Assembly: GCA_001600455.1 (NCBI GenBank)
Contig: BCKC01000002.1
Span: 5,359,682-5,423,681 of the forward strand
Reading direction: 5' to 3'
From: Endocalyx cinctus
Lineage: Eukaryota; Ascomycota; Sordariomycetes; Amphisphaeriales; Apiosporaceae
DNA length: 64,000 bases
Shown here: positions 1 to 64,000 of the stretch, one piece after another
Layout of the letters: each line of letters starts with the position of its first letter
Position numbering within the stretch: position 1 is the stretch's first letter
Translations under genes and position numbers: made by a program
Notes under the pieces: generated by a model
Database searches by the model: none
Told to the model about the DNA's origin: nothing
Seen by the model: only the letters and a program-made list of their open reading frames with translations

Positions 1-951
1 CCATATAAGGAATCCAGCGACGCTGCGGAACTAGCATACATGATGTACAAGCATGTAGTTAGCAAGCACGGAATTCCAAAGGAACTTATATCAGACCGAG
101 ATAAGCTATTTGTATCAAACTTCTTCACATCCCTCACGAAACTATTAGGCACGAAGCAGAAGCTCTCGACAGCCTACCACCCACAAACAGACGGACAGAC
201 CGAAAGAATGAACCAAACGTTGGAACAATACCTCCGTTGCTACCTCAACGAGCAACAGGACAATTGGGTAACACTCTTACCAATTGCGGAAATGGCTTAT
301 AACAGCTCAACCAACGAAAACATGAAGACATCACCATTCGAAGCAAACTACGGATACCCGATGGACAATCAGAGACCCATCATCGAAGGAGCAAACGCTC
401 AGAAAGCTATCACGGAAGTATCGAAGCTCACCAGCCTACAGCAAAAGCTAAGGAAAACACTCACATTTCTTCAAGAAAGAATGTCGAAATACGCAAACCG
501 AAAGAGAGTTGCGGGACCAACTCTCCGGAGGGGAGACAAAGTCTACCTCTACGCAACAAACATCAAAACAAAACGACCAAACAAGAAACTCGACTTTAAA
601 AAGATTGGACCATTCAAAATCGACGAAGTTATTTCGGAAGTCACCTATCGACTAAATCTACCAAAAACCATGCGTAACCACCCAGTAGTACATATCTCAC
701 TACTCGAACCAGCACCCAAAAACGCCAAACTGGAAGAACAAGTCGAAACCGAACCCAACGAACCAGAATACGAGGTCGAGAAAATACTAGAGCACAATCA
801 GCAAACCAACGAATACCTAATCAAATGGAAAGGATACCCACACAGCGAAAACACTTGGGAACCTAGGGGACATTTGAAGAACTCCCAACGGCTGTTGAAG
901 CAGTATCACCAGCAAAACCAAGGTCAAGACCTAGGGCACCCCAGTCTATGA
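1..951 (+). CDS. Retrotransposon Pol, C-terminal part: integrase end plus chromodomain (5' partial)
   Basis: The frame is open from the first base, 13 codons before the first ATG at position 40, so the protein continues beyond the left edge. The integrase core shows the second catalytic Asp in a SDRDKLF context and the catalytic Glu in the classic HPQTDGQTER block. A GPF motif (KIGPFKI, about 610-630) begins the chromovirus C-terminal module. The last 50 residues are a chromodomain with the conserved YLIKWKGY and NTWEP motifs. Integrase inserts the cDNA copy into the genome; in this clade the chromodomain is thought to steer insertion toward chromatin marks. No frameshift is visible in the part present. 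The last 89 bases overlap the antisense ORF at 863-1471. Confidence 0.93.
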   Translation, partial: PYKESSDAAELAYMMYKHVVSKHGIPKELISDRDKLFVSNFFTSLTKLLGTKQKLSTAYHPQTDGQTERMNQTLEQYLRCYLNEQQDNWVTLLPIAEMAYNSSTNENMKTSPFEANYGYPMDNQRPIIEGANAQKAITEVSKLTSLQQKLRKTLTFLQERMSKYANRKRVAGPTLRRGDKVYLYATNIKTKRPNKKLDFKKIGPFKIDEVISEVTYRLNLPKTMRNHPVVHISLLEPAPKNAKLEEQVETEPNEPEYEVEKILEHNQQTNEYLIKWKGYPHSENTWEPRGHLKNSQRLLKQYHQQNQGQDLGHPSL

Positions 952-1471
952 CATCCACGCACCCAAGAGACTGAACCTGTTCGACAGAAGGCGCCCCCGA
1001 CTCTTCGGTCGGCTCGTCAAGCTCCTCCAGGGATTGGAGCCCGCGAGCGACCAACTCGGCACCCTTGGTCCGAGCAAAAGACTTCAGCTTTCGATAACGA
1101 ATTAAACGCGCAATAGCCTCATCCATCTCCTCCTGATGCCGACGCAAGATCTCTTGCTGACGATCACGAAGACGAAGGACCTCCTCCTCGGCCAACGACT
1201 CTTTCTCCTCAAGGCGATGGTATTCCGACCGCATACGATTTAACGAAGAAAGAGGAACCCCCGAACCACTGCACCGAACCTTGGCCTCGGTACAACCATG
1301 ACATTTCTTCACCCCTTCCAACATAACACATTTTTCCTGCCGAAGAAAACACCGCTCGCAGGGCATGACCTCAAAACCAAATGAACGAAAAGCAGCCAAT
1401 AAGTCGTAGTGACGAGCGGTAGACGGAGCAAGGGTCGAACGGGAACGACGTTTCTCGACGCGACTCGACAT
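863..1471 (-). CDS. Antisense Zn2Cys6-like coiled-coil ORF inside the retrotransposon
   Basis: This 202-residue ORF runs antisense in the 3' region of the element, between the chromodomain and the LTR. I chose the ATG at 1471; an in-frame non-ATG extension to 1546 is less likely. Residues 38-67 have the spacing C-x2-C-x6-C-x8-C-x2-C-x6-C, which fits the fungal Zn2Cys6 cluster. A charged, Leu-rich helix (about residues 80-150) that looks like a coiled coil follows. The C-terminus is acidic and hydrophobic. The order (basic N-terminus, Cys cluster, coiled coil) is that of a DNA-binding dimer, but no function has been shown from sequence alone. Similar ORFs are, from memory, common as hypothetical proteins in fungal genomes. 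It overlaps the integrase reading frame tail-to-tail by 89 bases. Confidence 0.6.
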   Translation of the reverse strand: MSSRVEKRRSRSTLAPSTARHYDLLAAFRSFGFEVMPCERCFLRQEKCVMLEGVKKCHGCTEAKVRCSGSGVPLSSLNRMRSEYHRLEEKESLAEEEVLRLRDRQQEILRRHQEEMDEAIARLIRYRKLKSFARTKGAELVARGLQSLEELDEPTEESGAPSVEQVQSLGCVDVIDWGALGLDLGFAGDTASTAVGSSSNVP

Positions 1472-1588
1472 TATGTCAGCATCACGAATAATTAAGAAAG
1501 AGAAAAGGGAATCACAATAGGGACTTAACGCAAGGGACACACTCACTATTTATCTTTAGGGACAAAGATCCTGGAAGGAGGGGTATGA

Positions 1589-2007
1589 TGTTACGAACCA
1601 ACAAACAAGAGGCCAGGAAAGTAGGCCAGAAAAGAAGAAGGCCAGACAGTAAGCCTAATCAGTGGAGCTCCACGGAACAACAACGGACCGAAAATCACGT
1701 GACTGCTACAGACTGCTACGGGAGCAAGAAGGAGAGCTACGAACTGCTCCAGGAGCAACACGGAGCCAGCAAGTTGGTAGAAGGAATGAATGGATATATA
1801 AGGATGGACATTTCCTATGTAAATAGTCAGTCATTACTTCTACAGTTATCAATCTAAGTACAACCCTTAAACAAGGTTGATTGAAGTCACAAGTAAATCT
1901 TCACACGTTTACCAATACCATACTGCTTATTAGTTTTTCACTTACTTACTTTAAGAACACCAACCCCATTGGCCCATATTACCAGTCAGGTAGTACGGAT
2001 CGTGACA
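1589..2007 (+). repeat. 3' LTR of the chromovirus
   Basis: The LTR follows the purine tract. It starts TGTTACGA (1589-1596) and ends TCGTGACA (2000-2007); these are inverted complements with one mismatch, as expected for LTR ends. A TATATAAGG promoter box lies near 1795. The right end is inferred from this short inverted repeat, because the 5' LTR that would confirm it is outside the window. Confidence 0.65.
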
Positions 2008-3283
2008 ATAATATGGATAAGATGGACTTTATAGAAGGTATAAAAGATAACGGGATTGTTATTAGTATAAAGTAGAAGTATATAATTGTTTAAAAAGGCG
2101 TTAATTGTACCTGAATAAATATTATTAAATATATTAATGGTACTAATATTATTTTATACCTATTAATTATTTTTTTAGGTATATACGTATAATAATAATA
2201 ATTTCCGGATAACGACGATATTTTATATATTAATTGAAGATTTATTATTTTACTAACTAATTAGATAAATAATAATATCGGTTTAAAGTAATTATAGGAA
2301 ATATTTATACCTGATATTTTACCTGTTAACCTTAATTAATAAAAAATATTTATTTTAAATAATTATAACTTTTATATTATTGATAAATTTATATATAATT
2401 ATTATTTAAATAAAATCTAGTTAATATTTTTATTAGTATATATTTCCTATATATTTTAATTACTTAATATAGGAATTTTTAGTACTTTAAAATTAATATA
2501 TAAACAAAAATTTTACTTAGTATATATAATATATTTAAATATATTTTTTAATAAAAAAAATTTTTTTTTCGCGTATAAATTAGTAAAAAATAAAACCTTA
2601 AAATAGAAAAATATATTAATTAACTAAAAAATAATAGGTATTTTCCCTAAAAATTAAAATAAATTCCTAAACTTTCGATTTATACGTATAATAAAAACGC
2701 TAACAATATTAAACCCAGAAATACCTAATATATTCGAAATTAACACTTTAACCAGCTTAATATCGGTTATTATATCTAAAAGTTCAAAAGAAATATATTA
2801 ATTACTTCGTACGTATTAAAAAAATAATGAAAATATTAATTTATCGGTTATATATATATTATTTTGAAAGGTTAATAAAATAATTAATAAAAAAAATATT
2901 TAAATATATAACTTAAAAATACGTAATATTTTATTAACGGAAATATTAAAAAAAATAATTATTAAAAAGCGTAAAAGGGTATAACTAGATCCTAATAAGA
3001 CCTTCGTTAATATAGTACGGGTTTATAAGGTTAAGGTTAATATAAATAAGTTAATAAGGGCTTCGTTTAATACTGATAACGATAACGAGGTTATTTCTAA
3101 TTATACGGAGTTAATAATAAAAAATAAGGTACTTAAATATATTAAGGTGATATAAATATAATTTCAAATTCAGAAATACTATCGTTATTAAAATATTTTT
3201 ATTTTCGTATTATATATTAATAAAAGCTTCATTATTTCCTAATAATTGATTTGGGGGGTGGAGCGTAAGGGAGGGTTTTGACT
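2008..3283 (+). mobile_element. RIP-degraded pogo/Fot1-like DNA transposon relic
   Basis: This stretch is extremely AT-rich with almost no open frame, as left by RIP in ascomycete repeats. Near 2960-3120 the plus strand still reads, with stops, like the C-terminal tail of Fot1/pogo-type transposases (a K-rich stretch, then LDPNKTF-like and Asn/Asp-rich residues). The right end is supported by an AGTCAAAACCC-type terminal sequence (minus strand) ending at 3283 beside a TA dinucleotide. That is the same end pattern and TA target seen in the elements at 31393 and 38532. I found no clear matching left terminus, so the left limit is nominal. The element ends inside the NLR gene to its right. Confidence 0.5.
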
Positions 3284-3285
3284 TA

Positions 3286-5254
3286 CGTTTATAATAATAG
3301 GAGATGATAATGATAACCTGCCCTTCAATAATGCCTGTAGCTTCGACACTCGATCTAGAAGCAACTGGACTATGAGGTCATATCCCTTCTCACTGGCCCA
3401 TGATAAAGCGGTCCGTTGGTTAAAAGCGCCTTTCGTATCAATTCCCTTTCTATTCTTTTGGAGGATAAGCTTAACTAGTTCATCCAGGCCAAAGTAGGAT
3501 ACAATTAATAGGGGTGTCGGCAGTTCGAGGTGGAATTTGGGTTCTTGCATTCGTATTTTCCCATATATGCTTACCCAGTTTGCACAAGCAGCAGAATCTG
3601 TATCGCAGAGTTGCAAGGCCAGAGATTCCAAGTCTGGGTCGATTTTATTATGCGCTTGACGATAATGATCTGCCCAATTGCTGGCAGCGTAGTTTAAGAA
3701 AACGAACTCGTAATTATCACCCGATTCCTGTTTTTTTTTCTCCGAGACCGATTTATTGAAATCGGTTAGCATAAGATATCCAATACATATCTCTGCAAGC
3801 ATACGGTTCGACTCTTTTAGGTCAAGCGAGTGTTGCCATTCCAAGGAAGAAGACCGAAGCTCTGATCGAACTAGGAATTCTCTCGCTGTCTGGTGGAGAA
3901 GAAAGACTTGCGAATCTTGGATAACAACGAAAAGCCCACATGTATCCCGGATAATATCGTGCAGACATTTTGGTGGTAGGAGATCTTCCTCTAGCTCTTT
4001 ATGACATCGGTGAATTTCTCTCCGGAAAGCCAGTACTATAGCCATCTCCTTAAGAAGCAATGGCCTATCTGCTGAAACAACGATGTGTAGAATCTTTCTG
4101 GTCTTTTCGGTGTCGACGCTCTTGCGAAGAATGTTGTTGTATGCTTCTTGAACCGTCGCGGGCAAGTTACGGATCCTGATACGTAAATCATTTCTATTAA
4201 AAAAGACGGCTTCCTCAATAGCGTTAAAGACTAGATACACCCAAAGGTATGTTTGATGACGGACAGTAGCGATCTCTTCATGCAAGATCTATTGCTCTTT
4301 TAAAGAAAGCTGGCGCCTTATGCATAGTTTATCTATGCGCTTCTTAATTACGATGGCGATTTCTTCGGCAATCTTATCTCTCTCTTCTTAGCTTTCCCCA
4401 CTAAGGTGTATAGTAGGTTGTGATTCTTTAAGATCCTGGAAGCCTCCTCGAATTGGACTATATTGGCGGCTCGTGACGAGGAATTTTAGGTTGTAGTCTC
4501 CCTTGCTTTTACCATAATGGTCCGTTAAAGTTTTAATAAGGCTCTTGTAGTTTTTACATTCGTCCAGGGCATCTAGAATGCAGATTGTTTCGCTATGATT
4601 CTGATGGCTGGTTGCCTTAGTAAGTATTCCCCAGAGATTGCGAAAAGATGTGAAGAGCTGCTCTCCTTGTTCTTTGAAATCTTCGAGGATATCGTCCGAG
4701 AGCAGGCCGGGCTGTTGGGTAAAGAGCTGATGTAATATGCAGCACAGAGCACCTTCTAGAACCCTTTGATCGTCAAAGTCATCCTTGAAAAAGAAATAGC
4801 ATATTGTTCTAGCAGCATTTGAAGGGAAAACGTCGTCTATGAGGTATCTTGCTAGGACGGACTTCCCACAACCCGGGTCTGCAGAGACCCATAAAAGTGC
4901 TGAGGTCTCCCTTTGCCAGTTCTGGAAGCGGGGATGGGCGGTAAACCATTCACAAGTGCCATCCACTCGCTTCGGATTCCTGTTCTTGCGATCTTCGTAC
5001 GGCGACGTATAAAGCCGTTGGAGGAGTTCGCTGCGTAATTTTGCTTTGACTGCTTCGGTGAGATGGTAATTACTCGCTGATGTCTCTGGTCTTTGGTATA
5101 CTATGACCATCATGTTAGCAGAGGCGCAAAGAATTCTTTAATTATCCTTTTAAGGCTTTAAAGGTGATATACTTTGATTGTATATATTATTTCCAATATG
5201 AATCTCGCTCTGCCCATAAGCTTGCACAGTCCCGACGTCATTAGTTGTCGCCAT
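3286..5254 (-). pseudogene. NACHT-ankyrin NLR (NWD2-like) pseudogene, partner of the HET-S-like gene
   Basis: Exon 1 (5254-5173) starts with ATG and encodes 27 residues plus one base; an intron (5172-5101, 72 nt, GTATAT donor, GCTAAC branch, ATAG acceptor) joins it in phase to exon 2. Residues 16-23 (SEIHIGNN) match the C-terminal motif of the divergent HET-S-like protein, so exon 1 looks like an R0-type amyloid trigger. The NACHT domain follows: Walker A near residues 101-108 (ADPGCGKS) and Walker B near 200-207 (CILDALDE). After it come a helical NACHT-associated region and at least two ankyrin-like repeats. Two in-frame stops, TAA (4390-4388) and TAG (4291-4289), lie in conserved sequence 33 codons apart. 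An intron spanning them would remove homologous residues, so they are real breaks. The ankyrin reading fails near 3335 and the gene is cut at 3285 by the transposon. Confidence 0.85.
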
Positions 5255-5490
5255 TGTACAGTCGTGTTAACTGGCTAGAGGACGTTGAGAATGTAGTTGA
5301 TAAGAAACACAATAGTTATCAACTACAATGTCGTTTCAAGTAAGCAAAACCCCGGCTCAGCCAGCCACTCAGGTGCTTCCTTTTTCAGCCGCACCAACCC
5401 CTCATTTGAAAATCATACCTCATTAATAATACCATTTACCGTTCAAGTGGCAACAAAAGAAATATCATCACGCTAGTACGTTTTATCACG
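5255..5490. promoter_or_regulatory. Shared divergent promoter with an 11-bp inverted repeat
   Basis: Only 236 bases separate the start codons of the NLR (minus) and the HET-S-like gene (plus), so both must be driven from here. A perfect inverted repeat, GTAGTTGATAA (5293-5303) and TTATCAACTAC (5316-5326), sits in the middle with a 12-base spacer. It could be an operator or only a hairpin. No clear TATA box was identified. Confidence 0.45.
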
Positions 5491-6369
5491 ATGGCAGAAA
5501 CATTTGGCGTTGTAGCTAGCGCCGTAAGTGTAGCAGCCCTTTTTAATAATTGCGTCAATTGTTTCGAATATATCCAACTCGGTCGTTATTTCGCTCGAGA
5601 CTACGAACAATATCAGCTCAAGGTCGACGTTGCTCGAACCCGCCTAAGTCGATAGGGCCTAGCTGTTGCCATTAACGAAGATGCTCGATTCGCCACTGAT
5701 AACCCAGAAGATAAATCTGTTCAGCAGGCTCAGCACATCTTGTTACAAATCGCCGATCTTTTCGAGGACCTTCAGAATACGTCAAGGCGGTACACGATAC
5801 GCGCGAAGCAAGATGATAATATCGCCCCCCTCGAAATCGAGAACATGCAACCAGTCGCCCAAAAGCTATATAACCGTCTTAGTACAATTGTCTGTCAGAG
5901 GCAAAAGGGGACTAGCTTTGTCAAAAAAGCCGCGTGGGCATTATACGATGGGAAAAACTTTGACAAGCTAGTAAAAGAGATAGTAGGGTTTATTGACAGT
6001 CTAGAGAAGCTATTTCCGATGAAGAAAGATGATACTTGTTCGTTGGTAGAGGTAGAAATTGAAGAGGTTGATGAAGAGTCAGATTTGAGGGCCCTGCAAG
6101 ACTGCTCCGCAGATATTGATCCAGCTTTGTCCGAGTTCATCGTGAAGAAATTACAGATGGCTGATGGAAAGAATTTTGCGAGGAAGGTTGAAAGTGAAGG
6201 GAACGGGCGAGTACGGTTCGGGGATGAATGGACTGAAGCAGCGCTACTAAATCGTGGCGTAGGTCTACTTAGCCGGGTATGGAACGAGACAGACTTTGTC
6301 GCCGCAAAAGAAACATCTGCAGTCCACATAGGAAACAATTATGGAGGCAGTAGCGTATTTGAATACTAG
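5491..6369 (+). pseudogene. HET-S-like HeLo-domain cell-death effector with C-terminal amyloid motifs (one premature stop)
   Basis: Reading from ATG 5491 to TAG 6367-6369 gives 292 codons, almost the length of Podospora HET-S (289). The frame is intact except for one TAG at codon 55 (5653-5655), at a place where HeLo proteins are strongly conserved. Codons 1-220 match the HeLo fold (for example FNNCVNCFEYIQLGR, and AWALYDGK near 148-155). In HET-S this fold forms a membrane-active helical bundle once the C-terminal prion domain templates. Codons 228-252 (with GRVRFGDEW) and 264-290 (with SAVHIGNNYGG) resemble the two HET-s amyloid repeats and sit at the same positions as R1 and R2. The divergent neighbour is an NLR with a matching N-terminal motif. 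The stop differs from TGG by one G-to-A transition, the RIP type. Expression downstream of the stop is unlikely. Confidence 0.88.
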
Positions 6370-7758
6370 GCTTTTGAAGGGCGCTTTTTTGGAAGGGGGG
6401 GAGAACTCTGGCCCGCGAGTATGCATCGAACATAACCATAAGCTGTCAAAAGACAGTTTAGCTTAGTCGGAAGATCAACTACACCACATACCTATCACTC
6501 ACGCTTGCATGGTAGTTCTTAATTATAATCGGACCCACACGCAGATGAGAGAGTAGTCGTCAGGGGTAGTAGTCTAAGCTGTGTGCCTACAGCTACCCTC
6601 CGAGTAGCCCTAGCAGGATACGTCCATATAAAGGGGAGATCTTCGCCCGGAGATAGAATAAAAAGGCCAAGAATCATTATAACTAATAATTATTTGGCTC
6701 TTAAACTATGCCCCTTGCCCACTGCTAAGCTCCGTCGACATTGTTGAAAGGTTTTAACCGAAGAGCCGAAGTAGACTTTATTTGATACCTATTCGTTAAG
6801 GATGACTGAGGACTGTTTATTATAGTGATTTAAAAGCCCCCCTGACAACATAACTGCGTTACCATATGCTCGAAGGTAACCCCATGCCCTTACAGTAATA
6901 CGATCTTAACACTCTGACACTAATAATGATATCTTGCAGTTTCGTATGGGTGAAGACCAAGGAGTCTAATTTGAGGCAAAGGGGGATGGTCGATTATCTA
7001 TCTTGAGGGCGCGTGTATTAGTCACCAAGGTGGTGCTTGTTAGATACCTAAAGCACCTAAAGAGCTCCCAAAGTCTATATACGTAGAGCGTTCGGCTCTC
7101 CTTCCCACTCAACACACGCAAAGGGGGTGTGCCCCAATTATATCACTATTCTTCTACTTAGCAAGCTCTAGTGAGCTCTCACTCAGCTGTTGACTTAACA
7201 GTTTCATTGTATTTACACACACACACACCCTTGGGAGTGATTTATAATTTAAATTAAAACTAAAATTCAACCAATTCCACCCAGTCTTTCCTATAGGTAC
7301 TTTAGATGTTAAGCTACACCGCCCATAATCTCTACGATAACTGAAAATTACGTAACAGCCGGTGAGAGCTTAAGAGACATTTTGCGGGCCGTGTTCTTCT
7401 AAACGACACGCAAGCTCCCAATTCCTCGGTCACACGCAGCTCAATGCGGCGAGTTACACAACATCGCAACCTTGTCGGCGCAGATACCCTTCCGACGAGA
7501 AACGATAGGCGGAGACCGTTTGCAAACACAGACGGGCGCTTTCGTATTGGAGAAATGGCAATCACGGCAAATCAAGACCTCCCTCAACCCCTCATCCTTT
7601 CTCCTTATTCCTACTGTCTCAATCGTCAAACAAATTCACTCAAATCTGTAGTTCTCAATATCAAATATCTTTTAGGGCGATAATTATACACGTACTATCT
7701 ATCATTGAGCTATATTCTACATACTACTGACCTACTTGAAAAACAAAAACCGACCATA
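6370..7758. other. Intergenic region with a solo-LTR-like repeat
   Basis: No convincing coding sequence. Besides the repeat at 6550-6740 it holds a short AC run near 7215. Small ORFs at 7332-7683 overlap each other on both strands, have no recognisable domains and look accidental. Confidence 0.6.
6550..6740 (+). repeat. Solo-LTR-like repeat, copy A
   Basis: The segment resembles 48973-49185 over most of its length: a GCTACCCTC block, a CATATAAAGG/TATATAAGG promoter-like box, a GGTCGAGAATCA-like block, then ATTTGGCTCTTAAA and CTAAGCTCCGTC. It ends in CGACA. The other copy begins TGTCGG, which is compatible with LTR termini. No internal retroelement sequence lies beside it. Its left end is uncertain. 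Confidence 0.55.
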
Positions 7759-9227
7759 ATGGGAGTCGAAGCTGGTTTCGATATGGTCCCTCGTCTGACC
7801 GAACAGGCGGCGGATATCCAAGCGTGGGACATATTTATCGAGAACATCCGAAATCACTACAAAGACGACCCTCAAGTTGAGATGAAACCTCATTTGATCG
7901 AGTTTCACGCGGGTGAGCACCCGATTCTTCCCCTGCAAGGATATAAGTTCCTGCGTTTCGCTTCCAAGGTCTCTGGATCGATTGCTCAAAACACCGGTGT
8001 CCACCAATATATCGACTTCGTTACCGCTCTTGCCAGGGAATTCTTTGGCGGTCGGGTTCGGTATTATCATGAAGGGGCGGACCAGTCGGGATATTATGAC
8101 TGGGACATCGTGTACAAGTATATCAAGTGTTACCCTAGTGTTAGTGACCCAGCTTTATCACCTCGCAATCAAATACAGTAATACTAAAAAGGGGTTATTG
8201 ATAGTCTGACCCCCTACCCACCCCATCAGTAAACGATCCAGTCCCTCTTTCTATTGGAGAAACGCCTTTCCCAATCTTCGGAATTTTCGATATACCAGGT
8301 AGAGGGAAGAGCATAGTTGCGGTGCGCGATATCCCCCTCGGAACCCGTATCATGTGTGAAAAACCATTACTCGCCGTGGAAGCCATGCAACGAGATAAGC
8401 TGGAGAAAGTCATCGCCACCAAGCTCAAGTCCTTAAGTAAAGACGAGCAGCGACAGTTTCTCTCCCTACACAATAACTTTCCCGGGAGGAACAACCCCTT
8501 TTGCGGAGTAATCAAGACAAACGCCCTACCTTGTGGATCGGGCTCCGGCACCGGCGCCGTCTACCCCACCATCTGCCTCATCAATCACAGTTGCAACTGC
8601 AACGCCCACAACAACTGGAACGAGGAGAAAGGCTGGGAAACTATCCACGCCATCAGGCCGATCCGTGCCGGGGAGGAGATCACGCTCGACTATAGCCGCC
8701 AAGGCCCTTCCGAGATCCGCCGAGAGTCGCTACGGAACAATTTCGGGTTTGACTGCCGTTGCAACGTGTGTTCACTACCTCCGGAGGAGAAAGAATTGAG
8801 CGACATGCGACGCCTCTGTATCCAGGAACTCGACAGTACTATCGCGTGGGGAATGGAGGACATGCCAGAGAGCAGCCTGGCCAGCTGCCGAGCGCTGATC
8901 CGTCTACTCGCGGAGGAGTACGGACCGGTGCAATCCATCACCCCTATGGGTGCTCGCACCTACTACGATGCTTTCCAGATTTGCGTGGCACACGGCGACC
9001 GAAATCGCGCCTCAGTGTTTGCTCATAAAGCCTATGAGGCTAGGGTGATATGCGAGGGAGAGGATAGTCCCTTGACGAGACGAATGAAGAGTCTGGCGGG
9101 CAATCCTATCATCCACTCAAATTTTGAAGGTTGTTCAACTACTTGGTCAAATTCAAGCATGATCTCACAAGACCAGTTAGATGAAAATGGTCGTGAAGAA
9201 TGGTTGTGGAGGTCTCCCATCCATTAA
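7759..9227 (+). CDS. SET-domain protein (putative protein lysine methyltransferase)
   Basis: The start is the ATG at 7759, after a purine-rich leader; the open frame upstream of it has no ATG. Exon 1 encodes about 125 residues I do not recognise. One intron is needed: the acceptor is CAG at 8229 (or 8241), after a CTGAC branch near 8207, and the donor is one of the GT sites at 8129, 8138 or 8144, which share the right phase. Exon 2 carries the SET domain with CLINHSCNCNAH (the NHS/C motif) and AGEEITLDY, then a post-SET Cys cluster (DCRCNVCS), which usually binds zinc near the active site. The C-terminal 130 residues look helical. Such SET proteins in fungi often modify non-histone proteins; the substrate cannot be read from sequence. 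No MYND finger is visible. Confidence 0.8.
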
Positions 9228-9799
9228 ATGATTTATTTCTATGCCTTGGTTACCTAGAGCAGACTATTTATTTAGTAAAGTTTATTCATTGAGGTTACAA
9301 TATCTTGCTAGAAAACCAAGCTTAACCATCATCGCCATCATCATTATCGACGTCGTTCTATGTGATATAAACCATGTATTGGTCAATACTCCTTTCTCGT
9401 CTCTTATAATCATTTTAATCTTGATTTGTCAGAATGAATCACATCACAGCGTTATTTTCTATCACACAAAAAAATCCAGTCTAGTAATAATAGTAAGAAC
9501 AATAGTTAAAAATAAAGCTCGACCACAATAAATTCGACAATCTAGTAATCTGATATAGTGCCATTTTCCCGATCTGATTTGTCTTAGGTACACGAACCAG
9601 TCAATCCCCCAAGATCTCCAGCAAACTGTGAATTATCTCTGCAATTTTTGTCCACCACGCCTATTACGCCCGAAATGGGCTCCTAACTCTTTATACGGCG
9701 TGCTGCCACACCTTGAGCAAAAAAGACCCCAGCAAGCTACAACCCATTCTTAATTTGAAACCCTCAATCTATGTTAGAGCGAACCACGTCTAAACTGTC
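9228..9799. other. Intergenic region between two convergent genes
   Basis: Nothing recognisable. A 96-residue ORF (9241-9531) is rich in Ile/Leu from AT-rich sequence and has no family features. Confidence 0.6.
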
Positions 9800-12700
9800 T
9801 TAGAAGAGACTAAAATATTTTCGCGTGCGAGCGGAATAGCGTGCCATGACATCCCATCCTCGTTTCATAATACTGTTACGCACTTTCGAGCGACATACTG
9901 CCTGATCGCAGCTATTATCAAACCAGCCAACCGCGAGATCATCTGCCCACCAGATTTTGTCTTCGCCGTTCACTTTTGAGGTAATAAGCAACGAGGTCAA
10001 ACCATGGAATCCAATCATTATGACTGGTTTCAAAGTACAATTCTCCATGGCTGCACAAGCAGGGACAAGTGCCGTCTGTGAAATCACCATGCGATCCTGC
10101 GACGACTTTTGGTCGTATGTCATACCTGTGAAACTGAACTCACATTGCGAGTCTTTGGAATCACAGCCGAGACTGATGCCATAGAAATTGAATTGGAAGC
10201 AAGATGAAAATTTCTGAGGGCCGACGCTGATCACTGCAGCATCCTTGGGCACATCGGGACTGCTTAGGTTTGAAATAGTTGCAGGCGTAAACTGGAGCAT
10301 GAGATTTCCCGATGATGGTTTAAATGGATCTGGAGGCGGCGGAAGAACATCAAAGCCTTGGGAGAACCAGAATCTATGATATGGGCTAAACATAGGCATT
10401 GGCTTTGCGTCTTTAGGATCATCGCTCACGAGCGCCGGGAGATCATCCAACTACTCGATTATTAGTGAAACTATTTTGATAAAATCTTGGTGATCAAAGT
10501 ACTTACATTCAATGTGAAATTCCCAGTGTCTCCTGGATATCCGCAAGTGCTGCTTGAAGAGGGGTTTGACATCGTCGCAGATCCTGCCTCAGAAGAGCGA
10601 ATGGTAACGGTAGATAATGTTGTTCGGGAAGTACTGGCGGAGTCAGAAGCTGATTCTGATGCAGATATGTCTCTCGCAAATTGATATCCACCAGGGGAGT
10701 TAGTTGGAGATGGGAACGAGCTTGTGGTGGTTGCTCCACCGATATCAACTGAACTGGATGATGGGACAATAGCACACCAGGAAAGAGTCTGTGTTGAAAC
10801 GACGACAGTAGTCATGGATAAACACCCAGGCGGAGAGTCTGGGCTCGATGGAGTAGGGGAAACTGGAGGAGGCATGCTTGGCATCAATGGTAGAGATACC
10901 GATGACTCTCCAGTTGCCTCGTCTGTGCAAGAAGTGGTTGTCTCGGACACTTCAGTGGGTACGCTAGTTGTAGCATTCCATCCACTTATTGGTACTGACG
11001 AGATTGGGCCTCGTGATGCAGTTGAAGGAGACTCTGGCATAGCACCAGATTCTCCAGCTGTACTTGTTTCGGAGAACGAGGTTGAATCACTCTCAGGGAC
11101 GCCCGTAACAGATTCTAGAAAGAATAGTGTCAGATCTCATAATAAAAATTTGGAGGTTAATTGGCTGAAAATATTTCTGAAAAGGAGCATCAAAAAAAGG
11201 CAACACTTACCACCTGGATATGATGACCCCTGCACGATAACAGTCAGAGTCTGAGTAGGTTCTCCAGGCACAGTCGGATTCAGCGTAATCGTGCTTAAAA
11301 GAGGTTCAGTTTCGGTAGCTGAGCCAGAGTCAGTTATTGTCAGCGTAGGAATTACAGTGACAACACTGTCTCCTCCACTAGGTGAAAGACTCGATTCGCT
11401 GGCTTCAGTAGTGGGCTGAGATACCCCATAGCCACCGTTTTGATCAGAGTCTGCAGAAGAAGGAGTTGATGAAATACTGCTTCCACCAAAGCCTGGTGTG
11501 GTGTTCTGATCGGAACCTGGAGCGGTGCTTTCACCTGATCCAGAGCTCAGGATGCTGGTTTCAGAACCACTGCCAGGCTGGGTTGCAGAGGTGGATTCTC
11601 CATAGCTTGATATACCTGCGACGGTAGGACTACCTTCGCCGCCAGCCCCGAAGCTTGTTGCCGGCGAAAGTGTCACAGTAATTATTGGTGTGGATGTCAC
11701 TTGACCAGAGCTAGTCTCAATCTTAGAGGAACTGCCAGTTCCGGTTTCACCCTCGGGGCCTGATGCAGTCCCCTCGCTACCTGTTCCACCTGGGGAATTA
11801 GATTCTCCAGAGTTGCTAGATGACTGAGCAGGGGCTGTAACCGTCAGAGTGGGCGTAACACCGGAGTCACCGGACTCTTCAGGTCCAGAACCACTTGTGG
11901 ATTCACCAGGAACAGTCAATGTCATGGTTGGCGTAACACCTTCAGTACCTGAGGATCCTTCTTCAGGTCCACTGGCTTCAGGTGTTCCACCCATAACGGT
12001 GACTGTGAAGGTTGGAGAGCCGCCAAGACTGCTAGAGTCACTGGTCTCAGGAGAAGTGGACTGGCTGCTGAGACTTCCTTCGCTTTCTGGACCTCCAGGA
12101 ACTACAGTGTCACTTGGTGAACTTCCAGGTACAGTAAGTGTCATAGTTGGCGTTACGCCTTGGGCTCCTGAAGTATCTTCTCCGGGGACAACAGATTCAG
12201 GGCTTCCGGCTGAAACAGTGAGCGTGAGAGTCGGGTTGGTGCCTACACTACCAGTATTCTCCCCTCCTGGAGCATTGGAGCCGCTTGGAGATTTCGGAAC
12301 AGTAATAGTATAAGTTGGACCGTTGGGAATAGTAACTGTGAAAGTCGGCTCTTCGCTGCCAAAGGCAGTGAAAGATTCTGGTACAGTAGCCGTAATAGTT
12401 GGGTTGATACCTTCACTAGAATTTGGCCCAGTCATAACGCCACTGCCACTGGAAGATTGAGGAACAGTGACAGTGAAAGTGGGTCCATTTGGAACTGTAA
12501 TGGTGAGAGTCGGGCTACCCCCTTCACCGGGCGTCCCTCCATTAGGAAAGCCTGAGATGTTCGATGATTGAGGAATAGTGGTAGTGAGTGTTTGTCCATT
12601 TGGAGCGGTGACTGTAAAGGTTGGACCTTCTCCACTAGGACTCTCTCCGCCTGGAAAGTTCGAGCCGCTTGGGCTCCCAGAACTGCTTGAGGACTCAGGA

Positions 12701-15700
12701 ACGGCGACGGTGTAAGTTGGGCCACCATTGGGTGCAGTAAGTGTGAGCGTTAAACATTCAGTACTGGGACTATCTCCGGTTGGATTACCAGTGATGGTTG
12801 GGGATTCAGGAATAGTAGTGGTAATTGTTGGTCCATTGGGGATAGTAAGTGTAAGGGCCGACCCTTCACCACTAGAGCTCTCGCCACCTGGGTTCCCAGA
12901 ACTGCCTGGGGACTCAGGGACGGTGACGGTGTAAGTTGGGCCGCCATTAGGTGCAGTGAGTGTGAGCGTTAAACATTCAGTACTAGAACTCTCCCCGCTC
13001 GGGTTTCCAGTGGAATTTGGAGATTCGGGAACGGTGACAGTAAATGTTGGCCCGTTTGGAGCGGTCAGGGTAAGAATTGGACCCTCGCCTCCAGAAGTTT
13101 CACCGCCTGGACCACCAGTGCTGCTGGAATATTCAGGAACATCGACGGTGAGAGTTGGGCCATTGGGGACGGTAAGTGTGAAGGTCGAGCCTTCGTCGCC
13201 GGGGCTCTCTCCACTAGGCGTACCAGATCCGCCAGAGGATTCAGGGATGGTTACAGTGTAAGTTGGGCCGCTGTTGGGAGCAGTTAGGGTAAGAGTTGCA
13301 CCTTCGCCGTTCAATCCTCCAGTAGCGGAGGAACTTTCTTGGGATGGTGAAGTCTGTTCACTGCCCGGTGTCGAGTATGCTGGAGAACTGCTTAAAGACC
13401 CAGAAGGAATTGTTAAAGTTGGACCTCCCGGGACTGTAAAGGTTGCCAGCGGAGTTGTACTCTCTGGGCTAGAACTCTCTTCTCCGGGGCTACTTGTCTC
13501 AAGTGGTCCACCTGCGATTGTCCCTTCACCACCGGATCCATTGGCAGATTCAGGGATTGTGACGGTAAGGGTAGGCCCTCCGGAAATAGTAAATGTCGCG
13601 GTCGGATTGCTGCCCTCTCCACTGGGGCTACCGGCACCAGGAACTTCAGAACCGCTGGGAGATCCAGCGGGATATCCACCGGGGTTGGTGAGAGTGAGGG
13701 TGAGTGGTGGCAGAGCACCTTGACTACTGGCACCATTTTCGCTTGGATTGCCAGATACACTTGGAGATCCACCTTGAACAGTTGAGCCACTTTCGGCAGG
13801 GACACTAGACTCACTAGGGTAGACTGTAGTCGTGGGGAAAGTGGGTGAAGGAAGACTTTGACCCGCAGCACTTTCTGATCCATATGGCACAGAGCTACTT
13901 GGAGACCAACCAGGCACAGTAAGAGTAAGGGTTGGGCCTCCAGGAATAGTGACGGTGAGGTCAGGGCTACTCCCTGGTCCACCAAGACTACTTTCACCCG
14001 GTGTACCGGAACCGGTTGGTAAACTTGAGGGAGCAGTAGCAGTAAGTGTTGGATAAGTTCCAACACCACTTGGGCTATTTTCTCCCTGGGAATTGGAACC
14101 ACCAGGAGACTCAGCAGGTATAGTGAGCGTCGGCCCACCAGGAATTGTTACTGTTAATGGAGAACCAGCTGGGGAAATAACTGGCACGGTGATTGTCGAC
14201 CCGCCAGCAATAGTGACTGGAGAAAACGAGCTAGGGCTCTGGCCTGGTTGGTTTGGGGAACTAGAACCATTTGGAGACCCAGGAGGAAGAGTGAGAGTCG
14301 GACCGTTAGGGATTGTGACTGTGAGTGTCGGATAGCTCCCTTGACCAGTTTCACCAGGAATCCCAGAATCAGTGAGGGAACCAATCGGGACAGTGACTGT
14401 AGACCCACCTGGAATGATAATAGTAAGAGAAGAATCGGGGCTCTGACCGCCTTCTGCTGGGGCACTAGAGCTACTGGGGGGTGGCGGGGAGTTGGTAAGG
14501 CTCGGCATATTGGAGAGAGTGACTGTGAGTGTTGGACTGACACCCGGGCCCCCTTCTCCGGTTACGCTAGGACCACTGGGAGACTCGCCAGGGGCAGATA
14601 GAGCTGGTGTGGTACCCTCACCTGGGTTGCTCGAACCACTGGGATAACCATTGGTCAGGGTAAGTGTGGCAATCGGTGAACCTGTTGTATCACCAATACC
14701 ACTTGGACTTTCCCCTGGGATGTTGGTACTGCTAGGGGAACTGCCGGGTATAGAAAACATAGTGCTTGGGCTGGCGCCCTGTCCTCCTGGGATACCAGTA
14801 TCACTTGGAGAGCCACCAGGAGCAGTGTAGGTGAGAGTTGGGCTGACACCTTCGCTGCTGGATATAGCCGTATCACTAGGAGATCCACCCGGGATAGTTA
14901 AAGTTGGGTTACTTCCTTGGCCGGCTGAATTACCAGAGCCAGTGGGAGACCAGCCGGGGATAGTGATGGTAAGAGTTGGCAGCACACTTCCTCCGGGACC
15001 ACCTGCACCACCAGGAATGGTCTCGGATTCAGAAGAGCATGGTGTCGTGTCTGAAGCCGTAGGCGCAATCGTCGTGTCTTCACCTGTCTCTGAACCACCG
15101 AGGACAGTGATGGTCACATCACCGCCGCTTTCACCAGCAGGAACTGTAATAGTAGATAGACCGTTCTGGGTCGGTGACTCTCCGGAAGGTGAACTAACAC
15201 CGAAAGGCCCGGGTGAAGAAGGAGTGACAAAGCCAGGTGAAGTACTTCCTTGGCCAGCTGGAGTGCCTTGACTAGCAGGGGAAATAACCGTATATGTGTG
15301 AGTTGTCGGGGCTGAATTACCAGGCCCCGAAGGCAAGGTTACAGTGAGGAACCCAGTAGTCCATGGTACATCACCAGAGGGCCCCGTGGTGCACGGCAGA
15401 GTCTCCGTAACTGACGGTATCCATGAGCTGGAGGCGCCAACAGAAGGTCCAGAAGCGGTGGCGATGGTTGTGAAGGGCCACGAAGTATCGGGACCAGAAC
15501 CACCTTGACCAGGTGAGACAGAGATAGTGGAAATGACAGTGGAGAAAATAGTTGAGACAACAGTTGGTACGATGTCGGGGGTGAGTGTGACGAAGACAGT
15601 CGTGGGCTCAAGTGCAGGGCAAGTCTCTTGGCCAGATCCAGAGGGGCCAAAGCCAGTTCCACTGGTTGAAAAACCGCCAGAACCGGGAGCTTGAGTGTAC

Positions 15701-16339
15701 AGGGCAGAACCAGTAGTTTCAGTCGTTGGATTACCAGAGGAGGACATGACGGAACCAGAAAGATCAGTCGAAGGATTCTCAGAGCCACTACCAGATCCGA
15801 AAGGGCCCCAGGTAGGAGAACCAGATGTTGGCATACCAGACACAGAGCTCAAAGTGACAGTAATAACGATCGGTTGTGAAGGAGTTTGGTCAGTAGATCC
15901 AGAGCTGCCAACTCTAGGAGCACCGGTTGTAGAACTACCAGATCCAGGAATCACAGAACTAGGCATACCACTAGAGGAGCTTCCGGATCCTAACGATTCA
16001 GATGCCGGATAGCTATTTGAAGGAGTGCCAGGGCTACCATTGTAAGATGAGGAGGGGCTTGGATAGATAGTGATGACAGTGGCTTGTTGGGTTCCAGTTT
16101 GATCACCAGTACCAAACTCGCCAGTAGAAGAACCTCCAGACCCAACTCCAGATTCGGGACCATTATAAGTAGAGCCAGGTCTATTGATTAAAAGAGAAAA
16201 TGTCAGCATGTCAACCGCCAAGAGAATATATGATATTAACTGAACGAACGACAACTTACCCATTGCCATAATTTTGAGCTGATGACAAAGTCGCGAATCC
16301 AAAGGTACCAAGGGCGCCTAGGAGGGCGTTCCCACGCAT
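9800..16339 (-). CDS. Giant secreted mucin-like protein with Ser/Thr/Gly/Pro repeats and a conserved C-terminal domain
   Basis: Four exons: 16339-16260, 16180-11211, 11114-10507 and 10450-9800. Introns of 79, 96 and 56 nt have GTAAGT donors and phases 2, 1 and 0. The total is 6,309 nt, or 2,102 residues. Exon 1 encodes a signal peptide (MRGNALLGALGTFGFATLSSA). Exon 2 is about 1,650 residues of low-complexity Ser/Thr/Gly/Pro with a recurring beta-type unit, TLTVT(I/V)PNGPT(F/Y)TVTVPES, separated by GESPSGEG-like linkers, as in heavily O-glycosylated cell-wall proteins. Exon 4 holds a folded domain with FNFYGISLGCDS and four or more Cys, of a type I recall at the C-terminus of other fungal mucin-like proteins. 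No GPI signal is seen. Likely extracellular or wall-bound; adhesion or surface protection is only a guess. The long open frames on the other strand are shadows of the repeats. Confidence 0.88.
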
Positions 16340-17694
16340 CGTGGGCGAGAGTGAATGTACACCTGGGACGGTGACGAAGAAGTGCTGACGAGATTGTACG
16401 ACAGATAGAAAGATACTAGAATTATCAAATGGGGAAAAATGACTTGGTAATAGGTTTTATTGATCGCTCTAGGGTAGTGAAAATGAATGACTGGAGGATA
16501 TTCGTAGGTTGATGAAGAAATTAATGAAGAGAGGAAGAGCTGAAGAGACGGATGAGAAGAAGAAAAAGAGTGAGAGAGAAGAAGAGGAAAATAATTTTTT
16601 CTTGGTCTGAAGAGGAATATGAAAAAAGGGTTTTTTAGTGTCATACTCAATATTTCTTGTTCCTTCTCTATTATTATCTTCTTCCATATCTTAGATGTCA
16701 TCATCGTCATGTCCATGAAAAAGGGGAAGCTGCGAATAGTATTTGTGAAAGTCGACATGACATCAAGCCAATGATAAGGCCTAACGCTATCTTAGAGTAT
16801 AACAAATTACCTTCCACCAAGTTAAATTATCGTTGTCTCTTTCTTATGGCTTTCTAAAGACTGTCTCGAAAAGATCGTAATGGCAATCCCAAGATATACC
16901 CGTGGACGCATTGGGGGAGGAACCTAGAGCCCCTGGAAATCATATTATGGATCTATCCATGTGGAAACTTCTAAAGTTAAGCTATTCAAAAAAGCACGTC
17001 ACTCATCTCGTCAATCACGTAGGGAAATATAATAACTTACGTAGGTAACTACTGGATTGGAACGGAATGGTATTTACGTAATTGATGTCATGATGTGTGT
17101 AGTTAGAAGCGATACGCTTTCCTCGACCTTAGTTCATATGTTGGAAATATTCAAATATACTGGACTCATCATTGCAGGGCAGGCCTCGTTTTGCTTTTAG
17201 TGATTAATGCCATGACCACTACATAGGATGTTGTTAAGATGTGACGTCTCTCAGCACTTATGATTAATGATTATTGAAATGATGTTGTCGAAAGTAGGGC
17301 TTCGAATATATCGCATCTGTACACGCTGCAATGAGTAGGTCAACCCAACTTCTAGTCACGGTGTTGGAAATAGTTTCATTAAGGTTCCGGTTGTCCATGT
17401 AGGGTATAAAGAGGAGAAACGACAACTCTAGTAAAAAAAAAAAAAAAAAAACTAAATGCATGTTAATCTTCATAGGTAATAGCCATGATTCTGTTTCGAG
17501 TATTTATAATTTATACTATATCTTGACATGTTGCTTTGCTTTTAATTATGTTCGTAAGAATAATAGTAGTCAATTACTCATTTTTACATGAACTAGAGTA
17601 TAAGCAAGCAACTTTATTTGATAGTTTATTTCTATCTATTTGTTGAGACAATCAAGGTATAACCAGATACCAGGGCCTACAGTATTCTACAACT
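16340..17694. other. Intergenic, upstream region of the mucin-like gene
   Basis: Purine/pyrimidine-rich stretches (16500-16700) and an A18 run near 17433-17450. No coding sequence is supported. Confidence 0.6.
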
Positions 17695-18643
17695 CTATAC
17701 AGGATCATCCACGTACGGTGGTGGCGGTTCATCAGGCTCATCCGCATGCTCCCGCGGTTCTTCAGGCACGCCGACTGGTACCCTATTCTGCACCTCGAGC
17801 TTAGCCGTCCAAAGAGCCGCGCCAGACGTAGACGTCAAAAGGAAAAAGAAGGACAGGATAGGTATCAGTTGCAGCAACATGGCCACCGTCCCGAACCAGG
17901 TATAATCCCACGAACGATCTCTGACGGCCTTTTTACGTTCTTTCTTCGTCATGCCCCGTAGATCAAACCATCGATAATGCGCAAATGTCCCTAACCGCGC
18001 GCCGGTTATGATGATGAAGGCCGGCGTCCCCACGTACGGGATAAAATTGAGCGGCAGGCAAAAAATCAATTCAATGATTTGGATCAGGCTCCATGGTTGA
18101 ATTACGGCCGGGCTCGTCGGTTTGCCAAGTTTCTTAACCGAATTGGGGGCTTCTGGGAAAAGGAGGCGGTGGGGGGCGACGAGGTCCTCGAAACCATTGT
18201 CGATAAGCGTTGCCTGCGTTGTTTCGTCAGTTTGAAAGTCGCGCGAATAAAGTAGAAAGGGTTAGAAAACACAGGGAAAATCTTACATCAAAAACATCCA
18301 CACGGCATTCATCTACGAAGAATCCCTCAAACAAACCCTGGATAATCACCAAACCCTCTCCTAGTACCAAGACAGTAGCGTTAAACCAAGCAGCGTATCC
18401 ATGAAGAATGGCAAGAAATGCGAACTGGGGCAGGAATGCAAAAGTAAATAGTATAAAGTATACTATTAGCGAGAGAATTGATAATGGAAGCAGGCGACCA
18501 GCGAAGAGAGGATAGTAGGCTGGATGACGGAGGAAATAATATATGCCCCGTAGAGGATACGAGCCAGCGATCAAGGCGCGATATAGGTAATTGTATGGCC
18601 TTTCAAGATGCCGTAAAGGCGGTGGAGTGTTTTGGATATCCAT
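17695..18643 (-). CDS. EI24/RRT8-like multi-pass membrane protein
   Basis: Two exons, 18643-18287 and 18213-17695, joined in phase 0 across a 73-nt intron (GTAAGA donor, CTGAC branch, GCAG acceptor), give 291 residues. The protein begins with a cytosolic stretch ending in SYPLRGIYYFLRHP, typical of the fungal RRT8/LDS outer-spore-wall and lipid-droplet proteins of the EI24 superfamily. Hydrophobic segments follow (about residues 50-70, 75-95, 165-190 and 220-245). The conserved LPLNFIPYVGTPAF and LWTAKLEVQ motifs are also present. The C-terminus is a proline-rich acidic tail (DEPPPPYVDD). In yeast, Rrt8 is linked to lipid droplets and spore-wall assembly; here that role is inferred from family only. 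Confidence 0.82.
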
Positions 18644-19461
18644 ATCTATATATACTACAGTTGTATTCCATAAAATGAGGAAGTAGAAGAAGATGAAGCT
18701 TGAGGTTCTTGTAAACTAAATGAAATTATACGCAGTAATTCTACTGGTTGCTAAATAGATGTCGGGCTACGGCTGATGTTGAAAGTCCCCTAAGCCAAGC
18801 CAAATACAATTGACGTAGCCAGTTTAACCTAGCTTATCGATAGCCTAACAACCTTACTTATGGTCCGCGTGACATCATCTTATTCAACATTAATGAGTAA
18901 CGCCCCACGTTTAAGTACTCCCGAGGTCCTTATGTTACAAGCCCCTGTATTTATGGATATCAAAGGCGAGATATTCCCTTACTTTGTATTTATATCTGGA
19001 CAGCTGGATTGATACTAACAATTCGAACAAGATATTTGATGAGACCCGTTAGTTGATCTAAAATTCTGAATATGCCCTCCAAAAGATCTAAGTACCTACC
19101 TAGGTACTTAGTAACCATTGCTAGTCACTAGGTACTAGTACACATGCCCCCGGCCACTGAAAATACGCCCAAAATATTTGGCCATGCTGAAACATTATTT
19201 TACACGATTTATAGTCAATCCGGTTTCGCCTTGGTGTGATTTGTATGGTTCTAACAACCTTGGAAAGGTATTTAGGTAGTCATATGATCTATTAATACCA
19301 ATTATTTTCGATTCACCGAGCCGAAACACTTTGTCGCGGACACTAGTAATTCATAGGATTTGGGAGGCATATATCTATGGATCTATGCCATTTACCTATG
19401 GACTGTGCATATGATGCCGGATCGATCGGCGCTTTGAAAAAGCTCAATACACTTTTTCGCC
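18644..19461. other. Intergenic
   Basis: No gene seen. A cluster of related short words around 19085-19140 (AGTACCTACCTAGGTACTTAG and ACTAGGTACTAGT) forms small palindromes that could be a local hairpin. Confidence 0.5.
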
Positions 19462-20673
19462 CTACTTCATAAAACCCTCAACCATCCCTGCCGCCCTGGC
19501 AACCAAATCTCTCACTTCCTCAGGCAACGTCGCGTTCTGCGCCTCTTGAGCAAACCTCTTTCGCCAAAAATCCCACCGACCGCGAGTGAAAAACGGTCCC
19601 TCCGATCGTATGTACCAAGGTAACTTCCTCTCTCTCGCATCGATACTGACTTCTTTCTTATCCAATGCATAGTCTTCGTGTTCTTTTTCGTACATACATT
19701 CACCAGCGATCAATATCCACACCGCCGCTACCGTGAGTGCGTTCTCCATCTGAATGATCGGAGGTGCTGGGTGGTGTAGTCCACTAAATCCAGTAACTTT
19801 CTCTGTGAATTTTACCTCCAGAGAATCTCTCAACGCCCATAAACCATAGATTTGAAAGTCGAAGATATCCGTCGCCGTGAGTCTCGCGACGAATGCATTG
19901 ACGTTTGTCCAGGCGTGTTGCTCCGGGACCGTCCAGCCTGCACCGCACCCACACCCGTCATTCCATGTCTCGCGAGCGCTTGGACCCAACATAAGTAATT
20001 TGCTCCAGAGGCTTCCAGACTCCCAAATCCAGTCCCGCTTGAGAGGAATTGACATTGGCGATGGCGGAGACGGGTCCGGTCTTGCTTTGAAGGCCCTGAC
20101 AAGATCAACTAGCTTGCCCTGTCGAGCATCGTCGGTCCACGGGATGCGCTTCGCCGCGTGGAGGATGCTGTACCACATAGTCCACAGTTGACCTTCTGTC
20201 GTCGGAAGGGCAGCTACTTCTGGACTAGGCTCCGGGATATCCTCCTCGTGTCCCCACTATAATGTAGAATACGCTGTTAGTAAGACGCGGGTAGGGTAAT
20301 TATTCTCGGGGTGTGGAAGGGTAAGAAAATAAAACGCTCCCTCGCGACTTACCATTTCCAACGCGGCTTCAGGTTTATGGAAACGACGTTGCCCGCGCGC
20401 GCTCCTTTCGGCCTTATAACGAGCTTTTCCGTGATCGGCCGTCGAATACGCCTCGTCGATGGTGCCAGCAAGCTTAGAAGTGGTTGTGACTAGGTCCATT
20501 TCGCCGTTCATGTAGGTGTCTATAATATCTGTCTCGCCAGAAAACCACCGACGTAATTTTGAGATAGCGTCAATTTTGGTCGGCTCATCGAGTGTGTCAT
20601 CTTCCGCTATTCTTTCCACCTTCGCATTTTCCTCCTTCATCCGCTTCTCTCTCCGAGCCAATCCTTTAGCCAT
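19462..20673 (-). CDS. DUF3632-like fungal protein
   Basis: Two exons, 20673-20353 and 20256-19462, in phase 0 across a 96-nt intron with a GTAAGT donor and a textbook TACTAAC branch point, give 371 residues. The N-terminus is charged and helical (RREKRMKEENAK), then comes a Trp-rich helical body with WYSILHAAKRIPWTDD, RDWIWESGSLWSKLLMLGPSARETWND and a long C-terminal helix. This pattern is that of the DUF3632 family of ascomycete proteins, which has no known activity; the assignment is from memory of the family. It has no signal peptide or membrane segment, so it is probably cytosolic. Confidence 0.75.
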
Positions 20674-21526
20674 TCTTTCTGAAGAATTCTAGATAGAAAA
20701 AAAAAAAAGGTACTATAAGGAGGGTCGATATAATCTGGGAATAATTCCTAGATTTGAAGATTTATGATATTATTTATATAAAAGTAGTAAGAATGAAAGA
20801 CCATTCCGGGCTACCGAGCTGCCGGGGCTCCAAAAAAAAAAAAATACCCCGTCAGCCCGTGTGACTCAGATCGGCATACCCCCGACCCACGCACATTTCC
20901 ACCCCCGACCACGCAGCTCCAACGTAGTATTTCGGGGTCTATATTCGGGTAGTAAAATAAGCACCAAAATGGATGTGTCATAATTAGATACACCATCCAA
21001 TCGAATTTACTACATATATTTCCTATTTTCTTATTGATAATACCTTCTGACAGGGTGGTGAATAACTAACTAAGGTTGGTTAAGATCAGATATTACAGAA
21101 ATGTTCATACAGTACATACAGTAATAACATAAATAGACCGGCGCAGTTGAGGCTGTGTGAGAAAGACTAAGGCCAGAGCCTCAAAAAAACTATTATTTTC
21201 TGCCACGGTGTAGAGTTCCAAGGTTCCGATCCATTTATTCTATCCCTTACGTCATTACGCGATAGAGACTAGAAGCCTTAACTTTGAAAGGTCCACTGGA
21301 ACAATCCAAACAGTGGATGGATCTCGCTATGCCGTTAATAACCATACGAGTCCAGAATAATTACGCTCCAACTCAATACTAACACTGATGCGAGGACTAC
21401 TTTTGAGTAAACGTTTATATATTTCAATCATTAGCATACATTCATCGAATCTAATAATTTTGAACCGCCTGGCGGTCTTAACAGCCGCTACCGTAAAATC
21501 TGTAATTTCTACAGTGAACCCATAAA
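20674..21526. other. Intergenic
   Basis: No gene seen. There are A-runs at 20699-20708 and 20832-20843. The sequence is moderately AT-rich. Confidence 0.55.
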
Positions 21527-22676
21527 TTAGAGTTGGTCAACCAATTTCTGTGCCGCGTAGTCGACATTTGTTCCCCACGTAAGAGGTTTGGACTGTTTTC
21601 AACACGTTTCATTAGTCTCGATCCAATCCTATTATAGTCGACGAAAAAAAGAAATCAATAAACTTACTTGAATGTATAGAATGCCATCCTCAACAACGGC
21701 CTCGCCATACGAGTCGTACGTCAACTTCTCGACGATGCGAAGCTTAATCTCACCCTTCGAAACAGCCTCGTGGAAGCCCTCGCACAGGAGCTCATCGTCC
21801 TCGAAGTTCTGCCATCCAAGCTGGCTGATGAGACCCTCGAAGTAAGCGCGGGCGTAGCTTCCGATGCAGCTTTGCCAGTCCTGCCTGAGCTCCGTCTTCT
21901 TCCTCTTGCTCTCCTCCGTCAGCTTCGCGAAGATCTCGTCGAAGTTCGGGTTCAGCTTGATGTCGTCCTTGGCCAGGAGCTTTCCGATCTTGACCCGGAT
22001 CTCCTCGATCTTGGGGTCGTACTCCTGTCGGATGTCGCACCGCGCCGCGAAGCTGAGCTTGGGCGCGGCTTCGGCCGGTGCGGGCGCCTCGTTGAGAGCC
22101 TTCATCAAGACGGCCCGCTCGAGAGCGTAGTCGACATTGGTGCCGAGGTAACCCTCGCTAAAGAGAATTCGCAGCTTGCCGTCCTGCACGTCCGCGCCAC
22201 AGTAGGAGAACTTCTTTTGTGTGTCGAAGTCAATTGTTATGACGTGCTTGTCGCAGATGGAGTTGACCTCGGCAACACCGTCTTCACCGAGGCTCTCGGC
22301 ATACTCCTTGAGTCGGTAAATGGCGCCGTTAATGTAGCTGAAAAAAAACCATGATAAGCTTGAGTACCATTTTTTTTTTTTGGCTCTAGAAAGAGAAGTA
22401 GTGATAACTTACGCTGCGATACAGCTTCCTAGAGAGTCCTTCCCGTAGCCATCCTTGGCGTAGGCGTACAGCTGGTTGGGGTTGACTTCCACTGTCCACG
22501 GCGTCTCAAGTACGTCTGAGAGTTGTTTCTCAATATCTGATCTCTTGTTGTCCCATTCATCTCGAACTGTTTATTTGATGTAAGTCCTTTGTCTCGTAGA
22601 ATTTCCAATAAGGGTGATACTTACTGTTCTTGCGAAGTGCAAGAGGAAGCTTCTCGACGGGTGGTAAGGTGGCCAT
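21527..22676 (-). CDS. Unrecognised protein built from two copies of one domain
   Basis: Four exons, 22676-22625, 22566-22413, 22337-21668 and 21592-21527, with introns of 58, 75 and 75 nt (all GTAAGT donors), total 942 nt or 313 residues. I do not recognise the family. It is an internal duplication. Copy 1 (about 18-145) starts IRDEWD and ends GTNVDYALERAVL; copy 2 (about 171-313) starts IRQEYDPK and ends GTNVDYAAQKLVDQL. In both, a helix of the form SCI(A/G)(A/S)Y precedes a charged helix and a short beta stretch (DGKLRI, DGILYI). There is no signal peptide or membrane segment. The last exon is only 21 codons and completes the second copy, which supports the splice model. The reading with the GTAAGT kept would end in a short nonsense tail. 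Confidence 0.8.
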
Positions 22677-23889
22677 TATGATTTAGGTAATGGCTATGAC
22701 TGAGTTGGAATATAAAATATTATATAGAAATAATATTTAACACAAGGAGAATCCTCTATAAGATTTTGGTAAACAAGTTGAAGGTAGTGATGCAGATGAG
22801 CAAAGAGATTATGTTCGAATCAGCGGATAAAGGCGGATTCATATACTCATCTTCTCCTTCCACATACGTATCATGACCCCTTTCTTTCTGCTTATCTGTT
22901 TATGTTCTTGCCTGCCTCAATCCCTTGACATGCATATTACTGAGGTGCGCGAAGTCGAGAACCAATATATCTTCACCTGACGATCACGTCGGTCGTACTA
23001 ATTTAGCCACTCGATATGATCGAGGCTATTTCATCAACCTTACCCCACGTGCAAAATCAGGGGTCTTGCAGCGTTAGAGAGTTTATTGACTGATTCATGA
23101 AGCTAAGTAGTAACGCTAAGAGCTAATATCAGCCCCAGCCGCCAATGGAGCAATATGCAGTCAACTCATTGCTCCTTGCATGATACCATGATATGGTTTC
23201 TTTTCAGATGCAATTTTTGAGCGCCATGATCAGGTCTCTCCAGAAGAAAAATCTTCATTTGGTTAAAGTTGAAATCAGACAAATGACCCAATGTATTATC
23301 TTTCCATCCCGGAATGTAACGAACTAGAATAAGGAGCAATAAGTATCCCAAAGTCTAGCTCTCGATAGGGTGTACTGGGTGATATTTCTAGTTCTCAAAT
23401 AGCTAAAATAAGCTATATTTTAAACATTAAACTAACGATAGAACACCATCTTCCTGCCTAGGCTCGAGCCGTTAATGTGAATCCTTATTCAGTCGACCGG
23501 GGTCTGGACAAGACTGGTTCACGTTACTAATTCTCCCCGCCTTTCAGCTCGGGCTTGGCAACATCTTCGACTCAGTCTATCTGCATCTCTCGGACTGCGA
23601 TAATGAGAACGGAGAGGAGTGATACCTCGAAATCCGCCTCAGCTGGAAATACCCCTGAAAATTGTGGTGGCGTATTGTTCACGATGATAAAATTCACCGC
23701 CGTTTTTGCTTGGCTCTCATCCAGTTGACATAGGGTGAAAATACAGATAGAATGAAACGTGGATGATAGAACTGGTAAAGTGAACATACATAATGTACAC
23801 ATCAGTCCTCTACTTACTCCTCTGTCCTGCATTGAAATCTCTATACAATCTGTAGTGCAAGAGCAACAGAGCACAGCGAAAAAAAAAAA
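22677..23889. other. Intergenic
   Basis: Divergent promoter region of two genes of unknown function. A 100-residue minus ORF at 23572-23874 has no supporting features and is not called. An A11 run (23880-23890) lies directly before the next start codon. Confidence 0.55.
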
Positions 23890-25037
23890 ATGTCCAAACT
23901 GTAAACTTTGGCCCCCTCTTCATTCTTGCCACTTGAACCGAACCCCAGCTGACTTACAGTGACAGACCCCTCAAAGTCCAACTCGGAATCCGAGATCACT
24001 GGACCTCCACTGACAGCCCCCTACAAAAATCCCTCTCATCTTTGTCCTCCACTCTAGGTCTTTCCGTATCCATTGACCCAGAGTGGGCACTTCTCAGCAC
24101 GTCTCTGGCATACTATTCCTCACCTGATCGCAAGGAACTTCTCGTACCGGCTGTGGCGTCTTGTGTGCGGGCTTGGGCAACCGCCTTCTCGACCGTATTA
24201 GAGCAAGCCGAAGAATCAAGCGAGAACGAAGAGTGGGCCGAGACGCTGTTAGAGAGAGCCGAGGGAAGGATACGCGCATTTATCGACGTCGGAAGTAATA
24301 GCGACTCCTTGCGGACGGAGTGGTCCCAAGATCGAAGAGGGTTCCTGATTCTACTCCCCGCGAAAAAGGAAATTCCGTCGTCGCCAGGACATGCGGAGGC
24401 CGTTTTTCGAAGCGGCTTGTTGACGTGTTTTAACGAGGGCGGCGAAACTGCCGGGACAGTGGAAACTCTCGCTGTCGGCAGTACAGCCGTAGATGGAGGC
24501 GGGGAAGACTGGGCCTCCGTATCCCTCGACCGAAGCTCAGGGAAGCCCGCCGTCGTCGTCATGGATGGGCCTGCTCCTTCTCCTACCTCTCACATAACCC
24601 CTCACGTGAAGCCTCTTCCCACCCGTCTCCCAATGCTCTCTGCGCTTCCTCGGCCAGACGACCTCTTTCTTGCGCCGCCTTACCACATGCTCATATCCTC
24701 TTCCGGAGCCCATCTAGTAGTCCAATGCAGCCACAGCCCTACATTGCAACTGCTATGCGAGTACTTCAAGAAATGGTGTCGGATCAACCACCAAGACACG
24801 CGACACCCCGCTTTACTGGAAGTGAACCTGCGCCAATCCCCGCTAGGTCTAGGACTGGTATATGACCGGCTGACTATCGGACCCGAAACAAGGTTCGGAA
24901 CCGGAAATAGGGGAGGAGAGGAAGGGTTATCGCCCACGTATGTGCTAAACATTGTTGAGGGAGTGCTCGGGTACGAGCGAGTGTCTGTTGAGGGGATGAC
25001 TTGGGCGCTGAAGCGGGATACAGAATTTTTACGATAA
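23890..25037 (+). CDS. Hypothetical protein, 362 residues
   Basis: The long exon (23960-25037) is open upstream of any ATG, back to a CTGACTTACAG acceptor. A mini-exon of 11 nt (ATGTCCAAACT, 23890-23900) with a GTAAAC donor fits the phase and gives a start of MSKLDRPLKVQLG. The total is 1,089 nt. I do not recognise the protein. The N-terminal half is helical and acidic (EQAEESSENEEWAETLLERAE), the centre is Gly/Ser-rich and probably a linker, and the C-terminal third (from LFLAPPYHMLISSSGAHLVV) looks like a compact alpha/beta fold with HSPTLQLLCEYFKKWCR. There is no secretion signal. The mini-exon is the weak point; the main exon is solid. Confidence 0.7.
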
Positions 25038-26042
25038 TTTAGCATCGCTGAGGTAGAACTATTAACAGCTGGATTAATTGGTGGCTCTTATAATATCTAT
25101 CTACCTAAAAGCTATTAAGCTTTTTTTACGTGATTATGGCCGTGTTACACTCCTATTGTACCCAATTTTCATACACCGGAGTCGTAGACTTGCGTTGGAA
25201 TCTATTGGGCATGGATATCGCTGCCGGTACTGTTGGTCGTTTTAAGTGAACTTCTCGTTGATATGATTGCAATTTGTAGCATGAGGGCAGGTTTACGGAT
25301 CGGAGCTTAGAGGTCATCAGCGGTTACACCATTCTTAGTAGGGAGGAATAAAAATGAGAAATTTTATGTAAATTAATAGTAGATACAAATGCCGCACGGA
25401 AACGGTAGATTTGAAGAGTTGCAAGTAAGAACAATACCAGTTTATGCGAGATTAGAAAGCACCCCGACCACCTAGATATCGAGTGCTTTGGCAGCCCTAA
25501 TTAGATGGACCTTACGAGTATGTACACAGGTTGAGAAGTAATTAGTTACAAGGTCACATATGATTATTATTACCACTCAATGAAAATTTATGGTAGTTTA
25601 CTCAGATACACTCATTTACTATATCAAGACCAAGTATGCCGAGTACTCTGGTGGGATTCGCGGCTGTAGATATCATCGTAACACTCTATTTCTAGCCATG
25701 ATATATCCTCCAACTTTAGTTATCGGGATATTTAATGATTTTATAACATAGTATCAAAAGTTACGGCCATGTGCTCAAAGAAACAAAATGTTTTTTATCA
25801 CTTAGACTCTTCTTCTTAAAGTTATATGGCCCCTGTCAATTCCGTCTCTCAGATCAGGAAGCGCAATAAATATCCATGAACGCCCAGTTCTGCGATGAAT
25901 TAATTGGGACAACGATTAGGATATAAATTTATACTCGTTGATCCAGACTGATCTACTTTACTGACATCGCTATTGCGGCCAAACTTTAGGGCCGGGTACC
26001 GTGTAGTTCTGAGCATTTAGTTAGACGATAATCAAAAGGTAT
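25038..26042. other. Intergenic between convergent genes
   Basis: No gene, repeat or RNA recognised. Confidence 0.55.
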
Positions 26043-26931
26043 TTACAACGAAGGGGAAGAAGAACTGACCATGGTAGTAAAATCTTCCCTAACTTTCCCA
26101 GATATAGCAATCCCAGGATCTATTCATTTTATTTTATCAGCCAAATGCTGTCCCAGTCAAAAAGATAATACAGGGGAATTCGTGGATACTAACCTGTAAG
26201 CGCATATGCGCCAGGAAACTTGACCAAATATTCCGCACTAGGCACGGCATCTCCCGATCCGCTTACCTCCAACTGCGCGCAATTCGGGTAGAACTGGATA
26301 GGAGCTAGCTCCAGGTTAATGATCTCGTGGCGGATCATATATTTTCCAGGGAGCAAAGTCTCCGGCACCACGACATCCCAATGGTCCGTGATCTGGTCCT
26401 CCCATAGATCGAACTGGAACCAACCAGACTCGTTTCCGACAGCGTAACCCTCTCTCAATCCTTCCTCGGCGATCTTGAACCACTCCAATTCGGCGATATC
26501 TGTTACCGCAGAGCAGTCTTCCCCGCACGAAGCCATGTACGCCATGAGGGGCCCGAGCGTATGGGGCCAGCCGAAGCCGTCTTCGGTCCAGGTGGTCGTT
26601 ATGGTGCTGCCGGCCTGCACCGGTGCGTGGTACGCGCCCGGAACGGTGGTGCCCCTGAAGTTGCATGTCATGTTACTAGACGCGGGATCTTCGTGCGGAT
26701 AGGCGTGCCAGGTACGCTGAATCAAATTTTCTTGGCCTTCCTCGGGTTCAGCCCATTTGTAACTGTGGATGTTAATTATATCAGCATAAATATTAATTAG
26801 CTAAGTGAAATGAAGCCAGATTTAATTTACCCTGGGTATACCTCGCCGTCGATAGTGTATTGCTGAACGCCGCCATGAGCGAACGCACTGCTTGCGAGCG
26901 CGACGAGACTTGTAGCGAGTGAGAGTCTCAT
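26043..26931 (-). CDS. AA9 lytic polysaccharide monooxygenase (formerly GH61)
   Basis: Three exons, 26931-26831, 26762-26194 and 26119-26043, in phases 2 and 1, total 747 nt or 248 residues. The signal peptide (MRLSLATSLVALASSAFA) is followed directly by His19, the N-terminal His of the copper histidine brace. The second copper ligand is probably His101 in GFGWPHTLGP. The conserved RHEIINLE and QFYPNCAQLEVSG blocks follow, the latter carrying the axial Tyr. The C-terminus ends in the usual FPGAY...DPGI motif just after the second intron, plus a Ser-rich tail; there is no cellulose-binding module. AA9 enzymes cleave cellulose or hemicellulose oxidatively outside the cell. Regioselectivity cannot be read here. 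Standing alone, it is consistent with a plant-associated or saprotrophic lifestyle. Confidence 0.92.
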
Positions 26932-28112
26932 TTTCTAGCATGATGTGAAAGAGAGGGTGGATGAGAAGATCTCATGAAGTATAATCCAATAGAGACATCT
27001 ACTTTTTATATACGTATATGAATAAGTAGGGTTAGATCACGCAGATAACGCATAGGTACATTCTGTCGGATTGCTTTTAGATGAACACGAGGATAGTTCC
27101 ACAACTATACATCATTGATTCCGGGTCGGCTAATTCAATTCCACCACTATCTCTTCCAAAGACCTATCCTTGCTATACGTCGCGTGTTATTGGGTAACAT
27201 TCATCACTTTCCAGACCTCGTATAATTTTTACCCGCCCATTTAATTGGGGAAACCTGGATGCCCAGACTTTCAAGCGGCATCCCTAAATGGTACCTTCCC
27301 TCCGAGAGGACCTATCTGGTGCCGATCTAGACTAAAATAAGATGCATATGATAACTAGATACATCCTCGGAGCTTTTCAAACAACCATGATGGGACGATA
27401 GATATGTCGCCGCTTTAGCTGTCGGGGGACAGAACTCAACCTAATCTGATCTTGAAAGGTTTTTGGACGACAAAATGGACGACAAAAAACAAATATTCGT
27501 GTAAATAATGACGCGCAAAAAAAAACTTATTAAGCAGTTATAGATATAATTTGACTTGATTTTATCTCCTCGATCCAAGAGTTGTCAACTTTCGGTACGC
27601 TCGTTAGTTATACCATGTTAGTATTAATATGTGATTATAATAGACGATATTGGGTGTGCGATTCGACCATTCTGAAGATAAACGAGCATCTCAGAAGATG
27701 TTAGAAAAATTGACAAAGTCTCTGAGTCTTCCAGATACCTGGAACCTGGAGCATCAGATGTCCATCACATAAATTGATATAAATTCGAACGAGTATGGCC
27801 TTTATCTATGGTATCCTTCAAGATAACTATGTCTCAAGGCCAACAAAGGCCCTACAAGGAAGTGGCAGTGATGTCTCACTGCCCAAAAAATAGATAATTA
27901 TCGTTACGTTCTCTGGAGAGTATGGATATTGAAGGGGAAAATGCCAAATGATATACTGCTTCTTATACTAGTGCTAACGGTGTATAATCGTCTGAAAAGC
28001 ACGCCTTGCGCCTAGAGCAGTAAGTTAGACATGTTTTAATACCATGCACAAATTAATTATATAGTTGCGTCTGAAAATCCCCTTCTCTGTTCGATTCTTT
28101 TCAAACTGAGGC
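26932..28112. other. Intergenic
   Basis: No coding sequence or repeat that I can support. Confidence 0.55.
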
Positions 28113-29270
28113 TTACAATAAACCTCGCATCTTATTCAAAGCAGACTGCAGATGAGCTTCCATATCCAGCTTGTCGATGTGACCGAAAAGAACACCTAGC
28201 TCTCTCGTTATACCCTCAGCGTCTAAGCCTATTCCTGGATTCAGGCCAGTAAGCAACAGACCAGTTGCTTTACCTGTGTTGATCACAGCCTGGCACCTCG
28301 GTCTGCGCACCGTGTCGAAGGCTTTGAAGGCAGCTTTGAGCTCCGTGACGCTAGAAATCTCACTTATGAGCCGCCCAAGCACTAAAACATCCTCGACAGC
28401 CAAGCCTCCACCGGCACCCTGATAAGGACTAGTCGTATGTGCAGCATCTCCAACAAGGCACACCTGCCCGCTTGCATATGTTAATGTTGCTTCATGATGC
28501 CACATCGAATACCCGACTAAGCTATCTTGATCTAGGATCAACTGTTGTCTCGTTAGCAGGAGACTGTCTACAACAAGGAAAGGAGGTATTTCGAACATCT
28601 CCAAACCCGAACGATAAGTCAGCTTACATCAATCATTCCCTTCGCAACCGGACCATCGAATCAGCTCGGACCAATGGCGCTCTCGAGCGACTCTCTTGTC
28701 AGGAGACTTTTCGTGTCGGGCGGAAAATCGGTTTCTTCCGCTGCCACGATGCACTGTACGTTAGATCCCCCGTCAACCGGGGCGTGTATCATAAATACCC
28801 GCTCCCCGGCCCAACAATACTCGCGATCGACCTCGAACGATTCCGGCCCGAGAGCGGCTTTCGCCTTCTCTACGGGAACGATATTCCTGCATTCCCACGC
28901 CCCGACTGGCGAGGCGCCTTGCTGTTGCTGGTTCCCAACGCCGTCTCCGTGTGACGACAGGACGTATTCTCCCACGGTACTAAATATCCCATCTGCACCG
29001 ATAACGGCGCCGTCCGCGAAGGTAAGAGTCACAGCACCACTCCCAGCGCCCTGTTCTATAGTCGTCACCTTTTTTCCGGCGTGCAAGATGTCCGGCGGCA
29101 GGAAAGATAATAGCGCTTTCATAAATGGGCCGCGAGTCATAGCCAAGCCTGCATCGTCCGGGATATCGCATACTATCTTCTAAAGAAGGTTTTAATTTTA
29201 ACAGGGAATTAGCTACAAGTGCTCCAGAAATTCCTCCCCCGACAATGGCTATACGTTTAGGGTCGTTCAT
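28113..29270 (-). pseudogene. FAD-dependent monooxygenase (salicylate hydroxylase-like) pseudogene
   Basis: From ATG 29270 the protein begins with the FAD-binding Rossmann motif (IAIVGGGISGALVANSL). After about 30 residues the sequence jumps, in another frame, to a segment that normally lies about 100 residues later (GLAMTRGPFMKALLSFLP). This points to an internal deletion with a frameshift near 29170. The following part is in frame until a TGA at about 28664. A further intron (near 28625-28549, branch GCTAACG) then leads to the intact C-terminal half with the second FAD motif, VCLVGDAAHTTSPYQGAGGG, and VRRPRCQ. The missing block contains part of the FAD and substrate region, so the enzyme should be dead. 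Its neighbours are P450 fragments, which suggests the remains of a metabolite gene cluster. Confidence 0.82.
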
Positions 29271-30120
29271 TGTGAGTGGCTGAGATTGGGGGAAAGTGAC
29301 GTTAATTAGCAGTGTGAAGACAAGGTCCAAATAATGGGAGATGCTATCTTGGTCGCTTCTAGTAAATTTCGATTGTCTCTTCTTTCTCATTAATAAAGTG
29401 TATGAATAATAGATGTAGACACAGAAATCCGACCATCCGTCGTCTTTGGAATATCATTCGATATTAAGTCCTACGAAATATGCTAACAAGCCATAATTAA
29501 TAGCCGCCTCAGCGACTAGTTTCTCGTCAGGGTATTTTGAAGGATCACGGGATAGACTGGGACTGAATATATGCTACGAACAAAAGATAATACTAGGCAG
29601 GATATAAGAAAGTGGTATCGCACTTGGGACTTCCCCGCCAAAACGTAACATTTTCTGGACTGTGTTGGACGCTGATTCCTTGCTCCTGGAAAATTATAGT
29701 AGCAAGTATCGGCGGATAATACAATGGCTCTGGATGTTAAGTACTTAGTAACCATATTACAACAAGCTATCCCCACATCTTATAAATTTACGGGGCTCCA
29801 CGCCAGTATCAACTAGATGTGAGCTTGCAGCCCAAAGAACGGCCTGAGTTTACGATTTTTACTGTGCTACACAGATAAGATAATTTAAAGATGGTTCCGT
29901 AGAGGCGTGTAGAAGAACCTTCGTAAACTCAGGCATTGTTGTATCTGCAAGCTGTACAATCGTGTCGCATCAGAGGTTTAAATGAGGCAGCCCCCAAAGC
30001 TATGGCACAGCTCACCTGAAAACCCCTTGTCCTGGTTGGTGCTTTTGCAGAGCAGCCCTCTACCATTGCATGCGCTAGCACAAACGGGCCCTGCAGACCT
30101 ACATTGTTATACCCTCCAAC
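29271..30120. other. Intergenic with one MITE copy
   Basis: No gene. The repeat at 29821-29953 is described separately. Confidence 0.55.
29821..29953 (-). repeat. MITE-like repeat, copy 1 (CCTGAGTTTACGA termini)
   Basis: The core runs from CCTGAGTTTACGA (29843-29855) to its exact inverted complement TCGTAAACTCAGG (29921-29933). The outer flanks GAGCTTGCAG (29821) and CTGCAAGCT (29945) are also inverted. The interior shares CTACACGCCTCTACGGAACCATCTTTAAA (on the minus strand) with the copies at 33429 and 36458. Confidence 0.7.
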
Positions 30121-30798
30121 TTAATGGCTGCGAGGGCGGAACACGAGGTTTGGTCCGCTATGTGTCGACGAAAAAACGTGATACAGCTGAAACTCATTTG
30201 ATCTAGATCGCTTTGAGCCCATATTAGCTCCGGCCCCCTCCTGCCCTAACTTCCCAGGGGCAATTTCGAAGTCTAGCTTCCAAATGGTCTTTACCATTGT
30301 CAGACTGATTTCAAGATAGGCCATAGCCATGCCAGTGCATGTTCTGTATCCAGTAGAGAATGGCATAAATGCGTTTCTGGTCATGTGGCAAGCTGTTCCA
30401 TTGATGATATCTACCTTTCACTGCCTGAGCTGTGTTGAAGATGAGCCGGTTGGGACCATACCTAACAATGGGACCTAGATCAGTTAGTTCTTGCTTAATC
30501 AGGACGATATTCCACAATCCGAGGTAATACCAACCATATTTTCTATGAGCATCAAGGGTAGACAAATGTAATTCACGCCTCAAAGCGAAGAAACCGGCGT
30601 AAGAATCGCTGAGCGCTGCCAAAAGTGGGCCACGATAATGACGCAAGGGGTGAAATCGGCGTGGGTAGATAAGTTTGACCGTTATCTAATGGCGCTTAGG
30701 TCAGTTCAGTTCAAAGCACCCTATACATTACCCGACATACTTACGTAAATTCCCAGCAACGCCACGACTGGGTAGAAAATTGTGATTAGGAATGCCAT
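30121..30798 (-). pseudogene. Cytochrome P450 pseudogene with large internal deletion
   Basis: Exon 1 (30798-30745) encodes a membrane anchor (MAFLITIFYPVVALLGIY). A GTAAGT intron leads to the P450 N-terminal region, with a second short intron (GTTGGT donor, CTAAC branch) inside KYG|PIVRYGPNRLIFNT. After NTAQAVK the sequence goes straight, out of frame, to the C-terminal heme loop FMPFSTGYRTCTG, which fits FxxGxRxCxG and includes the Cys heme ligand. About 300 residues, including the I-helix and ExxR, are missing. The remaining tail ends at 30121. It cannot be functional. Confidence 0.85.
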
Positions 30799-31150
30799 GT
30801 TGAACAGGGAGATAGAATTGGTGTAATACTCATAGGAAATCTTGAGATACATGCTCCGGAGATCATAAGTTTATATGCACATTCGAATAACTGGTGACGG
30901 GCTGGGTATATTAACTATGGCCAACCAGAACCTTGCGACCAGGAAATACAAAGGTACCTCTCATGTATCAGGGTACAGCCTTACTTATTACTTACCCTAA
31001 CTTCTTTGTTTAGGCCGAAGTAATTCTAATTCTTCTTCCTTGACAATTTCAATTCTCTTTCTCTTCAGCCCATTTCGCGAACAGAACGCTAGCTAAATCA
31101 CGAACCTTTATTTTCTCGGTTTGATCGATTTACTACGTGTATCAATAGTT

Positions 31151-31339
31151 ATGCCCTCCTTCTTCTCTACGGCCCTTGCTGGCCTCGTCACTGTTTATGG
31201 CTTTCTTTTGGCTCTGCTTCGTTTCACACAAGACTCAAGAGAGCCCCCTATCGTTGACTCTACGATACGTTTCATCGAGCCCCTCATCAAGATGGGTCTT
31301 CGTGGATTTAAGAACTGGGCCTCAGATAGGTATATTTGA
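31151..31339 (+). pseudogene. Cytochrome P450 N-terminal fragment
   Basis: An ATG at 31151 starts a hydrophobic anchor (FFSTALAGLVTVYGFLLALL) followed by DSREPPIVDSTIRFIEPLIK, which is the usual start of class E P450s after the proline-rich hinge. The reading ends 62 codons later with no continuation; a foldback element begins 54 bases downstream at 31393. It lies back-to-back with the P450 relic at 30121-30798. Confidence 0.65.
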
Positions 31340-31392
31340 TCAGCACTACTTCTTGTATTGGGCATCTTATTGATAATTGGATTTAGCCCGTA

Positions 31393-31915
31393 AGTCAAAG
31401 CCCTCCCTTAGGAACCATCCCTTTCGGATGCCACACAGTACCATATAAAAAGTGATAAAACCACTATATCATAAAATAATAACGAAAACTAGTAGAAGAA
31501 TGATTTTGATATATAAAAAATGAGAAAAATTAAATTATTATGACATTTTTAATAGATTATTTTTCTGATTTTTATTTATGTAGTTATGATAAAAAGTAAA
31601 AAATCGATGTTTTTTTTATATGAGTACAGTGACCACTGTATAACGCATACGGCTTAAAGACTAAGAAAATTATCTCTTAATTTTTATCTTTTTTTACTTT
31701 TTACCATAACTACATAAATAAAAATTAGAAAAATAATCCGTTTAAATTTTCATAATATTTTAATTTTTTCTTATTTTTTATATATCAGAATTATCCTTCT
31801 ATTAGCTTTCGTTGTTATGTTATGGTGTAGTGAAACTATTGATATCGATGGTTTTGTATAGTACAGTATCTATATGCCACTTGAGGGGGGTGGCATGTAA
31901 CAGGGTGCTTCGACT
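31393..31915. mobile_element. Foldback MITE with long terminal inverted repeats
   Basis: The element is flanked by TA (31391-31392 and 31916-31917). It starts AGTCAAAGCCC and ends, on the other strand, AGTCGAAGCACC. Much of the interior is a large imperfect palindrome: the arm around 31475-31610 (CTAGTAGAAGAATGATTTTGATATATAAAAAATGAG...) is repeated inverted at about 31680-31820. It has no coding capacity. Termini and TA target match the elements ending at 3283 and at 38532-39159, which suggests mobilisation by a Tc1/mariner/pogo-type transposase. Confidence 0.75.
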
Positions 31916-32177
31916 TAACGTTTGAAATATTGTTATAACGATGGCTCTATTCGGTGTTAGCACTTTGTTGTTGATTAATAATAATAATGATAGTTTTTGT
32001 TGTGTTATACAAGCCATGTCCCTACTTCTCCATCTCTGCCCAGTCCTCGTGCAGAGTATATATCGTTAGCTTAGTCTGATCTGGCCTCGATCTCATTTCG
32101 AAGAAGCCCATATTGTTCTCAACCTACTAGTCGTTTTTAGAGGAGTTTCTGTCATTATTAAAACTAAATTCATCATC

Positions 32178-33372
32178 ATGAACACAGATCCGAGGTCGGT
32201 TTCTGACCTAGCTAAGGTCTACGAGGCCCAGATCAAGGGTAAGGTCATCATCACCACCGGTGTTTCTCCGGGAGGGATGGGTGCCGCCTTCGTGATAGGT
32301 ATCGCGAATGCCAAACCAGCCTTGCTCGTCCTCGCGGGTCGCAACCCGGCGAAGAAACAAGAGACGGCGTCGGCGGTGGCTGAAAAGCACCCTGACGTAC
32401 AAGTGTGCACGATCGAGATGGATCTCGTCTCTCAGGCTTCCGTCAGAGCGGCGGCGAAGATTGTCAACGACTGGGCGGATGTTCCTCAAGTTGATGTCCT
32501 CGTTAACAACGCGGGAGTTATGGTCATCGACTGGGCCCCGTCGCCCGAGGGAATCGACAGCCAGCTCGCCATGAACCATCTTGTACCTTTCCTCTTCACG
32601 AAACTTATCATGAACAAGCTCCTGAAGTCCAAAGCGCCTCGCGTGGTGAATCTGACGAGTGATGGACACCGTCTCTCGCCCTTCCGTTTTGACGATTACA
32701 ATTTCCGGGTGACTAACCTCCTATCTTCTTAAAATACCCGCTTATACGGTTTTCATAAAACTCTTCTGTGTACTGACATCCAGTTGCTGGCAGGACGGAC
32801 AATTCTATAACAAATGGATCAGCTACGGGCAGTCTAAGACGGCGAATATGCTAATGGCTATTTCGCTGGCCGAGAAGCTTGGGGAAAAACACGGTCTAGG
32901 AGCCTTCAGCGTGCAGCCCGGCCTCGTGATTAGTAACTTGGGAGGTCATCTAAAACTATTATTTGGCGAATCGGACGAGGATCTCGTCTCTATGCGTAAG
33001 GTTCATCCCTCACTCGGACAAGTTTATCTTACTCACTCGAAGTTTAACTAGTGGAGATTGATCGACTCATGGGGAATGCCATCGGCTGGGCGGACTTCAG
33101 CACTTCCGCGCCATCTATGCCAGACGTAGGTGCAAACACTCATGTATTCGCCGCTTTCGATCCCGAAGTCATAGGTATGTATTCATGTGTCGGAAGTGTG
33201 TATTTTGTGACGTTAGCTAATAATTGTAGCCCACAACGGCGCGTATCTCCTAAGCTGCCGAGTGTCTGATCCAATGACGGATTTGATCCGGCCATGGGCA
33301 AACAGCTCCGTCGAGGCGGAGAAATTGTGGAAACTGAGTGAGAAACTTGTGGGTCAAGAGTTCCCGTACTAA
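32178..33372 (+). CDS. Short-chain dehydrogenase/reductase
   Basis: Four exons, 32178-32708, 32794-32995, 33052-33174 and 33230-33372, total 999 nt or 332 residues. Phases are 0, 1 and 1, and the branch points CTGAC and GCTAAT are visible. The N-terminal cofactor motif is TTGVSPGGMG (TGxxxGxG). NNAGV, the Ser of VVNLTSDGH and the YGQSK dyad (Tyr and Lys) follow, so the catalytic set is complete. Length and the C-terminal WKLSEKLVG block fit the retinol-dehydrogenase/WW-domain oxidoreductase-like SDRs common in fungal metabolism. Substrate unknown. It is intact although its neighbours at 28-31.4 kb are dead. Confidence 0.88.
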
Positions 33373-33428
33373 CTTGGTACGATATCCAGCCTTTGAGGAA
33401 TCAAAATTGGTGATCACCTATATATATG

Positions 33429-33621
33429 CCTGAGTTTACGAAGGGTTTTCTACACTCCTTTACGGAACCATCTTTAAAAGCCTTTAAATATATACTATTC
33501 TGCATAAGTACATAATTCAAAACTCATTATATAATGATACCATGATAACACTATAATAAATAATTCAAGTTATAGTAAAAATTGTAAATTCAGGACGTTC
33601 TGTGGGCTGCAAGCTCATCTC
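33429..33621 (+). repeat. MITE-like repeat, copy 2
   Basis: It begins CCTGAGTTTACGA (33429-33441) and its partner terminus is TTGTAAATTCAGG (33582-33594). The shared tail GACGTTCTGTGGGCTGCAAGCTCATCTC follows to 33621. The interior has TTTACGGAACCATCTTTAAAA like copies 1 and 3, plus an extra AT-rich piece. Confidence 0.7.
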
Positions 33622-34059
33622 TAGTTGAGGGAAGTGGGGACCGACTTATTAATTACTTCACTTCGCAAAACATATCAAATGCATTGCTACCGAAGGAATT
33701 AGGTTGAATGATCTCTTCATCTGCATCATTCATCAATTGCTATAACAAGCTCTCACTCAGCTCTCCACTCAATTAACAGTTTCAGTGCTAGCTAGGGTGT
33801 CATAGGGCAACTTTTGTAAAAGACAACCGATGAAGCTATTAATCAGTATAGGTAAGGTCAACTTTCGGACGTAATAATAGGTAATTATTATGTTAGGTTA
33901 ACTAGCGAACAACACCCCTGCCATTAGTTATCTTCGCACGCCCGTCTCCTCTATTTACGATCAGCCTAACAGTGATATCATTTAGCCACCACTTCCTCGA
34001 TCTGTCAAGATGAACCTAGATATACTTCCAGTATTACGTACTCTCTTGTCCTGATATCC
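33622..34059. other. Intergenic
   Basis: No gene seen. A short stretch, GCTCTCACTCAGCTCTCC...AACAGTTTCA (33750-33785), resembles 7170-7205, probably an old repeat fragment. Confidence 0.45.
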
Positions 34060-35119
34060 TTAAATTTGGGAAATTTGCCGCGCTACATCGTTCGACAACT
34101 TGTTTCCTACGTTATCTGATGGAACGTGGGAGAGTAGGTCGTGAGGAATGATAAACTGATTGTAAGTGGTGCCTGGACCGGTCAGTGGCAGCTCGACCGG
34201 ATGCATGCTGCTTCCAGGCAGCTCGGGCTGGTATGCGGGGATGTTGCTCAGCTCCTGTGGACATTTGACCGCAGCTAGTTCAGGCATATAGCTCTCGTTG
34301 TTACTGCTGTCGTTGAGGTAACCAGCAGCTTGTTGGTACAGGTAGCTGTCGGCCATCGTGCTACCCAATTCCACGGTAGTGGCCCCGTTGGTTTGGGCTT
34401 GACGCAAGGCGGCGATCACACGGTCTACCTGTCTTTTTTGGCTGTGCCAGTGCGTGTCCACACAAGCCATGACAAATAGAGAAAATCGTATTATGCTGTA
34501 TCGGCACACTCATTAGCGCCGCCTGCCAACAACTTGAAAGGATGTTTACTGACGCAAAAAGCGAATAGAAAATGAAAAACGATATCGCTTGTGATATCAA
34601 ATCCTGGGGAGCACGTGGTGGCGGCACGTAAGAAGGTGTCGAAAAGATGACAGATGTACCAATACCAGTGAAAAGCGATGCCGTCAAATTTCCGCCGAAG
34701 AGAAAAATTTCTATCCCAACGTGCCAACCCGGCGTCATCCCAGGGTTTCTCATCCAAATCCTAGTGAAAATAAGCTCAGCGACATCGATCGCAATGCCGA
34801 CAAGTACCTAAAATTGTCGATCATCAGTCAAGGATCTAATTGAATGAAGATCGAAATATAAGACGGCACGAACAACGGGCACGCAAGAATACCAAAATGC
34901 TAGATATGCGGGAGAAAAATAATAATCATAATAATCATAATAATCATCTTTGGTGCGATTAGACTTAACCCTGTCACCCCATAAAATATGCTTAGTCCGA
35001 CAGCTAGTAGACAGGCTAATGGCGAGGATACCGAAGAGAAGACTGAGACTGCGTAGGGATATTTTGGCGACGTTCCATTTCCCTCTATGATATTCTCCTA
35101 GGTTCAGCTTGTTAAACAT
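34060..35119 (-). CDS. MARVEL-like four-TM membrane protein
   Basis: Three exons, 35119-34883, 34807-34554 and 34495-34060, total 927 nt or 308 residues. Intron donors are weak (GTGCCC, GTCAGT), but branch points (TTGACTGATG, GCTAATGAG) and phases fit, and the joins create continuous hydrophobic helices. There are four membrane segments: SLRSLSLLFGILAISLS, AYLAFWYSC joined to VLVGIAIDVAELIF, HVGIEIFLFGGNLTASLFTG, and LISQAISFFIFYSLFA joined to IIRFSLFVMACV. The pattern AxDVAELI...RNPGMTPGWHVGIE resembles fungal MARVEL-like proteins. A 100-residue hydrophilic cytosolic tail follows. The first loop holds a (GATTATTAT)n microsatellite encoding DYY repeats. Function unknown. Confidence 0.68.
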
Positions 35120-38100
35120 TGAAGTCTTAGAAAATGTGAAAAAAAAAAGAAAAGAAAAGAAAAATGGACTCGAGGGGGGAATGAGCTGTTTGGTAAGACC
35201 TAGGTATATACGGACATTCGGAAGCATGAAAATGAGAGTAACGGGAGAAGCGGAGAGATCACTAACCTCAAAGGAGAAGAAAGAGAAGAAGGAGAAGGAA
35301 GGGTGAGCGGGGACCACTTCCACCGATATATTTTGCAATATCGAAAACATTTCAAAGGGGCATCAATAAGCAGGTCAGCAAGGCTGTGTAGAGACGCATA
35401 CTACTATACATACTCCAGGCAGGGTCTTATTTACTCAGTTATGGCTAATACACAGTGGAGGTAGGATGAGCAATTGGATGGTCATTCATTTAAACGAAAC
35501 CAATCTAACCGAATCCGGAATCTATCTTCTTGGCTTGTGTAGTACAACTGCGTAAAGGGGTGGCAGGATTCAGAATATGACATATGTAAACCGACCTTAT
35601 TGAGGCCAAGAGGGTGTGAATAGGCTGGAGCAGCATATAATACACTATGATCATTGCCTGTCGAACATATTAATATGTATATAGATAGACAACCACGCCA
35701 TTGAATCCCCATACTTCTAACTCGTATAGTATGATTCTTTAGTATTACTACCGAGACCCTAGAGCTCAGAATATTTATATGATTCGAAGCTCTTCTAGGT
35801 ATTAGGGACGCCAAGCCTGAAAATGGACCCCTTCTAATCGTTCATTCCTCACAGAGGTAACACAAAATCTACGGCACTCGCAAAAGAAACCCCACCCCCG
35901 TCGGCCCCCATTTCCCCCTTATCGACGAATAATGTGTCTATAATAAACTCTCGCCACCCCATCAGCGCGCCGCGCCGTTTACCGTCTATCTTGCACAGTA
36001 ATATGTACTATTTTATGTCTGACTTTATTTATGTCGATAAGCCTGGGACTCAGGCCTTTCCGTGAGCCAGCACGCCACCCCCTGTTCGTAGACGGCATAC
36101 TGAAACTGTGATACATTATCCTATTTGTTCAAATGCATCGTCGAGTAATATGTATAACGATTGAGAAGAAATTCATGGACATCTTTATATATATATATAT
36201 TTCTAACCTCCAGCGGTGTAGAATTTTAGCTAGAGACCTCCCTCATGCCGAGTAGCTTAGTTTATATACAGCAACGTAGGAAGCAGGTTAATTATAACGA
36301 TGATCAAGAAATACTACTTTCACTCCAGTCTAATTCTCACCCCTTAGATAGTTTAGTTCACCTATTCGGGTTCCTCCTGTCCCTCTCCTTCTGAAACGTG
36401 TTGTTGCTTGACGATCTGAGTCTCCTACCTCGTCCAAATTTTGTTTTTCCTACTATGCCTGAGTTTACGATGGGGGGTCTTCTACTCGCCTCTACGGAAC
36501 CATCTTTAAAAACCCCTGTCCTTTTCTTATCTTATCTTTTTTGTGTAACACAGTCAAAATTGTAAACTCAGGACGTTCTGTGGGCTCCAGGTAAGCTCAT
36601 CTCCTGTCCATAATTTCGAAAAGGGAAAGGCCGTAGAAGATGTAAAACGCATGACGGCAGAAAGCATAATAGGGTCGTACATTTTATTTATTAAACGATC
36701 GCCAGGACACCTGGCCCGAAAAACGAGCCAGAAGTACGTCCGCCCGTTCTTGGCCGTACTCATTTCACTTCAGTCAGAGGTTTACCTGTGCGAGGGCTCG
36801 TAAGGCCTTCAGCGAGGAGTAAAAAAAGGCGCAGTATCTTGCCATCCACACCCGACTATTTAGTTTAAAGATGTTTCTTTTAAAGCCGAAGTACAATAAA
36901 TAGGTCAACAAACCTTTTTTTTTCACATTCTTCTTTCATCAGCTCATCTTCTAACATGATAGTGAAATAACCCAGTTTCGGCGATTACCCTGAGTATGAT
37001 TGAGATTCCCCTGAGCAGCATCTGAGAGGTGCCTGAGTAAAGCGGCCACAGAATAAACAGTTGGCCATTAGGAGTGAGAGCAAACCTTGTGTAAAGCAAC
37101 AGAATATCTTCTGATTTTAACCCAACAAGAACTATAAATTAAACTGATAAAGAGGGTTAAATAGCCCGCCAGGTTGAAATCTTGTCGTTTATACATAGTG
37201 ATGGGCAATTGAATGAAGTGTAAACAAAATGGCGACGAGAAGATAATAGAAGAAGAAACGATATTTGTCGTCATAACTAGATGGTTAACAAAATAATATT
37301 TATGCGCGCGTTAGAGCTTGCCGAGGTGAGTTGGGAGCGTGGCAATCATATGGAGCATACTATGTTACTACTTCATTGAATTAGGGTTTAAGGGCCTATC
37401 TACTTCTATGAATCGAAAGGGAGCCCAGCACCTTATTTATAATGCTTCCTGAGCTGGTAATACGTAATTACAGGATTAATCAATCTCTCAGACCGAATCA
37501 GTAAGCTTGATTCCACCCCTTAATTTTACGCCTCCGATACCAGGTCCCATTCTGTCCCACTTCTTCGTCACAGTACTTTATCCGAGGCTGAAGCCATTCT
37601 ATAGTATAGGCTGTCATGACCTCGAAAAGCACCAGTTGCTGAAATACTGCATAGTTCATCACTTGATAAGATCAATTTAAACGTATTGAAATTTGATATT
37701 TATTAATATTTCTCATCGCCTGGGTCTACTATGTAGTAACTTCAAATGTCTCCAGAGTCAAAGAGTTGAATTTGATGGTTGATACATCGTACCATATGAT
37801 TCGTAATTTTATAATTATTAATAGACTGTATGATTTATCATTGGACCCTATAGGGCTACCTAAAGTTTCTCCTGAGCTGAGAATTACACAGAGATGTCCA
37901 AGATGGAATAAATGTGCAGTTTAACCTTCCGGTGCAATCGGTGACGTTAGAATCAGCTGGCATTTTTATAATCTCTCAGGTGGAAGTAACCCTGGACGAA
38001 CGACATAACAATATGCTACTGCGGCTCTAACGGTAGCTCCAATATGAGAGTCTTTCATCTTTATATAGGTAAAATTTGCATCTTTGGTTTACTATAATCG

Positions 38101-38529
38101 GGAGGGGGGGTAACAAAGTCGTCAAAAGTATGGGAAATTATATCATAGCAAGATTTCTCTGTTGGCATCAAGGCTTTACGCAGTCTCGCTAATGGTATAT
38201 CACTTTACCAACACGTTGTAGTTATCGAGGCTCTCTGTTGGGGACTGATGTTGGCATCCTTGCAGTAATAAGTCCACCCATTCATTGTTCTCAATATGCG
38301 TGTTAGTTACACCATAAACACAAACTTACCTAAACGGGGAAATTAAAATGGTTATCCCTTACTTCAATATTATGTATATCTATTTTTGGAAATACCAAAA
38401 ATTATATGGTGAGCCTTTTTCTCTCTTTATCTTCTCGCGTCTCCCTACAAAGATTGAGCCGAACTTATTGCTAGGTTTTTTTTTTTTCTCAGCAGCTACA
38501 TATACCGGTAAACGCCAGATTCTTAACCA
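35120..38529. other. Long gene-poor region
   Basis: About 3.4 kb without a supportable gene. It contains MITE copy 3 (36458-36602), AT microsatellites (36188-36201) and moderately AT-rich unique sequence. Confidence 0.55.
36458..36602 (+). repeat. MITE-like repeat, copy 3
   Basis: Termini CCTGAGTTTACGA (36458-36470) and TTGTAAACTCAGG (36560-36572), interior CGCCTCTACGGAACCATCTTTAAAA, and the same outer tail (ACGTTCTGTGGGCT...AGCTCATCTCC) as copy 2. Confidence 0.72.
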
Positions 38530-38531
38530 TA

Positions 38532-39159
38532 AGTCGACTACCCCGTCAACGTGCCACCCCTCAACGCGCCATATATACAAATTTGGTGTAAACGTAAAAT
38601 GTAAAAAATATTATATATCTTAACCACCACTAATCGGAAAAATATAATTTTTTCAGAAATATAATCAGAAAAGAAAAACCTTACGCCTATATCTATTTAT
38701 TTTTTCAAAAAATCAGAAATAAAAAAAAATGTGAAAATTTTGTATGGAATAGTAAGCCCCACTTTTATTTTTACCCCTTTTCCCCTTTTTGTAAAAGAAA
38801 TAAATCGTATAGGTAAATATTTTTTTTTTCGTACGTATACTTCTTAACGTAATAAATTATTTTATCGAAAAAAAAAAAAAAAGTTTTTTTTTTTTATAAT
38901 TAATTTACGTTAATAGTTTTCTTAGACGTTTATATATAAATTCTGTTAGTAAAAGTTTAACTACTTATATTTTTTTTTTTTCTTTTTTTAAAAAAATAAA
39001 TATACTTTTATATTAAAAGTTTCTTTCTTAGAATTGATTTATATAAAAATATTATTTAGTTTATTTGTTATGGTTAAGATATAAGGTACGAAAAAAGGAG
39101 GTTTTGTATGGGAAATGGTATGGGCGTTGAGGGGTGGCACGTTGATGGGGTAGTCGACT
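38532..39159. mobile_element. TA-flanked 628-bp inverted-repeat element (Tc1/mariner/pogo type), AT-rich relic
   Basis: The left end AGTCGACTACCCCGTCAAC... (38532 to about 38573) is matched, inverted, at the right end (about 39120-39159) with one mismatch over the first 37 bases. TA duplications flank both sides (38530-38531 and 39160-39161). The interior is very AT-rich with homopolymer runs and no ORF, as after RIP. It is a non-autonomous or decayed copy. Confidence 0.82.
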
Positions 39160-39243
39160 TAAAGCCCCATTTGAAAAATTATTTATAACTCTCGGCCGAA
39201 ACTTTAAGCCTTTAAGACTTGGATACCCTAGTATCCAGCTACT

Positions 39244-40471
39244 ATGTCATCGGCAAATTCCTTTGAAGTCCATGGGAGGGTAAGAAAAATCATGATTTCC
39301 CATCGAAAAGCTTCGTTAACACGCTAAACAGACGGTTCTCATCACGGGCGGTTCTTGTGGAATGGGACTTGCAGCTGCGAAACAATTAGCTTCGAAGGGG
39401 GCCAATGTCGTGATTGTCGCACGCAATGAAGCCAAGCTTCGAGAAGGAGTGTCGCTGATAATGGTACGACACATCTGCACATTAATTGATCAAATTATTA
39501 TGCAATTCTGACTATGCACTAGGATGGAGCTTTAAATCCTGACACCCAGCGCTTTCATCACGTTGCCGCCGACCTCACTTCGGCCTCGGAAGCGGTCCGG
39601 GTTGTGGATGAGGTGCTGTCATGGAACTCAGGACAACCACCAGATATTGTATAAAGCTTATATTTACTTATGTATTATTGTATGTACTCTTATGGGAGAA
39701 ACTAATATTCCGCGTTAGGTATGGTGTTGCGCCGGGAGTTCACACCCAACGCTCTTCATCGATACACCGGTATCCGAGTTCTCCGCGCAGATGAACACCA
39801 ACTACTTCACTAGTCTGTATATGGCGCACGCGACTTTGAAATGCTGGCTCAAAGGCTCGCAGGAAAAACTGGGCAATACTTCCTCGGTCTCCAGCGATGT
39901 TACTTCTACCGCCAATTCGACCGGCTCATCTGCTCCGCGTCATATCATATTCACCGCGTCTTTCCTTGCATTCTACAGCTTCGTTGGCTACACTTCTTAC
40001 AGCCCGACCAAAGCAGCTCTTCGCTCTCTTTGCGATACCCTGTCGTCGGAGATGAACCTGTACGCGGCAGCCCATCCCGAGCAGCCCAGGGTCCGCTTGC
40101 ATACCATCTTTCCCTCCGGTATCTTTGGCGAAGCTTATGAAGCCGAGAATAGGATCAAGTCCGATGTCACCAAGCTTCTCGAAGAGGGTGATGTCCCGCA
40201 AACGCCCGATATCGTCGTTGCGCGAAGTATCCAAGGGCTAGAAAAGGGGGTAGAGTTGATTACGACCGACTTCCAGACGAGCTTAGTCCAGCGCAGTATG
40301 CTGGGAGGTACCGTCAGAGGTGGCTTCCTCAGAGGTCTCTGGGACTTCTTCCTGGCTAGTATGATGGTCATCGTCATGACGCTGGTCCGTGGGGACCACG
40401 ACAAGAAGATTCGGGGGTGGGGTCGTCAACACGGTTCATCGGGGACGAAACACGAAAATAGGCCGGCTTAA
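39244..40471 (+). CDS. 3-ketodihydrosphingosine reductase-like SDR
   Basis: Four exons, 39244-39279, 39332-39463, 39523-39648 and 39719-40471, all in phase 0, total 1,047 nt or 348 residues. The cofactor motif is [27 protein letters not shown] followed by [16 protein letters not shown] is diagnostic of the TSC10/KSR1 family, which reduces 3-ketosphinganine to sphinganine with NADPH in the ER. The catalytic Ser lies in HIIFTAS and the YxxxK dyad in YSPTKAAL. A conserved EEGD block precedes a C-terminal hydrophobic helix ([14 protein letters not shown]), probably the ER anchor. The family usually has an Asn in place of one of the Cys in VWCCAG, so substrate use may differ. It could be a paralogue rather than the essential housekeeping copy. 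Confidence 0.85.
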
Positions 40472-40502
40472 GCCAACATATATTTCAGCCCTATGTTATC
40501 TT

Positions 40503-40542
40503 GTTTTGCTTTTTTTTAAAAAAAAAAAAAAAAAAGCAAAAC
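40503..40542. repeat. A/T hairpin between convergent genes
   Basis: GTTTTGC followed by T8, A18 and GCAAAAC forms a perfect-ended palindrome 31 bases after the stop codon of the reductase gene and upstream of the convergent secreted-protein gene. It may help 3' end formation or be a simple-sequence accident. Confidence 0.4.
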
Positions 40543-40913
40543 ACGCTGTAAACGAGCTTCTCCGCAATCAAACTTTGTCAAAGGTGGTTTTTGTGAGCTG
40601 CGAATAAAATAGCATTACCCTGCGATCAGCCCTAGTATTGGTAATATGCATTTGTAGTGAGTTGTTGGTTCTTATTTAAAGTACCTAGCAGCATAAATTA
40701 TGATTGTATCTTGTAGTTCTCAGGTTTTAAAAGAGTGTAAGATAATATATTCTTCTATAGCATAATAAAATATGGAACGAGTGTGTTAAAAAGATGACTA
40801 AAGTTCAAAACAACCAAATGTCCCAACCAAATATCCCGCTTCGTATGCATTCCTGTCTCGATAATAGAAGTAAAAAATAATCGAGTTTGAGCCGCAAGTT
40901 GACGTAACCGAAT

Positions 40914-41492
40914 CTAACAGAAGGTATCACCCTTCTATATATATATATAATCATATTAGCCCCAGACCTTTACTTGTTCGGAGGATCATAGTGCTAAAAC
41001 TTACCAAGGTGCGACCAATAACCAGGTCATTACTGCTCTCGTATCCAACAATATTTGGCTGGCACTCGAGGTCAAGATATCCATTAGGCGCAAGTACTCC
41101 TCTGATCAGCTTATCGGTGATAATGCTGCCTTTGTTCCCAGACTTAAAGTCACATGCGAACATAATGCTCTTGTCGGTTTGGTACTATTGAGAAACACAA
41201 TTAGCAAGAAAAAAATTGGCTCAAGGATGCTTTTTTCTAGTAGGATTAGGGGGGGGCTTACGGAAAGCGAGCCGTGGAAATTACCCGTTGCGTCAACTTG
41301 GCCATCTGCTCCGTTGGCAACCCAAACGGCGAAAGCTTCTGCGGCAGATGCCGAGTCGTCCGCATCCAAGGAAAGGTTCTTGTGGTCGATACCGCAAGTT
41401 GCGGGGCCGTATATGGGGTCGCCACGAGGGATGGCTTTGGCCGATGCGACAGCACCTAGAGCAAAGATGGCTAGGACGGATTGAAGCTGCAT
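40914..41492 (-). CDS. Small secreted four-Cys protein
   Basis: Three exons, 41492-41262, 41184-41005 and 40934-40914, all in phase 0, total 432 nt or 143 residues. The signal peptide is MQLQSVLAIFALGAVASAKA. The mature part has four Cys (contexts ATCGID, FACDF, LECQP and TFC). The last Cys comes from a 21-nt terminal exon (KGDTFC) found after a GGGCTAAT branch and a (TA)n-AG acceptor; without it the frame runs on for 17 residues and the Cys number is odd. No family recognised. Size, Cys pairing and secretion make it an effector-type candidate, but nothing more specific is supported. Confidence 0.72.
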
Positions 41493-42167
41493 TTTTGAAT
41501 GTTTAAGAAGGGTAGGTAATTAGAGAGTGGTATAAAAAGATCTTTTTACGAAAAAAAATGAAGTGTTTTTTTGTTTTTGTTGTTTTCTTTTCTAAGAATG
41601 AGCGTTGATAGTGCTGGGTGGTGGTCTTGATTCTATAACGAGTTGTTGTTCTGATGAGTTGATAATGAAGATTGAAAAGTTGAGGAAGTATCGGACCTTT
41701 TTATATTTGAAGATTGAAGAGAGAAATCCATCCATCTTAGAATACACGAATCAGTATTTTTTGATAATAATCAACTCAATTCTCAACTTGATCCATTAAC
41801 TACGTCAACTACTCCCATATAGATCGCAAAACACAGCCCCTGGATAATTCCTAGTAATTAGATGAAGGGATAGAGAATTATGTCAAGTAACTAATCGTCG
41901 ATCATGTCATGATGAGACGAATCATCACTCAAAATTGTGATGATTCTCTAGATCGTCCGAAGGATTCTATTTCGGTTTCCCACCTATTCAAAGTCAAAGC
42001 TTATTGTTCTTGTCTACAGTAAAGACATTGGTCTAGTATCTAGATCGTCTAGTATCTAAGATCTAGAAGCTTAGGCTGCTTAGCGATTAGGTTATTAGTT
42101 AGTATATAAGCTAGCAATCGGTAACTCAACGTCCGTAAACTTAGACTCCAATCTGCTCCCCCCCCCC

Positions 42168-42277
42168 NNNNNNNNNNNNNNNNNNNNNNNNNNNNNNNNN
42201 NNNNNNNNNNNNNNNNNNNNNNNNNNNNNNNNNNNNNNNNNNNNNNNNNNNNNNNNNNNNNNNNNNNNNNNNNNNNN
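42168..42277. other. Assembly gap (110 Ns)
   Basis: A run of 110 N flanked by C9 on the left and C10 then T9 on the right. Sequence continuity across this point is not proven. Confidence 0.97.
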
Positions 42278-44236
42278 CCCCCCCCCCTTTTTTTTTGCCG
42301 GAAAAAACGGGAAAAAGAAAACGGTTGGAGTCCGGGTGGATAAATAATAAATATCGTTTAAACCGGGCGTTAGCCCCTTTCATTGCTAAATATTCAAACC
42401 AGACAGCCAGATCATCCGAGACGATGTAAAACTAGTAGAAAATAATAGACCGCAACCTAGTTTCTTTTCCACTAATCCACGGTTCGAATACCTACTTTCT
42501 CCAGTCGATATATTCGGTTAGAAGTATATAAAAATAGAAACTTTAAATAAAAGTGCATATCAACGCCACACTGCCCCCCTTCAGCCACCTCACTCTGGCA
42601 GCCACTTCTCTTGGAGGTTACCGTGTATTATGTTATTAACTAGGGATATCGATCTTGCCACTATTCAAGAGTAAAGAGGGCATCTAATCAGGACTACGAA
42701 GTAGGTGAGTAAGCTCAAGCGGGTGTGCTGTACGGTACTGTGAACCGAGGATCTCCTGTAGGCTGCAAGCTCACCTCTTGTACTACACTACCCCAGCTTA
42801 GCCATAGAATATCTGAGGCTTAATCTTCCCCTTTTTTAACTTAAAAATGACAGCTGAGTTCCAGACTCAGGCCTTTTTGTGGGCTGTAAGCTTACCCCCA
42901 GTTTTTAATTTTGTAAACTTAAAGTAGATTCGAGACTCGGGCCTTTATTGTGTCGCACAAATCTCACCTGCATTAACGTCTTTTACGGGACCCTTGAAAG
43001 AGCTAATAAGCGCTGGTCAACGTATTTGCACCGTTTAAGTGTCGCGGTTTGCCCATAATATTATGTGTCATATTACCTCCAAGATATTTTACATTTAAGT
43101 CTATAGTGGCCGAGGTTGGAGGCTTATAAGTGCCGCATATTTCCAGCTTCTCCAGGAAAGCAACGGAACAATAAGCAAAAGTCTAGACCTACACCTCGTC
43201 ACGTGTACCTGAGTGTTTTAGGTCGCAAGGTTCTATCCTGTTATGCGCGACTAGTGGAATACTAATGAAAGGTTTTCAAACTCCCAATTAACACGACGTT
43301 ATCCCGCCCCCAACGACGGTCATGCACTTCTTTCTAACTTTAACTAGAGCCTCAACTCCTCACGTGGACGAAACATTCACCTCTGATTAAGTTTCAGTCC
43401 TCAAACTTCGAAGCATGCATCCTCCAAGGCATCATCGAAAATCATTTTCTATGCATTAAAACTCTTTACTCTGTCTTTCGGATGCACCGCCGTCTCGTAT
43501 CTAAACAAGTTTACACGTCGGCGATATTGGCTTAGGATAAAGCTTTCGGGGTGAGAAATTTTAAATTTTCAAAGTAAAGGATTCATACGTGGTATGGAAG
43601 TCTGGTATAATTACCTCATCTGGGTCATGTCACTTAATTGGTAAATATTATCATCGAAATATGTGCAGAAACTACTACTTGATCACATAAGAATATCAAT
43701 TTCCCCTATTGCTTGACAGCTCTGCCGCATTCGCACTTTGCCGCACGGAGGGTTTAGGTTGCCAGATGGGTGACTTCACTGTCGTAGCATAATAGCATAA
43801 GAGTAAATGAGTTGCGGGAACCACTTCTACCGCATTAGTAAAGAATTGACGAAGACGAGTCCAAACAGCGTAGACAATTTAGTCGTTACTGAAAATGTCT
43901 TTTATCCGCATCTCGGTTAATAGGGGAAGAAGTAGCTTAACAAAGAGAGGTGCACGTCTGATTGAATCAGTAATTATACGGTGCTCATAGATCAGCCTGG
44001 ATCATATTTGAGGCGCCGTTCGCGCCCCCCGGGTAGTTATATAGTTAAGGGTGACAGGATATTTCAATACATTCTGAGATAAGTCCAATCAGACGTATGT
44101 CTCAGATCGATTGTCTTGATATCGTATGCAGCTACGTAGTGGAGTTCGTTTTAGAAAAGCTTTGCACGAGCAAATTACAAAAGCAGATACGAAGGATTGC
44201 CTTAGTAGATAAGCACCGTAGTAGTATTGTAGAATC
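42278..44236. other. Gene-poor region with degraded repeats
   Basis: No gene seen. At 42740-42960 three words related to AACTCAGGCCTTTNTGTGGGCTGCAAGCTCACCTC occur in succession. The same word occurs at 49360-49415 and as the outer tail of MITE copies 2 and 3, so these are fragments of one dispersed family. Confidence 0.5.
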
Positions 44237-45008
44237 TTACTCATTTACATGACGCTCGGCTCCGTAGATAATAGTATCGATCTCACTCAAGTCACGACCT
44301 AGCCGGAGAGCTAGAAAAATATAGTCTGTACAGTGTTTGATATGCTCTTCTTTGGCATTCCACGGCTCCATTGATATCCCATTGAATCCAGCCCGGGATT
44401 GCTTCCTCCAAGTAAACAGACAATGAGCGACATGCCACCCCAATGTAGTGTAGTAGTCTTTACCTTCACTTGCAAACTCGTCGATATCCAAATAGCTGAT
44501 GGGAGTTTCTTGCAGCGGCTTCCCGGGCACCCGCTCGAAGTACGGCCATGCCCCATCCTGGCCAGGTCCGAACGCGTCGAATTCTTTGACGAGATCATCA
44601 TCAATGCAGTTGTCCGGAAGCCAGTCCACGGCAAGATGGTCGTAACGGCAACCCATCGCCTGGGCTTCTTCGTCTGAATTGCCGCACCAACACTGTGGGG
44701 AAGAATCATCTCTGACGGATAGTTGGGACCACAGCACCCGCGTTACGTCAACGAACCCCCAAGTAGCTAGGAATAAGACTGGGACGAGAAAGAAGAGATA
44801 TTTTCCTAAATTCTTGTATGACCAAGGTATATGCTGTTTCCAGGCGTTTTTTCGTCTGTGCGCATCGCGCGTACGCGGCGGATTACTCTCATTGTCTTCT
44901 TTATCTGCTGGCTCCAAGAGTCTTGTGGATAAATCGTTATCCTATTACATGTCAAAAATAATAAGTCAGACAAGAAAACCTAAACGGTGTATCACTTACT
45001 TGGATCAT
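44237..45008 (-). CDS. UstYa-like (DUF3328-type) membrane protein with two HxxHC motifs
   Basis: A 9-nt first exon (45008-45000, ATG ATC CAA) followed by a GTAAGT intron with a CTGAC branch joins in phase to the main exon (44941-44237); the total is 237 residues. One N-terminal transmembrane helix (LGKYLFFLVPVLFLATWGF) precedes a lumenal domain with CWCGNSDEEAQAMGCRYDHL. Two HxxHC motifs follow, HVAHC and HIKHC, about 40 residues apart. That double motif is the hallmark of UstYa-family oxidases, which cyclise or hydroxylate ribosomal peptides and other metabolites in fungi. The rest diverges from classical UstYa, so a sister family is possible. The next gene, 0.9 kb away and divergent, is a secreted Kex2-type precursor. 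Confidence 0.7.
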
Positions 45009-45921
45009 GGTATTCGAGTTTTAGAAATGTGTGGATTGATGTAGTGCAGTGTGATATTATGCTTTATTTATTCAACTGTATAATTGATGGTCGTAGGCTA
45101 ACTAACGATAGGTGACTGCACGAGCAAAGATAATTATAAGATGAAATAAAGTAATATAAATATCCATTAGGGAGTAAATGGGTAATTTTCAGGTTTTTCT
45201 TATGTAACCATCGAGGAGCGAAGATCTTCGGAGAATGCTGCGCGTGTCATCCTTCGTGGTGAGATTCTCTATTTTCGTGACCACCATGCCAGGCAGTCAC
45301 AAACAAGGGGCATCCTGTTGTATATTAATAATAATAATAATTAATCATCGCATATTTATTTACATAATAGTTTCTGTGATCGATCCTGTAAGCGTGTAAG
45401 CCGAGATAAATCCTGCTTTATAATGCCGGCAGGATCAGGAAAGGAGTGGTAAGTTAGGCATATAAATGATCAACGAGCTGAAGCTAAATATCAATATCTC
45501 ACACCATTATATCATTTAATTATCAAAAAAAAAAAAAAAAAAAAAAAAATCCTTCAATTACATCATGAGGGCATGAAGTAGACCGTCAAATCCTTTGTGA
45601 TTGTCGGTAACTGTGAAAGCCAAGGAGACAAATGACGCTTGAATATTAGTTTTTTGCCTCGAGTGTCGAAAAGTATCTTGGCGCTATCCCTTAGGGGGTG
45701 GTGAACTTGATAATACATGAATAAGCGATCGACAGGACGTATAACTACGACATCATAAAGAAGATGAAAAAATAGAAGCAAGTATTGCATTTAAACAGAC
45801 GAGACGCCCTCATGAACTTCACCTTATCAGAAAACTTAATTATTTCTAACAAGCCTAGATATCGTCTCATTCATATATTACCAAACCTATTAAAATTATC
45901 AACCTTTTCTAAACATTCAAT
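45009..45921. other. Divergent promoter region
   Basis: Holds (AAT)n near 45328-45342 and an A-run of about 25 near 45525. No coding sequence. Confidence 0.55.
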
Positions 45922-46517
45922 ATGAAGTTCACTGTACTTTCAGTCGCCTTTTTGGGTGCCCTTGTCTCACCTGCCATGGCTATGAACAAGTCATCCGCTC
46001 TGCCCGGCTTCCCCAACATGCAGACCCCACCGTCTCCTGACACCCGTGTACTTTTTAACGTCGACTCAGACGGTGTATACCGAGCCTATCTCTCCAACGG
46101 GACTGTCTATGACGCCTCCCGTCTCAATCACGAGCAAATCCAAACTTACATAGCCGCTGTTGAAGAGGCCACGGCAGATGGTATTAAGGTTGACGTAGCT
46201 GCGCAGAAGGCTTTGCTTTCCAATGTCGACAGCAGCAAGGTCAAAGATAACAACCTTCTGAACCCTCCTGAGGATGGTAAGTTGAACTAACACCACTTCA
46301 CCTTCTTCGATACTAATTTTACGAAATTACCTATATTACAGTCGTACCCACGGAAAAATTAACAGAGCTAAAAGAAATGGAACAACGATCTCTTGTGACC
46401 TTATCAAAGCGACAGGCTGGTATTTCGTGTCCTGCCACCGGTCAGTACTGCCTTGACGGTAGTCCTTGCCCTACTTACTGCATCTGCAACTCCGTCATTT
46501 GTGTCAGTTACCCCTGA
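45922..46517 (+). CDS. Secreted precursor with Kex2 site and six-Cys C-terminal peptide
   Basis: Two exons, 45922-46276 and 46342-46517, in phase 1, total 531 nt or 176 residues. The signal peptide (MKFTVLSVAFLGALVSPAMA) is followed by a 120-residue acidic, Cys-free pro-region. Within exon 2 a Lys-Arg pair (LVTLSKRQAG) is the Kex2 type of cleavage site. The 34 residues after it hold all six Cys, spaced C-x6-C-x5-C-x3-C-x-C-x4-C, and three Tyr. The design is that of a secreted Cys-rich peptide released from a propeptide. A peptide-natural-product precursor is the alternative, given the UstYa-like neighbour, though the usual repeated core cassettes are absent. No family recognised. Confidence 0.8.
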
Positions 46518-48106
46518 ACCCACTCAGATTGATATATCCAACTTGGAAGTTTTGAGAGTTAGGAATGAAATGGAGAATTTGCACACCAATCTTTTGTACA
46601 CTCGTTTATTTCATATTGATTGTCGGTTAAGGTGTCAGTGGTTCTAGTTTGTCCAGGGCTGTGTTGAGCTGGTTGTTCTTAAGCATATGCTAGCTATACA
46701 GATAGAGTATACATCACGCTCGTTAACTATTCTCAGACATTTATTCATTGATAGCGATGTAAGTTTCACGGAGTAAATAATAACCCTTAAAATGGCCGGA
46801 AAATAAAAATTAAGTAATTAATTAGTAGGAATCAAAAACACTCTTCGTAATCTTAACGAGAAGTTTTGTGTTTTACTAAACTTTATCAAATTAGAGACTT
46901 CATACTAGCTAATTTTACATATAGATGTTATTTTTTTTTTTTTAATCATGACGTCCGCTGTCGGGTCACCTCGCGATATTCGGCCTCCAATCTCTGTATA
47001 GCTCGTTTCAGCTGAGTCATAATTATCTAGATATAGGACAGGTCTTGTCAAGTAGCTTACAATCCTATACAATGGGATCTGAGCTGCCTTACCTGCTTAC
47101 CTGTTTATGCAAGGATCATCGTATATTCCCAAATTTAGGATTTTTATTTCTGATTTCAGTCATGTGACAATTACCGGAACTGTGTAAGAAGTTTCCTTGA
47201 GCCACTCATGGTAAGGTCTACATGTCAGCCTCAGTCCTAGAAGATCATCCACGCATGATTGGTCCAGTAAGTAGTTGAATCCCGTCTTGGCAACTATTGC
47301 TGAGACCTTCAGTATTCTAAAACCCTGAGTCAGACAGATAAACAGGACAGCTGCATCATATACTTACAAATAGAATCCTCAAAGGCATTCCGGCGATCCT
47401 TCGAGGACGGAATCAATGCAAAAAAGCGGAAGAATATCGTCATTCACTCTCCTCAAAATAAATCCTAATGCCGCTCTGCATATCACACTAGGTCATATAG
47501 GACTCCAGACCTGGTGATCGCCTTAAACCTCTTATTCAACCGATCGACTTTTCTCGCGATGATCTTTATTATCACCATTATTAAGCTGTCTTTCGCATAG
47601 ACGAACATCTCTGACGTATTTATTGCTAAAAATGTTCTATTTAATTATCACACCCTTCGAGGAATGTTCTTCATCTGAAGATCGCACCTGATATGTTGTG
47701 ATCGCTATGGCTATCATTTTCTATTTTAGAATACCTAATATTTGCCTCCGTAATCAACACCGGAACCGATGCATGTACACTAGATCAATGACGAACTGTA
47801 ATTCACTAGACGAGTGAGATACCCATAGCCGCCGTAAGTCGATGATGTAAACTCCAAGACAACATAGAGAGCACAGAGAACTCGAAGTAATTTTATGGAC
47901 GTTTCTATCGATCATATAGAATAACGGGTAACGAGAAAAGTATAAAGGCATCGATTCTCTCCTCTCTGTCTGCTTTTGATTCATCATCAACACAAACAAA
48001 CAATTCACACATTCCAACACATTCCAACACATCATCACAATCAACAATTGATACTATTACCTTACACTTGAACAATACTTATTTTTCCAACACCCCAATC
48101 TTCAAA
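46518..48106. other. Intergenic
   Basis: No gene supported. The pyrimidine-rich CACATTCCAACACATTCC direct repeats just before 48040 are a likely 5' leader of the next gene. Confidence 0.5.
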
Positions 48107-48560
48107 ATGCTTTCCAAGACCATCTTCATCTCTGCCATCGCTTTGGCCCTCGGCAACCAGGCCATGGCAGTCACCATCAACAAGGAACGCGGAATGGAAT
48201 CCCGAGCTGCTTTGATTGCCACTGATCCCCGTAAGTTAGAACATTCCGCAGAGACATCACAAAAAAGCGATACCCCATATTATACCGATATCTAACGAAG
48301 GATATAAAATACGTAGTTTCGGCTTGCAACTGCCCCAACAACTGCGACTACACCGAAGGCACTGGATGCCGATACTATTCGGGTCCCTCAGACAGCTCCG
48401 ATGTTATCAGCGGCCGTGAGTTCCCACCTCACCTCCCTATTCTTTTCTTTTTTAGCATATTCTGCTTGTCTCCTTGTCATTATTTGATATAACCATTCTA
48501 ACAAGAGTAAATACAACAGACTGTGCTTACCGCGGTTCCGATCTCATCTGCGTTGCCTAA
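48107..48560 (+). CDS. Small secreted six-Cys protein (effector-type)
   Basis: Three exons, 48107-48230, 48317-48415 and 48520-48560, all phase 1, total 264 nt or 87 residues. The signal peptide is MLSKTIFISAIALALGNQAMA. The mature part has six Cys, with CNCPNNC, then TGC, GHC and LIC. The CNCPNNCDYTEGTGCRYYSG block resembles a family of short secreted proteins known from plant-associated ascomycetes, as far as I can recall. Reading through the first intron would instead give a short unpaired-Cys product, so the spliced form is preferred. Function unknown. Confidence 0.78.
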
Positions 48561-48972
48561 GTGAGAATGCATTCCGAAGCTAGAGGCTGCAAATCCATGT
48601 GTCTGGAGGTGTGACAGTGGCCCCCAAGGCCAAGAGAGTTGACTTTTTGTATTATTACATTCGTTTTTAAGCCGAGGCCTCGGTATCTGTTTGTTTAGTC
48701 GCGTTTACTCAAAAAAATAGATGATCATCATTTATATTTGTTTATGCTCTTCCCCTAACTCTGTGACGCCTGTTCTTCTGGTGACAACCATATGTATAAG
48801 AGGTTCGAGTTAATATATCCGCCTTGAGACCTTGGAAAGACTTGACCAAAGGGATTGAATCAACAAGGAAATTAGGAGTAACTTAATAGCCAATATACTG
48901 AGTTGCGCAGACTTTGGTGCAGTATTTTGAATGGTTTAGAACTATTGTGCCGGATGGTGGTGATTAGGTTAT

Positions 48973-49185
48973 TGTCGGGGTCTTAGTTATCACGGTGTCA
49001 GGGATATCAGGCGGTGCATTTAGTTAGAAGCGTGGCTACGGCTACCCTCTGGGTATCCCACGTAGGATAGGTCTATATAAGGAGACACTTCCGCCTCTCA
49101 AGAGAGATAGGAAGGTCGAGAATCAATGAAACAGTTATTTGACTCTTAAAGTACACCCCATGTCCCACTACTAAGCTCCGTCTAC
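48973..49185 (+). repeat. Solo-LTR-like repeat, copy B
   Basis: Begins TGTCGG and is related to 6550-6740 throughout: GGCTACCCTC, TATATAAGGAGACA, GGTCGAGAATCA, ATTTGACTCTTAAA, CTAAGCTCCGTC. The putative TATA box and boundaries fit an LTR; no retroelement body is adjacent. Confidence 0.6.
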
Positions 49186-49963
49186 GTAACTGTACTGTCC
49201 TATGCAAGATACTTGCTTGGGCCAAATTTAGGTCTGTTTATCCGGTTAGAAATAAATAAAATAATAAGTCCCAGTTTGAAAAACTCCTATTGACTCTACA
49301 CTATCCCGCCCTAACCATTAACACTAGAAGTTTGATCTTTCCCTTTTTGTGAATATATAAATTTTAGCTGGGTTTGAGATTCATACTTTTCTATAGGCTG
49401 CAAGCTCACCTCTTATACTCAACTTCCAACGTCGACAAATATTTTCTCACCTGGCCTCCTTTCTCGCATCTTGCGCCCACAACATCTGTAGGATACTAGG
49501 CGAGTATTATGAGTGGCGGTTGTACCGATAATGGCAGTTGGGAAGCTGCTTTAATACTCGGATTATGGCTGATATCCCGGGGGGCACGTAAGACTCGGGC
49601 CTCTTTACAGATCACGCGGGTACTTCTGTTCTGGCTATCCAAATTATCCTATCGCTCCATGACTCCGGATTTGGAGCTTTTTTTTACTGCACAATCACTC
49701 GTATTAATGGTCTCATGCGATGATCGACATGCATATCAACTAAATCCAGGTGTCGATTTTCTCGTATTCAACAAAGTGCTGCATGAAGATAACACCCGGT
49801 ACTCGGAGCTATCAAGGTCTGAAAAAACAACTACTATAAAAGACTCGACTGCTCTCATTTGCTTCCGTTCCAATTTGACAGGCTCATCATTATTAGGAAC
49901 GCAATATTCAATTCAATCGTCAACTTTTGAATCCATATCCTTAATTTCATTTCACCCGTTAAG
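49186..49963. other. Intergenic with repeat remnant
   Basis: 49360-49415 carries the GGCTGCAAGCTCACCTC word seen at 42760. An ORF at 49509-50090 overlaps the next gene's signal peptide in another frame and is not called. Confidence 0.5.
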
Positions 49964-50578
49964 ATGCTCGGTAAACTCCTCGCTTTCGCAGCGGTATGCG
50001 GCCTATGCATCGCGCAAAGTGATTATCCTAACCAAACCGCTCCCTTCAACCTCGTCATCTCCAGCGCGAACAGCACGTTGGACGGTATGAAAGTGGCGGG
50101 ATGCCACGCTGGCGCCGCCGTCGAAGCGCTGTGCTTGGATGAACCGGACGTCGACTCGCCGGAATTCCAGAATTTCTATTTCAACACGTCGGCGACTCCG
50201 TCCCCGAACCCGGAAGGCCCCCCCGTCGGCCTTCTGACCCGTTACGAGCCGGGCCTGCCGGAATACAGCGAGAGTATGGCGTTCATCTACAATGAAGCCT
50301 CCAACCTCGCGTTCCCCTTGATCTGGCCCGCGTCGGAGAGCCGCACTTTCGTCACGTTCACGAATTCGGACTTCTTGGCTGTCCCGGCCTCCGTCAACGA
50401 TCTCGTCACCCCGCCCACCGCCTATGCCATCGGCACCGCTTTCGAAGATCGCTGGGCTGTCTGCAGGACGTACCACCAGGGATATGGATACACGGCCTTG
50501 CAGTGGGTCTTGGGCAATCAGGAGCCCCAGAATCCGAGCTGTCAGAAAGTGTTGGTAAAGAGAGTGTTTTTGGAGTAA
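49964..50578 (+). CDS. Secreted protein, 204 residues, single exon
   Basis: ATG 49964 begins a signal peptide (MLGKLLAFAAVCGLCIA). The mature protein starts QSDYPNQTAPFNLVISSANSTLDG, with N-glycosylation sites and a GC-rich codon pattern that differs sharply from the AT-rich flanks. The conserved-looking end is RWAVCRTYHQGYGYTALQWVLGNQEPQNPSC, with Trp, Tyr and two Cys that could pair. The pattern (FNLVISS...L.G......H.GA...LC) is that of a common, uncharacterised family of secreted ascomycete proteins. No enzyme motif is visible. Confidence 0.82.
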   Translation: MLGKLLAFAAVCGLCIAQSDYPNQTAPFNLVISSANSTLDGMKVAGCHAGAAVEALCLDEPDVDSPEFQNFYFNTSATPSPNPEGPPVGLLTRYEPGLPEYSESMAFIYNEASNLAFPLIWPASESRTFVTFTNSDFLAVPASVNDLVTPPTAYAIGTAFEDRWAVCRTYHQGYGYTALQWVLGNQEPQNPSCQKVLVKRVFLE

Positions 50579-52547
50579 GATATTGGTCTTATTCCTTTGG
50601 TTCTTTTGAGTGGTTTCAGGGTGTAGTAATATCAAGGTTTATATAAACAAATAGGATATAGCTTTTCCTACATATTTAGCACTCGCTAATAACCAAAGGG
50701 GTAGCTACCAAGGTTCGTGCAAATAAATTTTGAGAGTATTTCCAATTCCTCTTCACTCGTGTTTAACCCGCCTGGTAAATAACCGATGCAGTGAAAATGT
50801 CGTACTATTATAACCGATTGCTCCCAGATTTCTAGAAAAAGTAATGATAAGCCTGTCTTATGAACATTTCTTACACAGGGTCCATTAGCGACTATTAATT
50901 ATTCTCGAAGCAGGCCATAATTAGCAGGTCGTCGTCTACCAAACAATACATGTATATTAGCCACGCTTAGGGCGATTAAACACCGGGATCATGAAATATG
51001 ATGACTGGTTAAATATAGTAAGAATATCAAAATGAGAAGTTAAAGCTTCAGATACTCTATGTCACGCTTTCGTTTTTTTTTTCCCTCCCCTAAAAAGAAT
51101 AACACATTTGGTCAGGCGCGAATAAACCTGGCATTGATACATTACATTTTCGTGAAAATGAGAGATAATCCACCCTAGACTCGTGAATTTAGGGCACAAG
51201 GCTTGTACATCGTGATTGGGCACCAGTGGCGGACGCGATGCATAAATATGAAAGTGGTGCAGAACATAGGTGACAAATATCTCAAATTAATATCATCTAC
51301 GAAAGTAAACAACTGGAAATATATAATCTTATTTATGTCTCAGTTCGAGCCTTCACGTTTTTGCTGCTAATCTGAAAGTTGTATAAGCTCTCTAATATTT
51401 TTTTTTGGTGCTATTCACGCCTTTAACGGAAAATCTAATACAAATCGAGAAGTTTTGATTAATATGTTAGATGTCCATCAGAGGATGAGTTCTAATATAT
51501 GTATGATATGATATATAGTATATTATTTTAACATAACTAGGTGGGTTTTCCATTACCGTCATCCAATCGCTTAACCTGCCGTAGGTTTTATATAAATATA
51601 GTACACATATACATTGTATAAACTACTATATATGTCATGTGCTGAACGTATGAAAGCACGCATATGTAGCTAACAAGAGCCATCTACCATTTATTCACAT
51701 TGAGGATTCTATTCTAACGAGTATATTGTTATACTCTAGAGTATCATTCTCGGTTCCTCGGTTGAGCAATCCCTGATGTATTTATTGATTTTTTTTGCAG
51801 GGGTTGGCGAAAAAAAAGGAGCAGGGAAGTTTGAGGGGCGCAGCTCGTCAGATCTCTGGGCCGCCAGGGGTAAGCTGGTAAGGTTCAGGGGAGAAGACGA
51901 TGGATCCAGTGGCTTGTCTGCTTGTCTATCTATCGTTCCACAGCATCGGGCCTTCATCCCATATGGATAAAGTGAGCAATGCGTCGGAAAAAAATGATTG
52001 TCCTTTTGAGAAAGATAGAGCCTCTCCTGTCTTGTTTATCGCATCATCACACAGACCCTCTTTCATCAGCCCCTCCCATATCTCATACATGGATTAATTA
52101 CGTTGTTGGTAGATTGGGCATGGAGTAACATTCGACGACCTCTCTTTTTCTTTCCTTTTTATTTATTTACTTTTTTATTATTGAGGCTTCAACTACACAT
52201 GCAACATCTTGAATTTATCCGTAGATGATTGATCGATCGATAGATAGATAGTGGTGCGATTGAACCCTTACATGTTTTAGTCTTTTCTTTCTTTTCTTTC
52301 TCTTTCACTGGCTTTTTTTGAATCATAGTCTATCTCGCTTCGGACGCCCACGACACGTGGAACGCATCTATATGTTACGTGTCTAGGAGGAGTTCCAACT
52401 CTTCAATTTTGTTTTTATTCCCTTCCTTCCATCCATCCTTCAATTCCTCCTCGAACGGGAAGAATAAAAAAGATATCCAATTTTAAACTTTACGATTTCA
52501 TTTCCACGAAAGAAAAAAAAAAAAAAAAAAGATAAAATTAAAACACG
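50579..52547. other. Intergenic
   Basis: About 2 kb with no gene supported. It includes a GATC/GATA-rich simple stretch (52225-52250) and pyrimidine-rich leader sequence just upstream of 52548. Confidence 0.55.
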
Positions 52548-53330
52548 ATGCGTTCCCATCCGTATACTCCACCCCAGCCCCTCTTCAGCGACTTATCGAC
52601 CTACCTACCACAGCTCCCGAACCGAGCACACACACGCGGCCCGCGAGGCCGAGGCGAGATCCCCCTCGACGACCTGGACCCGGACACGAGCCGGCTGCTG
52701 CCGACGCGGCGGAGACGCAGACGCGTCGCGCACCGGGTCCGCATACAGGGGAGGCTAGCGCGCGTGCGCAGCGTCTCGGTCGTGAACCTACCTTCCCCAT
52801 CTGCCGCGAGCAGCAGGCGTCGCTGCTCACCGGCCCGCGGGGTCGCCGTTGGTCGGCCGCGGAGCGTCAACGGTAATGCCGCCGGTAGTGATCAAGAATC
52901 GGGCTGCGACGATGATGAAGATGAAAATGATGACGACGACGAGATGGAGGTGGCCGTGGCCGATATGCAGTTGAGGGGATACGGGATTGGTGGGGCCGGA
53001 AATATACGTAGGTTTTCTTTTGCCCTCGCCTCTTCAAAGTCTGGAATACATAACTTGAGAAAGAGTGAGAGAAGAAAAACAAAAGTTAACATGTGGGAAA
53101 CTACAGGTCGACCGACGGATATAATGGGCTCAACACCCTCTACGTCACGGACATCTCTCGCTCTATCGTCGTTATCATCGCTATTCTCACCCACATTTTC
53201 CGGTACTATCAACAACAGCGGTAATAACTCTTCCCTACCCACTTCGCCCGTGAGTCCGAATACAACAATCTCGAGTAGGAAATGGAGCATGGGTCATCTG
53301 TTGGCCAAGATTGGCGAGAAGAAAGGTTAA
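52548..53330 (+). CDS. Hypothetical disordered protein with basic and acidic tracts
   Basis: A single open frame of 260 residues starts at an ATG after an A18 tract and a long pyrimidine-rich leader. It contains an Arg cluster (TRRRRRRVAHRVR), an acidic tract (DDDEDENDDDDEMEV) and a Ser/Thr-rich C-terminal third ending in KWSMGHLLAKIGEKKG. It has no signal peptide, membrane helix or known domain. The basic cluster could be a nuclear-localisation signal. The GC-rich first half supports coding; the region near 53010-53110 is less convincing and could hide an intron. Confidence 0.6.
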   Translation: MRSHPYTPPQPLFSDLSTYLPQLPNRAHTRGPRGRGEIPLDDLDPDTSRLLPTRRRRRRVAHRVRIQGRLARVRSVSVVNLPSPSAASSRRRCSPARGVAVGRPRSVNGNAAGSDQESGCDDDEDENDDDDEMEVAVADMQLRGYGIGGAGNIRRFSFALASSKSGIHNLRKSERRKTKVNMWETTGRPTDIMGSTPSTSRTSLALSSLSSLFSPTFSGTINNSGNNSSLPTSPVSPNTTISSRKWSMGHLLAKIGEKKG

Positions 53331-56300
53331 TTCTTTCTATTCTTCCCTTGCACCTCTGTGCCTTTTATATATATATCTCTCTCTTTTTTCACATGAGATG
53401 GAGTTTCTGGTTTGAGTTTTTCTACGATAGATTTTTCTGACTACAAGATTACGGTTTTATGAAAGTAAAGAATAAGATGAGAAAAGGGAGATCATGATAA
53501 AGTCGAACTAAAATATGGTGGCTTAAGTTTGGGCTTGTATTTCTATGCAGAGAACGGGTTTCGGAGTTTTTGGGTAGGAGAAATCTTAAAATGATGCATT
53601 TCACCTGTACTTTTAGACCGGATCAAAATACATAAGAAGATATTTATGTATCTGTGCCTTTACTCGTTCCCGAGAATGGAATAGGCTGCATTAGTTAGCT
53701 TTCTCCCAACACGTCTTGACATAGATACTCGCTGACATCTAGTAGAGGTAATCTAGGCCGTAGCAAGACAAGACCAAGTATCTACTTAAGCTACTTATTG
53801 GAGTTCCGTGGGTTTCAATGACGACAGCAATATGAAAGGACCTTGCACCTAGTTACATCGGGGAGTATCGTATCACGCTAGAAGTAAATAGTTCATATTG
53901 GAAGCTATTACTACATCAGATCGGTATTTTATTCATTGGCCGCACGCGAAATTCACATTCCTGTTTTGGCAGGTCCCTGAGATATATTTCAAGGAATCAT
54001 GCTCATATTAACAAAGTTGAACCCGGTTTTCAGGAATATACCCGAACACTGCGAGCCATAGGGTCGTCTTCAGGATATTAATAGATCGTAGCTTCAAAAG
54101 TCGGTATCCGTACATCTGCGGATATCGACTCGGTGGATAAATTTCAAACCAACGTATCGCTGTCTCTGTTACTTTAATCTCCGGCAAGAAGCTGTTTAGA
54201 TGATAAAATAACAATGATATTATCAGACAAACAAGAAGAAGATAAAAAGACCTACTTCGATAAAACTAAGGTGGATAAATGCCGATTAGCTACTACAATG
54301 CATCTGTCCCGCATCACCGTCAAATACAACTCTAGTCTCCGACCAACCTTAGTTTCCCTACCACGGAAAAATCTTGGCATTTTCTAGCTTCATCTTCGCC
54401 GTGATAGATATCTTTCCCGGCGCCGATACCGTCGTCTCGAAATGCCGTCTTTCAAGTAACTTGGAAAATTTTCATCCAAGTACCCATAACAAGCGAGCTT
54501 ACAGCTATACTTCCACCCTCTGCTTCGGCGAGTGACCAATTCTACCTGACGACTCCGGTGATATAGGCTAAGTTGCGTGAGTTTGATCACAGAAACACGT
54601 GCGCATGTAGGTGAAGGAGACAAAGATTGGAAAACTTGGTCAGGTTTTTTCACTACTTTTTCACTCCCTCCCGAGCTCGTCCCAAGAATGCACTTTAGTA
54701 GAGTAGCCATACTGTGGCTGGGTTAAGTGACGTGTAGTCTTACCAAATAGTTAATCCTCAGAAGCGTATTCTAACCCCAGTAGTTTCTTCTTCTTGCTGA
54801 CAATTTGAGCTACAATAAAAGAACCACTCTCCCGTTCTCGTTTCGTCCAATAGGCTCGTACTTATAGGCGTACAAGCATCGAATGACGATTGATAAATAG
54901 GGTTAGGTTCGATTACTAAAAGGTCCAAATGGTATTCTATTCGTCTTTCTGCTTCTAAGATTGGCGCTGGCTGCATTTGTAACACCCTCGTGCACCGAAC
55001 TAACCTTCACTGCAGTTCTAGCCCAAACCAGGAATACATAGTCGAGTATGTGGCAAGCTGCTTCACTTATATAATTCGTGCCGGAGACAGCCACTCATAC
55101 ACCGCGTACGCCACGTCGATCACCCCTTCTCTTTTTTCTTTCCCGGACACTCGTGGAGGCGTAGATGTCGCCTGTCACAACTCTGACAGATACCGACTAG
55201 GTGGTAATTATACACACTTCGGCGTCGTTCGTGAACGAATCAGAAATAGCGTGTTTGCTGCTTTTACTCACGATCGCTTCGGGCTTACTTTGGCTTAAGT
55301 GCCTACAGGAGTATATACATATGGAAACAAAAGTTTGCGAGAGAAATAAAAAAGCAAAAACTCTTATTATCCGTAAATAAATTTCCGCCATAATGGCTAG
55401 TAAAAATAAGCGAAGCTTTTAAATTTCTCAGGAGTTACACAGCTCTTAATGACTGAGCTCCATCATACTGACTGCGAGCTTGGGAGAGCTTGTTATTCTA
55501 TGTATGTACATGATTCACGATACCCATTTAGAAATAGAGAATAGCCCGCGGCATTAATACATGCGAGAAAAAACCTGATCAGTTATCCCATAAGTTAAAT
55601 ACACCTCTAATTAACCATCATGAGACTGGTCGAACATTGTTCTAAGCAACTACAAAATGCTTTCATATACCGGGAACATAAAATTTCAATCTCCATTTCA
55701 TCGGTCAGATATATACATGAAATTTCTATCAAACTATGTCTTAATTACGTTTGATATTCACTAATTTTGCTAGAAAAAAAAAGCTTCATAATAAATATAT
55801 TCCCCATCGCCATAGGCCTCCTTAGACCCCAAACAAATACCCAGTGCTCCCTCAACCCTGCCCATCTCGTACGCGAATGCCAAATATAACAGAAATTATT
55901 CAATATTCCAGATAGATGGGGTTTCTTCTTGCACGGGCATCCCTGCCTACAAGTGGCCGAAGGGTCCAACTTCACCGAGGGGGTGATCATATTCGCAATT
56001 GTCTTTTGCTTAACCCTGTCTCCGCGTCTGAGGTCTCGTCATACTTTTAGTAAAACCTAATAGGAAGCACTTGTGTTGGTTGATGGTGGCTTTTGTAGCC
56101 AGTTTCACGGGTACGGTTGGCCTATTGCTGGAGGTGACCACGGCGCGTGTGTGAAACGAGTTCTATGGAGATTAGATGGAGCGGAAGGATATTTAGAGTT
56201 TACAGTCGAAATGATAGCAGCAGATAAGTACGGTATAGCAAATCATCACTATCTACAGGACAATCATCTTACTAAGTAAAAAATACTTGAATAGATACCT

Positions 56301-57967
56301 CCATGAATCCTCTTCTGATATTCAGAAATAAGTCACCTACAGTCACCTATTACCACTGTATCTTAATAACCCAACAAATACTTATTCACCTTTAACGCAA
56401 CTGGCTTACTGCTACTATTAAGGCTATTCTAAACCTATCGCCGGATCATTGCCCTGTCGCCATACGACCACGGTATCCTTTTTGTTACATTTAACTAGGG
56501 AGCTACTACCTGCCTTCACAGCTCCGTACCGTAGGTTCGTATCTGATAGAATATTACAACGAAACTTTAGTAACGCTCATTGAGGCCAGACACTTATAGT
56601 TCAGACTAAATCGAGCTTTACACTGCTTACTTAGTCCTCTCCAACCTGGGTACGTATCAAATGCCGATTGATAAAAGGTATTCCTAATAGCGCTAAGTGG
56701 TCTTCCTGGAGTCTCTCTCTCCAAAGGTACGCAAATAAGCCTTACAAACGAGACCCTTTCATTGCCTTTTTAACCTCTCTCAAGCATACAAATATGTCAA
56801 TACGGCTAGGTATAGCCTCACTACTTAGCTGAAGCTATTCCTGGCCTTTACCTGCGTGAGGAAGGACAGCTCAAGCTCAGCTGAGTGATTTTGAATTGTA
56901 AATAGCAAGGAGGGTCATTATATGCAAGATATAAAATTCGTGAAATTTCGCTGCTTTTTTAGTCCTCCCCAGAGGTCTAGCCTAACAAAAACACCAACAG
57001 AAGCTCTAAGCCAAGCCTCCTTCTGGCACCCGAACCCCCACCCCCTTTCCCATTTCCAACCAGCTGATTATCTCCAATTCCCGAGACTTTCATTACTGCG
57101 TTGTTGGAGAGAGAGAGAGAGAGAAGACAGTACAATATCATAACCCATAGTATATGAAAACATAAATATAGTTTCCTGTCCGTGCTTTCCGACGAAGGAA
57201 ATTATTGTTCATTCATTATACCCCTACACTAATTGCGGAACATAATTATATATAAGTCTGTCTCTGGGATACACATATATATATAAGTCGTTTCGCCTGG
57301 CGGGATTGATTATTAAGCATATCCAAGTCTTTTATGTCTATTTTAGAACGACTTGATGCCACTCGGCCTTATATATTTGGAGAGAAGACTACTTACTGGG
57401 TATGAAGTCAGATAGATGGACAGAAGTAAGTATTGTATTAACGTAGCTTGCCAGAATGAGCTGGGCTCTGCTTTCGGTGTGTATGATCATGAAGTACCGC
57501 CAGTCACATCGTAACTTAAAGGGTAGCGTCCACTCTAAGGGTGCACATGGACGTAACTATAATCATCCGCGTCCGGTAGAGCAAAGGGAAGAACCTGTAT
57601 AAAAAAGTCTAAAACCAAATCTCATATCTGATCTGATCTTGCTAGATCTTAACATGATGTAGTTTAGCTCTACCCCAAAATTTGAGATGAACATATGGTA
57701 AAAAAGTCAAGATAAAAAAAAAGGAGCTCCTCTCTTCACACAGGCTAGAGAGATTCAATACGTCATAAAAATTAAGAAATGTTTTCCCTGCGTTTATAGT
57801 GGACACAGACAAACACGCATATATATGCTTATGCTTATGCTGATGCTTATATTCTATCATCATATTTGTTTATTTTTTTCATATGAATCAAGAAACGATT
57901 TGTCTAAAAATAAACAAAAGACCAATTCGCCAATAAAGCCCTCTCCCCAAGTCAATGAATGCATCGA
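53331..57967. other. Long gene-poor region
   Basis: About 4.6 kb. Several short ORFs (54390-55391, 56073-56279) have no family features, do not join into a spliced model and are not called. A GA microsatellite lies at 57109-57123. No transposon ends were found. Confidence 0.5.
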
Positions 57968-60214
57968 TCAATCTCTCCCTTCTTCAGCGCCAACCAGACC
58001 CTTTAATTCATCTTCCTCATCATTACTCTTCTGAGCGTTTCGGTTCCTCATCCTCGTTATCATCATATCCCACCACCAACTCTTATTACTACCACCCGCC
58101 ACGCCGCCTATTCTCGACGATGACGTCGTCGCTGTTCTAGGGCTTGCGCAGCAGAACATGCATATGATAACCCTGTGCAGAAATCCGTTGATCATCAGCC
58201 TGAGCCGTCCCCGACGACAGAAAAAAAGAAAGAGAGCAACGTACACCGTGAAGATAGCCGCCAATCCCATGGCCGCGAACGCCGCCGCTGGCACGTCCGT
58301 CGCCTGGCTGGCCACGCGCTCGCGCTGCTTGTCAGAGGAGACGAGGTCGTTGAGCGGGTAGTTTAACTGGATCACCTCGCCGTTGAGCGTGTTGACCGCG
58401 TCCGTGAAGCCGATGATCGATCCGTCCGCGTCGAGCGCGGCCGCGCGCGCGAACGAGACTAGCTCGTTGTTGAGCTCATCCGGCTCCGGAACTAGGTCGC
58501 GCAGGTTGAAGCCCGTCTCGAAGCCTTGTCGGGGCGTCGTTATCAAGATATTGTCATATCCGTTAAGACTATCGACGTCGGTAGAGAGCAGCTTTATCGC
58601 TTCTGGTTAGCATCGTACGTGTGCAAACATGTCGGAAAGGGGCCGGAAACGCGCAAGAATACTCACCAATACCCATTTATCTACTTCCGTCGCTCCGTTC
58701 CAGGAAACATATACCCCCGGCCCGGTTTTGAAGTCCATGTGGGCGGCGATACTAGGAGGCCACATGGGCTTACCGACCCAGTCGCTTTTCCAAGCGCGGT
58801 AGGTGATGACCTCGGGTACGCCGTGATCCATAGCGAGGACCGGGCCGCGCTGGATATCCATGACGACCTCGCCGTCTGGCGCGTGCTCCGTGTACATGGG
58901 GTTCTGGCCCCAGGCGATGAGGGTGTTTCCGTTGGGCAGCCTCATGGTGCCGCCGCGGGAGGCGCTGATGAGTCCCTGGGGGTGGTACCACTCGTCGACG
59001 ACCTTGTACTCCATCTTCTCGACGTCGAACTCGATCTCCAGCCCGCGCGAGCACGTGCCCTCCTTGCAGAAGTCGTTGTAGATCTGGTGGTTGTCGAACA
59101 GCGTCATGCGGTTCGGCGCCACCAGCCGCGCGTTGTGTTGCCAGTGGAACGTGCCGTCCCGGCCTTCCGTCACGTCCTTCATCGTGCTCCTCTTGCCGCC
59201 TATCACCCACTTTACCTCCTTCGTTTTACCGTCAACGAGAATGATGGCGTGCAGGTGACGGTAACTAATGAGAAAATCGCCTTCACTGGTCTATGCCGGG
59301 GAGAAAAACGAAAGGAAAGCCTTAATGTTAGTGTCGAGTAAAAAAAAAAAAAAACGAAAGACGTCAGATCTTACCTTCTCAATACTGTTCATATGCCACA
59401 TATCCCAAGCCCAATCAAAATGGTAAGGACCATCTCCGTCGAAAGGCCAATACGTATCTTCGGTATTGAAATAATCTCTGGTATTGAACTCGAAGAGAAC
59501 TTCGTTGGTGGCGGGATCAACCTCTTGGGCGATACCGTTGAGGGCCTTCTCGACGCGCGGGATGCCTATGGGGGTCAGGTCGATCTCCTCCTCGCGGGCG
59601 ATGATCATGGCGACGGTGTCATCCTGGGTGATGAGGGCCTCGTGCGAGTCCGGGTTGAAGCCCTCGAACTCGCCCTTAGGTCGAACGTTGTACAGTAGTT
59701 CGTAGCGCTGGTTGTAGATGCGGATCGCCTGCCCGGAAAAAACGCCGAGCACGGGCTCGCCCCTGAGCATGTACGTGCGATGCGCTTGGGCTTCGCCGAA
59801 GTGCTGATCGGCCCAGACTAAGCTTAGGTCCTTAGACGAAATTATGCTCGGGCCGTAGCCGTCGTAACCGCCGGTGATGAAAATGAATCGGGACTGATCG
59901 CATTTTTCGTAATCGAAATGATTGACTTGGTATATGGGAGCTTTTATATCGGAAGAATAGAATGTCTGGCTTGGTTGGTCGCCGAGAGCGCCATTTTGGA
60001 AGGACTCGAGCTCGGTATATAAAGGAACATCGGCAACAACGCGGGTAACGAAGAGAGTGGAAAAGCTGCAATAACAGAAAAGTAAAAATGCGAAGGTGGT
60101 GATGTTATTACTATTACGGGTATTTATCGGTTTCGTAGTTGTAGTTGTAGCGGTTAATGTGGGCGTCGTTCTCGTCAGTTGGCTAAAGTAGGAAAATACG
60201 GAGAAATTGTACAT
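57968..60214 (-). CDS. Membrane-anchored arylsulfotransferase-like (ASST) protein
   Basis: Three exons, 60214-59375, 59290-58667 and 58591-57968, all phase 0, total 2,088 nt or 695 residues. The N-terminus holds one hydrophobic signal-anchor (FAFLLFCYCSFSTLFVTRVVA). The body shows ASST-type propeller motifs: FIFITGGYDGYGPSIIS, WDMWHMNSIEK|TSEGDFLISYRH, VIGGKRSTM, FHWQHNARLV and FDNHQIYN, then LPNGNTLIAWGQ. A second helix near the C-terminus (AFAAMGLAAIFTVYVALFLFFC) is followed by a basic cytosolic tail. Bacterial ASSTs move sulfate between phenols using a His; the fungal members have unproven activity. The two membrane helices put the propeller outside the cytosol. Confidence 0.85.
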
Positions 60215-62455
60215 GGTTACAATGACAACATCGCACCTCAAGATGTTGTCATAACACACGACCTTTTATGTTGTTTTTAAACACTTAACCGGACGAAATA
60301 GAATTAATAAAATAAAATAAAATAATAACGAACTCTAGACACTCTTTGGAAAAACAAAAGACAGAAATCGAGGAAAAGAAGAAAAATAGGACACAAAATT
60401 AAAATAAGAATCGTGGAGTTAAAAAAAAAAGAGAGAGAAAAATACAGGAAGAAATTAACGGACAGATAGGGAGACTAAATTTAATACGTGAGACAGGTTC
60501 GTTCAATTAGGTACCAGTCAGCCTACAAGTCATGTACAACTTACATGTATCAGAAAATATAATCCTTTCCACTTAGTAGGTATCCAATAATGATCCTTTT
60601 TTTTTCTTCTATAAAAATACATATATACATTGGATATACTAAATCCGCATCACAGGGGATTTACGCTAGTACATTCTTATCTGATTCCATCGTATACTTT
60701 GTATGGATCAAGATGTCTTAACAAAAAGGAATGCCTAGTGCGGTACTCCATACCGAGTGCTCAAGTCTAATTAGACGGTTAAGACGGCAAAGGGCTCGCT
60801 GATATACATAGAGTCTTCACAGCCTCATATACGTAGTAATTCGTGTAGTTATTACATATCTGAGATTATTACCTACGTGTAGTATTACAAGATAGTACTT
60901 AATATGTACACCTGCACTCTGTCGGCCGCCTCGCATGCAATCTAGTGTAATGAGAAAAAGGGATTTCCATGAAATTCGTAATCAGGTGGAAATAGCGGTA
61001 GGGGATAGGGGATGTTTGGCATTCCAAGTGAAAAGCTTATAGGGCCTTCTCAGTAAATAATACCCTACTTTATGTATGTCAGCGATCCAAACCGCGCTTT
61101 AGGGCCAAAAAAACTGGAATGCCAAGGAAAACCGCGTACATTGATATGACAGCCCTGGTTAAAGTGAGAAGTCTTTAATGAAAAAGGGAATGATATTCCC
61201 ACAATGAATATATTTTTATTATTATCATTATGTACTCTGTATTATCATTTTATTCATAGATGATTAGCTTATATCTGTATTATACTTTTTCAAGTCGAGC
61301 CGAGGAAAAGAGGGAAATGAATCAAATCTTTACGACATGTAGGCGACGATATTGGAACCCCAATACTACAATTTCATATTACAAACAACATATGTACATG
61401 CATGGATATAAGTAAGTAGTATACTATGTACCTAAGTAATGGGTATGGAGCAGCGTAGCAACTCCTGTGGTGTGACATGAACACCTATAATAAAATAAAA
61501 TAATCTCTCCTCCACGAGGCTTGGCGGCTGAAAATATCTTAACTTTTGGCTTAGGTTTGCTTACTCCGTATGCTTTTTAAGAGTCTTGCGCTCCTTTTTA
61601 ATGCCGATTTCCCGACACGATTTCCCGACATCATCGCTTACTGAACTCGAACTGCATTCCTTTTCTATTGCTCCTTCGTACACTTTACGATATTAGGAAA
61701 ATAGTCAGATGTCGTCACATTTCACTACACGTACACGTAGAATTATTAACCGGCCTGCTATACGTACTATGTATGTTATGTACTTAAGTACGTAGGTAGA
61801 TACGTAGCATATCAACGCTCATACTAAGCCACTTACATATTCCGCTACTCTGCCCCAAAGTAGTGTGAGAAAAGAGGGTTAATGATGATGACCAAATGAT
61901 AATTATTTATTTTGATGGTATATGCGATGTTGTGGTATGTGGTATGTAAGTGGTATGGAGGATGACTAGCTAATTCCGATTTTTTCAAGGTTTTATAGTT
62001 ATCTCTCCCGCACAGTACGCCTTCCTGTGTGGTGGTATTACTTTACCAAGATCCGGTCCGCCAAGCTATCCCGCTCTCTGCCTGCCTACTTGTATATGCA
62101 CTACAGGGCTAGGTTAAGGCTATCTATTGCAACCTTCCTACCATAGAAATGAAGCAACAAAAGGACTTATATACTATACTATATTCAGTATACCAACTAT
62201 TCTATCGTAGTTCCTATTTATACCCAAAACTAATATCGAACAGTATCTATGTACACATAATGTACATTAGCTATTTACCATGTATATCGTGAATAAAATA
62301 TATACATAATACTTACACTATACTACTATGCACATTACACCAACCGTCGTGCATAGCTATTTACGTAGCAAATGTTGACCCTTTCATTACTTACGCCTTT
62401 AAAGTTTACACAAGTATCCCAACTCTACGGGTACACTCGCACCTCGCACTAATTC

Positions 62456-62493
<38 letters not shown>

Positions 62494-63761
62494 AAGCACC
62501 TGGGTATTCACTTTACGGGTACTCTACCCACTTATCATTTTTGACGTTTATTACCGTTTTTTATTTTCTTGTCCGGGTTTCCCCTCCCTAGTGTAGCCGC
62601 CGAGCCGCGTAAACCCCACACCCAACCGCGCCGCTCGTTTACATTATATCCCCCTACTTCTCTCAGCCTGCCTAAGTACCGACTATGTACATTACACTAT
62701 TCTACCGCTTGAACCTCAGTACGCGGCCGCCAGTATATAACGAAGTTGCAAAAAGACATACCTATGCCACCAATGAAATAATCTACGCCACCTGGGCACA
62801 TGATTCTAAGCGTCGAGAAAAACACGAGCAACGAAAAAGAATACAGGATATCGAGATAATAGATGCCGTATTACCGCGATGACAGTTCGTAAGAATTGTT
62901 AAAGGGAAAAAAGAGTCCGCATAGGTATATATTATACAAAGTATTATTCATCCGTCGCTCCCGATTGCAGTTTTCTTAGCTTCTGATTTCTTACTCGTAT
63001 TTTGGCATCATATTACATTATTATGTATTTTTATTTTTTACCCCCTTCTTGCTTTTCCCATTTTTACTAGATGGACCCAAAAAAAAAAAAAAAAAAACAG
63101 AAGTCTCTTCTCGAGATCTCGTATTAATAACTTTAATATACCAAATCTCGTCGATTTAATAAATGTGTCAAATGCGGGGTCTACCGAGACGATAGATGGG
63201 TAGTGGAAAGGACTAACTAATATGAATGGGGGAATAGATTTATCAGATCAATTCTATGCCACGCGGCTTTCATCTCGTCTTATTCCTTCGTGGGTTTATT
63301 TTTTTCTCCCTAATTATCTTGGTAGGCCTACACAGGATATACCCAGTAAAAAATATCTTACCTAGCGTGCGTACTATAGCGACATTTCTATTTACTTCCT
63401 ACGGCATTCCTCCAGCGACCCATCTCTGTCTGGTGAAGTGTTGGAAAAGAGGGAAAGGAGATAACATCTTATTGGTATGTATTACACTCGAGGTGCCCGG
63501 ATACTGGAAGCGAAAAAGTGGACAAATTTTATTTGCTAGTAGTAACTGTGTCTTTCTGAATAAAGAGACTCAGGCATAGAAGATCTTAACCTAGGGATTT
63601 ATATAGAGGACTTGAGAGCTTCGAGCATTATTGTAAAAAATACGTATGAAGAAGAATTTGGGTATCATAGAAAAATATTAAAGATGTGCATGTAGTAAAT
63701 TCTAATCTCCGAGTCCGCTCCGCGAAGCTCCGACCTTTTTTTTTTATCTTCATTTTTACTT
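60215..63761. other. Gene-poor intergenic region
   Basis: About 3.5 kb. A T-run of roughly 28 followed by A9 (62459-62496) and another A-run near 63080 are the only notable features; no coding sequence or RNA gene recognised. Confidence 0.5.
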
Positions 63762-64000
63762 TTACCATCTTTTCGGAGCTGACGCACCACCCGAAGTGAA
63801 TGTTCGCGTAGTGATTCCCGCACGTGTTCTCTCCTTTTCTAGCTTTGCCAGCCCTATCCTATCCGTGATAGGCGTGGCATCGATGATATTGTCGAAGGCG
63901 TCATCGTCACCGTAGTTATCATCGTCGTCATCCCCATCCCCATTATCCGAGTCTGGCTGTACGTCTAAGTCAACCTTATATCTCTGTGATGACTGCGACG
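63762..64000 (-). CDS. C-terminal end of an acidic protein (partial)
   Basis: The minus frame is open from the right edge to a TAA at 63764-63762. The residues are strongly acidic (SDNGDGDDDDDNYGDDDAF), then NIIDATPITDRIGLAKLEKE and a basic Ser/Thr end (TFTSGGASAPKRW). The clean transition from acidic tail to a conserved-looking end argues for real coding. No family is recognised; most of the gene is outside the window. Confidence 0.55.
   Translation of the reverse strand, partial: SQSSQRYKVDLDVQPDSDNGDGDDDDDNYGDDDAFDNIIDATPITDRIGLAKLEKERTRAGITTRTFTSGGASAPKRW

What the first reader, a model, noticed from the sequence alone, without database searches (positions are those of the whole stretch)
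3286..6369. A dead NWD2/HET-S-type amyloid-signalling pair
A NACHT-ankyrin NLR and a HET-S-like HeLo gene sit head-to-head 236 bp apart. Seen in sequence: HeLo domain, two C-terminal motifs at the HET-s R1/R2 positions, NACHT Walker motifs, and a motif in the NLR's first exon (SEIHIGNN) that matches the effector's R2-like motif (SAVHIGNN). Known: in Podospora the NLR NWD2 triggers HET-S through such a shared beta-solenoid motif. Inferred: this is the same kind of module, with its own variant of the motif (IHIGNN/VHIGNN), and both genes are now pseudogenes.
Basis: partly seen in the sequence, partly recalled or inferred. Interest (0 to 1): 0.92.

Follow-up and report, generated by a model that had tools for sequence, protein, structure and literature searches.

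The report
Dead fungal cell-death switch pair
Two neighbouring fungal genes that look like a sensor and the suicide protein it would switch on by passing along a prion-like fold are both broken in this genome; the pair is of a known type, but its remains show how such a self-killing pathway can decay.

Summary
The gene at 5491-6369 (+) is a HET-S homologue: HeLo domain plus a full match to the HET-s prion domain, with both 21-residue repeats. The divergent gene starting at 5254 (-) is a NACHT-ankyrin NLR whose short inferred first exon carries one copy of that motif. Relatives, mainly Xylariomycetidae, keep such pairs: five by equal contig length, Xylaria longipes with consecutive gene numbers; 39 of the 120 listed NLR relatives carry the motif near their N-terminus. 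Both window genes are broken: TAG at codon 55 of the effector; TAA and TAG in the NLR, whose ankyrin end stops at an AT-rich, RIP-like island. The 'own motif variant' is the family norm. Elsewhere I found a relic of the effector's tail and one more receptor-like exon, before a frameshifted NLR of another type (flanks of 31 of 77 NACHT matches screened). Curiosity: effector residue 33, where Podospora's killer HET-S and prion-only HET-s differ, is also changed here. Verdict: dead member of a known kind.

The parts
5491..6369 (+). HET-S-like effector gene, 292 codons plus the final stop, with one in-frame stop: HeLo domain and C-terminal prion-forming domain
5653..5655 (+). in-frame TAG, codon 55 of 292; homology continues in the same frame on both sides
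5587..5589 (+). codon 33, Tyr; 48 of 54 aligned relatives have His (2 D, 1 Q, 1 R, 2 gaps); the residue whose change makes HET-S HET-s-like in Podospora
6166..6228 (+). R1 repeat of the prion-forming domain, codons 226-246
6277..6339 (+). R2 repeat of the prion-forming domain, codons 263-283
5173..5254 (-). inferred NLR exon 1; one HET-s-type motif (R0) at 5248-5186
5101..5172 (-). inferred 72-bp intron (GT...CTAAC...AG), phase-compatible; no transcript evidence
3286..5100 (-). NLR exon 2: NPHP3_N/NACHT, winged-helix match and about two ankyrin repeats; in-frame stops TAA 4388-4390 and TAG 4289-4291; ankyrin end probably missing
5255..5490 (.). 236-bp divergent intergenic region
1990..3270 (.). 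AT-rich island (GC 0.18, composite RIP index 0.88) against which the NLR 3' end stops
1..948 (+). end of an LTR-retroelement pol reading frame (integrase C-terminal part, chromodomain)

Best explanation
The locus is the remains of a HET-S/NWD2-type (HRAM1) two-gene cell-death module. When intact, ligand binding by the ankyrin part would have made the NACHT receptor oligomerise, bringing its N-terminal R0 motifs together so that they fold as a beta-solenoid amyloid; that fold would then convert the R1/R2 prion domain of the neighbouring HeLo protein, which would insert its N-terminal helix into the membrane and kill the cell. The anatomy is shown here; the mechanism is inferred from Podospora NWD2/HET-S. 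In this assembly it should not run: the effector is cut at codon 55 and the receptor is cut twice and probably lacks its ankyrin end. The effector's lesion looks recent, since it otherwise keeps its conserved residues.
For: PF14479 and PF11558 matches; solved HET-s-family chains matched, E 1.1e-40 for HeLo and 7.8e-6 for the prion domain. R1 falls on codons 226-246, the same residues as the first HET-S repeat (PMC4344463 legend). Genome-wide PF11558 search: of 4 matches, first the effector and third the NLR exon 1. Exon 1 motif 17.0 bits with a model built only from relatives' R1/R2; best of 1000 peptide shuffles 9.7. Relatives: 66 effector proteins; 39 of the 120 listed NLRs (of 2775 hits) exceed 10 bits for R0 in their first 100 residues. 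Five effector/NLR pairs share organism and contig length, so probably one contig (from lists), one with consecutive gene numbers, Xylaria longipes CHU98_g6258/g6259; all five NLRs exceed 10 bits (11.0-25.2). Lesions. The effector breaks 3 of 48 columns that are at least 95% conserved, rank 9 of 55 sequences.
Against: No transcripts or sister strains. The effector has one substitution-type lesion, which could be a sequencing error or one strain's allele. R0 has lost the usual position-14 Ala and position-15 Arg/Lys (S and E here), and with a model of relatives' R0 motifs it scores only 12.8 bits (shuffled frames up to 6.5). PF17108, Pfam's 23-position HET-S family, did not list the exon. Some annotated NLR relatives (609-657 aa) end near the same point, so the 3' truncation is likely but not certain.
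Confidence: 0.9

Rival explanations
1. Living module with a local assembly error or a null allele that segregates in the population: the species still has a working pair and only this strain or assembly shows stops.
For: The effector has a single stop and otherwise normal conservation; the two genes have no RIP-like composition (composite index -0.44 and -0.17).
Against: Three in-frame stops in two genes plus probable loss of the ankyrin end beside a RIP-like island; the only other effector-like sequence found is a frameshifted tail fragment.
Confidence: 0.1
2. Het-s-like exaptation: the killer part was disabled first (residue 33, then the stop) while the prion domain stayed; the receptor then became useless and decayed, as nwd2 did in wild het-s strains of Podospora.
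For: Residue 33 is Tyr against His in 48 of 54 relatives; at that column one solved chain has Pro (2wvn) and two have His (2wvo, 2wvq); H33P alone turns HET-S into a HET-s-like prion protein (PMC3531502, passages); nwd2 is a pseudogene in wild het-s strains (PMC4344463, passage and section 19).
Against: The codon-55 stop lies upstream of the prion domain and the next in-frame Met is codon 119, so a prion-only protein would need re-initiation or an allele without the stop. Tyr at 33 is untested; four relatives have D, D, Q or R there. The order of the changes is unknown.
Confidence: 0.07
3. The exon-1 motif is a chance peptide and the two genes are unrelated neighbours.
For: Short motif with a modest score (12.8-17.0 bits by model).
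Against: 0 of 2000 region shuffles reach it; it joins the NACHT exon in frame; homologous NLRs carry the motif at the same place.
Confidence: 0.02

Closest known systems
Podospora anserina HET-S / HET-s
   Same: HeLo domain plus C-terminal two-repeat beta-solenoid prion domain of about the same length (292 codons here, 289 residues there, PMC4344463 passage); alignment to the solved chains gap-free through residue 54
   Different: Stop at codon 55; Tyr at residue 33, where solved chains have His or Pro
Podospora anserina NWD2 and its pseudogene in wild het-s strains (PMC4344463, passages and section 19)
   Same: Adjacent divergent NLR with a single N-terminal HET-s motif and NACHT; loss of the receptor by an insertion scar and stops is already described there
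   Different: Ankyrin instead of WD repeats; here the effector is broken as well
HRAM1 HeLo/NLR pairs of other fungi (PMC4518210 parts 1-2 of 5; PMC3321046 section 7)
   Same: Two motifs on the effector, one on the NLR, genomic clustering (98 of 155 in PMC4518210)
   Different: Nothing in kind; this one is degenerate
Xylaria longipes CHU98_g6258 / CHU98_g6259
   Same: Top-scoring effector and NLR relatives, 58% and 66% identical, consecutive gene numbers
   Different: Listed as 290 and 923 residues with the HeLo/HET-s and NACHT/ankyrin Pfam domains

Membership tests
HET-S (HeLo-HRAM1 effector) | N-terminal HeLo domain (PF14479) | tested here: met
   65.8 bits before and 94.7 bits after the stop, cut-off 23.2
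HET-S (HeLo-HRAM1 effector) | C-terminal prion domain PF11558 with two 21-residue repeats | tested here: met
   64.1 bits over 1-65 of 65; R1 and R2 aligned with 54 relatives
HET-S (HeLo-HRAM1 effector) | uninterrupted reading frame | tested here: not met
   TAG 5653-5655; so a broken gene of this family, not a working member
HET-S (HeLo-HRAM1 effector) | pore formation triggered by prion-domain conversion | not testable with these tools
   needs experiment
NWD2-type NLR | one HET-s motif at the extreme N-terminus | tested here: met
   (exon join inferred)
NWD2-type NLR | NACHT domain | tested here: met
   PF24883 (NPHP3_N) 151 bits; PF05729 NACHT itself 16.1 bits, below its cut-off 26.7
NWD2-type NLR | adjacent to the cognate HeLo gene | tested here: met
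   236 bp, divergent
NWD2 orthologue sensu stricto | C-terminal WD repeats | tested here: not met
   ankyrin remnant; closest relatives are ankyrin proteins
HRAM1 motif class | N3, hydrophobic 5/8/10/16/18, G19 | tested here: inconclusive
   R0 fits all (N3, V5, V8, A10, I16, I18, G19); R1 and R2 fit N3, 8, 16, 18 and G19, but R1 has Ser at 10 (so has the relatives' consensus) and R2 has Thr at 5 (class definition from PMC4518210)
HRAM1 motif class | Arg/Lys preferred at position 15 | tested here: inconclusive
   R1 has R; R2 has A, also the commonest letter of relatives (65%); R0 has E against R/K in 35 of 39
[Het-s]-type prion-only allele | substitution at residue 33 with intact expressed prion domain | tested here: not met
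   residue 33 is changed, but the stop at codon 55 precedes the prion domain

The most novel reading that the evidence does not exclude
This fungus repeated, independently of Podospora, the route from HET-S to killer-less HET-s: the executioner lost pore activity by change at residue 33 (and later by the stop), after which the receptor gene decayed. Other strains of the species would then carry uninterrupted alleles of two kinds, killer and prion-only, making a second natural prion-based allorecognition system. Four of the 54 aligned relatives also lack His at residue 33 (D, D, Q, R).
Probability: 0.06. Interest if true: 0.8.

Novelty: new member of a known kind. Interest (0 to 1): 0.3.

Why it matters
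HET-S/NWD2 is a model for amyloid signalling from immune receptors. [Het-s]/HET-S incompatibility is said to be known only from Podospora (PMC4344463 section 19; passage of PMC3531502). A locus in a distant fungus with both partners broken, the toggle residue changed and the rest of the effector little decayed gives a place to ask in what order such a pathway dies, and whether prion-only alleles arose more than once. The second receptor-like exon, on an NLR of a different type, hints that the motif can be passed between receptor frames; [quoted passage not shown]

Tried and rejected
Private motif variant: rejected, VHIGN is in the relatives' R2 consensus. RIP as cause of the stops: not supported for the genes themselves (composite index -0.44 NLR, -0.17 effector), only for the island beside them (0.88); the intergenic stretch (0.12) and the 3' flank 6370-7750 (0.24) are mildly positive, other window regions negative; three stops are too few to tell. 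Excess decay of the effector: not found (3 of 48 conserved columns, rank 9 of 55; 54 of the 66 hits were aligned, those outside 260-319 aa and P0065, P0066 dropped). Missing ankyrin end elsewhere: tblastn of three relatives against the window and the 10 kb overlapping its start gave only further matches to the same ankyrin stretch. Closer relation between the two R0 motifs of this genome than to others: not shown (10 identities; best outside match also 10 for the window's and 11 for the C3 one). PF17108 over the genome: 3 matches at E up to 10, none over its cut-off, the best being the C4 relic. In the flank screen L054 reached 10.5 bits, under the best shuffled frame 11.1. The 10-bit line is loose: 1 of 2000 shuffled exon peptides exceeded it, and the NLR stretches are longer. 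Species: not determined. Papers on HeLo with Xylaria and NLR: 3 listed, none relevant by title; other listings.

Full report
What is there. The window is C2:5359682-5423681 of a 44.76 Mb, 15-contig genome. Its top-scoring protein relatives are Xylaria, Nemania and Seiridium species, all in Xylariomycetidae; the species was not determined. At 5491-6369 (+) lies a 292-codon frame with one internal stop, TAG at 5653-5655. The 54 residues before it match HeLo profile positions 1-49 (65.8 bits), the 237 after it match HeLo 54-205 (94.7 bits) and then all 65 positions of HET-s_218-289 (64.1 bits). Solved structures of the HET-s family match both pieces, and reads HeLo 1-205 through one TAG in a single frame. 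At 5254 (-), 236 bp away, a second gene begins with an 82-bp exon, a 72-bp intron with GT, CTAAC and AG, and an exon in compatible phase (inferred, no transcripts) encoding NPHP3_N, a NACHT-like domain (151 bits), a winged-helix match (28.5 bits) and an ankyrin remnant (26.5 bits, cut-off 27.3).

The shared motif. Exon 1 holds a full 21-residue HET-s-type motif. A PF11558 scan of the whole genome gave 4 matches at E up to 1: the effector (66.8 bits), a fragment on C4 (27.2), this exon (22.7, E 0.004) and a place on C3 (15.5, E 0.74). With a model made only from R1 and R2 of 54 relatives, exon 1 scores 17.0 bits as a peptide, best of 1000 shuffles 9.7; as DNA, 0 of 2000 mononucleotide shuffles of the region reach 15.7 bits, best 13.4. 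R1 lies on codons 226-246 and R2 on 263-283.

Relatives. 66 effector homologues, the top one 58% identical over the whole query; 2775 NLR homologues, 120 listed, the top one 66%. 39 of the 120 have the motif above 10 bits in their first 100 residues. In five cases effector and NLR share organism and contig length; one has consecutive gene numbers. That two records with equal longest-contig length lie on one contig is my inference. PMC3321046 (section 7 and passages) reports that HET-S homologues are next to such receptors in all species it analysed, and PMC4518210 (parts 1 and 2 of 5) found adjacent NLRs for 98 of 155.

State. The NLR frame has TAA at 4388-4390 and TAG at 4289-4291 with homology running through both, and stops near 3280 at an AT-rich island with strong RIP signature (1990-3270), itself next to an LTR-retroelement end. 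Relative P0067 (923 aa) aligns with its residues 8 to 654; for the rest there is no separate place in the window or in the 10 kb overlapping its start. Some listed relatives are as short (609-657 aa), so truncation is likely, not proven. The effector breaks 3 of 48 conserved columns, rank 9 of 55: nothing beyond the stop marks it as long dead.

The rest of the genome. HeLo matches at E up to 0.001: 3, one being this gene. The C4 place is a relic: 157 aligned columns at 76% DNA identity to the effector's tail, the two repeats in different frames (L003:4934-5087). The C3 place is a peptide, MNSVGTIAAYDKSMVHVGN..., upstream of a NACHT-DUF7791 NLR; it scores 25.4 bits against 15.3 for the best of 1000 shuffles. 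That NLR changes frame just before Walker A, and none of its 120 listed homologues (of 905) has such a motif in the first 300 residues (best 1.7 bits). I read it as a motif transplanted onto another receptor type, itself probably broken or carrying an indel error; a GTAAGT donor and a phase-matched acceptor can be seen in the sequence, but that join is by eye. One search lists 77 NPHP3_N matches, some of them exons of one gene, and adds a few loci by the NACHT model. I could screen the 1.5-2 kb flanks of the best 30 plus C3: only the window (15.7) and C3 (23.4) exceed the best shuffled frame, 11.1. So I found no intact HRAM1 effector in this assembly by PF11558, while the receptor screen is partial (46 of the 77 matches unscreened).

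Residue 33. In Podospora a single change, H33P, turns killer HET-S into a HET-s-like prion protein (PMC3531502, passages), and in wild het-s strains nwd2 is a pseudogene with a transposon scar (PMC4344463, passage and section 19). Here residue 33 is Tyr, against His in 48 of 54 relatives (two gaps; D, D, Q, R in four). The three solved chains have Pro (2wvn) or His (2wvo, 2wvq) at that column; all three are labelled small s protein, so which is HET-S and which HET-s I take from the residue and PMC3531502. Of the five paired relatives four have His and the fifth a gap. This is the most interesting lead, but Tyr may be neutral, and the stop precedes the prion domain.

Mechanism. Inferred for the intact ancestor: ligand, NACHT oligomer, R0 solenoid, templating of R1-R2, HeLo unfolding, membrane insertion, death (steps reported or proposed for NWD2/HET-S in PMC4344463, PMC3531502 and PMC3321046, passages and sections as cited). 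Shown here: the sequence parts and their arrangement. Not shown: amyloid formation, ligand, expression. In its present state the locus should be silent.

Noticed in passing
L011 (C3:168200-178190), peptide at 4891-5064 (-), NLR frame 2050-4563 (-): HET-s-type motif exon upstream of a NACHT-DUF7791 NLR of a different kind, frameshifted before Walker A; its 120 listed homologues lack the motif
   Followed up: partly
L003:4934-5087 (C4:1085233-1085386): Relic of the tail of a second HET-S-like gene, 76% DNA identity over 157 columns, repeats R1 and R2 out of frame with each other
   Followed up: partly
L012:4557-8800 (C2, about 34 kb before the window start): HeLo domain, then NACHT and many ankyrin repeats in two adjoining open frames, perhaps one NLR gene
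   Followed up: no
window 1990-3270: Island of GC 0.18 with strong RIP index between an LTR element end and the NLR 3' end
   Followed up: partly
P0031, P0038, P0048, P0052: Four HET-S relatives with D, D, Q and R instead of His at the HET-S/HET-s toggle residue 33
   Followed up: no
G000 C2:1109624-1111696: Neighbouring PF17111 (PigL_N) matches on opposite strands, one stretch with an in-frame TGA; another strong match at C4:421680 with a TAA
   Followed up: no
window 11137-16317 (-): 1726-codon open frame with no Pfam match at E up to 0.001
   Followed up: no
window 44240-44941 (-) and 59294-60265 (-): Weak UstYa-like match (22.0 bits, below its cut-off 25) and an arylsulfotransferase-like frame (50.9 bits)
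   Followed up: no
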